Shown here in pieces: positions 1-43,378 of a stretch of DNA of 43,378 nt. The position numbers and the translations under genes were made by a program. Within the stretch, counting starts at the first letter, position 1. Each line of letters opens with the position of its first letter. The notes beneath the pieces are model-generated. The model did not search any database and had not been told where the DNA came from. It saw only the letters and a program-made list of their open reading frames with translations. The stretch is from a virus: IMG/VR virus record IMGVR_UViG_3300042996_000003, positions 1 to 43,378 of that record; one strand, given 5' to 3'.

Positions 1-381
1 TCAACTGCCTCCCCTTTCGCGGAGCCGCCGCTCTACTTCTTCCGCGATCTCCTTCTCGCGCTGCTCGTCTTCCATACGATGCTCGTAGGTGTCGGCAAAT
101 TTGGTCAGGGCCTTGGCTGCCTCTTCCTGCGCCTTGGCAGTGGCCTCGAGATGCATGTTCGTTCGCACCTGTTGCTGGACCAAAAGCCCGGTTTGCTCAA
201 TCAGAGCCTTGACCGGCCCCATGTCAGCCAGCTGGCCAGCAACGGCAAACTCTGTCGCCTCAGTCTTGGCGGGCTTCTTCCCCGTCACATAGTGGTAGGC
301 AGAGAAGATCGCCACGGCCACCATGAAAAGGAACGTGCCGATAGTCTGAAGATTTGGGTCAAGTCCTTCGATCGTGGGCAC
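1..381 (-). CDS. Membrane-anchored coiled-coil protein of the lysis region
   Basis: A 126-residue protein read from a GTG start. Residues about 15-31 form one hydrophobic membrane segment. From about residue 50 to the end the chain is charged and rich in Ala, Glu, Lys and Arg, typical of a long helix or coiled coil. It is the last gene of the leftward late region, and its start overlaps the end of the next membrane gene by 23 bases. One membrane segment plus a periplasmic or cytoplasmic helix next to holin-like and endolysin genes fits a lysis accessory (spanin-like) role, but no spanin signature is visible. Function is inferred from position only. Confidence 0.7.
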   Translation of the reverse strand: MPTIEGLDPNLQTIGTFLFMVAVAIFSAYHYVTGKKPAKTEATEFAVAGQLADMGPVKALIEQTGLLVQQQVRTNMHLEATAKAQEEAAKALTKFADTYEHRMEDEQREKEIAEEVERRLRERGGS

Positions 382-820
382 GTCTGGAACGCCTTTCCTC
401 GCCGATATCTTTCCAAGCGTTCCTGACGCACCAGACGCTTAATGCCAGTGGGAGCGGATAAATTCCCGACCCCGAAGTTTGTACGGCTGAAACAGACATC
501 ACTACCTGCCACCAGACCACTGATGCCCCCAAAGCAACCAGGCCACGAACCAGCGGCGAGTACCGGGAGTAATTCGTGTCGGCGAAGGTACCGTTGACGG
601 CCAATGCAACAAGCCAGCATGCCCCGGCAATCATGGAGATCACGCCCCATGTGTCTTCGCTGGCTATTCGCAGCAATCCTTGCCATGCGGCAAGATTGGT
701 CCACGCCGTTCCGGGCTGCGCCAGGGTCCAACCCCAGAACATACCCGTAGCGGCCATGGACCATTCCACCACACGTTCATCGAAGTGTTTGTGAATGCCA
801 CTGACGACGCGGATGAACAT
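359..820 (-). CDS. Multi-pass membrane protein of the lysis cassette
   Basis: A 153-residue protein with three or four hydrophobic segments (about residues 22-38, 57-77, 90-110 and 119-134) and a very basic C-terminus. It starts at ATG 820, three bases after the stop of the holin-like gene upstream, so the two are probably translated together. Membrane proteins of this size and layout are common beside endolysins in alphaproteobacterial prophages. It may be a second holin or a holin regulator. No specific family motif is recognised. Confidence 0.7.
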   Translation of the reverse strand: MFIRVVSGIHKHFDERVVEWSMAATGMFWGWTLAQPGTAWTNLAAWQGLLRIASEDTWGVISMIAGACWLVALAVNGTFADTNYSRYSPLVRGLVALGASVVWWQVVMSVSAVQTSGSGIYPLPLALSVWCVRNAWKDIGEERRSRRAHDRRT

Positions 821-823
821 GGC

Positions 824-1132
824 TCACTTGCCCTTGAGGATGTCCCAGAGGGACTTCCGAGGCGCGGAGACCTCGACAGACTTGCCCGCTACCTTCTCGA
901 CCTCCTTGGGCTTCACCGTCGATCTATAGCTGACCACCTGGGCATAGACCCAGAGAGCGAAGCCGATGGCAGCACCGATGGTCAGCCCGCCACCCTGCCC
1001 CGAGAGTACATCAGTGATGAACTGGCGATGCTCTGGCGGCATGGAATTATAGAAGGTCACGAGCGTGATGATCAGGCCGGAGAACTCTGGAATGCGGCGG
1101 ATGAGCCATTGGATGGCGACGTTGTTGAGCAT
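824..1132 (-). CDS. Putative holin
   Basis: A 102-residue protein with a hydrophobic stretch near residues 18-31, a clear membrane segment near 49-69, and a charged, lysine-rich C-terminal tail. An AGGA-type ribosome binding site lies about 7 bases upstream of ATG 1132. It lies 11 bases downstream of the endolysin gene on the same strand. Small size, one or two membrane segments, a basic tail and the endolysin neighbour are the usual marks of a holin, which opens the inner membrane at the end of the lytic cycle. The family is not recognised by sequence, so the call rests on these features. Confidence 0.65.
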   Translation of the reverse strand: MLNNVAIQWLIRRIPEFSGLIITLVTFYNSMPPEHRQFITDVLSGQGGGLTIGAAIGFALWVYAQVVSYRSTVKPKEVEKVAGKSVEVSAPRKSLWDILKGK

Positions 1133-1143
1133 GGTCAGTCCTT

Positions 1144-1860
1144 TCAGAACAGTGGGGTGAAAACAGCGACGGCCGCGAGCACGGCCGCGATGACAACAGC
1201 AGCGATGAGCCAGCCACCAATGCCACCTTTGCGCTCAGGCAAGCCGCTCGTGGGGATCGGCTGGGGATGCTGCTCGACGTCTGGTGGCGGAGGCAGCGTG
1301 ACGCCCATCTCTGACGCCTGGAGAGCCGCGAGGAACTTGCTGGCATAACCGGCAATCATATCGGCACGATCGGTGCCGTTGATGACGCGCCGCATGTCCT
1401 TGAACGTGGCGAAGTCACCCAGCTTCTTGCCGGTGAAGGTGCCAAGCATTGCCCCCTGAACCAAGATGCGAGCCGCAACTGCAGGCTCTTGGACAAGCTG
1501 CGGTTCCTTGATCAGGTCAAGGCCAGTCCGCTTGGACCAGTCCTGATAGTTGCGCCGGCCGGTTAGCTGGACAAAGCCCCGGCCCATGAACTTCTTGCCG
1601 TCGCCCGGCTGGACATTGCCCAGATCGGCCCTGCCCTCATATCGGTTCTGGGCAGCAGTCGGGCCCCATATCTCCCGCATGTACTTAAACGCGCCAGTCT
1701 CGTGATGAGCAGTGGCGAGGATATAGGCGAGCTTGCGGGCGTCACTGTCTCCGTACTGCTCCCAAGCCGAGCCGATGGCATTGAGGCTATCAACCTGCGT
1801 CTGGTTCATTGCGCCGCCGTAAAGGGCATTGCGCACCGACGCGAAGAACGCGGAGTTCAT
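1144..1860 (-). CDS. GH19-type endolysin with C-terminal membrane anchor
   Basis: A 238-residue muralytic enzyme of the glycoside hydrolase 19 (chitinase-like) family, expected to cut peptidoglycan glycan strands. The catalytic domain spans about residues 1-185. Glu54 in HHETG and Glu75 in YEGR match the two family acidic residues, and GRGFVQLTGRRNY is a typical GH19 stretch. A proline-rich linker (about 189-208) follows, then a strongly hydrophobic segment (about 214-236) at the very C-terminus. The ATG at 1860 has GGAG 8 bases upstream. A further-upstream GTG start would add 17 residues but lacks such a site. The tail anchor is unusual for an endolysin. Confidence 0.88.
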   Translation of the reverse strand: MNSAFFASVRNALYGGAMNQTQVDSLNAIGSAWEQYGDSDARKLAYILATAHHETGAFKYMREIWGPTAAQNRYEGRADLGNVQPGDGKKFMGRGFVQLTGRRNYQDWSKRTGLDLIKEPQLVQEPAVAARILVQGAMLGTFTGKKLGDFATFKDMRRVINGTDRADMIAGYASKFLAALQASEMGVTLPPPPDVEQHPQPIPTSGLPERKGGIGGWLIAAVVIAAVLAAVAVFTPLF

Positions 1861-1939
1861 GGGTGGTCTCCATTCATGTAAGTTAGTTGCGCCTCGCTGC
1901 GTCCCGTGCACTCAATGAGCGGGGGCTTGGAGGCAAGCT

Positions 1940-2167
1940 ATGCAGGTAAACGTATTCATTACCCGACAGGACGGGCAGTTGCAGAACAGGCTATTGGTGC
2001 TGCCGATTAGTCCAGCAGCGGCAATCCCGAAAGAGTACCGGAGCGGCTGGAGCTATTATGCCACGCTCGATAGTGGTGATGCGATGTTCAGTGGGTTGCC
2101 AGTCGATGCTGATCTAGCGGCGAAGGGCTTTGCTGTTGTGGAGCCGGAGACGCCTGATAGGCGGTAG
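1940..2167 (+). CDS. Small hypothetical cargo protein
   Basis: A 75-residue protein on the strand opposite to the late genes. A good GGAGG ribosome binding site at about 1929-1933 precedes ATG 1940 with normal spacing. The chain has no membrane segment and no motif I recognise; it ends in a charged, proline-containing tail. It is the first of a short rightward set that continues with a membrane microprotein and the O-acyltransferase, and it diverges from the endolysin gene. This placement suggests a prophage-expressed cargo gene. Confidence 0.6.
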   Translation: MQVNVFITRQDGQLQNRLLVLPISPAAAIPKEYRSGWSYYATLDSGDAMFSGLPVDADLAAKGFAVVEPETPDRR

Positions 2168-2176
2168 GATCACAGA

Positions 2177-2266
2177 ATGGCAAAGCTGTACGCTTGGTTT
2201 GCGCTAACACTTATCTTCATCGTGCTCTTCCCCACGGCGGTGAAGTTCATAGTACTACGAATTTAG
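2177..2266 (+). CDS. 29-residue single-span membrane microprotein
   Basis: A short open frame of 29 codons starting at ATG 2177 with a purine-rich stretch (GGCGGTAGGA) just upstream. The product begins MAKLYAWF and is almost wholly hydrophobic (residues about 4-27), with one Lys and one Arg near the C-terminus. It starts 9 bases after the upstream small gene, so the two could be co-transcribed. Such short hydrophobic frames can arise by chance; the ribosome binding site and operon position are the only support. Confidence 0.4.
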   Translation: MAKLYAWFALTLIFIVLFPTAVKFIVLRI

Positions 2267-2392
2267 TAACCTCAATCACGGCGGCCGTATGTATGCGGCT
2301 AAGCCAGCAGAACGCTGCTTCCACGTTCGGAACGGCTTGAACCGAGTTCTGATGATGTTGAACACCAAGTTGCGGCGTGGCATTGAGCAGCC

Positions 2393-4363
2393 ATGTCGAT
2401 CATTTCATATCGCCCTGACATCGACGGGTTGCGCGCAGTAGCGGTTGCCGCCGTAGTGCTCTATCACGCGTTTCCAACTGTGCTGCCCGGTGGGTTTGTC
2501 GGCGTCGACATCTTTTTTGTCATTTCCGGTTTTCTGATTACAGGCATTATCCTAAAGGAGAATGCCGCAGGAACATTCAGTTTCGCTCGATTTTACGCTC
2601 GTCGAGTTCGGAGAATTTTCCCCGCACTTGCTGTTGTACTGTCCAGTTGCCTGGCCGCTGGCTACTTCCTCTTGCTCCCTGACGAGCTTGCCCAACTTGG
2701 CAGTCATGTTGGTGCGGGTGCGTTGTTCCTATCCAACATTGTGCTTTGGACAGAGAGTAGCTATTTCGACGTTGGAGCATCACAGAAGATACTGCTGCAC
2801 CTGTGGTCACTCGGCATAGAAGAGCAGTTCTATGCTGCTTGGCCGGTTCTATTGATGGCAGCCAGGTGGTGCCGCTTGCCCGCAGTTGCGAGCATTGTCG
2901 CACTGATAGCAGGATCCTTTGTCGCCAACCTAATCATCACGGGCAGCGATCCTACAGCGGCATTCTACCTTCCATTCACAAGAGCTTGGGAGCTCCTCAC
3001 AGGCGCGCTTTTGGCAGTGACTTCGCTCCGGCTTCCAAAAGCCGCCGCATGGCTAGGTTTGCTTTGCTTTACCGCAGCGTGCGCCTTGTTCTCAGAAACG
3101 ACGCTGTTCCCTGGATGGGCTGCTGCACTTCCAGTCCTTGCCGCATTCCTGATAATTGCCGCTCCGGAAAGTCCATTGAACAAGGCGGTCCTGTCGCATT
3201 CCTGGATGCGAGCAGTGGGCAAAATCAGCTATCCTTTGTACCTATGGCACTGGCCATTACTTGTGTTTCCGAAGATTGTCCTAGGCTACGAGTTAGAGCC
3301 GCTGTGGCAGGCAAGCTGCGTAGCTCTAGCCGTTGCCTTGGCAACTGCTACCCACCTCCTAGTTGAAAGTCCTGTACGCGGCGACAATCGGCTTTACGCC
3401 AAGAGCTTTGCTCTGAGTTCAATTTTGGTATGCCTCGCTGTCATGGGCCTTAGCCAAAGGGATGGTTGGGGATGGCGCCCGAACATTGTTCCCTATGCGC
3501 AACAAGCCAAACACCTAGAAGCTCAGGTGGAATGGCCCTACGCCGAAAATGAGAACTGCCTTTCGCGGTTTCCATCTCCGGATCGACGGGAGGGCTGGTG
3601 GTTTTGCGTGCTCGAAGAAGATGCGCCGCCAACGGTCTTCTTGATCGGCAACTCTTTTGCCAATCATCTTTACCCCGGCATCATTTCGTCTGAAGCCTTT
3701 GCCAACGACAATGTGCTTCAGTTTGGATCCTGTGACACCGGACTCGGCTTGTCATTTTCTTACCAGCCTTCGCACCCGTGCTTTGGCGAAGCACGACAGC
3801 GCCAAGAAGAGATGGTGACTCGCATATTAGCCGATAATCCATCTATCCACACCGCGATCCTCAGCCCTCCCTGGCCACGCTTCTCTCCGAGCGGCGAAGC
3901 CTTGGATTACTTCGACCCGGACAAAGTCGATGGCGTGTACCGGAGTGTTCCGGAAAGAGGAGGTGAAACCTCTTACGACGCTTACATGGAGGCGCTGGAG
4001 CGCCGGGTGGCCACCGTGGTCGACGCAGGAGCCGAGCCTATCCTTGTCCTAATGACACCGGAACTGGGCTATGATCCTGGAACATGCCTGGCCAGCCGAC
4101 CACTTCGCCCATCACTGGCGGATTGCACGACCGACGCCAAGGAAGAGCTCGCAAAGCAGGCGGTGTTTCGAGCAGGGCTCTCCAAAATCGAAGAGAAATT
4201 TCCCGAACTCAAGGTGTTCGATCCGCTTAATGTCTTTTGTGACGAAGCGGTCTGCAAAATGATCGACGGCCTCGATTTATATCTACGCGACATAGGACAT
4301 CTCTCGATAACGGGAAGTCTTAAGGTTGGCGCAGCGCTATCTGACTGGCTGACTCGTTTGTAA
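2393..4363 (+). CDS. AT3-SGNH O-acyltransferase (OafA-like), likely serotype conversion
   Basis: A 656-residue two-domain enzyme. Residues about 1-340 form an acyltransferase-3 membrane domain with some ten hydrophobic segments and the N-terminal signature RPDIDGLRAVAV followed by the conserved YH pair (His about 25). Residues about 410-650 form a periplasmic SGNH-like domain with IGNS near residue 420 and a D-x-x-H pair in RDIGHLS near 636. Enzymes of this build move acyl groups, usually acetyl, across the inner membrane onto lipopolysaccharide or other glycans. In prophages they commonly alter the host surface and block further phage adsorption. It lies opposite to the late operon, and its stop is one base from the convergent stop of the tail esterase gene. 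Confidence 0.9.
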   Translation: MSIISYRPDIDGLRAVAVAAVVLYHAFPTVLPGGFVGVDIFFVISGFLITGIILKENAAGTFSFARFYARRVRRIFPALAVVLSSCLAAGYFLLLPDELAQLGSHVGAGALFLSNIVLWTESSYFDVGASQKILLHLWSLGIEEQFYAAWPVLLMAARWCRLPAVASIVALIAGSFVANLIITGSDPTAAFYLPFTRAWELLTGALLAVTSLRLPKAAAWLGLLCFTAACALFSETTLFPGWAAALPVLAAFLIIAAPESPLNKAVLSHSWMRAVGKISYPLYLWHWPLLVFPKIVLGYELEPLWQASCVALAVALATATHLLVESPVRGDNRLYAKSFALSSILVCLAVMGLSQRDGWGWRPNIVPYAQQAKHLEAQVEWPYAENENCLSRFPSPDRREGWWFCVLEEDAPPTVFLIGNSFANHLYPGIISSEAFANDNVLQFGSCDTGLGLSFSYQPSHPCFGEARQRQEEMVTRILADNPSIHTAILSPPWPRFSPSGEALDYFDPDKVDGVYRSVPERGGETSYDAYMEALERRVATVVDAGAEPILVLMTPELGYDPGTCLASRPLRPSLADCTTDAKEELAKQAVFRAGLSKIEEKFPELKVFDPLNVFCDEAVCKMIDGLDLYLRDIGHLSITGSLKVGAALSDWLTRL

Positions 4364-4364
4364 A

Positions 4365-5390
4365 TCACGTTGGTGCTGCCAAGTATGCCGTAAGGTCTGC
4401 GCTGCTCACCGGAGAGTTCAACAGATACGGCAGCACCGCCGAGAACCACACCCGCGACCCGTAGTTATTGGGATGGTGATGGTTGTCGCCAGTCAGCTCA
4501 ATCAAGGTTTTCTTCACCCGCATTGCTGCCCAACGGGCATAGATATCAACGAACGGCACACCTTTGGCAGTCGCAACAGCGGCAATTGCGTTGTTGTAGG
4601 CGATGCAATCAGACAAGCTGAAATTTACCCAAAGCGGGTTCTTCGGCTGAAAGCCGATTAGGATCGGCTTAACCCCGGCAGACAGACAATTGGTGCAGAT
4701 GTCGGTCAATGAACTCTGAAATGACGATAGACCGCCCGGGCCAGCCACATGATCGTTCTGCCCAAACGCTACAGCTAGGACCGAAGGGTTCATAGCCAAC
4801 AGGCTCGAAAGATTGGTGGTCAACTGCCCGATGGATGAGCCGTCGAAGCTGAAGTTGTACACCCCCGCCTTCTTGTGAATGTATGATCGCAGAAGTCCAA
4901 CGTAGCCATCGCCGTCATTGTTGAAGAACTCGCGTTGAATGGTGTGCGCAGCACCGGTGATGCTGTCACCGGCTGTGATCACCAGGCGGCTTACCGCGGT
5001 AGGTGCTAAGCCAGGGACAGTGACCGGGGTCACGTAGTCGGTCTCATAGTCCACATAGGCCAGCAGGTTCATTGTGATAGGCGGGTTGCGTGGCGGGGTG
5101 GTGACCAACTGGTAAGTGCCGCCGGTCATGACGATGGCATAGCTCGCAAAGTCATAGATAGCAGAGCCGCTAGTGCGGGCAATTTGGTCACCGATCAGGG
5201 CGTAGTTCGTGGCCGAATAGATCACCTTGGTGCCGGTCGTTGGATCGTAGCGGTAAACCGAAACGATGCGGCGAATCGGGTGAGCCAACGACTTCGGTGT
5301 GGTGCCACTGAGCGCTACCGGCTCGCCACTGATAAGCGTGCGTGCAGGCTCAGACCTAGGCTGATAGCCGACATTGGCAACCGCACCCAT
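4365..5390 (-). CDS. Tail-associated SGNH/GDSL esterase
   Basis: A 341-residue protein. The N-terminal ~130 residues look like a phage tail or fibre attachment region. The rest is an SGNH hydrolase: GDS at 141-143 (nucleophile Ser143), GQND at 210-213 (block III), and an Asp-His pair near 302-306 in GDNHHHPNN. No signal peptide is present. The ATG directly follows the TAA stop of the tail-fibre gene (TAAATG), so the two are probably translated together and the enzyme carried on the virion. A likely role is removing O-acyl groups from the surface glycan during adsorption. Substrate is inferred. Confidence 0.82.
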   Translation of the reverse strand: MGAVANVGYQPRSEPARTLISGEPVALSGTTPKSLAHPIRRIVSVYRYDPTTGTKVIYSATNYALIGDQIARTSGSAIYDFASYAIVMTGGTYQLVTTPPRNPPITMNLLAYVDYETDYVTPVTVPGLAPTAVSRLVITAGDSITGAAHTIQREFFNNDGDGYVGLLRSYIHKKAGVYNFSFDGSSIGQLTTNLSSLLAMNPSVLAVAFGQNDHVAGPGGLSSFQSSLTDICTNCLSAGVKPILIGFQPKNPLWVNFSLSDCIAYNNAIAAVATAKGVPFVDIYARWAAMRVKKTLIELTGDNHHHPNNYGSRVWFSAVLPYLLNSPVSSADLTAYLAAPT

Positions 5391-7220
5391 TTAGCGCAGT
5401 CCCTCGAGTAGAATATCGCAATAGCTGATTGTGCCAGTACCGGGGAAAAACTGCAGACCGTTGAAAACAACAGCTTGCTTACAGCGTCCGCCACCGGATC
5501 CTGCAGAAAGAAGAGCACCTGAAGTGCGGGCTATTGCTTTGTAGGTCAGCCATGAATAAGCGCCGCCCTCATTGAAGCGGTCCACCTCGAATTCGATTGC
5601 AGCTCCATCCTGACCGGCTATTCCGATCGATCCAGTGATGCTGACGCGAATTTGAGCCACGTTTGTATCTTCTTGGAACGCTGTGTTGCCAGCGATGCCG
5701 TAGATATATGAGTTCTCGTAGTCAGAAGCTCCTTGGTAGAAATTTGCCCCATTTGTATCGCTCACCCTGGCGCTGACGTGAGTGTTTGCGGTCGGGCGGA
5801 CGAACAGCTTCCCACGCAGTCGCCGATAGCTGCCGAGATTGATCAGATCGATGCTGGCAACGTTGGTGCGTTGCTCGTCCAGTACCTTCTCCCAAGCCAG
5901 CCCAAGGCTGGCTCGTGCGGCTACCTTGTTCGGCACATCCGCCAGGTTCTGCAATTTGGCCAGATAACTTGATGCCGCCGCATATTCGAGGGAGCGCCAC
6001 ACTGATTTATCTGCACTGGGCCAGAACTCAACCGCGCTGCCTTGCGCTAAAGTAGAGAGAAGGCCTGGCCCATAGATGTTGGTGTCGCCAACCCCAATGT
6101 TGGAGATGAAGAAGTGTTCGCCGTTGGTCGAGGCCAGCGCCGGCAATGTGGGGTTAGTTGCAGTGGCGCTGTTGAAGGTGATGACCTTGCCTGCATCCGT
6201 TAAAGGGATGGCGTAGCTTGCGGTCTTTACTATTTCAGGCGCTACGGTCGAAATCTTAGGCGAGGCCGGATCGGTATTGTCGACCGCTATGCCCGATCCA
6301 GCAACAACGCTATTGACCGTCCCAGCACCATCAGTCCCTTGCCGTGCCAGCAGCTGCCAATAGGCGTTGCTGGTAGTGGGGAGTGTGGGTGGAGCGTTGC
6401 CGGTTGTTGACTGCAGCGCAATCCACGTTGACCCATTATAAAGCACGGCATCGTCCAGCACATAGGCTGTTGCGGGGCTGTAAGTTCCCATAATAACAGC
6501 GCCACGGCCCGCAGGGACACCCAGTTCGAGTTCATATCCGCCCGTAACAGGCACGACTGACACCGTCGCATCAGCGCCAGCCGGCAGCGTGGTTGTAGTC
6601 CCCGCTTCAAACGTGACAACCGGGCCTACCGGTCCAGTCACATAGGCCGCCGCGCTCCAATCGGCAGATGTGTTGCTGTTCTTGGAATAGATAGCGGCGC
6701 GGCCATCACCGACATCAGAGACGAGCACGGAATAGCCCGCCGCCTGACCGTTGTAGGCAGCACGAGCGGCAAGGTTGGCGACCTGCACGTCATAGGCGGC
6801 GCCTGAAACCAGATCGGTCTTGGGCACCAAAGTCATAGCACCAGGGCCGGTAAAGACGGCTATCTGATTGGCTGATCCTTCTAGGCTAGCAAGAGCTTGA
6901 ATATTGCCATTGCCAAGCTCCTGCCGGAGCATAGCGGCCTGTGCCGTCGACCGTGTACCATCGCTGGTGAAGCGGATGCGGTACTCGACATTTACCAGAT
7001 CAGGTCCAGCCCAAGGCCGCGTCAGCTTGCCAGCCGTGTTGGTAGTGATCTCGTCTATGATAGCCCAGAACTGGGTAGCGCCTGCCACATCGATTAGCAG
7101 ATCGCCCTCGGTTAGCCCGACCAGCAACCAGGCGGTGCCCACCCCGGTGAAATCAACCGAGCCATTGGTCAGGCTAATGGTACCGAACACATAGTCGGAC
7201 GGTTTGGTCAGCAGGGGCAT
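5391..7220 (-). CDS. Tail fibre protein
   Basis: A 609-residue, Gly-, Thr- and Ala-rich protein with low charge. The N-terminal half carries short repeats common in siphophage fibres (for example DVQVANLAARAAYNGQA near residue 145, and VTGPVGPVVTFEAG near 190). A carbohydrate-binding-like stretch follows near 245-290, around YDDAVLYNGSTW-type sequence. ATG 7220 has GGAG 5 bases upstream, placed right after the T-run of a terminator-like hairpin. It sits between the J-like tip protein region and the tail esterase, the usual place for receptor-binding fibres. The call is structural; receptor is unknown. Confidence 0.75.
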   Translation of the reverse strand: MPLLTKPSDYVFGTISLTNGSVDFTGVGTAWLLVGLTEGDLLIDVAGATQFWAIIDEITTNTAGKLTRPWAGPDLVNVEYRIRFTSDGTRSTAQAAMLRQELGNGNIQALASLEGSANQIAVFTGPGAMTLVPKTDLVSGAAYDVQVANLAARAAYNGQAAGYSVLVSDVGDGRAAIYSKNSNTSADWSAAAYVTGPVGPVVTFEAGTTTTLPAGADATVSVVPVTGGYELELGVPAGRGAVIMGTYSPATAYVLDDAVLYNGSTWIALQSTTGNAPPTLPTTSNAYWQLLARQGTDGAGTVNSVVAGSGIAVDNTDPASPKISTVAPEIVKTASYAIPLTDAGKVITFNSATATNPTLPALASTNGEHFFISNIGVGDTNIYGPGLLSTLAQGSAVEFWPSADKSVWRSLEYAAASSYLAKLQNLADVPNKVAARASLGLAWEKVLDEQRTNVASIDLINLGSYRRLRGKLFVRPTANTHVSARVSDTNGANFYQGASDYENSYIYGIAGNTAFQEDTNVAQIRVSITGSIGIAGQDGAAIEFEVDRFNEGGAYSWLTYKAIARTSGALLSAGSGGGRCKQAVVFNGLQFFPGTGTISYCDILLEGLR

Positions 7221-7229
7221 GGATGCTCC

Positions 7230-7253
7230 AAAGAAAAACCCGCCGGAGCGGGG
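7230..7253 (-). terminator. Intrinsic terminator before the tail-fibre gene
   Basis: On the minus strand CCCGC-TCCG-GCGGG (7252-7239) forms a perfect 5-bp stem with a 4-base loop and is followed directly by TTTTTCTTT. It lies between the small tail gene at 7279-7668 and the fibre gene. The stem is short, so it may only partly stop transcription and so lower fibre expression. Confidence 0.65.
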
Positions 7254-7278
7254 TGAAAGGCAAGATCGGGAACTAAGA

Positions 7279-7668
7279 TTAGACCGCCGTTATGATGTCG
7301 GTCGCCAAGGTTGGCAGCGACCAGTGCTTGTCGTGGCGGAAGTCAGCCGGTATCCGCCGCAACGCTTCGATCCGGTTGCTGTCGGCTCGGATCGTGTCGA
7401 TAACCTCGGCCATTTGCGCCGCTTGGACAGCATCACCATCGCGGAGGATGTTCATCTGACGCCAGAGAGGGAACCGTTCGGTGATGCGGCGCTCAGCTTC
7501 CGCCTTCACGTCAGATGTAGTAACGGCCGGCCGGATCGCCTTTGGCTTAAGATGGCCATTCCGTAGCTTTTCACCCTCGGCAAGTGGGATCAGATGACGC
7601 GCTTCCCGTGGTACATTCTCATGGCGCAAGGGCTGGCCAGTCAGCTTGCTCACAACGGTGTATTTCAC
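7279..7668 (-). CDS. Small protein of the tail-tip region
   Basis: A 129-residue soluble protein with a GTG start; AGAGG lies just upstream. The gene follows the J-like tail protein by only 4 bases. The middle part is highly charged and probably helical (residues about 45-105), with no membrane segment. Position between tip protein and fibre suggests a tail accessory or fibre-assembly helper, but no family motif is recognised. Confidence 0.6.
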   Translation of the reverse strand: MKYTVVSKLTGQPLRHENVPREARHLIPLAEGEKLRNGHLKPKAIRPAVTTSDVKAEAERRITERFPLWRQMNILRDGDAVQAAQMAEVIDTIRADSNRIEALRRIPADFRHDKHWSLPTLATDIITAV

Positions 7669-7672
7669 CGCA

Positions 7673-10666
7673 CTACCTCTTGTTGTTAGTGGCGATGATG
7701 CCGCTGCCAGCGCGTGCGCCGGTTCCTAAGCTGTATATGGAACCCGCCAAGAACAAGCTCCACGTGTCGGATGCGCCGGGGGAGCTATCGTTGAAGAAAC
7801 CCGAAAGAGTTAGCGTTTGTCCAACTTGAACGGAACATGACCCACTACGCACAGCAACGCCATTCTTACGCAGTTCATAGGACAGGTTCCCGTTGGAACT
7901 GCCACCCTGCGCAACGATCAGGATGAAGTTGACCACCACTTGACCAAATGTGACCGGCACGTTCACGGAAGCGACCGTTACAGAGTTTGGCGAACCACTG
8001 GGCAAATTAACGTCGCTTGCTGCAACGCTGCTGTAGACCGTGGAGACGGCGCCGGCAGGGATCTTGATGGTTCCGACAGTTAGGTCACCAATGTTACCCG
8101 CCTGAGCGACGAAGTTGTTGATCACGGCGCTGTCTATTTGCGCCCAAGTCGCCTCAAGATTGTCGAAGAACCCAGCCGTTGCAGTCAGTGCATTTACATC
8201 GATGTTGACGGCGGTCAGATCACCAATAAAGGCATTGGACACCCGCAGCGTGCCATCTTCGAAGATGAACGGATTGAACCGCGCAGCACTGGCGCTTGAG
8301 GCGACGGCGAACTGATCGGCAATGACCAGGAACTGCGTCGGGTCCGCTTCAAGGTTCGGCACGCGGAGGAACCAGCCAGCGTCTCGCCATGCGCCGACAG
8401 TTCCGGTCCTGCCCTGCGCACCGATGGTCACGCCACCAGCATCACCGCTCTGCACGGTCATGCGGAAGCGAGCCGTGGAAACGTCATCACCATCCCCGGC
8501 CGATAGCTCTGTCAGAGCGTCGGCAATAGCCACCAGCTCGCCCTCGATCGGGACGATGGCTGTGGTGATGGTCTCATCGAACGTGGCGCTTAGTGTTCCA
8601 ACAACAGTGGTCAGCGAACGCCGCATTTCGTTGAACTGGGCAGAGTTCGCCAGTTCCTGATCACCGGTTAGTTCAGCCTGCGCTTGCAACTGCTCGTATA
8701 CCTCGCGGAGCGAGCGGCCAAACTGAGCGAACAGGTTCTCCACCTGAGCACCAAGACCATCAAGGTCGATATCGCCATAGATGACATCGAGGGCGCCGAG
8801 TTTGACATCGGGCGTCGTAATGGCGAACCAACCCGACCACTCACTCGCAGGTGGCCCGATGAAGATGCCTCGCACCACAACCGGGGTATCGCCCGGGAAC
8901 TGACCTTGCAGCACATTGCTCCAAGGGGTGCCATATGGGTGAGCATCGCTGTCAAAGATCAGCGGGCCGTTCTCATCCCCGACACGAACCTGCACTCGAA
9001 CCCGGTCAACGCTTGGGACGCCAGATGCATACTGGACCAAGATGCTAGGGCGCCGAGCACGCCCTTGATCGTCAACGATCTCCCAAGGAAACACCTGCCA
9101 GCCCGTCATTGGCATCGGCTTAGGACCGACCAGCGTCAGCGGCCCGTCAATCACCGGTGTATAGTCGGCTTCTTGGTCCCAGTCATAATCCGATGGATCG
9201 ACTTCGGTCAGGTCAACGATCACGTCGAGGTTGGACTTGTAGACGAGCCCATCAACCCGGAAGAGCTTGTCCTCATAGCCATTCCGCGCGCTTGACCAGA
9301 GCACGATGTCGCCAGCCTCAAGCACCCGGAACTCAGGTCCGAGCACAAAGGTATGCCGGCGTGCGCGCAGAGCTTCCAACAATGCCCACTGCATCAGCCG
9401 TTGCGCTTGTCCCGAATACGGCACCAGGTCGAGCGACACTGAAGCGATCAGGCGACGATTGCCAGCCAGCGGCTCCAGATCCGGCCGCAGCAATGGCGGC
9501 GCCTTCTTGGCATTCCAGCCTTCGGCGGGGTTCGGATAGGTCGCGTCCACACCGTTGACCGTGTCAGCAAGGCTCAAGAACGGGCTGAAGCTCTGCTCTT
9601 CGGTCGAAAGGATGTCGCCATCGGTGAATGCCATAACCGGAGTGCCAGGCGGGCCGACGAAGATCTTATACGTGCCGCCGCTTTCAACCAGGCGCGCATT
9701 GGCAGCCGTCATCAGCGCCTCAACAGTGGTGGCAACCTGCGCCCCGATCTGTATCTCGCCACCTGCTCGATAGGTGGGCTCCTCGCCACCAGGACCGGCA
9801 ATCGCCGCCTGTGCCGCGTTGATGCCAGCAATCCATGAAGCAGCCGGAAGACGGGCCGCAGACAACGCCTGCATGCCATAGAGCCACTGCCCGGTGTAGC
9901 GGACACCGCGCAGCAGGTTGTAGAGTTGCACGATGGGGTTGAAGTCACCGACACCGCCCCAAGTGGCGGGATTGTCCCAGCGATTAGCACCAGAGCCGCC
10001 CGCGGTCGTGTCGAATGCCGGATTGTACCACCGCACACCGTTGGTGACGAACTTCAGTTCCGGAATGCCTTGGAACAAGGGCTTGTCACCCTCATCATTC
10101 CGTTCAGGTGCCCGAGCAAAGACGATGACGTAGGGAATGCCCCGGCCAACGCGGGTTGCTTGGTAAGGCCGATCCGGATCACTGCCGAACGTGGACACCA
10201 GAACAGCGTCAGCGCTCGACTGAGTGCCGTCATAGAACTTGATCCAGAGATGGTCTTGCCCAGCCTTGCGGTATTCGGCGACGGGCCAACCATAGCTGGC
10301 GTGTGTCTCGGCTTTCAGCAGCGTGCAGTCGACGCCATCAACGATGGGATAAAGAAGTTCGCGGATGGGCAGATCGCCGATGGCAATGACGCGGGCCGAC
10401 ATGGTGCCGCCATTGCCGAAGGTATGATGCCATGACAAAGACCCGGCCGTGCAGTTCCAGCCAACATTGATGGAGCGGGGCACATCTTCACCGGCCTGCA
10501 GTTTGCCTTGCACCCCAAAGCGAGGCGGCTCCGGCTCGCCCTGCATGGCCTTGCCAATCAGGCTTGCGGCAACGCCAGCAGCGATCTGCAAGCCAGCAGC
10601 CGTCACGCCAGCAAGGAAAGTACCGGCACCGAAGATTGCGGCGCCGATGGAGGTGAATACAGCCAT
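7673..10666 (-). CDS. J-like tail tip / host specificity protein
   Basis: A 997-residue protein, the longest in the window. It begins with a hydrophobic, Gly/Ala-rich stretch (residues about 1-41). A large body follows whose order resembles tail-tip hub proteins of lambda J type: a beta-rich hub region to about residue 500, fibronectin-like segments in the middle (near VDRVRVQVRVGDENGP), a helical stretch around 640-720, and a beta-rich C-terminal knob. ATG 10666 has GAGG about 9 bases upstream. Gene order (hub protein, acetyltransferase, this gene, fibre) supports a tail-tip role in receptor recognition and genome delivery. Confidence 0.8.
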   Translation of the reverse strand: MAVFTSIGAAIFGAGTFLAGVTAAGLQIAAGVAASLIGKAMQGEPEPPRFGVQGKLQAGEDVPRSINVGWNCTAGSLSWHHTFGNGGTMSARVIAIGDLPIRELLYPIVDGVDCTLLKAETHASYGWPVAEYRKAGQDHLWIKFYDGTQSSADAVLVSTFGSDPDRPYQATRVGRGIPYVIVFARAPERNDEGDKPLFQGIPELKFVTNGVRWYNPAFDTTAGGSGANRWDNPATWGGVGDFNPIVQLYNLLRGVRYTGQWLYGMQALSAARLPAASWIAGINAAQAAIAGPGGEEPTYRAGGEIQIGAQVATTVEALMTAANARLVESGGTYKIFVGPPGTPVMAFTDGDILSTEEQSFSPFLSLADTVNGVDATYPNPAEGWNAKKAPPLLRPDLEPLAGNRRLIASVSLDLVPYSGQAQRLMQWALLEALRARRHTFVLGPEFRVLEAGDIVLWSSARNGYEDKLFRVDGLVYKSNLDVIVDLTEVDPSDYDWDQEADYTPVIDGPLTLVGPKPMPMTGWQVFPWEIVDDQGRARRPSILVQYASGVPSVDRVRVQVRVGDENGPLIFDSDAHPYGTPWSNVLQGQFPGDTPVVVRGIFIGPPASEWSGWFAITTPDVKLGALDVIYGDIDLDGLGAQVENLFAQFGRSLREVYEQLQAQAELTGDQELANSAQFNEMRRSLTTVVGTLSATFDETITTAIVPIEGELVAIADALTELSAGDGDDVSTARFRMTVQSGDAGGVTIGAQGRTGTVGAWRDAGWFLRVPNLEADPTQFLVIADQFAVASSASAARFNPFIFEDGTLRVSNAFIGDLTAVNIDVNALTATAGFFDNLEATWAQIDSAVINNFVAQAGNIGDLTVGTIKIPAGAVSTVYSSVAASDVNLPSGSPNSVTVASVNVPVTFGQVVVNFILIVAQGGSSNGNLSYELRKNGVAVRSGSCSVQVGQTLTLSGFFNDSSPGASDTWSLFLAGSIYSLGTGARAGSGIIATNNKR

Positions 10667-10678
10667 GTAGTGGTGCCT

Positions 10679-11128
10679 CTATGCCGCCGACAGCGGCTTC
10701 AGGTAATGCGTCTCTGTTTCGGCAAAGCCTGCGCGCCGGTAGATGATGCCGGCGCGAGGGAAGGCAGCGAGTGCAGCCATGCCGGCAAAGGCGCACCCCT
10801 GCTCGAGAGCCCACTGTTCGTAAGCTGCAAGCATCTCCGCAGCGAACCGGCCGCGTGTGTCTGGTGCGATCCACCAGACCGTTTCCATGGCGTATTTCAC
10901 CGCCGCGAACGGATGCTCCTGACAACTGGCCAGCAACATGCCGCGCGCCGGATCACCGGCAACCAGCGCCAACAGGTTTGGCTCTGCGATATGCCGATCG
11001 GCCAAAGCCATGGCGTGCGGCGCGCTGAAAGGGAACGGCAGCCCGCCTGCAGCATGTGCATCGCGCAGCATGCGAACAATCGCCACCCGGTCAACAGCGG
11101 TTGCCAGCCGGACATCAGAAGATGCCAA
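10679..11128 (-). CDS. GNAT-family acetyltransferase inside the tail operon
   Basis: About 149 residues. The chosen start is TTG 11128, which has GGGGAGG 5 bases upstream on the minus strand and overlaps the end of the preceding tail gene by 14 bases. The only longer alternatives run far into that gene. The fold pattern suits a GNAT N-acetyltransferase: an N-terminal helix (AVDRVAIVRMLRDAH), a strand and helix around GRFAAEMLAAYEQWALEQG, and a C-terminal strand ending AGFAETETHYLKPL. The acetyl-CoA loop is degenerate. The substrate is unknown. It may modify a tail protein or act in infected cells. Confidence 0.75.
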   Translation of the reverse strand: MASSDVRLATAVDRVAIVRMLRDAHAAGGLPFPFSAPHAMALADRHIAEPNLLALVAGDPARGMLLASCQEHPFAAVKYAMETVWWIAPDTRGRFAAEMLAAYEQWALEQGCAFAGMAALAAFPRAGIIYRRAGFAETETHYLKPLSAA

Positions 11129-11798
11129 GGAAGCCTCCCCAGCCGAACAGCCCCTTAGGCTTGGCGGTGCTAACCTTGTTCTGCCCAACGGCGCCCCAAT
11201 AGTGGTCCCAATCGCCGCACACGGCAGCATCGAGAAAGAAGTCATCGCCCGGGCCGCGAACCTGCTGATCGGCATGACTGCGGGTCGATGGATTGGAGCG
11301 CAGCAGTTCCTGCGTGCCGCTGGCACAAGTCAGGATCGCGGCACCGTCCTCGTTTTCCGAAGGCGTGCGGATTTCGATCTCGTCAATGAACCCAACAAAG
11401 ATCGGCTCGGCAGGATCGACAAGTTGGCGGCTGTCCGGATCAAGCAGCCCGGTATGAATTTCGATGCGGGCCTGCTTGCAATCATAGAGGCGGATTGCCT
11501 CCTCCACCTGGTCGTGCAGCTGAGACATGGTAACGGTGACGCGCTCGACACTCACCCCGACGATCGAGGGAATGTCGCTGGATTGTATGAGCGACCCAGC
11601 ACCATAGAACTCGCGCAGCACCGGGGCGCCTGTCTCTGGATCGATCATCAAGGCACTGACGTTCGCCAGGTCAGACCAGAAGCCGACTGACACTGGCAGC
11701 CCGGTTTCCCGATCTCGCGCCACGATCCAGATGAAGTCGCGCGGCAGCAGCCGGCGGGCCGCAAGAGCAGCCACGGTGTTTGCGGAATAAAGCTTCAT
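11115..11798 (-). CDS. Distal tail / baseplate hub-like protein
   Basis: A 227-residue protein that starts one base after the preceding stop (TAA-C-ATG). It is beta-rich, and residues about 115-200 hold a segment (ETHTG-like EIHTGLLDP, then FVGFIDEIEI, then RSNPSTRSHADQ) that I associate with small tail hub proteins of alphaproteobacterial siphophages. It lies between a distal tail protein and the J-like tip protein, which matches a hub role at the tail end. The family name is not certain. Confidence 0.65.
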   Translation of the reverse strand: MKLYSANTVAALAARRLLPRDFIWIVARDRETGLPVSVGFWSDLANVSALMIDPETGAPVLREFYGAGSLIQSSDIPSIVGVSVERVTVTMSQLHDQVEEAIRLYDCKQARIEIHTGLLDPDSRQLVDPAEPIFVGFIDEIEIRTPSENEDGAAILTCASGTQELLRSNPSTRSHADQQVRGPGDDFFLDAAVCGDWDHYWGAVGQNKVSTAKPKGLFGWGGFLGIF

Positions 11799-11799
11799 G

Positions 11800-12408
11800 T
11801 TAGCCCCGCGCCTCGGTGGCGCTGAATGAGATCGAGCCGCGTCCAGTGCTCAGATCAGTCGGCGCAGATAGCGAACCGGGGTCGATGGTCATTAGGCACC
11901 AAGGCTTGGCGATGATCACAGGCTGGCTTGTTGCCGTTCCGAGCCAAAGATGCGGCGTGATCGTAAACAAGCCTGTCGGGTTGCCGCTGGCCGCTTCCTG
12001 CACCCTATAAAGGCTGCTGCCGATGCGGATCATGTCACCAATCGAAAGCGTAATGCCGACTAGCCCAGCAACGCGGACGGTCTGGTCATCGCTGCCAATA
12101 GTGTGAAGCGTTCCGGCTGGTAGCACAGATGCGCCCGGATGAGTGATCGGCCGGCACCGGCTCGACTGCCAGGCGGTAAACGTCATCTGGCTGATCATGG
12201 CCTGCTCGATACGAGCGCGCCATCTATCCAATGTGTTTGCCGAAAGCGTCTTGGTCTGCCAACGGCCGCGCCAGATTGGCTGCCCCATGTCCTTGACGCG
12301 GGTTCGACCGGACGCGTGCCGGGATTGCTCCTGGCGTGCCATCAGGTCGAACTCAGTCGACCAGCCAGGGAAGTCGGTCAGCAGATCGAGTGGTTCAGTC
12401 AGAGCCAT
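11800..12408 (-). CDS. Tail protein following the tape measure
   Basis: A 202-residue, Ser/Thr-rich beta protein beginning 3 bases after the tape measure stop. Its place directly downstream of the tape measure gene is that of the distal tail protein, which closes the tail tube and binds the hub. The N-terminal part (residues about 10-75) is charged with several Trp residues, the remainder beta-rich. No specific motif is recognised, so the role is inferred from gene order. Confidence 0.6.
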   Translation of the reverse strand: MALTEPLDLLTDFPGWSTEFDLMARQEQSRHASGRTRVKDMGQPIWRGRWQTKTLSANTLDRWRARIEQAMISQMTFTAWQSSRCRPITHPGASVLPAGTLHTIGSDDQTVRVAGLVGITLSIGDMIRIGSSLYRVQEAASGNPTGLFTITPHLWLGTATSQPVIIAKPWCLMTIDPGSLSAPTDLSTGRGSISFSATEARG

Positions 12409-12411
12409 CGG

Positions 12412-14580
12412 CTATTTCCACTTCCGGCCCTGAGTGCGCACGATCTGCTTGACCTGGCCTTCCATCTCGCTGGCCATCTTGACCATGTTCCGCTCGAGGC
12501 GTGCCACGCTAGCAGCATCAGCACCGCGGGCATCAATTACCGGAGCAAAGGTGACCGAAGCACTAGCCGCTGATGCGGACGGCATGGTCGGCAAGCGCGG
12601 GATGATTGTGCCGCTCTGATTGGGTATGAACAGTTCGGGCCGCTTTTCGCCCACGATGTAGGGCTGGCCCGCTCGAACCGAGCCGCCAAACTCCTTCCCG
12701 GGAAACAATGCGGCAAGGCCCGCGCCGCCCGGTGTGAACATGCTGGTGAGACTGCTCAAACCGAAGTCCAGAAGCGCATTGCCGACGCTCGCCAGAGCGT
12801 TCCCAAGCGCCTCCGTCGCAGACTTGCCTTCTATCAAGTCGTCGATGAAGCCACGAATACCAGTCTCTGCGGCATCAGCAAAGTTCTCCATCGCCGCTTT
12901 TGCAAGCTCTTGAGATTGGGTCAGATCGTCAAGCTCAACTGACGCTTCGGCATAGGCGCTCGCCAGCTGATCGATAGCGTCTTTCCGGGCAGGAGTAAGT
13001 TCCAAGCCTGCGCGCGAAGCTTCATTTTCAAGCTCCATCTGCACACGGAGCTTCTCCATGGCCAGTCCGTTTTCGTCGAAGGCCAGACCAAGTTGCTCGC
13101 GTAGATCAATCTCCCGATTCAACTCGGCCAACCGTTGACGCTGTTGCTCAAGAGACTCGTTGAAACGCTCGGCTGGTGACTGCCCGCCGCCACCTTTGCC
13201 CGAGCCACCGGACCCGGCGGGAGTGCCGTAGTCAGTGATCGATACCGGCTTCACAGGCGTGGGAGGCTTGAATTGGCCGGCGAACTCCGCTTGGCTGGGG
13301 AATGCGCCGACATCATCCAATTGCGTTGCAGCAGCGGCCGCCTGGCGCAATGCAAGGAAGTTTTGAATGACCCCGGCAATCTTGTTCTGCAGGGCGGAGA
13401 AGTCTGGGTTGGCCTCGCCTAGAGCCTCGATAGCCGCGGCTGTGCTTTCAGCAGTTCCCTTCCCTCCTAGCAGTTGCTGAACGAGGTCTTGGAACGCTGC
13501 ATCAACCTCGCCAAAGGTGCCTTTGGTATTAAGCGCCAGATTGACCAAAGCCTGCTCGGCCTGTGCTGTAGCCAGCTCGGCGTCAGAAACAGACGGACCA
13601 TAACGGTCGAAAGCACTCGACACGGCGTCGACCGCAGATCCAAGTGCCTCGAACTCTCGAACTGTGCCGGCGATCTGCGCGTTGCCAAATTCATTAAGAG
13701 CGGTAAGAAACTGGTCCACTTTCTCACTGTTAGCCGCATCCTCTACTGCCCTGCCCAGCAGATCCAGAGACTGCACAAAGCTACGGCTCGCGCCTGTGCC
13801 TTCGTTGAACTTGCCCGCAACATCGATAAGGACGTTCTGCAACCGAACAAAGGCCTGGGAAACGGTCAGTTCAGCGTTCGCGACCTTGTCGGTCAGTATC
13901 ACAGAGCCTGCTTCAAAGGCCCTGAAGAATGCTTCGCTTGAGACTTTGCCATCTACCACCAAGGCGCGAAGCTTGGCAACCGATCCTCCTGCTTCGTCCA
14001 GACCAGCAGCGGCTGCCTGCGCGATCGGCAGCGCACCTTCCAGAATGGAGTTGAATTCTTCTGCACGCACCGTGCCCGCGCCTAAAGCCTGCGAAAGCTG
14101 CAGCAAGGCGCCGGAGGCGGTCTGGGCATCTGTGCCTGCCACGCGCAGCGCTAGTGCTACATTGTCGGTGAAGCCGAGAAGCTCCTCAGTTGAAACCCCA
14201 AGTTCCTTTTGTACGATCGCAGCGCGACCATACAAGGTAACCAGGCTTTCCAGAGGTGCCGCATTGCGTTGGGCAGAAGCGAACAGGTCGCCGTATACCC
14301 GGGTGAGATCCTCACCAGCGAGCCCGGAGATTTTGAGAGAGTTCTGTAGACGCGTGCTCGTATCGATGAGCTGTTGGAAACCGCGAAGGGAGGCGGCTCC
14401 ACCAATGACGGCAAAGGCTCTGCCGAAGGCGCCATCGATCCTCCCACCTAAATCATCAAAGCGCCGCTCAATCTTACGGGCAGTTGTGTTGGTCTGACCT
14501 AAGGCACGCTGCATAGCGCGCTCGTATTTAGTGATGCTCGCATCAAGAGAAACCACTAGCCTCTCGACTTCGGTTGCCAT
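12412..14580 (-). CDS. Tape measure protein
   Basis: A 722-residue protein. Residues about 1-330 are a tape-measure domain, starting with VERLVVSLDASITKYERAM and long helices. A coiled-coil middle (about 440-590) and an Ala/Gly-rich region with a hydrophobic part follow. The C-terminal segment contains FGGSVRAGQPYIVGEK, which is typical of the end of siphophage tape measures. It sets tail length; at the usual ~1.5 angstrom per residue the tail would be near 100 nm. It lies just downstream of the tail chaperone pair except for an inserted opposite-strand gene. ATG 14580 has AGGT(C)A just upstream. Confidence 0.92.
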   Translation of the reverse strand: MATEVERLVVSLDASITKYERAMQRALGQTNTTARKIERRFDDLGGRIDGAFGRAFAVIGGAASLRGFQQLIDTSTRLQNSLKISGLAGEDLTRVYGDLFASAQRNAAPLESLVTLYGRAAIVQKELGVSTEELLGFTDNVALALRVAGTDAQTASGALLQLSQALGAGTVRAEEFNSILEGALPIAQAAAAGLDEAGGSVAKLRALVVDGKVSSEAFFRAFEAGSVILTDKVANAELTVSQAFVRLQNVLIDVAGKFNEGTGASRSFVQSLDLLGRAVEDAANSEKVDQFLTALNEFGNAQIAGTVREFEALGSAVDAVSSAFDRYGPSVSDAELATAQAEQALVNLALNTKGTFGEVDAAFQDLVQQLLGGKGTAESTAAAIEALGEANPDFSALQNKIAGVIQNFLALRQAAAAATQLDDVGAFPSQAEFAGQFKPPTPVKPVSITDYGTPAGSGGSGKGGGGQSPAERFNESLEQQRQRLAELNREIDLREQLGLAFDENGLAMEKLRVQMELENEASRAGLELTPARKDAIDQLASAYAEASVELDDLTQSQELAKAAMENFADAAETGIRGFIDDLIEGKSATEALGNALASVGNALLDFGLSSLTSMFTPGGAGLAALFPGKEFGGSVRAGQPYIVGEKRPELFIPNQSGTIIPRLPTMPSASAASASVTFAPVIDARGADAASVARLERNMVKMASEMEGQVKQIVRTQGRKWK

Positions 14581-14617
14581 GGTGACCTATGCAGATTGGG
14601 TTTGAAGGAGGTTCGAA

Positions 14618-14950
14618 ATGTCGAGAGCGAAGGGAGTTCTTGCTGTCAGTGCACTAATCTTCGCTGCTTGGGCCTTTGCTCAGATGTCACCGTGGCGCGT
14701 AACCGAACCTCGTGAGCAAGTCCGCCGACAGCCACTTGAGCAATCGTCACCTAGTGTCAAAACGGAAACATATCGATTGGTTCAGAGCATCGGTAACGAG
14801 GAGAGAGAGACCGCTCGCAATCTTTCAAAAGCAGATTGCGAGAGGCAGAAGAACGAACTGCAAGCAGTCGGAGAAGCCGTAGGGGCGTACAATGAAAGGC
14901 TCGGTCGCGGCGCCATAACCTGCTTACCCGAAAGCTTTTTCGCAGATTAG
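14618..14950 (+). CDS. Exported or membrane-anchored cargo protein within the tail operon
   Basis: A 110-residue protein on the strand opposite to all neighbours, with an excellent AAGGAGG site 6 bases before ATG 14618. Residues about 2-22 form a basic-then-hydrophobic signal sequence or anchor (VLAVSALIFAAWAFA). The mature part is charged and carries two cysteines, in DCERQKNEL and ITCLPESFF, that could pair in the periplasm. It starts 37 bases from the tape measure start and overlaps the end of the tail chaperone gene by 4 bases. A secreted opposite-strand gene here is typical of a moron expressed from the prophage; an envelope or superinfection-exclusion role is only a guess. Confidence 0.75.
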   Translation: MSRAKGVLAVSALIFAAWAFAQMSPWRVTEPREQVRRQPLEQSSPSVKTETYRLVQSIGNEERETARNLSKADCERQKNELQAVGEAVGAYNERLGRGAITCLPESFFAD

Positions 14951-15602
14951 AAGGTGAAGGTGACTTCGCCAGCTGGCACAAGCGTTACGCCGTCCAGCCA
15001 ATAAGTTTGCGTGGTCAAAGTTCTTGGACCGTCGTAATCGCGCTCGATCCACTCGAACAATTCAACAGCCTCAGACTCGGTAAGCCTGGCAGCTTCCTTG
15101 GGTGTGTTAGCGTCCACATAGCCCTGCCAAGCGGCGAAAAACTCCCAGACCGATGCACGCTTAATGTCATGCACGGTCCAGCCCATTGCGGCGCCCATGC
15201 CATAGACTAGGCCGAAGCGCCACTTGCCGTTGGGGAGGTCATCGAGCTTTTGCCCCTCGCCCTCCCTCGCCGTTTTTTTGGCGGTTCGTCAGGAGCCCCC
15301 TGCACTCCGGCCGCTACCACGGCATAGGCCAGCATGACGTTTTCCATGGGCGGACGGCTCTCGACATAACTCTCCACGAGCTTAGTCGCCGCTGCGGGCT
15401 CCATGCCGCCGCCTTGAAGCCCAAGCCTGATGGAATGGCTGATGTCGCCTATTCTCCAGTGCTTGCCCGCGAGACGCTCGAGCAGAAACAACGGACCGCA
15501 GTCCGTTGCCTCCTGCAGCAGCGCCAGTTCGCCCCAGCCGAGCCGGAAGGCATATTTGCCATCGGCCCAGGTCAGCGGGCCGATTGATGCGTCGCGGCTC
15601 AT
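14947..15602 (-). CDS. Tail assembly chaperone, -1 frameshift product (GT-like)
   Basis: The long tail chaperone form made when ribosomes slip back one base at A-AAA-AAA (15279-15273). About 110 residues of the short form are followed by 108 residues from the second frame, giving about 218 residues. The second frame reads on from the slip without a stop (TAREGEGQ, then DDLPNGKWRFGLVYG) into the conserved-looking GWTVHDIKRASVWEFFAAW block. The only ATG codons of that frame (15198 and later) have no ribosome binding site, so frameshifting is the best explanation. In lambda-like phages the GT form bridges tape measure and tail tube subunits. Confidence 0.8.
15207..15602 (-). CDS. Tail assembly chaperone, short form (G-like, GTA family)
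   Basis: A 131-residue protein with the layout of the short tail chaperone of gene transfer agent-type tails: a beta-rich start (SIGPLTWADGKYAFRLGWGELALLQEA) and a helical middle (IRLGLQGGG, then AAATKLVESYVE). It overlaps the stop of the tail tube gene as TGATG. The C-terminal ~20 residues (KKRRGRARGKSS onward) are basic and come from the region of the frameshift site. The protein is expected to coat the tape measure during assembly and is not part of the finished virion. Confidence 0.82.
   Translation of the reverse strand: MSRDASIGPLTWADGKYAFRLGWGELALLQEATDCGPLFLLERLAGKHWRIGDISHSIRLGLQGGGMEPAAATKLVESYVESRPPMENVMLAYAVVAAGVQGAPDEPPKKRRGRARGKSSMTSPTASGASA
15273..15279 (-). promoter_or_regulatory. 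Programmed -1 ribosomal frameshift slippery site
   Basis: A run of seven A on the minus strand falls in register as CCA AAA AAA CGG in the short chaperone frame, a perfect A-AAA-AAA slippery heptamer. Slipping back one base enters the open frame that encodes the rest of the long chaperone. It lies 20 codons before the short-form stop. A G-rich stretch follows, which could slow the ribosome. Confidence 0.8.
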
Positions 15603-16036
15603 CAGGTCGAGGTCCGGACCATTTGGCCATCGGACTGCATTGAAACATTATTGGTGACGCGGCGCCCATTCGGTGCGCCCATCTCCAAAGTCTCGACGTG
15701 CATGTTGCCGGTGTAAGTCAGCGTCTTGGCTGGAAACTCGATTTCGATCTTGGCTGGCACGCTCTCAACGCTTTCCCAGGCATCGAGCCAGGTTTCACCG
15801 CTCTCCACGGCGAGCACACCCTCACCACTCACCGCGATCGACAGCGAAACCGCGTCGCGGCCGACCCAATCGACCTTATCGGGATCATCGCAGTCTGGGA
15901 TGCTGACTTCCTCTAATCCCTTGTTAAAAGTGAGGGATTTGGAGGAAAAGCCGCAAGGCGCGACGAAGGTGCCGTTACGAGCGAGATCGAGAAGGACGCG
16001 CAGCTTGCCGCCCTTGATGGTCGTTGCAGCCGTCAT
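15602..16036 (-). CDS. Major tail tube protein
   Basis: A 144-residue beta-rich protein beginning TAATTIKGGKLRVLLD, with a middle segment EVSIPDCDDPD and a C-terminal VSMQSDGQMVRT, matching the small siphophage/GTA tail tube family. Its position directly before the tail chaperones and after the tail completion protein is the standard one. The stop overlaps the chaperone start (TGATG). It is expected to stack as hexamers around the tape measure to form the non-contractile tail. Confidence 0.85.
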   Translation of the reverse strand: MTAATTIKGGKLRVLLDLARNGTFVAPCGFSSKSLTFNKGLEEVSIPDCDDPDKVDWVGRDAVSLSIAVSGEGVLAVESGETWLDAWESVESVPAKIEIEFPAKTLTYTGNMHVETLEMGAPNGRRVTNNVSMQSDGQMVRTST

Positions 16037-16054
16037 GGCATGCCTCCAATGGGT

Positions 16055-16483
16055 TTAAGGTGTCTCGACAATGGCAGTGAACTGGATCGCCCCGTGTCGA
16101 ATAGCGGGGTTGGGATCGTCCAGAATTCGGGTAAGCTCCCAGGTCAAGGTGACCAGGGCGTTGTCGGCAAGCGCCAGATCTGCATTGTGCAGCGAGCGCT
16201 TGACCGCGTTTGTGATGGTGCGGCAGTCAACTGAGGCGAAAGCCCCGTTGTCGCCGGTGGTCCAGATATCCAGCTGCACAGTCAGCTCTTCGCCGTCCAT
16301 GCAGTCGAAATCTGCGGGAATCGATGATGTCGGCCCCACGGAGATGTAGGGGAAACCACCGGTCGGAGAGCCCACCCGGCCTGAGGGCCGATCAACGATG
16401 CGATCCCCAACCATCTGGGTCACGGTTGCGTCGGCCCGCAGTCGATCGAGCATGCTGCGGATCAGTTCAACACTGGCATCCAT
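16055..16483 (-). CDS. Tail completion/terminator protein (DUF3168-like)
   Basis: A 142-residue protein beginning with a helix (ASVELIRSMLDRLRAD), then a GGFPYISVGP segment and a WTTGDNGAFASVDCRTI stretch typical of the DUF3168/gp17-like tail completion family. It lies between the HK97 gp10-like gene and the tail tube gene, as is usual. The protein is expected to cap the tail tube and let it join the head. Confidence 0.82.
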   Translation of the reverse strand: MDASVELIRSMLDRLRADATVTQMVGDRIVDRPSGRVGSPTGGFPYISVGPTSSIPADFDCMDGEELTVQLDIWTTGDNGAFASVDCRTITNAVKRSLHNADLALADNALVTLTWELTRILDDPNPAIRHGAIQFTAIVETP

Positions 16484-16484
16484 G

Positions 16485-16991
16485 TCAGCTTCCCGAAACA
16501 GTGCGCTTGGCCGACTGGTTGATGGCGCGGGTGATGCGCGCTTTCACCTGCCGCTTGTGCGCGCGATATGCCGGATAAAAGAATGGCTGGGCCGCCGTTC
16601 CGGGATGTTGCGTCCCAGCGAACTTGCCGCCGTTGACGTGCGGCGAGGTACCGAACTCCACCAGATGGGCGTAGCGCACGAAATCGTCGCCGGCCGTGAT
16701 GGTCACCGACAGATCAGGGTCTTGTGTCTGAATGATGCGTTTGCCCTGACGATGCCGAAAGGCGGCATACTTGGGGACCGAGCCATCTCCAAAGGTGGCA
16801 ACGATGGAGTCTCGCAGCATGCCCGGCTCCTGCCCGTGCGATCCTCCGGTGCTGACCGGCGCAAGCCGTTTCATGGTGCCGACGATGTCGTCAGCGCTTT
16901 CAGCCAATGCCTGTTTGATTGCCGAGCGCGCTTCCTTGGGGATCTTCTTCATGCGGGCCTGAAGGCTCTGCAAACCGGTGATTCTGGCCAT
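16485..16991 (-). CDS. HK97 gp10-like tail component
   Basis: A 168-residue protein. The start chosen is ATG 16991, which overlaps the stop of the head closure gene as TGATG; a longer reading would run through that gene. It begins ARITGLQSLQARMKKIPKEA and holds a YAHLVEFGTSPHVNGGKF block followed by PAYRAHKRQVKARI, both characteristic of the HK97 gp10 family of head-tail joining or minor tail proteins. Confidence 0.87.
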   Translation of the reverse strand: MARITGLQSLQARMKKIPKEARSAIKQALAESADDIVGTMKRLAPVSTGGSHGQEPGMLRDSIVATFGDGSVPKYAAFRHRQGKRIIQTQDPDLSVTITAGDDFVRYAHLVEFGTSPHVNGGKFAGTQHPGTAAQPFFYPAYRAHKRQVKARITRAINQSAKRTVSGS

Positions 16992-17356
16992 CAGCTCAAG
17001 ACACCTTCTGTTGCTAAGATTTCCAGCCACGCTCGATCGCCCAACGGGTCGACCGGCGGCGCAGATATGGCGAACACACGATCTGGATTGCGTTCGTCCA
17101 CGATCTGCCAGTCTGTCCCCACCTGGCACGTCTGAGAGGATTGCCGCACGGTGACGATATAAGGCTGCCGACCAGCGAGCCGGTCGCCCATGACCGCCTC
17201 GGACCCGCGCAGCGGGTGCAGCCCAGCGGAGACTGTGAACTGGGTTTCCCAAGCACCAAAGGCGCCAGAACCGCCCAGCCCATCATTGCCCTGCCCGCGC
17301 TTCTGAAACGCGAAGCGCTCGCGGAGAGCACCGGCGTTGCGATTATTGCTTGGCAT
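16991..17356 (-). CDS. Head closure / head-tail adaptor protein
   Basis: A 121-residue beta-rich protein with the order seen in the SPP1 gp16-like head closure family: GALRERFAFQKRG near the start, ETQFTVSAGLHPLRGSEAV, then YIVTVRQSSQ and a C-terminal PPVDPLGDRAWLEI. The start overlaps the end of the 54-residue upstream gene by 14 bases. It is expected to close the portal channel after DNA packaging and bind the tail. Confidence 0.83.
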   Translation of the reverse strand: MPSNNRNAGALRERFAFQKRGQGNDGLGGSGAFGAWETQFTVSAGLHPLRGSEAVMGDRLAGRQPYIVTVRQSSQTCQVGTDWQIVDERNPDRVFAISAPPVDPLGDRAWLEILATEGVLS

Positions 17357-17507
17357 TGGGCTTGCTCACCTTTTCGGCCTTGCCGCGACTGATAGCCTTT
17401 CGGGCACAAGCCGTGGTGACCATCTTCACTTCGCCGCTGCGATACGCCAGTGTCACCGATGCCTTGGGCTTGAAGTCGAAATCACCGGTAAATCGCACCC
17501 AAGGCAT
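17343..17507 (-). CDS. 54-residue conserved-looking protein of the head-tail junction
   Basis: A small frame from ATG 17507 to TAA 17343, shorter than many gene-finding cut-offs. The product starts MPWVRFTGDFDFKPK, continues VTLAYRSGEVKMV, and ends in a lysine-rich tail. It fills the only gap between the decoration-like gene (stop 17510) and the head closure gene, which it overlaps. Short proteins with this WVRFT start recur, as I remember them, at the same place in alphaproteobacterial siphophages. Function unknown. Confidence 0.72.
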   Translation of the reverse strand: MPWVRFTGDFDFKPKASVTLAYRSGEVKMVTTACARKAISRGKAEKVSKPNAKQ

Positions 17508-17509
17508 GG

Positions 17510-17920
17510 CTAGAGGGTCACGCCGGGATCAGCAAAGTCGAGCTGCAGGCGCGATGTGGTCAGGGCAATGCCAACGCGGATCGGATCATCGCCCGTTGTG
17601 AGATCGGCGCGCGGGCAAATGCCGCCGGGCGTCCCGGAAAGGTAATAGTCGGTACCGGCGGTGAGAATGACGCCGAGGTCAACGATTGCCGTGTTCTGAG
17701 CAAGAATGACTGGCTGGTCCACCGCAGCCGCGTGCAAAGCCATGCCAGCAATGGCACGAACTTCGCCGGTTGCGCTGTCATTGTCGGAGAGCTTTGCCTT
17801 GCTGCTGGCGGCCTCCTTGTAGGCCATCTGCCCTGCTGCAAGGGCCGCGCCAGCAACAAGGCGCTGCGAAGGGCCGCTGATCAGTTTCACATTAGCAGCA
17901 GTAATCACGAGGTCGGCCAT
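17510..17920 (-). CDS. Capsid decoration / cement-like protein
   Basis: A 136-residue protein of low complexity, Ala-rich and beta-rich, beginning ADLVITAANVKLISG and ending GVALTTSRLQLDFADPGVTL-like. A central block (AGTDYYLSGTPGGICPRADL) resembles small phage cement or head fibre proteins found between connector and tail genes. A good AAGGAG site precedes ATG 17920. The capsid-associated role is inferred. Confidence 0.65.
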   Translation of the reverse strand: MADLVITAANVKLISGPSQRLVAGAALAAGQMAYKEAASSKAKLSDNDSATGEVRAIAGMALHAAAVDQPVILAQNTAIVDLGVILTAGTDYYLSGTPGGICPRADLTTGDDPIRVGIALTTSRLQLDFADPGVTL

Positions 17921-17965
17921 AAGGCGCTCCTTGGTTCAGGTTCGAAATGTCGGAAGGTGAGCTAG

Positions 17966-18565
17966 CTAGCTCCATATCCGGTATGGCGACAGTTGAGCCT
18001 CCACGCCGAAGGGTATGTCTTCGGTCTTGGTCGCCGAAGCCGCTTCCCTGTTAAGATACCAGTGCGCCACCAGCTGCTTGACAGCCAGCTTGATCGGCGC
18101 TGGGACAGTACTCACACGCGTTGCTGTGGCACCCTCTTCTGTGGGAGGAACGACCCTGTCCGGGTAGCCGGCGACATAAACAATACGAACCGCCTCGCTG
18201 CTGGTTGCGACGCTTGGCCAGTGGGCGCCGAGCAATGGCGCGATGCCGCCATTAGGCAGTTGGCGATAGTCATCAGCAGGCAGGACATGATCAACACCGT
18301 CGCTGCCAAGATATGTGATGCTCTCAACCGACACCAAGGGTGGATAAGGCAGTCGTCCATAGCCAAAGGCACAGTCAACCAGTTCAAGAGTTTGCTCGCC
18401 GATTGCCCGGCCCAGCCACCCTGCAGGACCATCAATCCAATCCGTCGCAGCAGCAATCAGCCCCTCGACGTATTCGTGGTCTTCATCGTTATCGAGACGA
18501 AGGTGCTTGCGGGCCTCAGCCCAGCTCACAACAGGCGCTGGCGGTGTAATCACACGAACGAACAT
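17966..18565 (-). CDS. Head-tail connector protein (gp6-like)
   Basis: A 199-residue protein. The helical N-terminal half with WAEARKHLRLDNDEDHEYVEGLIAAA-type sequence and a middle FGYGRLPYPPLVSVESI block match the phage gp6/connector family that binds beneath the portal. A C-terminal helical hairpin (APIKLAVKQLVAHWYLNREAA) is also typical. The gene is preceded on its strand by a strong intrinsic terminator (18581-18608), so it must be reached by read-through or a local promoter. Confidence 0.85.
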   Translation of the reverse strand: MFVRVITPPAPVVSWAEARKHLRLDNDEDHEYVEGLIAAATDWIDGPAGWLGRAIGEQTLELVDCAFGYGRLPYPPLVSVESITYLGSDGVDHVLPADDYRQLPNGGIAPLLGAHWPSVATSSEAVRIVYVAGYPDRVVPPTEEGATATRVSTVPAPIKLAVKQLVAHWYLNREAASATKTEDIPFGVEAQLSPYRIWS

Positions 18566-18580
18566 GAAGCTCTTTCAGCA

Positions 18581-18608
18581 ATAAAAAAGGCCCGCCGAAG
18601 CGAGCCTT
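18581..18608 (-). terminator. Strong intrinsic terminator inside the head region
   Basis: On the minus strand AAGGCTCGC-TTCG-GCGGGCCTT forms a 9-bp stem with one G-U pair and a stable TTCG loop, followed by a TTTT run and ATT. It lies downstream of the 69-residue gene and upstream of the connector gene. This is the most canonical terminator in the window. Confidence 0.8.
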
Positions 18609-18633
18609 GTTGAATTGGCAATTTGCCAGCGAA

Positions 18634-18843
18634 CTACTTTTTCGAGATCACTCGCAGCCCTTCGACCTCGAGCGCTCGGCGCCGCAGTTCGGCTGCGACG
18701 TAGTCGCTTTCGCTCTGCAGGTGCCGCGCGATCGTTCCCTCGAATATGCCGGTCAACCCGCCGCCGAAGCTGCCGACTTCGCGGATTTGTATACGCGCCT
18801 GCACATACTGCCGGTAGGATTTGGCCAGCTCGTCAATGTCCAT
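18634..18843 (-). CDS. 69-residue hypothetical protein of the head region
   Basis: A small charged, mostly helical protein starting MDIDELAKSYRQYVQARI. The start at ATG 18843 is preferred because GGAG lies 8 bases upstream; an ATG eight codons earlier has none. It is followed directly by the strong terminator at 18581-18608. No motif is recognised. Confidence 0.65.
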   Translation of the reverse strand: MDIDELAKSYRQYVQARIQIREVGSFGGGLTGIFEGTIARHLQSESDYVAAELRRRALEVEGLRVISKK

Positions 18844-18937
18844 CGTGGTTCTCCGAAAAGAGAACACAAAGAGAACGAATTGTGAGTCCCGTCAATGGGC
18901 GCACCCCCACAATTGAACTGCAGGGACGATGTGCGGT

Positions 18938-19507
18938 TTAGAACCGCTGAAGCTTTGAGCCAGACACATGCCCATCGTTGTGGATGAGGATCGTGCGCAG
19001 CAAGTTGGCAACGGTGTTGCTGATCTCAATGCGGATCAATTCATTGACCTTGGGCAGGCCGCCATCAGGTGGAGCGTCCTTGCCGTTGTCGATCCCGAGA
19101 CGCTCAACGATCTCAGTCAAGACGTCAGCCACACGGCACGCCATCAACCGGCGGCCGCGCCAGCTCGCCATCGTTTTTAGCCGCTCTGGATAGCTGAGCA
19201 AGTCTGACCCACGTTGAGGAGCAGCTTCTGGCAGATCAACCATCATATGCCGTACCATCGCCTCGGCCTGAGCGGCGGTTAGAAGGTTTGTGCCAACCGG
19301 CTCGCGGCGCTGCTCGTACTCAGTGCCTGGGTTCGACAGAGGAAAGAACTCCACACCACCATCAGGACTAAAGTTCTCCGGAAGCTTCCACGCTAAGAAG
19401 CGGTCGACCATGTGCTTGACCTGTGCGGTCGTTTCCTCACCAGCTGCCAGAACAAAATCGGCCGAAGCCGCCACTGTACTGCCTGCTCCCAGCAGCTCGG
19501 TTGCCAT
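18938..19507 (-). CDS. Possible composite head protein
   Basis: A 189-residue protein that looks assembled from parts. Residues 1-27 (LLGAGSTVAASADFVLAAGEE) resemble the start of capsid decoration proteins. Residues about 35-85 (RFLAWKLPENFSPDGG, then EPVGTNLLTAAQAEAMVRHMM) resemble a separate small phage domain I remember as a stand-alone protein. The C-terminal ~100 residues are not recognised. It lies among capsid genes. Whether it is on the virion is not known. Confidence 0.65.
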   Translation of the reverse strand: MATELLGAGSTVAASADFVLAAGEETTAQVKHMVDRFLAWKLPENFSPDGGVEFFPLSNPGTEYEQRREPVGTNLLTAAQAEAMVRHMMVDLPEAAPQRGSDLLSYPERLKTMASWRGRRLMACRVADVLTEIVERLGIDNGKDAPPDGGLPKVNELIRIEISNTVANLLRTILIHNDGHVSGSKLQRF

Positions 19508-19568
19508 GAGAATGACCTTTCAAAGGGGAAGTCGAAGGCGGAACAACCGCGATTGTCCCGCCCTGGTT

Positions 19569-19985
19569 TTACTTCTGTGCCTTGGCGAGCTCGTCAGAGG
19601 CCTTGTCGGCAGCAGCCTTGGCAGCCGTGACCTTCTCCGCAGCTTCCGCCTTCGCCGAGTCAGTGCCAGCAGCGGCCAGCTCGGCCTCAGCCTCTTCAAG
19701 CGCCAGCTTCGCCGTGGCATCTGCATTGACAGCGGCCGCAATCGCCGCGTTGCGCTGCTCGACCTTGTCAGCGAGCTTGGCATCCTCTTCGGCCTTCTTG
19801 GCCAGACGAGCATCCTCGGCTTCGCCAAGCTTGATGGCACCCTGAGGCAGACACCCGGCCCGCACCAGGCGAACGGCCTGGTCACCGGTTGGGGTCGGAT
19901 CGAAGAAGTCGCCCTTCTTGAAGCGTGTCCCGCTGCGGCCATCCACACACTCGGACAGCACTAGCAGATCTTTGACCTTTGGCAT
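19569..19985 (-). CDS. Head-region protein with alanine-rich coiled coil
   Basis: A 138-residue protein. The first ~55 residues form a small domain (KVKDLLVLSECVDGRSGTRFKKGDFFD). The rest is a long Ala-, Lys- and Glu-rich helix, probably a coiled coil. AAGGAG precedes ATG 19985 with proper spacing. It lies just downstream of the capsid genes; a scaffold-like or accessory head role is possible but unproven. Confidence 0.65.
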   Translation of the reverse strand: MPKVKDLLVLSECVDGRSGTRFKKGDFFDPTPTGDQAVRLVRAGCLPQGAIKLGEAEDARLAKKAEEDAKLADKVEQRNAAIAAAVNADATAKLALEEAEAELAAAGTDSAKAEAAEKVTAAKAAADKASDELAKAQK

Positions 19986-20044
19986 TCCATTGCTCCTTCG
20001 AGCTTTGCCCGCCGGAGCGGGTCAGGCGTTTCGGTTGTGAGCAG

Positions 20045-20458
20045 TTACACTGCGGGCCAGTAGCGGGACTCGCCAAGGATGGCGACGGCATCGATAAACG
20101 CGTCGCCAGTGTTATTGGCGGGCGTGATCGTGAGCCGCAAATAGCGCTTCGGACCGACATAACCGATCTTGCGGGTGGTATTGTCGGCGGCGAACGTGAA
20201 GCTGGCAGCAGCTTCGGAGCCGGTCAGCTGACTATCTGGCACCGCCGCCGCGTCCGAAAGGTTTGAAACGTCGCCATGCTCCACCAGCGTGGTGAAGGTG
20301 GCGTCGGCATCGACCAGTGAGCCGATGTTGATGGCGAACATGGCCTGCTGATAACCAGACAGGTCGATGATCTGGGAAACGATTGGCGTGTTGGTCGCAA
20401 CGGCAGCTGCAGGGCTGATGGCACGCTTGACCGACAGATGATTGGCGAGGTCGCGCAT
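20045..20458 (-). CDS. Putative capsid accessory protein
   Basis: A 137-residue beta-rich protein with no charged runs. It begins MRDLANHLSVKRAISPAAAV and has a C-terminal strand pair around YVGPKRYLRLTITPANNTG. An AAGGAG site precedes ATG 20458. It is the first gene after the major capsid protein, a position often held by decoration or head-stabilising proteins. I remember similar small proteins at this place in related phages. Confidence 0.65.
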   Translation of the reverse strand: MRDLANHLSVKRAISPAAAVATNTPIVSQIIDLSGYQQAMFAINIGSLVDADATFTTLVEHGDVSNLSDAAAVPDSQLTGSEAAASFTFAADNTTRKIGYVGPKRYLRLTITPANNTGDAFIDAVAILGESRYWPAV

Positions 20459-20495
20459 AGCGAACTCCTTTCAAATGTGAGGATGGGGAAACAGC

Positions 20496-20523
20496 GAGGC
20501 CGGCGCCGTCGGGCACCGGCCTC
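20496..20523 (-). other. GC-rich hairpin after the major capsid gene
   Basis: On the minus strand GAGGCCGGTGCC-CGAC-GGCGCCGGCCTC forms a 12-bp stem with one G-U pair. Only GCTGTTTCC follows, so it is a poor intrinsic terminator. It may stabilise the end of the capsid mRNA or act as a rho-dependent or processing element. Confidence 0.45.
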
Positions 20524-20544
20524 AAGGGGGTCGAGCGCGAGCCC

Positions 20545-21996
20545 TTATGCGGGTACGTCGAGGCCGACGAAAGGCGAAACTTCGTAGCCGTTTTCTTCTA
20601 CGATGGGAGCGTGCAGCCAGGGCGCGCCATCCACGTTCCAGAATATCTTGATGACCGTCTTGTTGGAGGTGAACTTGACGTGCTCGGAAGCGGCCACGAA
20701 CGGGCCAGAACCGTCCTTGATCAGGTAGTAGGACCAATCAACCAGGATGATGTCGCCCTTGCTGCCCAGCAATGGGTTGCGGTTGTTCCAGCGGACCGGA
20801 TAACCGAGCAACGTCCCGGCAAACCCGTCAACAGCATTGGGCTTCCAGATGTAGTGCCCTTCCGGATCAACCAGGGTGGCGATCTTGGGCAAGGCACCCT
20901 GAGGCATAGACCATACCGGCGTGCCGCCCCGCATCAGCAGACGCGAAACCATCTGCAGCAGATCTGCATAGACGACATCGTTGGCGCTGACACGGTTGAT
21001 GAACTTCATCGCCGGCGCATTGATCGCGCCCAGAGGCTGGGTAACGCCATTGCCGCGCAGGAAGGCATAATCTTCAGCAGCGTTGACGCCACCACGCATC
21101 AGATTTTCGATGAAAGCGGCCGATGCCTGCCAGTTGCGCAACAGCTTGTCCGTGACCGTCACAAAGCCTGCAATTTCGTGCGGGGTCAGCGTGATCGCCT
21201 TCAGATTGGCATCGGTCTCGGGCTTTTCGCCGCCCTCTTCGATCCAGCTGAAGTTCATGCCGCCAAACATGTGGCCAGGATCAGTTCCGGACTGATCAAG
21301 GGCCGGCATGGTGATGCTGGCATCAGGAGGCGAGCCAGCAGGAATAACCTGGGCGCGCGGCCGCACCAGCGAATCCTGCGGCGCAACGCTCATGATGTTG
21401 GAGCGGATCTGCGTCGGGACCATGAAACCGCCGGCAGTGTCATTGTCCATGCGCATTTCGGCCTGAAGGCCATTGTCGTCCGTGGCGGCGCCGACGCCTT
21501 CCACAAAGTTCAGGCGCTGATCGTTCGGGTTGAACCGGACAGCCGCAAGGAACTCGCCCATGCTTTCGAATTCGCGGTTGGCTTCCGGACCACCAGCACG
21601 CTGCGCACCAGGTCCTGCCTGACGCGATAACGCGGGAACGACGGCATTGAGGGTGGTTTCGCTAACCGCCAAGCCTTCGGCCCGCTCGATGCGGCGATCG
21701 AGCGTTTCCTTTTCCGCCTTGAGGGCGTCGAACTGGGCAACTTCCTCGGCCGTCAGGTCGCGGTTTTCAGCTTCCGCAGCTTCGATCAGGGCCTTCATCT
21801 TGCCATGCGCAGTCAGGCGGCTGGCACGCAGGGCGGCAAGCGGGATCTCGGCAAACAGGCCGTGCTGGTTGTGCAGATCGACGAGGCTGGCCACGTGCTG
21901 GCCAGCGTCAGGCACGACAAGATAGGCCATCACCGCAATGGCGGCCATGGCAAAGAACAAGCCGCCAAACAGAATGGCGGAACGTTTGGTCAGCAT
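20545..21996 (-). CDS. HK97-fold major capsid protein with N-terminal membrane segment
   Basis: A 483-residue protein. From about residue 67 it follows the usual plan: a charged helical delta region (MKALIEAAEAENRDLTAEE), then the HK97 fold with AGGFMVPTQIRSNIM, a WIEEGGEKPETDANL block and a C-terminal domain ending EVSPFVGLDVPA. Ahead of this is an extra ~66 residues with a clear membrane or signal-like segment at about 7-29 (AILFGGLFFAMAAIAVMAYLV). The start at ATG 21996 is supported by GGAG 8 bases upstream, while the internal ATG 66 codons in has none. Prohead proteolysis by the neighbouring S49 enzyme would be expected to remove the N-terminal part. Confidence 0.92.
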   Translation of the reverse strand: MLTKRSAILFGGLFFAMAAIAVMAYLVVPDAGQHVASLVDLHNQHGLFAEIPLAALRASRLTAHGKMKALIEAAEAENRDLTAEEVAQFDALKAEKETLDRRIERAEGLAVSETTLNAVVPALSRQAGPGAQRAGGPEANREFESMGEFLAAVRFNPNDQRLNFVEGVGAATDDNGLQAEMRMDNDTAGGFMVPTQIRSNIMSVAPQDSLVRPRAQVIPAGSPPDASITMPALDQSGTDPGHMFGGMNFSWIEEGGEKPETDANLKAITLTPHEIAGFVTVTDKLLRNWQASAAFIENLMRGGVNAAEDYAFLRGNGVTQPLGAINAPAMKFINRVSANDVVYADLLQMVSRLLMRGGTPVWSMPQGALPKIATLVDPEGHYIWKPNAVDGFAGTLLGYPVRWNNRNPLLGSKGDIILVDWSYYLIKDGSGPFVAASEHVKFTSNKTVIKIFWNVDGAPWLHAPIVEENGYEVSPFVGLDVPA

Positions 21997-22022
21997 GTGC
22001 TGTCTCCGTTGAGATGCCGGTT

Positions 22023-22060
22023 AAAGCAAAGCCCCGCCCGCGCCGGCGCGCGAACGGGGC
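22023..22060 (-). terminator. Terminator-like hairpin between protease and capsid genes
   Basis: On the minus strand a 13-bp stem with two G-U pairs and a 4-base loop (22060-22031) starts GCCCCGTTCGCGC and is followed by TTTGCTTT. It separates the prohead protease gene from the major capsid gene. The T-run is broken, so termination is probably partial. Confidence 0.6.
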
Positions 22061-22081
22061 AGATCGCCAGAGGCGAAATTT

Positions 22082-22990
22082 CTAAAGCTGTAGGGCGCGC
22101 TTCTCGCGTTCGCTGGCAAAGGCCTTGCTGCCACGCCCGCTCGTTCGCGCACCGACGCCGAAGCGCGCTAACGTGTCCTGCATGGTGCCGATACGGTCAG
22201 CCATGCCCAGTCGAAGCGCCTCTTGGGCACCAACCATTCGACCCTGCCCAAAGCCGTTGCGCACAGCATCGGCATCTACGTTCCGTCCTGCGGCTACGCG
22301 ATCGACGAACATGGTGTAATAGGCATCCACCCGTTGCTGGGTATAGGCCTGCGCCTCTTCGGTCAGCGGTTGGAACGGGGCATTCTCACCTTTGAATTTG
22401 CCGGCGCCGATCAGCGTCTTTTTGATGCCAACCTTCTCAAGCGCAGCGCTGATGTCGTCGTGGATAGTGTAGACGCCGATCGAGCCGACCTCTGAGGACG
22501 GCGTCATGACGATCTCATCGCATGATGCAAACATCCAATAGCCGGCGCTTGCGCAGTTCGCGTTGACTTGACCCACGATCGGCTTCCCGCCCCGGTTAGC
22601 TGCAATGAGGCCAGACACCTCATCGGTGCCGTGTACCGCGCCGCCAGGCGTATCGCCGTCGAGGATGATGGCCTTGACACCATCGTCTGCCAGAGTGGCG
22701 CGAAGCATTGATGCCAGTTGCTCCGAACTGGTGCCGCCTCCACCGGAGATGTCACCCATTAGGTTCATGCGATTGGATATGACACCCTGAACCGGAATAA
22801 TCGCCACAGCACCCTCACGGCGGGCAATGGCTTTGGCAGTCTGCGGCGCGATCTTGGCCTCGATCTCCTCGGCGGAGAACTTCTCTCCAGAAGCCTGCAA
22901 AGCAAGAAATCCGACGATGGCTTGCAGCTTGATCTGATCGACAGCCCAGAGCTCGGCGGCCATGGCCGCAAGGATGTGAGCGTATTTCAT
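22082..22990 (-). CDS. S49/SppA-type prohead protease
   Basis: A 302-residue serine protease of the SppA/S49 family, which processes the prohead in many siphophages. The nucleophile is Ser148 in CASAGYW, and Lys200 in GKFKGENAPF is the general base. The GGGGTSSEQLASM and DTPGGAV stretches are typical of the oligopeptide-binding and hinge regions. The start overlaps the portal stop as ATGA, so the two are co-translated. It lies directly before the capsid gene, whose N-terminus is the expected substrate. Confidence 0.92.
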   Translation of the reverse strand: MKYAHILAAMAAELWAVDQIKLQAIVGFLALQASGEKFSAEEIEAKIAPQTAKAIARREGAVAIIPVQGVISNRMNLMGDISGGGGTSSEQLASMLRATLADDGVKAIILDGDTPGGAVHGTDEVSGLIAANRGGKPIVGQVNANCASAGYWMFASCDEIVMTPSSEVGSIGVYTIHDDISAALEKVGIKKTLIGAGKFKGENAPFQPLTEEAQAYTQQRVDAYYTMFVDRVAAGRNVDADAVRNGFGQGRMVGAQEALRLGMADRIGTMQDTLARFGVGARTSGRGSKAFASEREKRALQL

Positions 22991-24411
22991 GCTGCGGCTT
23001 CCTCTACTATCTCTGCGACTTCTTCTTCGTCGACAGGGTCATCGTCGTCGGGCTCGGGCGCGCTCTGCTCGCCAGCTGGCGTGTAGTTCGGGTCCGTCGC
23101 CCGCTCCAGCGTGACAAAGTTGGCAGGAACGAAGTGATGGTCGCCCATGGGGCCGATACCGTCTTCCTCTTCCAAGGCGAGGATCTTGTTTGGCGACATG
23201 CCGGCGACACCGAACAGCTTGGTGTAGAATTCGGCACGGGTTTTCATGTCGCCGCGCAGCAGCGCATTCATGTTGAACTTGACGTAGTAGCCCTGGGCTT
23301 TTTCTTCTTCGGTGAAGAGCTTCCAGTTGAGTTCCTGTTCCCAGGCATCAACCCATGGATCGATGGTCTGGCGGACGAAACCGATCATCAGCTGCTCAAC
23401 GCCGGAGCCAAACGACGTCTGCTTCTCTTGGCTCTGCAGCAGAATGAGAGGCACATCATAGATGCGGGCAAGCTCGGCAATCTGGAATTCACGGCTGCCC
23501 AGGAACTGCGCATCCTCCGGAGGAATCGTCGTGGTGATGAATTTCATGCCCTCTTCGAGCACCTTAACCCGGTGCGCATTCTCAAGCCCACCTTGCTTTT
23601 CGACAGCACTCGCTGGGCTCTCCGGAGCAGCCTTTGGTTCGCCGTCCCGCCCGCGAACATTGTCGCGAGCCTTAGTGCTAAGCTTGCCCGGGTGCATGAG
23701 GAAGCCACCGCTCTTCGCGTCATTGGCGAAAAACTTGGCACCGAACTCTTCCATGGCGAGGCCCATGCCCACGGCCTGGCGGGCCATAGCAATCTGCGAT
23801 ATCCCCACGAAGCCGTCTTGGCTCTGATCCATGATGTGGATCACATCGCTATGCGCCAACTCCACGTTTCGGCCGCCTATTGTCGATCTGAAGCAGTGGA
23901 CGCCATTTTCTTTGACAGGTCGCGTCACGTTCGGTTGGAGCGGATAGAGCCCCATGGCTTGCCCGCGACCATTGCGCTCGATTTCGAGATATCCATTGCC
24001 CCAGAGCAGTGCATGCGCCTGGCTGGTCTTGCGCACAGTGCGCGAGCTCATGTGATCATTGGGCCGAACGCCGAGCCGTGCCGCAAAGGGATGCTCATCT
24101 GGCGTAACGACGTGCCGACTACCATCCGGCATGGCACGGTACATGCGCAGCGGGAAGCGCGATATCGGGTTGGATATGCGGTTTACGCACGCATAGACCA
24201 CAGGCAGGGTCAGAGCGGTGAGTTCATTGACGAATGTGCCAGCTTTCGTCTTGGGAGCGATATTCTTGACAAGCCACCCGCCTGGGCTGCTCATGGAATC
24301 GCTAGGGCCGTAGTCCAAGGCTGAAAGGTCACCGCCAATCTCGGGCTCAACGCGAGCAATTTGCTCACGACGGCCCAGACCGAGAAGGTCGCTGAAAAAG
24401 GTCCCGAGCAT
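22987..24411 (-). CDS. HK97-type portal protein
   Basis: A 474-residue portal. The N-terminal half (LPVVYACVNRISNPISRFPLR) and the middle block with RIYDVPLILLQSQEK and SFGSGVEQ are family hallmarks. The last ~30 residues are a very acidic tail (DDDDPVDEEE). The start overlaps the large terminase stop as TGATG. It forms the dodecameric ring through which DNA enters and leaves the head. A low-complexity insertion around residues 235-265 (GDREGEPKAAPESP-like) is a small oddity. Confidence 0.95.
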   Translation of the reverse strand: MLGTFFSDLLGLGRREQIARVEPEIGGDLSALDYGPSDSMSSPGGWLVKNIAPKTKAGTFVNELTALTLPVVYACVNRISNPISRFPLRMYRAMPDGSRHVVTPDEHPFAARLGVRPNDHMSSRTVRKTSQAHALLWGNGYLEIERNGRGQAMGLYPLQPNVTRPVKENGVHCFRSTIGGRNVELAHSDVIHIMDQSQDGFVGISQIAMARQAVGMGLAMEEFGAKFFANDAKSGGFLMHPGKLSTKARDNVRGRDGEPKAAPESPASAVEKQGGLENAHRVKVLEEGMKFITTTIPPEDAQFLGSREFQIAELARIYDVPLILLQSQEKQTSFGSGVEQLMIGFVRQTIDPWVDAWEQELNWKLFTEEEKAQGYYVKFNMNALLRGDMKTRAEFYTKLFGVAGMSPNKILALEEEDGIGPMGDHHFVPANFVTLERATDPNYTPAGEQSAPEPDDDDPVDEEEVAEIVEEAAA

Positions 24412-26117
24412 CAGATTTCTATCTCCAGAATTCCACGCTCTTCGTAAACAGAGGTCCCGATGGCTTCGGGATTGCGCTCCATGAGCTTGGCCGCGTTGAA
24501 GGCTGCAACCAACGGGTCAATCTTCGCCTTGCCCGCTGTCTGCTTAGTAATCAGTACGGCATTGCCGCGCTGTTCAGCCTTCGCATTGCCGACGCACCAG
24601 GCCATCATGCGGGAGCCTGAATGCCAGAGCGTGCCGTCTTTAAGTTTGCGCTCCATGCCCCACACGGCCGACGACAATCGAAAGCCTTGCGACACACCGA
24701 CCATTGTCTCGTTGGCGATGCCGCGCATTGCCAGCTCATCAACCATTGAGGCGACGCCCTGAGGGTCGAACCCGACGCCGGCAACTTCCGGCAGCAGACC
24801 GGTTTCGGCCACCTGTTCGACGATGCTCGCCAGCTCCTCAATGTCCTGCGTGGTCGAGGAGCAGATCACCAACGATTGCTCTTCGGCAAAGTCTCGCAGG
24901 GTCTCGGCAATCTCTGGCCGCAGATCCAGTACGTCGCTCTGTATCCAAGCTCGGCTCCAGAACAGCCAGTCCCGGGTGATCTTGTCTCGCCCACAAACGG
25001 CGAGTCCCAACATGTCATCAAGCCCGCCACCATCAATCCCGATGGTCACCACTTCGCTACGATCCAGCAACGCTTCCAGCGTCAGGCTCTCATCGGCGGC
25101 GTCTTGCCAGAAGTCAGCGCCACGCCACCGTTCAGAATGTAGCGCCAGTCCGATTTCAACGTTGAGGTGCTGGCTCGCCCACCGGCGAACCTCTTCCTCG
25201 CCCTTTTCCTTTGCCTGGGCATAATCCTTGCGCAGGGCCTCGATGCTGATCGAGAGCCCAAGATTGGGTGTGACCATGGGCCAGAGCTTTGGATTTTCCC
25301 ACGGCCTGGTCTTGTCGGTCTGCATGGCCTCGGGGAACTCATAAAGCACAGGCAGCATTGACGCCGCTTCACCTTTGATGCGTCCATCTCGAATGCCACG
25401 CGCGAGCTGCAGCTCGGAACGGAAACACCCTGCCGGTGGCATGTCGCTTTGCGTCGTGATGAAGATCAGAAAGCCTTCCGGGCGCGGCATCAGCCCGCCA
25501 CGGATCTGGCCGATCACGCGCGAGGCGTAACTCACCGTCGACATCACGTGCAGTTCGTCGACCAGCACGCCCGTGGGTTTGGCACCGGTCATCACCTTCA
25601 TGTCGAAGGTCTTGATCTTCAGGACTGCCCCGTTGGTCAGGTCCTCGATGGTCTTCAGGTGCTCGCGGACGGCAAACCTCTTCGGCAAATAGCCCTCAGG
25701 ATCGGCCTCGATCATTCCTGATGCCTGCTGGAATGCCAGATCGGCCACTTCCTGCGTCGGTCCGACCAGCAAGAATTCAGCACGCGGCCGCTGATTGAGC
25801 AGCATAGCTGTCAGCATGATCCCGGCGCCGCCCGTCGTCTTGCTGTTCTTCTTCGGCACCAGCCCGAACAGCTCGCCGACGTGGCGCACCCCATTCTCGT
25901 CGAGAGAGCCGAACACGGCCCGAACGATATCGCGAAACCACTCGCCAGCCGCTTCGCCCATGGTCGGTTGTCCAACCACATCCGGAAGCCGCAGGCGATT
26001 GAAGATAGCCACTGCCCTGTCGGCCTCTGCCTTGTTGAGCGGCAGATCGGGAATAAGCGGCTCGCGTGCCTTCAGTCGATCGACCCAATCGGGGCAGGAG
26101 AAATCCCACTCGCTCAA
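24411..26117 (-). CDS. terL: Large terminase subunit
   Basis: A 568-residue packaging motor of the HK97-like group. The ATPase region has a variant Walker A, VPKKNSKTTGG (about 87-97), and a Walker B at VLVDELH (acidic residues about 187-188). The C-terminal nuclease starts with TIGIDGGGLDDM (Asp362). The start is TTG 26117, overlapping the small terminase stop as TTGA, and the N-terminus (SCPDWVDRLK, LPLNKAEADRAV) matches what I remember of this family. It cuts concatemeric DNA and pumps it into the prohead. Confidence 0.95.
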   Translation of the reverse strand: MSEWDFSCPDWVDRLKAREPLIPDLPLNKAEADRAVAIFNRLRLPDVVGQPTMGEAAGEWFRDIVRAVFGSLDENGVRHVGELFGLVPKKNSKTTGGAGIMLTAMLLNQRPRAEFLLVGPTQEVADLAFQQASGMIEADPEGYLPKRFAVREHLKTIEDLTNGAVLKIKTFDMKVMTGAKPTGVLVDELHVMSTVSYASRVIGQIRGGLMPRPEGFLIFITTQSDMPPAGCFRSELQLARGIRDGRIKGEAASMLPVLYEFPEAMQTDKTRPWENPKLWPMVTPNLGLSISIEALRKDYAQAKEKGEEEVRRWASQHLNVEIGLALHSERWRGADFWQDAADESLTLEALLDRSEVVTIGIDGGGLDDMLGLAVCGRDKITRDWLFWSRAWIQSDVLDLRPEIAETLRDFAEEQSLVICSSTTQDIEELASIVEQVAETGLLPEVAGVGFDPQGVASMVDELAMRGIANETMVGVSQGFRLSSAVWGMERKLKDGTLWHSGSRMMAWCVGNAKAEQRGNAVLITKQTAGKAKIDPLVAAFNAAKLMERNPEAIGTSVYEERGILEIEI

Positions 26118-26557
26118 TTGGGCAACAACCCGCCCCAGCCCGTATCTTCATGGGCCGTCTTGGCGTCTTCGAGAGCCGCCTCTTTCTTGCCGAGCTTGGC
26201 AGCCTTGACCGGCTTGGCCTGCTGCAGCGGCGCCGGCACCGAACGATCAAGCCGCTTGAGATATTTGTCGATCGCCGACACGTTGCCAGCTTCCGCCTCT
26301 GCCATCAGCGACGAGATGAGCTTAGCCTCGACTCTCGCCTTGGCCTCAGCCTTGGCGGCAAGCTCTCGAAAATAATTCTTCCGCAAAGTGGGCGGAGTGC
26401 AGTTCAGCGCCGCTGCGATCTTCTCAATAGTCCACCCGAACGCCAGTAACTGTATGATAGTACGGCGTTTTTCTTCGGTCACCAGATGGGGAGGCCGGCC
26501 GCGCTTGCCATGACCCTCGGGAATTGGGTCACCCAAGAGGTCAAAATTCGTACTCAT
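26114..26557 (-). CDS. terS: Small terminase subunit
   Basis: A 147-residue protein with an N-terminal basic stretch (GHGKRGRPPHLV), then a helix-turn-helix (IIQLLAFGWTIEKIAAALNCTPPTLRKNYF, in two parts) and a coiled-coil C-terminal region. This matches small terminases that bind the packaging site. The start at ATG 26557 is preferred over a GTG 49 codons upstream. AGAGG lies upstream, but inside an inverted repeat followed by a T-run, so its expression may be controlled. Confidence 0.85.
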   Translation of the reverse strand: MSTNFDLLGDPIPEGHGKRGRPPHLVTEEKRRTIIQLLAFGWTIEKIAAALNCTPPTLRKNYFRELAAKAEAKARVEAKLISSLMAEAEAGNVSAIDKYLKRLDRSVPAPLQQAKPVKAAKLGKKEAALEDAKTAHEDTGWGGLLPN

Positions 26558-26559
26558 CG

Positions 26560-26582
26560 AAAAAAAACCTCTGAATGAGAGG
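26560..26582 (-). promoter_or_regulatory. Hairpin over the terS ribosome binding site
   Basis: On the minus strand CCTCT-CATTC-AGAGG forms a 5-bp stem followed by eight T, ending 3 bases before the terS ATG. The stem sequence CCTCT/AGAGG is close to the ACCCTCT motif of the array near 27.65-28.03 kb. It could act as a weak attenuator and would cover the likely ribosome binding site. Confidence 0.4.
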
Positions 26583-26637
26583 GACGGCGGTGCGGAGGCA
26601 GCGCCACTTCCTAGACTTTTGACCCCCCTCCCGTCGG

Positions 26638-26946
26638 TCAGGCCTGACCCTTCGCCCGCTTCGCCCGTGCGCCTGCCGTTTTCTGCTGATGATGCGTGAA
26701 GCACAGCAGCTCGATGTTCGAAGGGTCGAGGTCAGCACCACCGTCTTTGCGTTCGATGATGTGGTCAGCAATGACCCGATGCTTTGAGCCGCAGCGTTCG
26801 CACCAATTGCCACGCTCGCGCTTGATCTGCGCAACGAGGCGGCGCCACTCGGGCGATTGGTAGAACTGCTCGGCAGTTTTGGGCGGAGGCTTGAGCCGTG
26901 AAGGCAGGGAGGCCAGTGAAGGCCGAAGGTTGGTCAGCTTGCCCAC
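26638..26946 (-). CDS. HNH endonuclease next to the terminase
   Basis: A 102-residue protein with a full HNH core: CERCGSKHRVIADHIIERKDGG, then NIELLCFTHHQQKTA. The two CxxC-like cysteines near the start and the His-Asn-His order are visible. The start chosen is GTG 26946, preceded by GGGG; a longer reading would use a frame beginning 68 codons earlier inside the next gene. HNH proteins beside terminases assist DNA cutting at packaging in HK97-like phages. Confidence 0.88.
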   Translation of the reverse strand: MGKLTNLRPSLASLPSRLKPPPKTAEQFYQSPEWRRLVAQIKRERGNWCERCGSKHRVIADHIIERKDGGADLDPSNIELLCFTHHQQKTAGARAKRAKGQA

Positions 26947-26959
26947 CTCTACCCCACCA

Positions 26960-26991
26960 AACCAAAAGGCGCTCCGGTTGCCCGTGCGCCT
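26960..26991 (-). terminator. Intrinsic terminator before the packaging genes
   Basis: On the minus strand AGGCGC (26991-26986) pairs with GCGCCT (26972-26967). The loop contains a nested CGG-GCAA-CCG stem, and TTTGGTTTGG follows. It lies downstream of the gene at 27071-27640 and upstream of the HNH gene. Confidence 0.6.
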
Positions 26992-27070
26992 GTCTGTAGA
27001 CCTGTTCTGTTGTGAGCGAACATACGTCAAATAAAACCGGAGGCAAGCCCCTCCAAATGCATCCTGCGGA

Positions 27071-27640
27071 TTATTTCCAAGGCGGTGTAGCACTGGTCGG
27101 CAGCAGCGCTTCATGATCCTCCAGCCCATCAGGGCCATTGAGCATGCCAACCAGGTCGATCAGCGCCATATACCAAAGCTCGTAAGCCCGTCTCGCCTCC
27201 TCGACAAAGCGCGGCTCAAGCCCGATCAGCACCAATGGTGCGATCCCGAGATATCCCGTCTTCTTGACCGGATCGCGCCAGAGCTTTTTTGGCTGACCAT
27301 CCCTGCCAACTGGCTGCATCCACTGCCCCGGTCCTTCCGGGTACCATTCCGGCCGTGTCCCCTGCCGCCCATGCCGGATCACGATCGACCATGCCTCAGG
27401 CGGCAATGCCATGACCGCATCGTACACCACAGCCGCATCTTCGTGGCACTGCACCGCCATGTGCATCGCCCCAGCAGACGATGTATCCACCCGGCACCCG
27501 AGCGCCATCACTTGCGCCAGCCCGCTCTCGATTGATCCGGCTGAACCCTGCGTCGGCCAGAGCCGCTTCGCCACATGCTCCACCTTCTGGTCGCGAAAAG
27601 CCCAGACAACCAGGTCTTCAACATCCACGGCCTTTGGCAT
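27071..27640 (-). CDS. Hypothetical protein at the early/late boundary; candidate late regulator
   Basis: A 189-residue soluble protein. The N-terminal ~60 residues could form a helical DNA- or RNA-binding region (VDVEDLVVWAFRDQKVEHVAKR). The C-terminal half is helical with aromatics (FVEEARRAYELWYMALIDL). No family motif is recognised. It lies alone between the ACCCTCT array and a terminator that shields the packaging genes, the place where lambda-like phages keep an antiterminator. Late regulation is inferred from position only. Its ribosome binding site lies in a 12-bp inverted repeat. Confidence 0.6.
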   Translation of the reverse strand: MPKAVDVEDLVVWAFRDQKVEHVAKRLWPTQGSAGSIESGLAQVMALGCRVDTSSAGAMHMAVQCHEDAAVVYDAVMALPPEAWSIVIRHGRQGTRPEWYPEGPGQWMQPVGRDGQPKKLWRDPVKKTGYLGIAPLVLIGLEPRFVEEARRAYELWYMALIDLVGMLNGPDGLEDHEALLPTSATPPWK

Positions 27641-27649
27641 TGGCTAATC

Positions 27650-27676
27650 AAACCTCTTAGAGGGTCTAAGAGGTTT
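27650..27676. repeat. 12-bp perfect inverted repeat upstream of gene 27071-27640
   Basis: AAACCTCTTAGA and its exact complement TCTAAGAGGTTT flank a GGG spacer. The right part of the minus-strand stem contains AAGAGG, the likely ribosome binding site of the gene starting at 27640. The repeat could be an operator or an RNA hairpin that hides the ribosome binding site. Confidence 0.75.
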
Positions 27677-28027
27677 CTCTTCAAACCTCTTATCGGAAAT
27701 AAAGAAGCAAACAGTTGAGGTTAGAGAGCCGGAAGAGGGTTGAGAGGGTTGCCCTATGGCACATGAGCAATTTTCCAACCCGCACCGCATCAGATAGTCA
27801 TCCCCCACACCCCTTCTATATATAGGCGACAGCAAACCCTCTCGACCCTCTTAAAATTCGTCTAATACATTGATTTTACTGTTGATTATCGTTGAGAGGT
27901 TTTGCATTCCACCCTCTCGCAAACCTCTTGACCCTCTGTCGCGCCGCGCAAGCGGCGAGAGGGTCAAGACTTCCATTTTCTTTTCTGAAGAGGGGTGCGG
28001 GGCGCGGCGCAAAGGGTTTGACCCTCT
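27659..28027. repeat. Array of nine ACCCTCT heptamers
   Basis: Exact ACCCTCT occurs on the plus strand at 27836, 27845, 27911, 27931 and 28021. Its complement AGAGGGT occurs at 27659, 27734, 27743 and 27958. Two adjacent pairs are 9 bases apart (27734/27743 and 27836/27845). Related AACCTCTT elements lie at 27651, 27684 and 27923, with AGAGG(T/G) forms at 27670, 27894 and 27988. By chance fewer than 0.1 exact copies would be expected in this length. Confidence 0.85.
27926..27969. repeat. Long hairpin with 18 paired bases and GCAA loop
   Basis: TCTTGACCCTCT (27926-27937) pairs fully with AGAGGGTCAAGA (27958-27969). After a 4-base bulge, CGCCGC pairs with GCGGCG around a GCAA loop, a stable GNRA-type tetraloop if the plus strand is transcribed. 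Both arms of the outer stem contain the array heptamer. On the plus strand a T-rich stretch (CTTCCATTTTCTTTT) follows, so a rightward terminator or small RNA end is possible. Confidence 0.7.
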
Positions 28028-28054
28028 CGCCACGCGGGCACTCATCTGGCGGGT

Positions 28055-29899
28055 TTAGAACCCTTGGTCGCTGGGGTCGCGTGGCGGCGGTGCGCCTTGG
28101 TCCGCTGGGTTCTCCCGCAGCACGACATCGAGATAGTCATAGTAATTGCCGCGTTTCTTTTGGTAGCCGAGGTCGGACAGCCGATCACCGAAGCTGCGCA
28201 GCGAGGCGGCACGCAACCCGTTGCGCTTGCACCAATGCTCATAGGCTTCGAACAACACGCCGGCACGGACCTTCTGCCCCTGCACCCGTTCTATGCAGAC
28301 CTCGGCGAAAACGCCGACATTGTCGCGCTCTTCCCGATAGTCCTGGGCAAAAGCCTTCGCCTCGGCCGGGGTGTAGAAATCCAGACCATTGGTCAGATAG
28401 AGCAGCGCGCCTTCGATCAGCCAGTTGAGCACACCCGATCGTTCCGCATCGAGCTTTGCAGCGAGAATGGTGGGTGCGATGCGCTCACCTTCCGGGATCT
28501 TTACGCCCCAGATAACGAACAGGAATCGCCGCCAGATACCCTCATCGGTGCCCGAGATGGCCGGTTTGTTGTTACCCGACAGCATGGGCGTGAACTGCGG
28601 CATGAACTCAAAGAAGTCCTTGTTCAGGAATCGGGCAAGGATCTTGGTGCCGCCCGTCAGCGCCTTGATCAGCTCCTCCTTAAGCGGCGTGTTCTTGGGC
28701 AGCTCTTCGATGGTGACCAGGCGCGCATTATGCAGGCGCGCAATGTCCGGGTTGGCTTGCTGGCCCGCCCGCTGCCCGTCGCCAGTGATGGTCTCGGGTG
28801 AGGCGATCTGGCGATAGCTGCCGGCCAATCGGCCGATCAGCTCGAAGAACGCCGACTTGCCGTTGGCGCCAGTGCCGTAATGGTACCAGAGCCGCTGCTC
28901 GTCATTGCCACCGAACAGCAGCGCCACGGCCGTCGACACCTGGATGAAGGTGCGCCAGCGCGCCTCCGGCTGGACCTTGCCTAGAAAGTCGCTTTTGAAG
29001 AACGGACAGTCGGCCTCGGAATGGTATTCGACCTCAGCGATCTTGGTAATGAGATCGTGCCTGTCATGCGGGCGGAACTCGAAGCGGCCGATCTGCCGCT
29101 CGCCACCTTCGGGCTGGTCAGCATCCAGTTCGCGCCAGAAGCGCAGCGTGCCATTGGCCACGTTAAACAGCAGATGATCGGCATCGAGCTTTTCGATCGG
29201 CAACGCCTTGAGCGATTGCGCCTGCTCGAGCATGGCTTTCGTGCGCCCGGAATTGCCAGATGTCACGGCCCAGGCCAAGCGCGACGAGCGGCGCTTGCCG
29301 AGCGCCACCATGATCTCGCCCGCTGTCTTGATGATCCTTTCTTCGGCCGCGCTCAGATCGCCGCTCTTTTCGAGCAGCTCCGTCGAGCGGGTCAGGATCG
29401 CCTTCTGACGCTCGCTGGCTTCCAGCTCAATCGCCTCAAGCTTGATCTTGTCGACGATCATCTGGGCGAGGAAGCGCACATCGAGGTCGGCCTCATCGCG
29501 TGCCCAATGCGTGCCCTTCCAGGTCAGCCAGCCAAGGCCGGTTACATAGCGCAGATTGGTGCCGAACCAGGCATCAAGCCTGCGGCCGTTGTCGCGATCG
29601 TTCTGGTCGAGCCCCGCACACCAGCGGATGACGATGAGCATGTCGGCGCCGACATCATCATTGTTGCCGAAATCATCGGCACCGTTGAAGGCGTCGGAAT
29701 CGTCAGGACCGGGATCGCTGGGGTCCCGCTCGGGTGGAGTTTGCTGATCCTCAGCCTTGCCCTTGGTTTTGCGCGTGCGCTTAGGCTTATCGGCTGCATC
29801 AGCCTTGCCTTTGCCACCCTCATGCACGGTGAGCTTCACCGACTGCTTGCGCGCCATGGCTTTTTTGACAGGATGTTCGTCGTCTGGAGTGTCGGTCAT
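28055..29899 (-). CDS. D5-type SF3 helicase (phage/P4-like primase-helicase C-terminal part)
   Basis: A 614-residue protein. The first ~85 residues are charged and low in order. The middle holds a D5-N-like region, and the C-terminal half carries the SF3 helicase with Walker A GTGANGKSAFFELI, Walker B-like ARLVTIEEL and the sensor LSGNNKPAISG. The C-terminal ~60 residues form a small winged-helix-like domain. The start at ATG 29899 overlaps the PP-loop gene stop as ATGA. It lacks an obvious primase active site, which is supplied by the separate zinc-finger/TOPRIM gene upstream. Confidence 0.92.
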   Translation of the reverse strand: MTDTPDDEHPVKKAMARKQSVKLTVHEGGKGKADAADKPKRTRKTKGKAEDQQTPPERDPSDPGPDDSDAFNGADDFGNNDDVGADMLIVIRWCAGLDQNDRDNGRRLDAWFGTNLRYVTGLGWLTWKGTHWARDEADLDVRFLAQMIVDKIKLEAIELEASERQKAILTRSTELLEKSGDLSAAEERIIKTAGEIMVALGKRRSSRLAWAVTSGNSGRTKAMLEQAQSLKALPIEKLDADHLLFNVANGTLRFWRELDADQPEGGERQIGRFEFRPHDRHDLITKIAEVEYHSEADCPFFKSDFLGKVQPEARWRTFIQVSTAVALLFGGNDEQRLWYHYGTGANGKSAFFELIGRLAGSYRQIASPETITGDGQRAGQQANPDIARLHNARLVTIEELPKNTPLKEELIKALTGGTKILARFLNKDFFEFMPQFTPMLSGNNKPAISGTDEGIWRRFLFVIWGVKIPEGERIAPTILAAKLDAERSGVLNWLIEGALLYLTNGLDFYTPAEAKAFAQDYREERDNVGVFAEVCIERVQGQKVRAGVLFEAYEHWCKRNGLRAASLRSFGDRLSDLGYQKKRGNYYDYLDVVLRENPADQGAPPPRDPSDQGF

Positions 29900-30768
29900 A
29901 CGCCACACATCCCTTGGCATTCTTCGCCTACACCCCAAAACCCAAATTGACCCCGTTCCTCGTCAGTGGAAATGTCCGCTTCTTCGAGGGGCACTAAGCT
30001 GTGGTGGAGGTAGAGCGTTCCAAGCAGAGTGATCTTGCTGGTTGGATCACGCAGAGCTCGGTCTAGCGCGATTGCGTCCTGCCACCCCGAGGGCGAATTA
30101 TCTCGTAGCCAGCGCCATTCGGCGTTGCTGCGGAAAGGGCAGAAGATACAGGCTGACTTAGGCGGAATGGGATAACCGTGCTTCAACAGCCAAGCGATGC
30201 AGTCCACTCGCCGCATGCCCCGTTCCAGTTTCTCCAAAAGGGGATGGCGGTTGTGTATCCACTTCACGCGAGACAAGGCGACCCGCTGTATTTCATCGCG
30301 CGAAATACCAATCCACTGCTCGACGATCGGGGCTTTTGGCCCTTTCTTGCCCTTGGCCAGCCCGACAACGCGACGAACCTCTTTGATGATCGGATCGATC
30401 TTGAAATCGCCGGTACATTGCCGACGCAAAACGCCCCGTGTCCCATCTTCATTCTTTACGAAGAACGGCGGGCGAGCATCGATGCGACTTGTTCCCTTTA
30501 CAGCCGCATGGATTTCGTCGTTCAAGTTCCCGGCGCTGATCACATGAACAGGGAAAGGCAAGACGTTGCCGCTCCGTAGCCAATTCAGGTGCTCGTATAC
30601 GACGTCTGGCTCCGCGCCCGTGTCGGCAAAAATTGCCAAGTCCGGCATGTGATCGAACTCACCATGCGCAGCCATGAGCGCGAGCGTGGTTGACTGAACG
30701 CCGGCACCAAGGGACAAAATTCGAAACTTCGCCTCTGGAAGTGGCCTGGAGAGGGCGAAGGTGCTCAT
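29896..30768 (-). CDS. PAPS-reductase-like PP-loop protein
   Basis: A 290-residue protein of the adenine nucleotide alpha-hydrolase (PP-loop) group. The PP-loop is SLGAGVQSTTLALM (about 24-37), followed by a FADTGAEPDVVYEHLNWL block typical of PAPS reductases. Cysteines in RQCTGDFKIDP, SACIFCPFR and the C-terminal ECQGMC could bind an Fe-S cluster. Such proteins are common in phages, and their roles are mostly unknown; sulfur chemistry or nucleobase modification are possibilities. It lies, with ATGA overlaps on both sides, exactly between the primase and helicase genes, which suggests a role tied to replication or DNA modification. Confidence 0.85.
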   Translation of the reverse strand: MSTFALSRPLPEAKFRILSLGAGVQSTTLALMAAHGEFDHMPDLAIFADTGAEPDVVYEHLNWLRSGNVLPFPVHVISAGNLNDEIHAAVKGTSRIDARPPFFVKNEDGTRGVLRRQCTGDFKIDPIIKEVRRVVGLAKGKKGPKAPIVEQWIGISRDEIQRVALSRVKWIHNRHPLLEKLERGMRRVDCIAWLLKHGYPIPPKSACIFCPFRSNAEWRWLRDNSPSGWQDAIALDRALRDPTSKITLLGTLYLHHSLVPLEEADISTDEERGQFGFWGVGEECQGMCGV

Positions 30769-31961
30769 GCGCCCACCCTCACCAGGTCATTAAGATCTCT
30801 GCCGTCGCCAAGGGGCTGCACGAGCTGACAGTTGAGGTACGGCAGCTCGGGTCGCGTGACGCGAGCCTGTTCGCGCAGCTCCAGAGCCCGCAGCAGCCCC
30901 CGCGTCGCCTTCTCTACTGTCTTGGTTTCGGGTTCATCGCTGTCGCAAAGATAGACCAGTTCGTCGCACCAGTCGGGCGGCAGAAAGCAATCCAGATCGT
31001 CCATGTCGGGGCGATCTTCATGCCGCTTGTTGTCGATGTCGCGGAAGGCCTTGCCACTCATATTGCCTAGGTCGACCCCGGCCCAGTAGGCGGTGTTTGG
31101 CTCGAAATTATGCCGTAGCGCGGTGAGCGTCGTCTCGATGCCTTCGCCCATGACAATACGGTGCACCGTCTTGGGCGTATAAAGCTTGATGGCACCGCCC
31201 CTCTTGCTCCCGCGCACCTTCTTGGCGGGCAACCCTAGCGGTGAGCCATCCTTTTCCTTCTTGACCGGATGGAACAACGCGACCTTGCCATTAGGCTGGG
31301 TCAGATCGATCCAGGTCTGATGTACGGCGCCGAAGCTGCCATCGGGCAGCACCACGGCGGCAGCCATGGCTGGCCCGGAGTGGAGCACGGGATATGTCTT
31401 GCGACCGTCTTCGGCGGTAACCTCAACAACATAGTCCAGCTGACGAATTTCCCGCAGCAATATGCGATCGAACTGCAGCCGGTCGATGCCGCGCAAAGCG
31501 AGGTAGTCGGCAACCCCGCTGTGTCCGATCGGAGCAGGCGGGCTGGAGCGAGACCATAAAGCAAGGCCCTCGCTGATTGCGCGCAGCCGGCGCTTTTCTT
31601 CCTCGGCTGCGCGTTCGCGTTCGCGCTGCTGCGCCTCTTGATGGATACGCGCCGCTTCCTCGGCCGATATCGGATCGGATACCCGCCGCCCGGTGATCAG
31701 CTCGCAGGCCTGCACGAACTTGACGTGCTCGGTCTGCATCACCAGGTCGATGACGCCATGGCCCGCAATACCGCAGCGACGGCAGTTGAACGTGTTCTTG
31801 GTCGTGTGGATGGCGAAACGATCCGTCCCGCCACAGACTGGGCAAGGGCCCGCCTTGTCCGATCCCGGCCCAAGCTTCCAGCCTTTGAAGTTCGCCCAAC
31901 TCCAGCATGTGACTGCATCGGCATCGTCGCGCAGTGAGGCGAGTTCGGGTGGCAGGCTCAT
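30765..31961 (-). CDS. Zinc-finger/TOPRIM DNA primase
   Basis: A 398-residue primase. An N-terminal zinc finger of CHC2-like type is seen in GPCPVCGGTDRFAI and FNCRRCGIAGHGVIDLV (about 39-75). A helical linker full of Glu and Arg follows. The TOPRIM fold starts with HRIVMGEGIETTLTAL (catalytic Glu near 275) and continues to YLCDSDEPE with the DxD metal-binding pair. The gene overlaps its neighbours by ATGA on both sides. With the SF3 helicase it forms the replication start-up unit of the phage. Confidence 0.92.
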   Translation of the reverse strand: MSLPPELASLRDDADAVTCWSWANFKGWKLGPGSDKAGPCPVCGGTDRFAIHTTKNTFNCRRCGIAGHGVIDLVMQTEHVKFVQACELITGRRVSDPISAEEAARIHQEAQQRERERAAEEEKRRLRAISEGLALWSRSSPPAPIGHSGVADYLALRGIDRLQFDRILLREIRQLDYVVEVTAEDGRKTYPVLHSGPAMAAAVVLPDGSFGAVHQTWIDLTQPNGKVALFHPVKKEKDGSPLGLPAKKVRGSKRGGAIKLYTPKTVHRIVMGEGIETTLTALRHNFEPNTAYWAGVDLGNMSGKAFRDIDNKRHEDRPDMDDLDCFLPPDWCDELVYLCDSDEPETKTVEKATRGLLRALELREQARVTRPELPYLNCQLVQPLGDGRDLNDLVRVGA

Positions 31962-32200
31962 GCGCCATCCTCGACGATCTCATAGATGATGCGTTTCTCC
32001 GGCCCGCAATGCGCTGATGTGGCCCAAGCTTCTTGAAAAGTGTAGATACCAGCTTGAGTGATATCATTGGTGTAGCCGCAGGATTTAGGACGCCACCAAG
32101 CCTGCCATTCTCCAGACCAGATGCGAACCATCTTACCTGTGAACTTGGCTTTGGTTCGCTCTCCACCCTTGCGACGCATGGAAGTCAGCAGACGTTTCAT
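31958..32200 (-). CDS. Small conserved-looking early protein
   Basis: An 80-residue basic protein. A central block with WQAWWRPKSCGYTNDIT and AHCGPEKRI is compact, aromatic and reminds me of a small phage domain seen in other alphaproteobacterial phages. No function is known to me. It overlaps both neighbours by ATGA, so it is a real part of the early operon. Confidence 0.7.
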   Translation of the reverse strand: MKRLLTSMRRKGGERTKAKFTGKMVRIWSGEWQAWWRPKSCGYTNDITQAGIYTFQEAWATSAHCGPEKRIIYEIVEDGA

Positions 32201-32673
32201 GCCGCAATCGCCTCCCGGTAATAACCCTCACGCTGCAGCAGCCCGAGCAGCCGCCGCGCCTGCTTTTGTGCCGAAGCGTCCACGGCCGGTACCGCCGTCC
32301 ATTCCGCAATCGCTGGCAGCAGCGCTTCAAGCGCCTCATCCAGCGGGCTGCCGTCTACCAGCGTGAACAGTCCCGCATTGCGCAGCATGTCGAACAGGTA
32401 AAAGGCGATCAGCCCGAACTTTCCGGCCTCCACGTTCTGGCGCCGGAATTCCTCAAGGGCTTGAACGTAGATCCTCTTCGAGCGCCGCAGGATCTTGCTG
32501 CGATGCTCATAGGTCAGCCCCACCAGTTCGGCTTGGGTCGCTTCGTCGAGCAGCGCTATGACCGCGGCATGGTCCGGTGCGTTGCGGTCGGCAACGCCGT
32601 TGACCATCACAGCCCAGAAGAACGATGAGGGCAGCGTGGCTTCCGTAATCTGGCGATCGGTACGGAACATCAT
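32197..32673 (-). CDS. Hypothetical early protein (158 residues)
   Basis: A soluble, largely helical protein rich in Ala, Glu, Leu and Arg. An aromatic patch (SSFFWAVMVNGVADRN) lies near the N-terminus. It overlaps genes on both sides by ATGA. ATG codons at 32673 and 32670 lie side by side; the first fits the overlap pattern. No motif is recognised. Confidence 0.7.
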   Translation of the reverse strand: MMFRTDRQITEATLPSSFFWAVMVNGVADRNAPDHAAVIALLDEATQAELVGLTYEHRSKILRRSKRIYVQALEEFRRQNVEAGKFGLIAFYLFDMLRNAGLFTLVDGSPLDEALEALLPAIAEWTAVPAVDASAQKQARRLLGLLQREGYYREAIAA

Positions 32674-32873
32674 GCCTGCTCCGGCGAGGTTTGCGGCTCA
32701 AACGCCGCAATGCGCAGGGCCTCAGCCGCGTCGACAAAGCCACTGCCGCCAAGGAAGGCTATTGCTTCGTCGAAGGCTGCACAGCGAGCTTCATCCTTGG
32801 CGAAGGCTATGCGCGCATCAATTTCAGCACGGGCCGACATGCCGCCGATAGTCTTCATGGGTTCACGCTGCAT
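32670..32873 (-). CDS. 67-residue hypothetical early protein
   Basis: A small helical protein starting MQREPMKTIGGMSARAEIDA. ATG 32873 has GGAGG 9 bases upstream and overlaps the end of the previous gene by 11 bases. Its middle (AEIDARIAFAKDEARCAAFDEAIAF, in part) looks like one long helix. Function unknown. Confidence 0.65.
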   Translation of the reverse strand: MQREPMKTIGGMSARAEIDARIAFAKDEARCAAFDEAIAFLGGSGFVDAAEALRIAAFEPQTSPEQA

Positions 32874-33339
32874 CGGTCTGAACCTCCTCAAAGGAGGCGG
32901 CGCCGCTTTCAAGCACCTTCAGGCGGAAAGTCGTTCCATCGGACCAGACCCATCCCCAAAGCTTATGTTCGCCTGGCTCTAAGCCTTCCCATGACTTCAT
33001 CTGCTCGATGTAGTCTTCAACGCTCTGCCCCATGACATCGCTGTCGATATCGCTGATGCAGTTGGTGTCGGCGTCGAAAGGAGGATCGCACCGCCACGAG
33101 CCATCATCATTGATGGTGAGCACCGAAGTCCCACGATCTTCGTGCCAACAAAATTCCACCTCTTCGCCTGGCGCGAGCAGGCGGCAGGGAGGACTGTCAT
33201 CAGCCCGTTCCTGCTCATCTGCCGCAGCCAGCATCCAGATGTCACTGAAGCCTTTCAGCAGGAATGCATCTGGTGATGTCCCCAAAGCGGGAACACTCTC
33301 GTCCAGCCATTCTGCTGGCAACCACTTGCGTTCGCTCAC
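32863..33339 (-). CDS. Acidic hypothetical early protein
   Basis: A 158-residue protein with a GTG start that overlaps the helicase-methyltransferase stop as GTGA. It is strongly acidic and rich in Trp and aromatic residues (KSWEGLEPGEHKLWGWVWSDG), with a DNA-mimic-like charge excess in its middle. No family is recognised. Acidic small phage proteins sometimes act as inhibitors of DNA-binding defence proteins, but nothing here proves it. Confidence 0.65.
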   Translation of the reverse strand: MSERKWLPAEWLDESVPALGTSPDAFLLKGFSDIWMLAAADEQERADDSPPCRLLAPGEEVEFCWHEDRGTSVLTINDDGSWRCDPPFDADTNCISDIDSDVMGQSVEDYIEQMKSWEGLEPGEHKLWGWVWSDGTTFRLKVLESGAASFEEVQTDAA

Positions 33340-35966
33340 GCCACTTTCTCCTCTTGCTCGATGCCCATCAGGCCAAACAGATCCGGCATCGCCATCTGCT
33401 CAGCCATGGCGCGCACATAGGCGCAGCCGTCCACGAAATAGGCGGGGTTGAGTTCGACGCCCCAGCCTTGCCGGCCGAGCTGCAGCGCCCGATAGGGCAC
33501 ACTCATCAGGCCGCCGAAGGGGTCAAAGACGATCTCGCCCGGTTCGGAATATTGGTTCACCGCCCGGTCGATGATGTCGAACTGCAGCGGGCAAAGGTGC
33601 ATTTCGCGCCCGGCCTGCGCCTGCAGCGTGTTCATCGACAGCATGCGCGCCACATCGGTCCAGACGTTCTCGTCCTTGCTGTGCGGCGGCAGCAGCATGA
33701 AGGTGGATGGCAACGCGCCGACCTCTTCGAGCGCCTCGGCGATCCGCACATGGTGCTGGAAATCGTAGACGCTGTTGAGCTGGTACGCTTTCCACAGCTT
33801 GTAGATGACGTTGGCATCCAGATGGAGCAGCTCTTCGGGCGTCAGCAGCCTGTTGCCCGATGTCGGTTCATAGCCATGGGCATCGAGCTGCCAGCGGGCG
33901 CGGCTATAGCCATCGTCCACGCTCCATTTGCCATTGGTGAACAGCTTCTTGGGCTTGCTCACCGGCTTGTCGGCATAGCCATTGCTGCTGTCGCTGGGCG
34001 GCTTGCGGAAGATCAGCAGATACTCGGGCAAACCATTGCCCATCCGCGAACCGTCTTTGCACTGCTCTGTCCAGCCCAGCCGATAGGTCTGGTTGTTCTC
34101 CCGCACCACATCGGTGGTGATGGTTTTGCGGGCGAGAAAGGCAAAGCCATGGCTGCGAAACCGCGCCGTGCAATCATCGGCAAAGGGGTAGACGGTTTGG
34201 AACCCCAACCCTGTCATGCCACCGGGCACGATCCGGTCTTTGACGTGGATCGCTGCCACCCGCCCCGGCTTGAGAATGCGAAACAGCTGCGGGATCAGGA
34301 AGTCCATCTGCGCCCAGAAATGGGCATTGTCGTCTGTGTGGCCGAAGTCGGCATAGTTCGGCGAATACTCGTACTGCGTCGAAAACGGGATCGAGGTGAC
34401 GATCAGATCGACACTGTCGGCAGCCATCCGCGTCGTCTCCTTGACGCAATCCTCATTGACCAGGCGGAACCCGTTGCCGCTCACTTCCACCCGTTCCACG
34501 CCCATGGCGCGAGTCAGCGATTGCGCCATTGCCGCTGAGGCAAGGCCATATTCCCGGATGATTGAGGTCATGATTGCCATCTGCTGGTCATGGCGGCGCC
34601 ACTTGGCTTCCAGCACATCGCGCACGGGACGTTCGGCCCCGGTATAGATGAGGTCGAGGCGCACCCGGCTCGTCTGCAGGAATCGGTAGCAGCGATGCAC
34701 CGCCTGGATGAAGTCGTTGAACTTGAACCCGATGCCGAGGAAGATTTCCCAGGAACAATGCCGCTGGAAATTACTGCCCGATCCAGCAATCACCGGCTTG
34801 GTGGCCAGCTCGGGAATGCGCCCGTCGGCGAAGTCAGAAAGGATCTTCTCCCGCTCGTCGAGGTCCTGGCTGCCATAGACCGATGCCATGCCCGGTACCG
34901 CAGCCTCGATCGCTCGGCGCTCGTCTTCCAGATCGTGCCAGATAACCCGGTGCGCCTGCGGATAAAGCGCCCGCAGCTCCACCATCTTGGCCACGCGGGC
35001 ATCGAGGCTATCGCGCTTCTCACGAGCCGCATCAGACAGCGAGGCGGCGGCGTTGCGCAGCAAGCGCCCCTGTCCGCTTTTTTCCGCCCCGGCCGTGGAA
35101 TGATCCGCCGGCAACTCGTGCCAGTGCACATCAAGGCCAGGCAGCTCGTAGCCCTCATCGGAAAAGCCCAAATCGCTCGGCTTCTGGACAAACAGGCCCC
35201 AGCTCGCCACCCACAGCCAGAACTCGCGTTCCTTATGCGGATGGATGGTCAGCGTGTCGGCCTTCTCGCTGTTGCGCTTGAAGAACCGGGTCTTGGCCTG
35301 GCCAACATCCATCACCTCGAGGAATGCCGAATAGGCGAGCAGTTCGATGAACTGGTTTGGCGAAGGCGTGGCAGTGGCAACGAACTTGAACCGCACGCCG
35401 TCAAACAGCTTCATGAACTCGCGAAACGTCTTGGTGCCGCCAAAGCCGCGCAACACCGATGCTTCGTCCAGGCTCGCCGCCGAGAACTCCCGCGGATCGA
35501 TCTTGCTGTCCCGGATCGTTTCGTAATTGGTGATATAGAGCAGCCCGTCGACGGTGCCTTCCGTGCTGCGAATGAAGCGCAGACTTGGCACGCGTTCCGG
35601 ATGGCCGTCCTGCCAGGCGCAAAGCTCGGCGCGTTGCGCATCGGTGATGTGCGGATGCTCGCCCGTCGCCAGCGTTTGAACGTCAGCGAAGAATTCGCGG
35701 CGCACGCCGAGCGGGGCGGCGATCAATCCCTTGCCGCCGAACCGCGCAACCACCAGGCGCAGGATCTCGATCTGCATGAAACTTTTGCCCAGCCCAAAGG
35801 CGGCAAAGATCGCGCGGCGCCCGCCCTGGCAGGCCCAAATGACGATCGCTTTCTGATGCGGCTTGAGCAGCGGGTTGATGTCGTCTGCCGATACGGCAAA
35901 TCCCGACACCGGCGCCATGGCCACCTTAGCGGCGAGGAACTGATCGTATTGCTGAGGCAGATTCAT
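33336..35966 (-). CDS. Helicase-DNA methyltransferase fusion
   Basis: An 876-residue two-part protein. Residues about 25-470 form an SF2/SNF2-like helicase: motif I AAFGLGKSF, motif II ASLDEAS, motif III VATATPSPN and motif VI QAVHRCYRF. The C-terminal ~400 residues form a DNA methyltransferase with permuted order: a motif IV position reading TSIPFSTQYE, and later motif I FDPFGG followed by VELNPAYF. The usual (D/N/S)PP(Y/F) is SIPF here, with the middle Pro replaced by Ile, so activity is uncertain. It is ATGA-coupled to the C5 methyltransferase gene. Likely roles are DNA modification or protection during replication. Confidence 0.9.
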   Translation of the reverse strand: MNLPQQYDQFLAAKVAMAPVSGFAVSADDINPLLKPHQKAIVIWACQGGRRAIFAAFGLGKSFMQIEILRLVVARFGGKGLIAAPLGVRREFFADVQTLATGEHPHITDAQRAELCAWQDGHPERVPSLRFIRSTEGTVDGLLYITNYETIRDSKIDPREFSAASLDEASVLRGFGGTKTFREFMKLFDGVRFKFVATATPSPNQFIELLAYSAFLEVMDVGQAKTRFFKRNSEKADTLTIHPHKEREFWLWVASWGLFVQKPSDLGFSDEGYELPGLDVHWHELPADHSTAGAEKSGQGRLLRNAAASLSDAAREKRDSLDARVAKMVELRALYPQAHRVIWHDLEDERRAIEAAVPGMASVYGSQDLDEREKILSDFADGRIPELATKPVIAGSGSNFQRHCSWEIFLGIGFKFNDFIQAVHRCYRFLQTSRVRLDLIYTGAERPVRDVLEAKWRRHDQQMAIMTSIIREYGLASAAMAQSLTRAMGVERVEVSGNGFRLVNEDCVKETTRMAADSVDLIVTSIPFSTQYEYSPNYADFGHTDDNAHFWAQMDFLIPQLFRILKPGRVAAIHVKDRIVPGGMTGLGFQTVYPFADDCTARFRSHGFAFLARKTITTDVVRENNQTYRLGWTEQCKDGSRMGNGLPEYLLIFRKPPSDSSNGYADKPVSKPKKLFTNGKWSVDDGYSRARWQLDAHGYEPTSGNRLLTPEELLHLDANVIYKLWKAYQLNSVYDFQHHVRIAEALEEVGALPSTFMLLPPHSKDENVWTDVARMLSMNTLQAQAGREMHLCPLQFDIIDRAVNQYSEPGEIVFDPFGGLMSVPYRALQLGRQGWGVELNPAYFVDGCAYVRAMAEQMAMPDLFGLMGIEQEEKVA

Positions 35967-37261
35967 GGCTGCACCATCAATCCAGCAAGCTCAGCTGCGC
36001 CGGAATGGCCGGTTGCGGCGAGGCGAGTGACAAGAGTGCGGACCGCATGCGCTGCTGCCAGGCTGACAACGCCGTTGCCGAGCAGGCGAAGTCGGTCCAC
36101 GCGAGCAATGTCCAGCCGGGAGGCCAGCCCATCAGCCACTCGACGAAAAGAGGGTTCAAGCTCCGGCGTAGGTGAGAGGACACTTGCCCAACCGGATAAG
36201 TCGCGGGGTCCTGGCGGGAAAAGATAGGTTCCGCCAACTCTAAAGTCTTGTTCATCGACCGGGAGTTCCCCGGCTGATGGCTGTCGCCGAAGCCCAGCGA
36301 CGTTGGGGTTGGCCACAACACTGCCACTTCGTTCAAGGGCGCTCCCTTGGAGCCCCGATCCTGCAGCTCGTCCTTGTTCGCTCCCTTGATGTCCCTGGCT
36401 TGGGGTGTCGGCCAAAGAACCACTGCCGCCCGGGTGAGGCTCGGCAAGCCGCTGTTGTATTCCTGTCCTGGCGAGCCCTTGTCCCCATCCGTTGCATTCG
36501 GCGTCGGCCACTTGATCGCCTGCTCCTGCAAATCCGGCCCGCCCGCTCCCCGCTCTTCCCGCTTGGAATTCGGACCGCCCGATATGGCCTTCGGCGTCGT
36601 CCACATCGCCGCTTGGTTCTGCAGCCCAACTTGTGCCTTGGTCCCGTCTGGACGCATGCCAGTCGCGGACGTACCCGACGGCATGCCCCGGCCGCCGTTC
36701 GGAACGTCTGGGGTCAGCCAGTGTGAGGATGAAGATACGTTCGCGCTCATGGCTTGCGCCAACTTCTGCCGCCGTGAACAGTCCACCCTCAACCGCATAA
36801 CCCAGCTTGAGTAGGTCTCCGCGTACCCGACTGGCGCCAGCGACTTCATCAGCCCCTGCCGCGAGCATGCCTCCGACATTCTCGATGAGGACAAACCAAG
36901 GGCGAGCTTGGACGACGATGCGGCGAGTGGCGCTCCAGAGATCCCGATGGTCGTGCTGTCCGCGCTTTTTGCCTGCCAGGCTGTGAGGCTGGCACGGGAT
37001 GCCGCCAATGAGGCCATCCACAAGACCGCGCCATGGGAAGCCATCAAAGGATCGCACATCGTCCCAGATAGCTGCTGGAGCCATGAGACCTTGTTCAATC
37101 GCCCGAACCAGGTGCGCGACGGCGAAGGCTTCCCTCTCCACCATAACGACGCTTCGAGCCGTTGGGAGAGCGAGTTCAAGTCCAAGGTCGAGCCCGCCGC
37201 CACCGGTGCAGAGCGAAAGGATGTTGAGGGATCTGGCTGCGGGATGTAGAGCCACATTCAA
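35963..37261 (-). CDS. C5 cytosine DNA methyltransferase
   Basis: A 432-residue cytosine-5 methyltransferase. Motif I is SLCTGGGGLDLGLE (16-29), motif IV GGIPCQPHS with catalytic Cys90, motif VI ENVGG (127-131), motif VIII ASHERERIFIL (169-179), and motif X LLGNGVVSLAAAHA near 393-407. The target-recognition part (about 183-340) is low in complexity, with repeated (V/L)AD(P/A/T). It starts at TTG 37261, overlapping the previous stop as TTGA, with GAGG 7 bases upstream. A second long open frame lies inside it. It probably protects phage DNA from host restriction. Confidence 0.92.
   Translation of the reverse strand: MNVALHPAARSLNILSLCTGGGGLDLGLELALPTARSVVMVEREAFAVAHLVRAIEQGLMAPAAIWDDVRSFDGFPWRGLVDGLIGGIPCQPHSLAGKKRGQHDHRDLWSATRRIVVQARPWFVLIENVGGMLAAGADEVAGASRVRGDLLKLGYAVEGGLFTAAEVGASHERERIFILTLADPRRSERRPGHAVGYVRDWHASRRDQGTSWAAEPSGDVDDAEGHIGRSEFQAGRAGSGRAGFAGAGDQVADAECNGWGQGLARTGIQQRLAEPHPGGSGSLADTPSQGHQGSEQGRAAGSGLQGSALERSGSVVANPNVAGLRRQPSAGELPVDEQDFRVGGTYLFPPGPRDLSGWASVLSPTPELEPSFRRVADGLASRLDIARVDRLRLLGNGVVSLAAAHAVRTLVTRLAATGHSGAAELAGLMVQP
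35977..37257 (-). CDS. Alternative +1-frame ORF within the C5 methyltransferase gene (WPTP-repeat protein)
   Basis: A 426-codon open frame, from ATG 37257, fully inside the methyltransferase gene. The product carries regularly spaced WxTP units (about residues 180, 219, 250, 282 and 315) and a C-terminal LNPLFVEWLMGWPPGWT block (367-383). I remember both as features of proteins annotated in other phages. The frame shares the GAGG site of the methyltransferase start. The two frames mirror each other: each WPTP falls where the other frame reads (V/L)AD(P/A/T). Whether this frame is translated here cannot be told from sequence. Confidence 0.4.
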   Translation of the reverse strand: MWLYIPQPDPSTSFRSAPVAAGSTLDLNSLSQRLEASLWWRGKPSPSRTWFGRLNKVSWLQQLSGTMCDPLMASHGAVLWMASLAASRASLTAWQAKSADSTTIGISGAPLAASSSKLALGLSSSRMSEACSRQGLMKSLAPVGYAETYSSWVMRLRVDCSRRQKLAQAMSANVSSSSHWLTPDVPNGGRGMPSGTSATGMRPDGTKAQVGLQNQAAMWTTPKAISGGPNSKREERGAGGPDLQEQAIKWPTPNATDGDKGSPGQEYNSGLPSLTRAAVVLWPTPQARDIKGANKDELQDRGSKGAPLNEVAVLWPTPTSLGFGDSHQPGNSRSMNKTLELAEPIFSRQDPATYPVGQVSSHLRRSLNPLFVEWLMGWPPGWTLLAWTDFACSATALSAWQQRMRSALLSLASPQPAIPAQLSLLD

Positions 37262-37833
37262 CGCGCCACCTCAAACCAATTAGCCTTGATGATGCTGCGC
37301 ATCCGTTCGGCTTCTTTGCCGACAAGCGTGAACCGGGCTTCTAGTTTTCTCGCATAGGGCTCAACCGTGACCGTGAAGCCCTCGCTGGCCAGCGCGCCGC
37401 GCAGTCGTCCCACCATCTTGTGGGTAGAGCTGTTGAGGTCGTGGAGTTGCGCGACGGGCTCAAGATCACCGGTCAACAGGCCACCGTCGCGCAGCATCAT
37501 TTCGATCGCATCGCGGTACCAGGGCGTGGAGAACAGCTCGCGCAGCTTGCGGTTTCGCGGCTTGTAACTGGCACTTGCTCCCGATGGACCGACAGGAGGA
37601 AGCCGGTAGTTCTCCCCCATCCAGCCCGACAATTTGCGCAGATTCCCAGCACGGGCATTGGCGAGCATGGCGCGCACCTGCGGCGTGCTGCAGCCGATCG
37701 CCAAGCCTAGGGTGTGTTCCGATATGCGCTCCTCATTGAGCAGCAGCAGCCCGTGCATCAGGTGCGGATCGTGGGTCACGTCAGGGACATCGGCGCGTGA
37801 GCGCAGCGCCTGAACAACAGCAAGGGCGTTCAT
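37258..37833 (-). CDS. Hypothetical early protein with HTH-like start
   Basis: A 191-residue basic protein. Residues about 25-60 (ERISEHTLGLAIGCSTPQVRAML) read like a helix-turn-helix. The C-terminal part (VEPYARKLEARFTLVGKEAERM) is basic and probably beta-alpha. It overlaps neighbours by ATGA and TTGA. It may be a DNA-binding early regulator or a replication helper; no family is recognised. Confidence 0.65.
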   Translation of the reverse strand: MNALAVVQALRSRADVPDVTHDPHLMHGLLLLNEERISEHTLGLAIGCSTPQVRAMLANARAGNLRKLSGWMGENYRLPPVGPSGASASYKPRNRKLRELFSTPWYRDAIEMMLRDGGLLTGDLEPVAQLHDLNSSTHKMVGRLRGALASEGFTVTVEPYARKLEARFTLVGKEAERMRSIIKANWFEVAR

Positions 37834-38072
37834 CGCGAAACCTCGATCGGAACGGAGCGGCGATTGAAAAAGTCGGGACCGCCATCGGCTTGGATGGTGA
37901 TGGAATGAAAGCGCTCGATGGCCTGCTCGAGCTGCTTGATCTGGCCCGTGTCGTAATCGGCGATCATGATGCCGCCATCCGTCTCGACAACGAGGCGATG
38001 ATCACCGGCCGGGTCCAGCTCGACGCGTACATCGATGATGCGCGAATGGTAGCGCGGCGGATGACGGCTCAT
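37830..38072 (-). CDS. 80-residue hypothetical early protein
   Basis: A small beta-rich protein (RIIDVRVELDPAGDHRLVVETDGGIM) with a helical second half. It overlaps both neighbours by ATGA, so it is a true part of the early operon. No motif is recognised. Confidence 0.65.
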   Translation of the reverse strand: MSRHPPRYHSRIIDVRVELDPAGDHRLVVETDGGIMIADYDTGQIKQLEQAIERFHSITIQADGGPDFFNRRSVPIEVSR

Positions 38073-39169
38073 GAGCCAGCCTCTTTGCGCGACTGGGCAG
38101 CGGCAGCACGGCTGTCGTTCAACTGCTGAAGATGCTCGATGCTGGTCAGGCCAAGCCGATTGAGCCAGGACTTAACGGTGCCGAGCGGATGCCCGATGTC
38201 CTGAGCAAGGAGCAGTGGGCTAACCATAGCCGCCCGGCCGGCACGAAGAACAGGCTCGGCTTGCGCCATGCTGAGCTTGCCAACCTTGTCGCCGAGCAAG
38301 GCAATCTCGCCTTCGTAGCTCTCGCGAAGCTCCAGTTGCTGCAGCGGGGAAGATGGCTGAGGAGCGGACTGTGTCCCTTGTTGCAGGCCTCCAATGTCCC
38401 CGCTTGCGGGGAGAGGTTGACCGCCGGGGGCCTCGCGAGCCGTACCGGACCCCTCTGGGGTATTCTGTTGGCCGACAAACGGACGCAACGCCGCCTCCGC
38501 CAGCGCGCCGAGTGCCGCATAGGCTTCGGCTGTGAACTCGATATTGTCGTCCGTACCTTCGACGATGCCAGTGGCGCGCGCCAGATCGCGTATGCCGACA
38601 CTGGAAACCCGATCACTCGCAAAGGACATCGCCAGGAGCGACACCGCGAACTGGTGGAACTTGCGCGGCTCCAAGGCAACAGGCTTAGGCGGCTTTGCTG
38701 GCGCCGCTACCCTGATCAGCTTGGGGCTGACAACAGCAGCATCGGCTGCAAGCGTCTTGTCGCGTGCTGCGCTGACACTGCTTTCAAAATCATCCTCGGC
38801 GAGTTCAGCAAGCGCCTGTGCCCGGCTGCTCAGCTTCTTGGAAATGCCCAGTTCGGCGAGCGTAAAGCTTGTGCTGTCAAAAACCGGTTCCGCGTCGGCA
38901 CCGGTTTCAGGCTCATCGAGATTGCTGTTGCTGGGGCGCCCGCCGCTCGAAAGCATGCCCTGCTCTTTGACGCGCCGCAGCATGATGCCGAGCTTGCGCT
39001 CTGCGCGCGCAATCAGTTCCTGCGCGTCTGCGACAAGCCTGCGATCTTTGGCGATCTTGGCATAGGCTTGAGCACGACGGGCCTGGTCGTGAATGTCCAC
39101 GACTTCATCGATACGAACGGCCGTGGCCAGCGCTTCCTTGGCACTCTCATAAAGGGCAAGCTCGCTCAT
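38069..39169 (-). CDS. ParB-like / HTH early protein
   Basis: A 366-residue protein. The first ~65 residues are helical and charged (DEVVDIHDQARRAQAYAKIAKDR). Next come ERKLGIMLRRVKEQGML and FTLAELGISKKLSSRAQALAEL (about 100-125), an arrangement I associate with ParB-like or replication-linked phage proteins. Near the C-terminus LLLAQDIGHPLGTVKSWLNRLG reads as a second helix-turn-helix. A Pro/Gln-rich linker lies between. DNA binding is likely; the target is unknown. It overlaps both neighbours by ATGA. Confidence 0.72.
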   Translation of the reverse strand: MSELALYESAKEALATAVRIDEVVDIHDQARRAQAYAKIAKDRRLVADAQELIARAERKLGIMLRRVKEQGMLSSGGRPSNSNLDEPETGADAEPVFDSTSFTLAELGISKKLSSRAQALAELAEDDFESSVSAARDKTLAADAAVVSPKLIRVAAPAKPPKPVALEPRKFHQFAVSLLAMSFASDRVSSVGIRDLARATGIVEGTDDNIEFTAEAYAALGALAEAALRPFVGQQNTPEGSGTAREAPGGQPLPASGDIGGLQQGTQSAPQPSSPLQQLELRESYEGEIALLGDKVGKLSMAQAEPVLRAGRAAMVSPLLLAQDIGHPLGTVKSWLNRLGLTSIEHLQQLNDSRAAAAQSRKEAGS

Positions 39170-39459
39170 GCAGGCTCACCCATCCGGTAGGAGGAGCTCG
39201 CAAACAGCGCAACTTCTGTCTCCTGAGGCACCAGTGGCCTAAAGTAGAAGATGGGATAAATGGAGGGCACGCCGTCGGGCTCACAGTGCCCAAACAGTGA
39301 AAGCCCAATGCCGAAATCTGGATCGTCCAGCACGAAGGCAATGGTGCAGATCTCGTTGAAAGCCGGGCCATGTGGCACTTGGCCAAAAGTGTCAATGTTG
39401 ATCCATGGTGTCTTGCGTAGGCATACGCATTGGACGCCGGGTTTTGCCCAATCGCTCAT
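39166..39459 (-). CDS. Small early protein with aromatic core
   Basis: A 97-residue protein beginning SDWAKPGVQCVCLRKTPWIN, with ICTIAFVLDDPDFGIGLSLFG and a C-terminal YPIFYFRPLVPQETEV. This compact, Cys- and aromatic-containing sequence reminds me of a small protein common in Hyphomicrobiales phages. It overlaps neighbours by ATGA. Function unknown. Confidence 0.72.
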   Translation of the reverse strand: MSDWAKPGVQCVCLRKTPWINIDTFGQVPHGPAFNEICTIAFVLDDPDFGIGLSLFGHCEPDGVPSIYPIFYFRPLVPQETEVALFASSSYRMGEPA

Positions 39460-39938
39460 GCCTTTGCCCTCGCTTCTGCCTGAACCTGCAGCTTCAGCGC
39501 AGCGAGCTTGGCCATCGCCTCGTCGATCTCACGATTGATCCGCTCCGCATCGCCCGTGGAAATCTGCCCGTCGCCCAAGCTGTCGCCCAGTGCTACGAAC
39601 ACGTCTGAAGTTTCCTTGAGAGTGGCGGCCGTGATGGCACCGAGGAACGTCCCTGAAAGCGCCACGCGCGGCACCGGCACCAGAAGATGACCGCTTAGTT
39701 CAGCCAGCTTGCGGGTAATGATCGGCTGCCCGCATTCGGCTTCGAGGTCTGCAATGACATCCGCCGGAATAAAGCGCTCGTCGTGATCTTCGGCCAAAGA
39801 TCCATACCGGGACAGGTCCTGGTGTCCGACACGCGTCGAGCGCGCCGCTTCCACAGGCCCGCCATTAGTCGCAATCTGCTGGCGAGTGGCGGCTTTGAGC
39901 CCGGCATAATCAGTCGCCGGCAGTTGCCGGGCGCTCAT
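39456..39938 (-). CDS. CII-like phage regulatory protein
   Basis: A 160-residue protein. Residues about 8-70 match the CII/CP76 group of phage regulators in layout (DYAGLKAATRQQIATNGGP, VGHQDLSRYGS, DERFIPADVIADLEAE). The middle is hydrophobic, and the C-terminus is a helix with many charged residues that may form the oligomer. ATG 39938 overlaps the previous stop as ATGA; a longer reading would use an earlier start without such support. It is expected to act in the lysis-lysogeny choice or early control. Confidence 0.75.
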   Translation of the reverse strand: MSARQLPATDYAGLKAATRQQIATNGGPVEAARSTRVGHQDLSRYGSLAEDHDERFIPADVIADLEAECGQPIITRKLAELSGHLLVPVPRVALSGTFLGAITAATLKETSDVFVALGDSLGDGQISTGDAERINREIDEAMAKLAALKLQVQAEARAKA

Positions 39939-40198
39939 GGTGCCAAACCTCGCGCAGCCGCGCCGTGACAGCCACGATTCTGCCATGCGACATCGCCGCC
40001 ATGAGCAGATTTCAAGACTACCAGCCCAGTATCGCTCTGCGCGAAGCGATCAGCATTTACCGGAAAGCAAGAGCTGCCCGCCGGCGTGCGGAGGGAGGAG
40101 AACAACACGCCGACGGGCAGGATCAAGGCGCAGCTGAGCGCGAGAACGCCCCATGCATGGGCAGCGCGCCTCGAACTGATTAGGGAAACTTGGTTCAC
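39935..40198 (-). CDS. Small membrane protein after the Cro-like gene
   Basis: An 87-residue protein with a GTG start overlapping the Cro-like stop as GTGA and a stop overlapping the CII-like start as ATGA. Residues about 14-35 (AWGVLALSCALILPVGVLFSS) form one membrane segment. The rest is small and polar. The double overlap is the main evidence that it is real. It may sense the membrane or act in exclusion; no family is recognised. Confidence 0.6.
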   Translation of the reverse strand: MNQVSLISSRRAAHAWGVLALSCALILPVGVLFSSLRTPAGSSCFPVNADRFAQSDTGLVVLKSAHGGDVAWQNRGCHGAAARGLAP

Positions 40199-40410
40199 GC
40201 GACCACCTCCGTTGGGAGGGGACCGAAGATGTCAGGCCGGAGTGCGTGCCGAGAAACACCCGATAGCTGCTCAACTTGGAGAACTCGATTCGCCGGAACC
40301 TTGTCCCACTGCAACACTGCTGAGGGGGTTACACCCAATCGTCGCGCCAACTCACTGGCACTTCCGACGGCGCTGATTGCTTGGGAGAGGGGTGAAGCAT
40401 TTGGTTCCAT
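40195..40410 (-). CDS. Cro-like (YdaS-type) repressor
   Basis: A 71-residue protein with a helix-turn-helix (LSQAISAVGSASELARRLG, then TPSAVLQWDKVPANR) of the YdaS/Cro type. ATG 40410 lies only about 7 bases after a fair -10 element and lacks a clear ribosome binding site, so the message may be leaderless. It diverges from the S24 repressor and heads the long early operon. It is expected to repress the CI gene and push toward lytic growth. Confidence 0.85.
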   Translation of the reverse strand: MEPNASPLSQAISAVGSASELARRLGVTPSAVLQWDKVPANRVLQVEQLSGVSRHALRPDIFGPLPTEVVA

Positions 40411-40450
40411 AGCTCAAGTTATAAGCATAACTCAAGTCTGCTTGCAAGAC
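40411..40450. promoter_or_regulatory. CI/Cro operator and early leftward promoter
   Basis: AGTTATAAGCATAACT (40417-40432) is a perfect 6+4+6 inverted repeat. CTCAAGT is repeated at 40413 and 40431. CTTGCAAG (40441-40448) is a second palindrome. On the minus strand TTGCAA, an 18-base spacer and TATAAC form a leftward promoter whose start would fall at or next to the Cro-like ATG. The palindrome overlaps that -10, as expected for repressor control. Confidence 0.65.
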
Positions 40451-40495
40451 ACTCTTACATGGACGCAACCAGTGCTCGTGCTTCAAATCCCTCCC

Positions 40496-41197
40496 ATGAT
40501 CAAAGGTGACCAAGCCGTCAAAGTTGGAGCCGCAATACGCCAAGCCCGCAAACAGCGCGGCAAGGTGATGAGAAATATTGCGGAGCATCTAAAGATCGAC
40601 GTTGCGGCCGTCGGCAATTGGGAAATCGGGAGAAATTTACCGTCAACTAGCAACCTGATGGCCACTGCAGCCTATCTCGGCGTTGACCCTGAGGCTCTGA
40701 GCCGGGGCGAGGTAATATTCCGGGACACACCAGCGGAGGGACCGGTGGCAGATGCTGAGATCATCAGCGATTTTGGCCAACCTCCTACCGGCCCTTTGGA
40801 TGTCGAACTGCTCGGCGTCGCAGTAGGCGGAGACGACGGCGACTTCTCATTCAACGGCGAAGTGGTGGGGTTCGTAAGGCGACCCGCCGGCATCGCTCAC
40901 CTTCGAAAGGTCTTTGCGTTGCACATACTGAGCGACAGCATGGTACCGCGTTACGACCCAGGTGAGGTTATATACTGCGGAGGGCGTGACCCAATTCCGG
41001 GAGATCACGTGGTAATTGAGATGTTTCCGGCGGAAGGGACTAAGGCCGGAAAGGCATTCGTCAAGAAACTCGTGAGGCGCACCTCAAGCCAGATCATTAC
41101 CCGCCAGTACAATCCAGACCAAGAGTTGATCTTTGACCCCTACGAGGTCAAGCACGTATGGCGCGTGATCCCGACGCGCGAGCTTCTCGGGTTCTAG
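40496..41197 (+). CDS. S24/LexA-type CI repressor
   Basis: A 233-residue repressor. Residues about 8-62 are a helix-turn-helix domain (VKVGAAIRQARKQRG, HLKIDVAAVGNWEIG). The C-terminal half is a self-cleaving S24 domain with Ser148 in SDSMVPRYDPG and Lys190 in AFVKKLV. The ATG at 40496 has no ribosome binding site, so translation may be leaderless or start slightly upstream. It is the expected lysogeny repressor, likely inactivated in the SOS response. Its last 50 bases overlap the convergent zinc-ribbon gene. Confidence 0.9.
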   Translation: MIKGDQAVKVGAAIRQARKQRGKVMRNIAEHLKIDVAAVGNWEIGRNLPSTSNLMATAAYLGVDPEALSRGEVIFRDTPAEGPVADAEIISDFGQPPTGPLDVELLGVAVGGDDGDFSFNGEVVGFVRRPAGIAHLRKVFALHILSDSMVPRYDPGEVIYCGGRDPIPGDHVVIEMFPAEGTKAGKAFVKKLVRRTSSQIITRQYNPDQELIFDPYEVKHVWRVIPTRELLGF

Positions 41198-41456
41198 AAG
41201 TCCAGGCCTCAGCACGGCGTTTCACCGCTTCATTCACGAAAGCCGCCTGGAGACTGATGTTCTTTCCTGGCAGACCGTCTTGCCGACACATCGTACAACT
41301 CAGTTTGCTTCCAAGATCCGACAGCTTCACCATTGCGCCGACGCCGTATTTTGCCAACTGGTCTGGCTGCAGCCAGCGGCTGTGACCGCAGTCCGCACAT
41401 TCAACGGCTATCGAAATAGTCTCCCCTACTGTTGGCTCGGAGGTTGGCAAAGCCAT
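41148..41456 (-). CDS. Zinc-ribbon protein convergent with the repressor
   Basis: A 102-residue protein with two zinc-ribbon pairs, ECADCGHSRW and SCTMCRQDGLPG. AGGTGA lies about 6 bases before ATG 41456. I remember similar small zinc-ribbon proteins as common in Hyphomicrobiales genomes and phages. Its C-terminal end runs 50 bases into the end of the CI gene on the other strand. DNA or RNA binding is likely; function unknown. Confidence 0.78.
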   Translation of the reverse strand: MALPTSEPTVGETISIAVECADCGHSRWLQPDQLAKYGVGAMVKLSDLGSKLSCTMCRQDGLPGKNISLQAAFVNEAVKRRAEAWTSRTREARASGSRAIRA

Positions 41457-41550
41457 TTTCTCACCTGCATGTTCCGCTTTGGTTCTATCGTTGATTCTTT
41501 TTGGCCAAGAGTCGAGAGCCTTAAGCTAAGAATCTTTTTATGAGTTCTGC

Positions 41551-41579
41551 TTGCATTTCGATATGAGTGGAACTTATAG
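41551..41579 (+). promoter_or_regulatory. Rightward promoter for the integrase operon
   Basis: TTGCAT (41551-41556), a 17-base spacer and TTATAG (41574-41579) make a good sigma-70-type promoter. It lies just before the first gene of the rightward block that ends with the integrase. Confidence 0.55.
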
Positions 41580-41605
41580 TTGCTCATCCTAACTTGGAGG
41601 GCAAA

Positions 41606-42022
41606 GTGCTCAAACATCACGCTGTTAACCCGCACCATTCGTATCCAACCGTCAAAGAACTTCGTATCGATGCCCTAGCGGCGGCGATGATCGACCTAAA
41701 TGCGGAAGGCGGAGCAACTCGCCAACGGCTGCTTGAGGATGGCTGGACACCTAGTTTCCTCGACGAACATGAAACTGCAGCGCGCGCGCTTGCCAACAAG
41801 CGTTTCGTCCGGGACGTGAATGAAGACCCGGTCAAGTCATTGCGCCAAGTCGAAGAGGACATGGCCGACGTCATCAAGACCATGCTCCCGGCCAAGCAGA
41901 TGCTTATCGCCGAGCTGCAAGCGCGCAGTTTCACTAAAGTGCAGATTGATCTGTTGATGCGGAAAGCCATGGCTCGCGCGGCACTGGCTTTTGCTCATGG
42001 AAATACCGGGTTGGTGGCCTGA
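41606..42022 (+). CDS. Hypothetical protein leading the integrase operon
   Basis: A 138-residue, mostly helical charged protein. The start chosen is GTG 41606, with GGAGGG just upstream and the promoter at 41551-41579 before it; a GTG 13 codons earlier is less well placed. A central region (SLRQVEEDMADVIKTMLPAKQM) is likely a coiled coil, and the rest contains several short helices. It could be a small DNA-binding or regulatory protein. No family is recognised. The stop overlaps the next small gene (TGATG). Confidence 0.65.
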   Translation: MLKHHAVNPHHSYPTVKELRIDALAAAMIDLNAEGGATRQRLLEDGWTPSFLDEHETAARALANKRFVRDVNEDPVKSLRQVEEDMADVIKTMLPAKQMLIAELQARSFTKVQIDLLMRKAMARAALAFAHGNTGLVA

Positions 42023-42111
42023 TGGAAGCGATCGTTTCTAGGCTGCAATCTGATCTAGCAATGGCGGTTATCGCCCTTGCCATCCTGTGCTTCACTCTTG
42101 GCTCGATCTGA
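42022..42111 (+). CDS. 29-residue membrane microprotein
   Basis: A short frame whose ATG overlaps the previous stop as TGATG. The product starts MEAIVSRLQSDLA and ends in a hydrophobic span (AVIALAILCFTLGS). It resembles, in length and form, the microprotein at 2177-2266. The coupled start is the main support. Confidence 0.45.
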   Translation: MEAIVSRLQSDLAMAVIALAILCFTLGSI

Positions 42112-42113
42112 CA

Positions 42114-42293
42114 ATGACCCGCGCTCTCGCCATAACACGCCGCCAGGCCGATACGCTGTTCAAGGCAGCGGACAAGGCTGGCGGCATCGTCGAGGTCGAG
42201 ACGCCAATTGGCATCATCCGTATTATTCCAGCGGCTCTTGCCCCCAAGCCGGATCGCAAGCCGGTTGACACGGAGCCCGAGGGCTATCTTTGA
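42114..42293 (+). CDS. Small protein upstream of the integrase
   Basis: A 59-residue protein starting at ATG 42114, 2 bases after the previous stop. It begins MTRALAITRRQADTLFKAAD and ends in a Pro-rich polar tail. Small basic proteins of this kind often sit directly before integrases in Hyphomicrobiales phages; an excisionase-like role is possible, but the helix-turn-helix is weak. Its stop overlaps the integrase start (TGATG). Confidence 0.65.
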   Translation: MTRALAITRRQADTLFKAADKAGGIVEVETPIGIIRIIPAALAPKPDRKPVDTEPEGYL

Positions 42294-43378
42294 TGCAGGC
42301 CATGCCGCGTCCTCGCAAACCCTATGTTCAACGGGAAACAACCCGCCACAAGAAAACGGTATGGTACTTCCGCAAGGGAGAGGGACCTCGCGTGCGGCTG
42401 CGCGGGGATTATGAAAGCCCGGAATGGCTGGCAGACTATGAAGCCGCGTTGGGCATTTCGAACAATGACGCTCCCGCTGCAAAGGCTTCAAAGGGAACAC
42501 TCGGCTGGCTGGTCGAGCAATATCTCAACAGCTTAGCCTTCACGAACTTAGCCGCGGGAACGCAAAAGGCGCGGCGCTCTATTCTGAAAAGCGCAATTGC
42601 CCATGGCGCCAATCTATCGATCGACAAGATCAGCCGAGGCACGATCGTTGCGGGCCGCGATCGCCGCCGCGACACGCCGGCGGCTGCCGTCAACTTCGTT
42701 AAATCCATGAAGGCATTGTTCGTCTGGGCTGTCGAGGCGCAGCACATGGCCAGCAATCCAGCTGCCGATCTCAAGAACCCTGCGCCAAAGACGGAAGGGC
42801 ATCACACCTGGACCATCGAAGAGGTTCGGCAGTTCTGGGAAAAGCACCCGCTCGGAACCCGTGCGCGCCTCGCCATGGACATCATGCTCTTCTCGGGCAT
42901 GCGCTCAAGCGATGCTGTTCTATTCGGGCCGGGCCACGTGCGCAACGGATGGGGACATTACCGCTCGGTAAAGACTGGCATTGAGGTAGACTTCCCAATT
43001 CTACCTGCACTGCAGGCGTCGATCGACGCAAGCAAGACTGGCCACATGGTCTACATCATCACCGACCATGGCGGGCCGTTCAAATCTGCTGCCAGCTTTG
43101 GCAACTGGTTCCGCAAGCAATGCAAGCTGGCGAAGGTGCCAGGCCGTGCCCACGGACTGCGCAAGGCAGGCGCGACCTTCGCAGCCGAGAATGGCGCCAG
43201 CGATCAGCAGCTCATGGCAATGTTCGGCTGGAACGATGCCCGTCAGGCGAGCCTCTATACGCGTAAAGCGAACCGAGGAAAGCTGGCTGGAGAAGCAGCC
43301 AGAATGCTCGGGGAAGGACAAGACGGGAACATCCTATCCCCGCACCTTTTACCAAACAGCCCCGCACCTAGCAATTAA
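42293..43378 (+). CDS. int: Tyrosine recombinase (phage integrase)
   Basis: A 361-residue integrase. Catalytic residues are Arg204 in SGMRSSD, His287 and Arg290 in HGLR, Trp313 in FGWN (in place of the second His) and Tyr322 in SLYTRKA. A core-binding domain (about 65-160) precedes the catalytic domain. ATG 42293 overlaps the preceding stop (TGATG). TTG 42290 and ATG 42302 are alternatives. The gene ends on the last base of the window, so the attachment site probably lies just beyond. Confidence 0.95.
   Translation: MQAMPRPRKPYVQRETTRHKKTVWYFRKGEGPRVRLRGDYESPEWLADYEAALGISNNDAPAAKASKGTLGWLVEQYLNSLAFTNLAAGTQKARRSILKSAIAHGANLSIDKISRGTIVAGRDRRRDTPAAAVNFVKSMKALFVWAVEAQHMASNPAADLKNPAPKTEGHHTWTIEEVRQFWEKHPLGTRARLAMDIMLFSGMRSSDAVLFGPGHVRNGWGHYRSVKTGIEVDFPILPALQASIDASKTGHMVYIITDHGGPFKSAASFGNWFRKQCKLAKVPGRAHGLRKAGATFAAENGASDQQLMAMFGWNDARQASLYTRKANRGKLAGEAARMLGEGQDGNILSPHLLPNSPAPSN

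Follow-up and report, generated by a model that had tools for sequence, protein, structure and literature searches.

A second reading frame within a phage cytosine methyltransferase gene, +1 relative to it, is a genuine gene, missed or misnamed in present annotations. The two frames, here termed alpha and beta (Table 1), share 1.28 kb of the minus strand in the window (the whole stretch of DNA analysed, a virus record of 43,378 bases), and over 1.3 kb both are open and conserved, here and at more than 200 related loci. Selection maintains the two frames. Motifs IX and X of the enzyme are divided between them, and in single-chain relatives the same parts are united in a single frame. We consider it very likely that alpha and beta are two subunits of one C5 cytosine methyltransferase whose genes overlap almost completely. 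In the absence of expression or activity data, translation of both chains, their assembly, the reading of DNA by the beta repeats, methylation at cytosine C5 and the need for both chains are inferred.

An initial annotation had listed two long ORFs here, and both were found at those positions with the starts it gave. Alpha matches PF00145 over residues 13-182 (E 1.6e-25) and phrog_363 over most of its length (residues 10-411). Its translation contains GGIPCQPHSLAG and ENV, and the PF00145 catalytic motifs I, IV (PCQ), VI (ENV) and VIII are all present. Searches of Pfam, NCBIfam, PADLOC and PDB sequences with beta alone gave no match. It matches two annotation families, phrog_27243 (unknown function, E 1.5e-25) and phrog_1008 (labelled DNA methyltransferase, E 1.1e-21). 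Positions 133-280 of the 329 in phrog_1008 match beta and positions 287-323 match the C-terminus of alpha, showing that in this family, where the repeats and motif X stand in one frame, a single protein combines portions of the two frames. The next gene (window 33336-35966, minus strand) overlaps the alpha stop by 4 nt and matches phrog_16 (DNA helicase). It also has an N6/N4 methylase domain (PF01555) and, as judged from these matches, appears to combine a helicase with a second DNA methyltransferase.

Table 1. Features of the alpha/beta gene pair, in window coordinates.
Feature	Position	Strand	Description
Alpha ORF	35963..37261	-	Frame 0, TTG start, 432 aa; motifs I-VIII and X, without motif IX; proposed catalytic subunit
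Beta ORF	35977..37257	-	+1 frame relative to alpha, ATG start, 426 aa; WxTP repeats and motif IX; proposed subunit
GAGG, Shine-Dalgarno-like core	37269..37272	-	Precedes TTG 37259-37261 (alpha) and ATG 37255-37257 (beta)
Alpha motifs I-VIII, residues 13-182	36716..37225	-	Alpha constrained; beta open, as a passenger
Beta repeat region, residues 180-318	36304..36720	-	WxTP at 180, 219, 250, 282 and 315; alpha an open (V/L)AD linker
LNPLFVEWLMGWPPGWT, beta residues 367-383	36109..36159	-	Putative motif IX, beta only; identity from order, position and pattern
RLRLLGNGVV..., alpha residues 390-410	36032..36094	-	Motif X, alpha only; phrog_363 match and motif survey

Scanning with beta recovered 80 loci in IMG/VR and 72 in bacterial genomes, mostly of Alphaproteobacteria. 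Most of the loci from IMG/VR had the two frames open and alignable from end to end. Selection bias from loci found with beta was addressed with a profile of alpha motifs I-VIII only, which avoids choice by the frame under test and gave 80 loci. In nearly all of these the +1 frame was open to its last codons; the third frame held 2-25 stops. Searches for related loci with the whole alpha protein, or with a 9-sequence profile, returned no loci.

Expected numbers of stops were obtained by resampling synonymous codons from each gene's own usage. For the alpha gene of the window, 300 synonymous shuffles gave a mean of 6.6 beta-frame stops and none had as few as the one observed, which is the TGA of the upstream gene before the beta ATG. 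Across 32 non-redundant loci selected with alpha, beta-frame stops numbered 0 against 62.8 expected over motifs I-VIII and 1 against 19.1 over the repeats. The +2 frame of the same loci served as a control and showed little avoidance (148 against 183 over motifs I-VIII, 160 against 169 over the repeats). The avoidance of beta stops is also seen at a G+C of 0.45-0.50 (loci L168, L195 and L203), and single-chain relatives lack it in their +1 frame over motifs I-VIII (54 observed, 61.4 expected). In the converse test the amino acids of beta were held fixed and alpha-frame stops were counted over the repeats, with 23 observed against 462 expected, 22 of them in L169 and L171, which belong to one lineage. 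No alpha stops were present over the repeats in 135 of 138 loci, where 11 such loci were expected; the third frame held 671 stops against 613 expected. Taken together, the two tests indicate that the alpha and beta frames are kept open independently. By the reckoning of the initial annotation, stops in the second frame of many homologous methyltransferases would have made beta a by-product, and homologues selected as methyltransferases keep it open. Similarity in the alternative frames was also compared with synonymous shuffles. An excess was found in +1 (z 11.0) and also in +2 (z 7.6), the latter because synonymous sites were not fully randomised, and we therefore relied on stops and codon positions instead.

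Codon positions reveal which frame is constrained where. Between close pairs, substitutions at alpha codon positions 1/2/3 were.115/.072/.263 over motifs I-VIII, which is the wobble of alpha, and.269/.071/.063 over the repeats, which is that of beta. The corresponding values in loci selected with beta were.176/.104/.334 and.312/.146/.148. In the best-sampled family, of 29 loci and 371 codons, alpha wobble gives way sharply to beta wobble directly behind motif VIII and resumes at motif X. Single-chain relatives have an ordinary wobble in their in-frame repeats (.131/.106/.354); they replace a flanking-ORF control of 10 pairs, which was set aside as flawed because it took the longest ORF on either strand. 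With these relatives as control, both frames are selected to stay open and conserved, as befits a genuine overlapping gene pair. Between the widespread artefact and the dual-coded gene that the initial annotation had left as options, the stop and synonymous-site tests thus support the latter, and beta is the constrained frame over the repeats. The accompanying idea, that the target-recognition part evolved to suit both frames, needs correction: the repeats belong to beta as the protein, with alpha merely an open passenger there, and over motifs I-VIII the reverse is true. In the first half of beta, constraint is less evident for the residues than for the openness of the frame. A structure model of beta was poor (pLDDT 60, pTM 0.26) and too weak for a fold search. 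Helices predicted around residues 31-60 and 149-168 (pLDDT 79-90) may partly reflect the conservation of alpha, and we claim no function for this half.

The five WxTP units of beta stand where they had first been described. Their supposed coincidence with (V/L)AD repeats in alpha holds for four of the five, which fall at (V/L)A(D/N) (alpha residues 181, 251, 283 and 316), and fails for the fifth, which is VDDAE. The coincidence of the two repeat series arises from TGGCCNACNCC, which is translated as WPTP in the beta frame and as (V/L)AD in the alpha frame. Across loci the number of repeats in beta is mostly 1-6. The repeats are probably the target-recognition part, which is an inference, as the poor model of beta did not show the fold of a recognition domain. 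The C-terminal block of beta that had looked conserved, LNPLFVEWLMGWP, was found from residue 367. Here LNPLFVEWLMGWPPGWT is most likely the motif IX that alpha lacks. This identification rests on order, position and pattern: the single-chain profile aligns LxPxFxEWMMGWPxGW...GNGVV in order with M.HhaI 273-307 (KLHPRECARVMGYPDSYKV...GNSVV), the region of motifs IX and X. The motif IX-X segment alone scored -3.6 bits in the HMM alignment, which is not significant. Of 231 loci, 214 have the motif IX block (LNPxFVEWLMGWPxGW) in beta and 208 have motif X in alpha; the converse occurs in 1 and 2, respectively. Most of the 231 loci do not hold motif IX, motif X and the recognition region in one chain: X is in alpha, and the IX-like block and the repeats are in beta.

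The GAGG thought to serve both starts does precede the TTG and the ATG. The stop of the upstream gene (TGA 37258-37260) lies between the two starts, with the beta ATG directly after it. A possible alpha start codon exactly 4 nt before the beta start was present in 128 of 209 loci (ATG 67, GTG 39, TTG 22), most commonly in the contexts ATGCATG, GTGAATG, ATGAATG and TTGAATG. An AGGA, GGAG or GAGG core lay upstream of the starts in 112 of the 209, and in nearly all cases the beta protein began with M(x)W[LI]xxP or a slight variation of it. The 4-nt spacing in relatives leads us to favour two putative initiations from one Shine-Dalgarno site.

In the proposed mechanism, one Shine-Dalgarno site would load ribosomes that start at the alpha TTG or, 4 nt on, at the beta ATG. 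Alpha would fold as the catalytic large domain from motifs I-VIII and the C-terminal motif X, its middle being a passenger linker that must be read through because motif X has to be reached. Beta would supply the WxTP repeats and motif IX in trans. Because beta starts upstream of motifs I-VIII it would have to be open over them, and its first ~150 residues would be mostly passenger sequence. The complex may then methylate phage DNA, and perhaps that of the host, for example as protection from restriction. More broadly, it seems probable that this is a widespread enzyme of phages and prophages, with two ~430-residue subunits from one almost fully shared stretch of DNA, starts 4 nt apart, a working frame that switches twice and long passenger parts that need only be open. 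On this reading, the DNA target would be set or varied through the number of beta repeats, with the catalytic subunit left unchanged.

Programmed frameshifting could instead give a single chain, by starting at alpha, slipping +1 after motif VIII and slipping back for motif X. The constrained frame does change exactly at both proposed slip borders, and the single-chain relatives share that order of parts. However, such slipping leaves unneeded both the openness of beta over motifs I-VIII (0 stops against 62.8) and that of alpha over the repeats (23 against 462), has no need of a beta start 4 nt after that of alpha, and requires two slips in opposite directions (slippery sites were not examined). 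That each frame is open through the stretch where the other is the working protein points to two full-length chains, and we give frameshifting only a slim chance.

A genuine beta might also be no methyltransferase subunit at all, acting as an inhibitor or DNA-binding partner that shares only ancestry with a recognition part. We regard this as improbable, despite the lack of sequence matches noted above, an N-terminal half without known relative and the unknown function of PHROG 27243. Motif IX, present in nearly all the single-chain relatives found, is missing from alpha and supplied by beta; phrog_1008, labelled a DNA methyltransferase, spans beta and the C-terminus of alpha; and in split actinophage pairs the repeats, IX and X stand together in the second gene. 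Long spurious frames are frequent in high-G+C genes, and conserved alpha residues fix parts of beta, so that an untranslated by-product of a G+C-rich, conserved methyltransferase gene had to be considered. It is barely tenable and in practice already refuted: stop avoidance is far above the expectation from codon usage, also at a G+C of 0.45-0.50, the repeats have a beta-type wobble, beta is open in L169 and L171 despite 8 and 14 alpha stops, and the single-chain relatives show no avoidance of +1 stops. Two overlapping genes for two subunits remain our preferred reading.

Two known C5 enzymes offer a comparison, M.EcoHK31I (recognition sequence YGGCCR) and M.AquI (CYCGRG). The small ORF of EcoHK31I was reportedly found by Lee, Kam and Shaw in 1995 to lie inside the large ORF in another frame. 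Both are two-polypeptide enzymes: in M.EcoHK31I the large chain holds motifs I-VIII, X and the predicted recognition domain and the small chain only IX, and in M.AquI the large chain holds I-VIII and the small chain IX and X (PMC3404938). EcoHK31I has been termed naturally split (PMC3439449). The phage pair has the motif layout of M.EcoHK31I, with I-VIII and X in alpha, and IX, as an LNPxFVEWLMG block, in beta alone (214/231 loci, the segment score being insignificant); this likeness is one of layout, without sequence comparison. Unlike EcoHK31I, where the predicted recognition domain is in the large subunit, the phage repeats are in beta, which is of about the same length as alpha and begins 4 nt downstream of the alpha start. 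M.AquI is alike in forming one C5 enzyme from two chains with I-VIII in the large one, but its small chain has IX and X, whereas the phage keeps X together with I-VIII in alpha. In layout, AquI comes nearer to the split actinophage pairs Severus gp77/76 and TaylorSipht gp40/41. A literature search, mostly outside subscription papers, found no report of such an overlap in phages. As far as searched, no description exists of the full-length overlap with its 4-nt start spacing, of a beta that bears the repeats, or of the spread across phages and prophages.

The statement in the initial annotation that the beta type is an annotated protein of other phages was correct, with PHROG 27243 and 1008 as families and CDSs in Ssp-JY39 and Alfacinha1/3. 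Different records annotate different frames of one gene: in the Synechococcus phages (OM868082.1, PP438429.1), alpha is annotated as a cytosine methyltransferase in Yong-M2-251 and beta as a hypothetical protein in Ssp-JY39, and in the Acidovorax phages (OP131590.1, OP131587.1), beta is annotated as a methyltransferase in Alfacinha1 and 3. Databases consequently hold both frames as separate families. This is a systematic error, in that gene callers keep one frame and discard its partner, and near-identical phages show a methyltransferase or a hypothetical protein at one place. Near-complete overlap of two long proteins on the same strand, with both frames under selection, is rare in bacteria and phages, and its recurrence in more than 200 loci makes a comparative study possible. 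Moreover, single-chain, partly overlapping and fully overlapping forms are all present, a natural system for the origin of the overlap. Should the recognition part lie in beta, the repeats would form a module on which target specificity can be tested.

The actinophage single chains (ShiLan gp70, DillTech15 gp66, L253-L271) share with the pair the I-VIII family, xPTP units, the LxPxFxEWMMGWPxGW block and GNGVV, but carry all of these in one frame and without +1 stop avoidance over I-VIII. Nearly every single-chain relative found has motif IX. For L253, a structure model aligned with M.HhaI across residues 1-381 of the model (Z 22.5, rmsd 3.6, 232 aligned), with the repeats themselves at low confidence. 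In the split, partly overlapping forms, TaylorSipht gp40/41 and Severus gp77/76, the second gene holds the repeats, IX and X together. In L247:1434-2603 and L253-L271 the stretch from motif VIII to the first in-frame repeat evolves with the wobble of the +1 frame (.286/.138/.162). This stretch in ShiLan, when read in +1, contains more LLPTP/MLPTP units. The stretch may be a relic or a still-used overlapping frame.

Lastly, a full-length alpha is not universal. In five loci (L070, L071, L072, L169 and L171) the alpha linker is broken, being full of stops (8 over the repeats in L169, 14 in L171), with beta open. Motif X there has its own ATG (MGNA..., e.g. L171:3677), and an AGGTG/GGGTG core a few bases upstream is conserved in all five, which suggests a putative enzyme in three pieces. 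L173 and L177 were considered as in-frame fusions, but have frame breaks with an AC run or undetermined bases nearby and were treated as probable assembly errors. In L173 the frames are exchanged upstream of an ACACAC run between the repeats and the motif IX/X region, probably an assembly error, though phase variation is possible. In L175 an HNH-like, cysteine-rich stretch is encoded in the +1 frame after the motif IX block and before motif X, with frame 0 open, an apparent insertion in the dual-coded gene.
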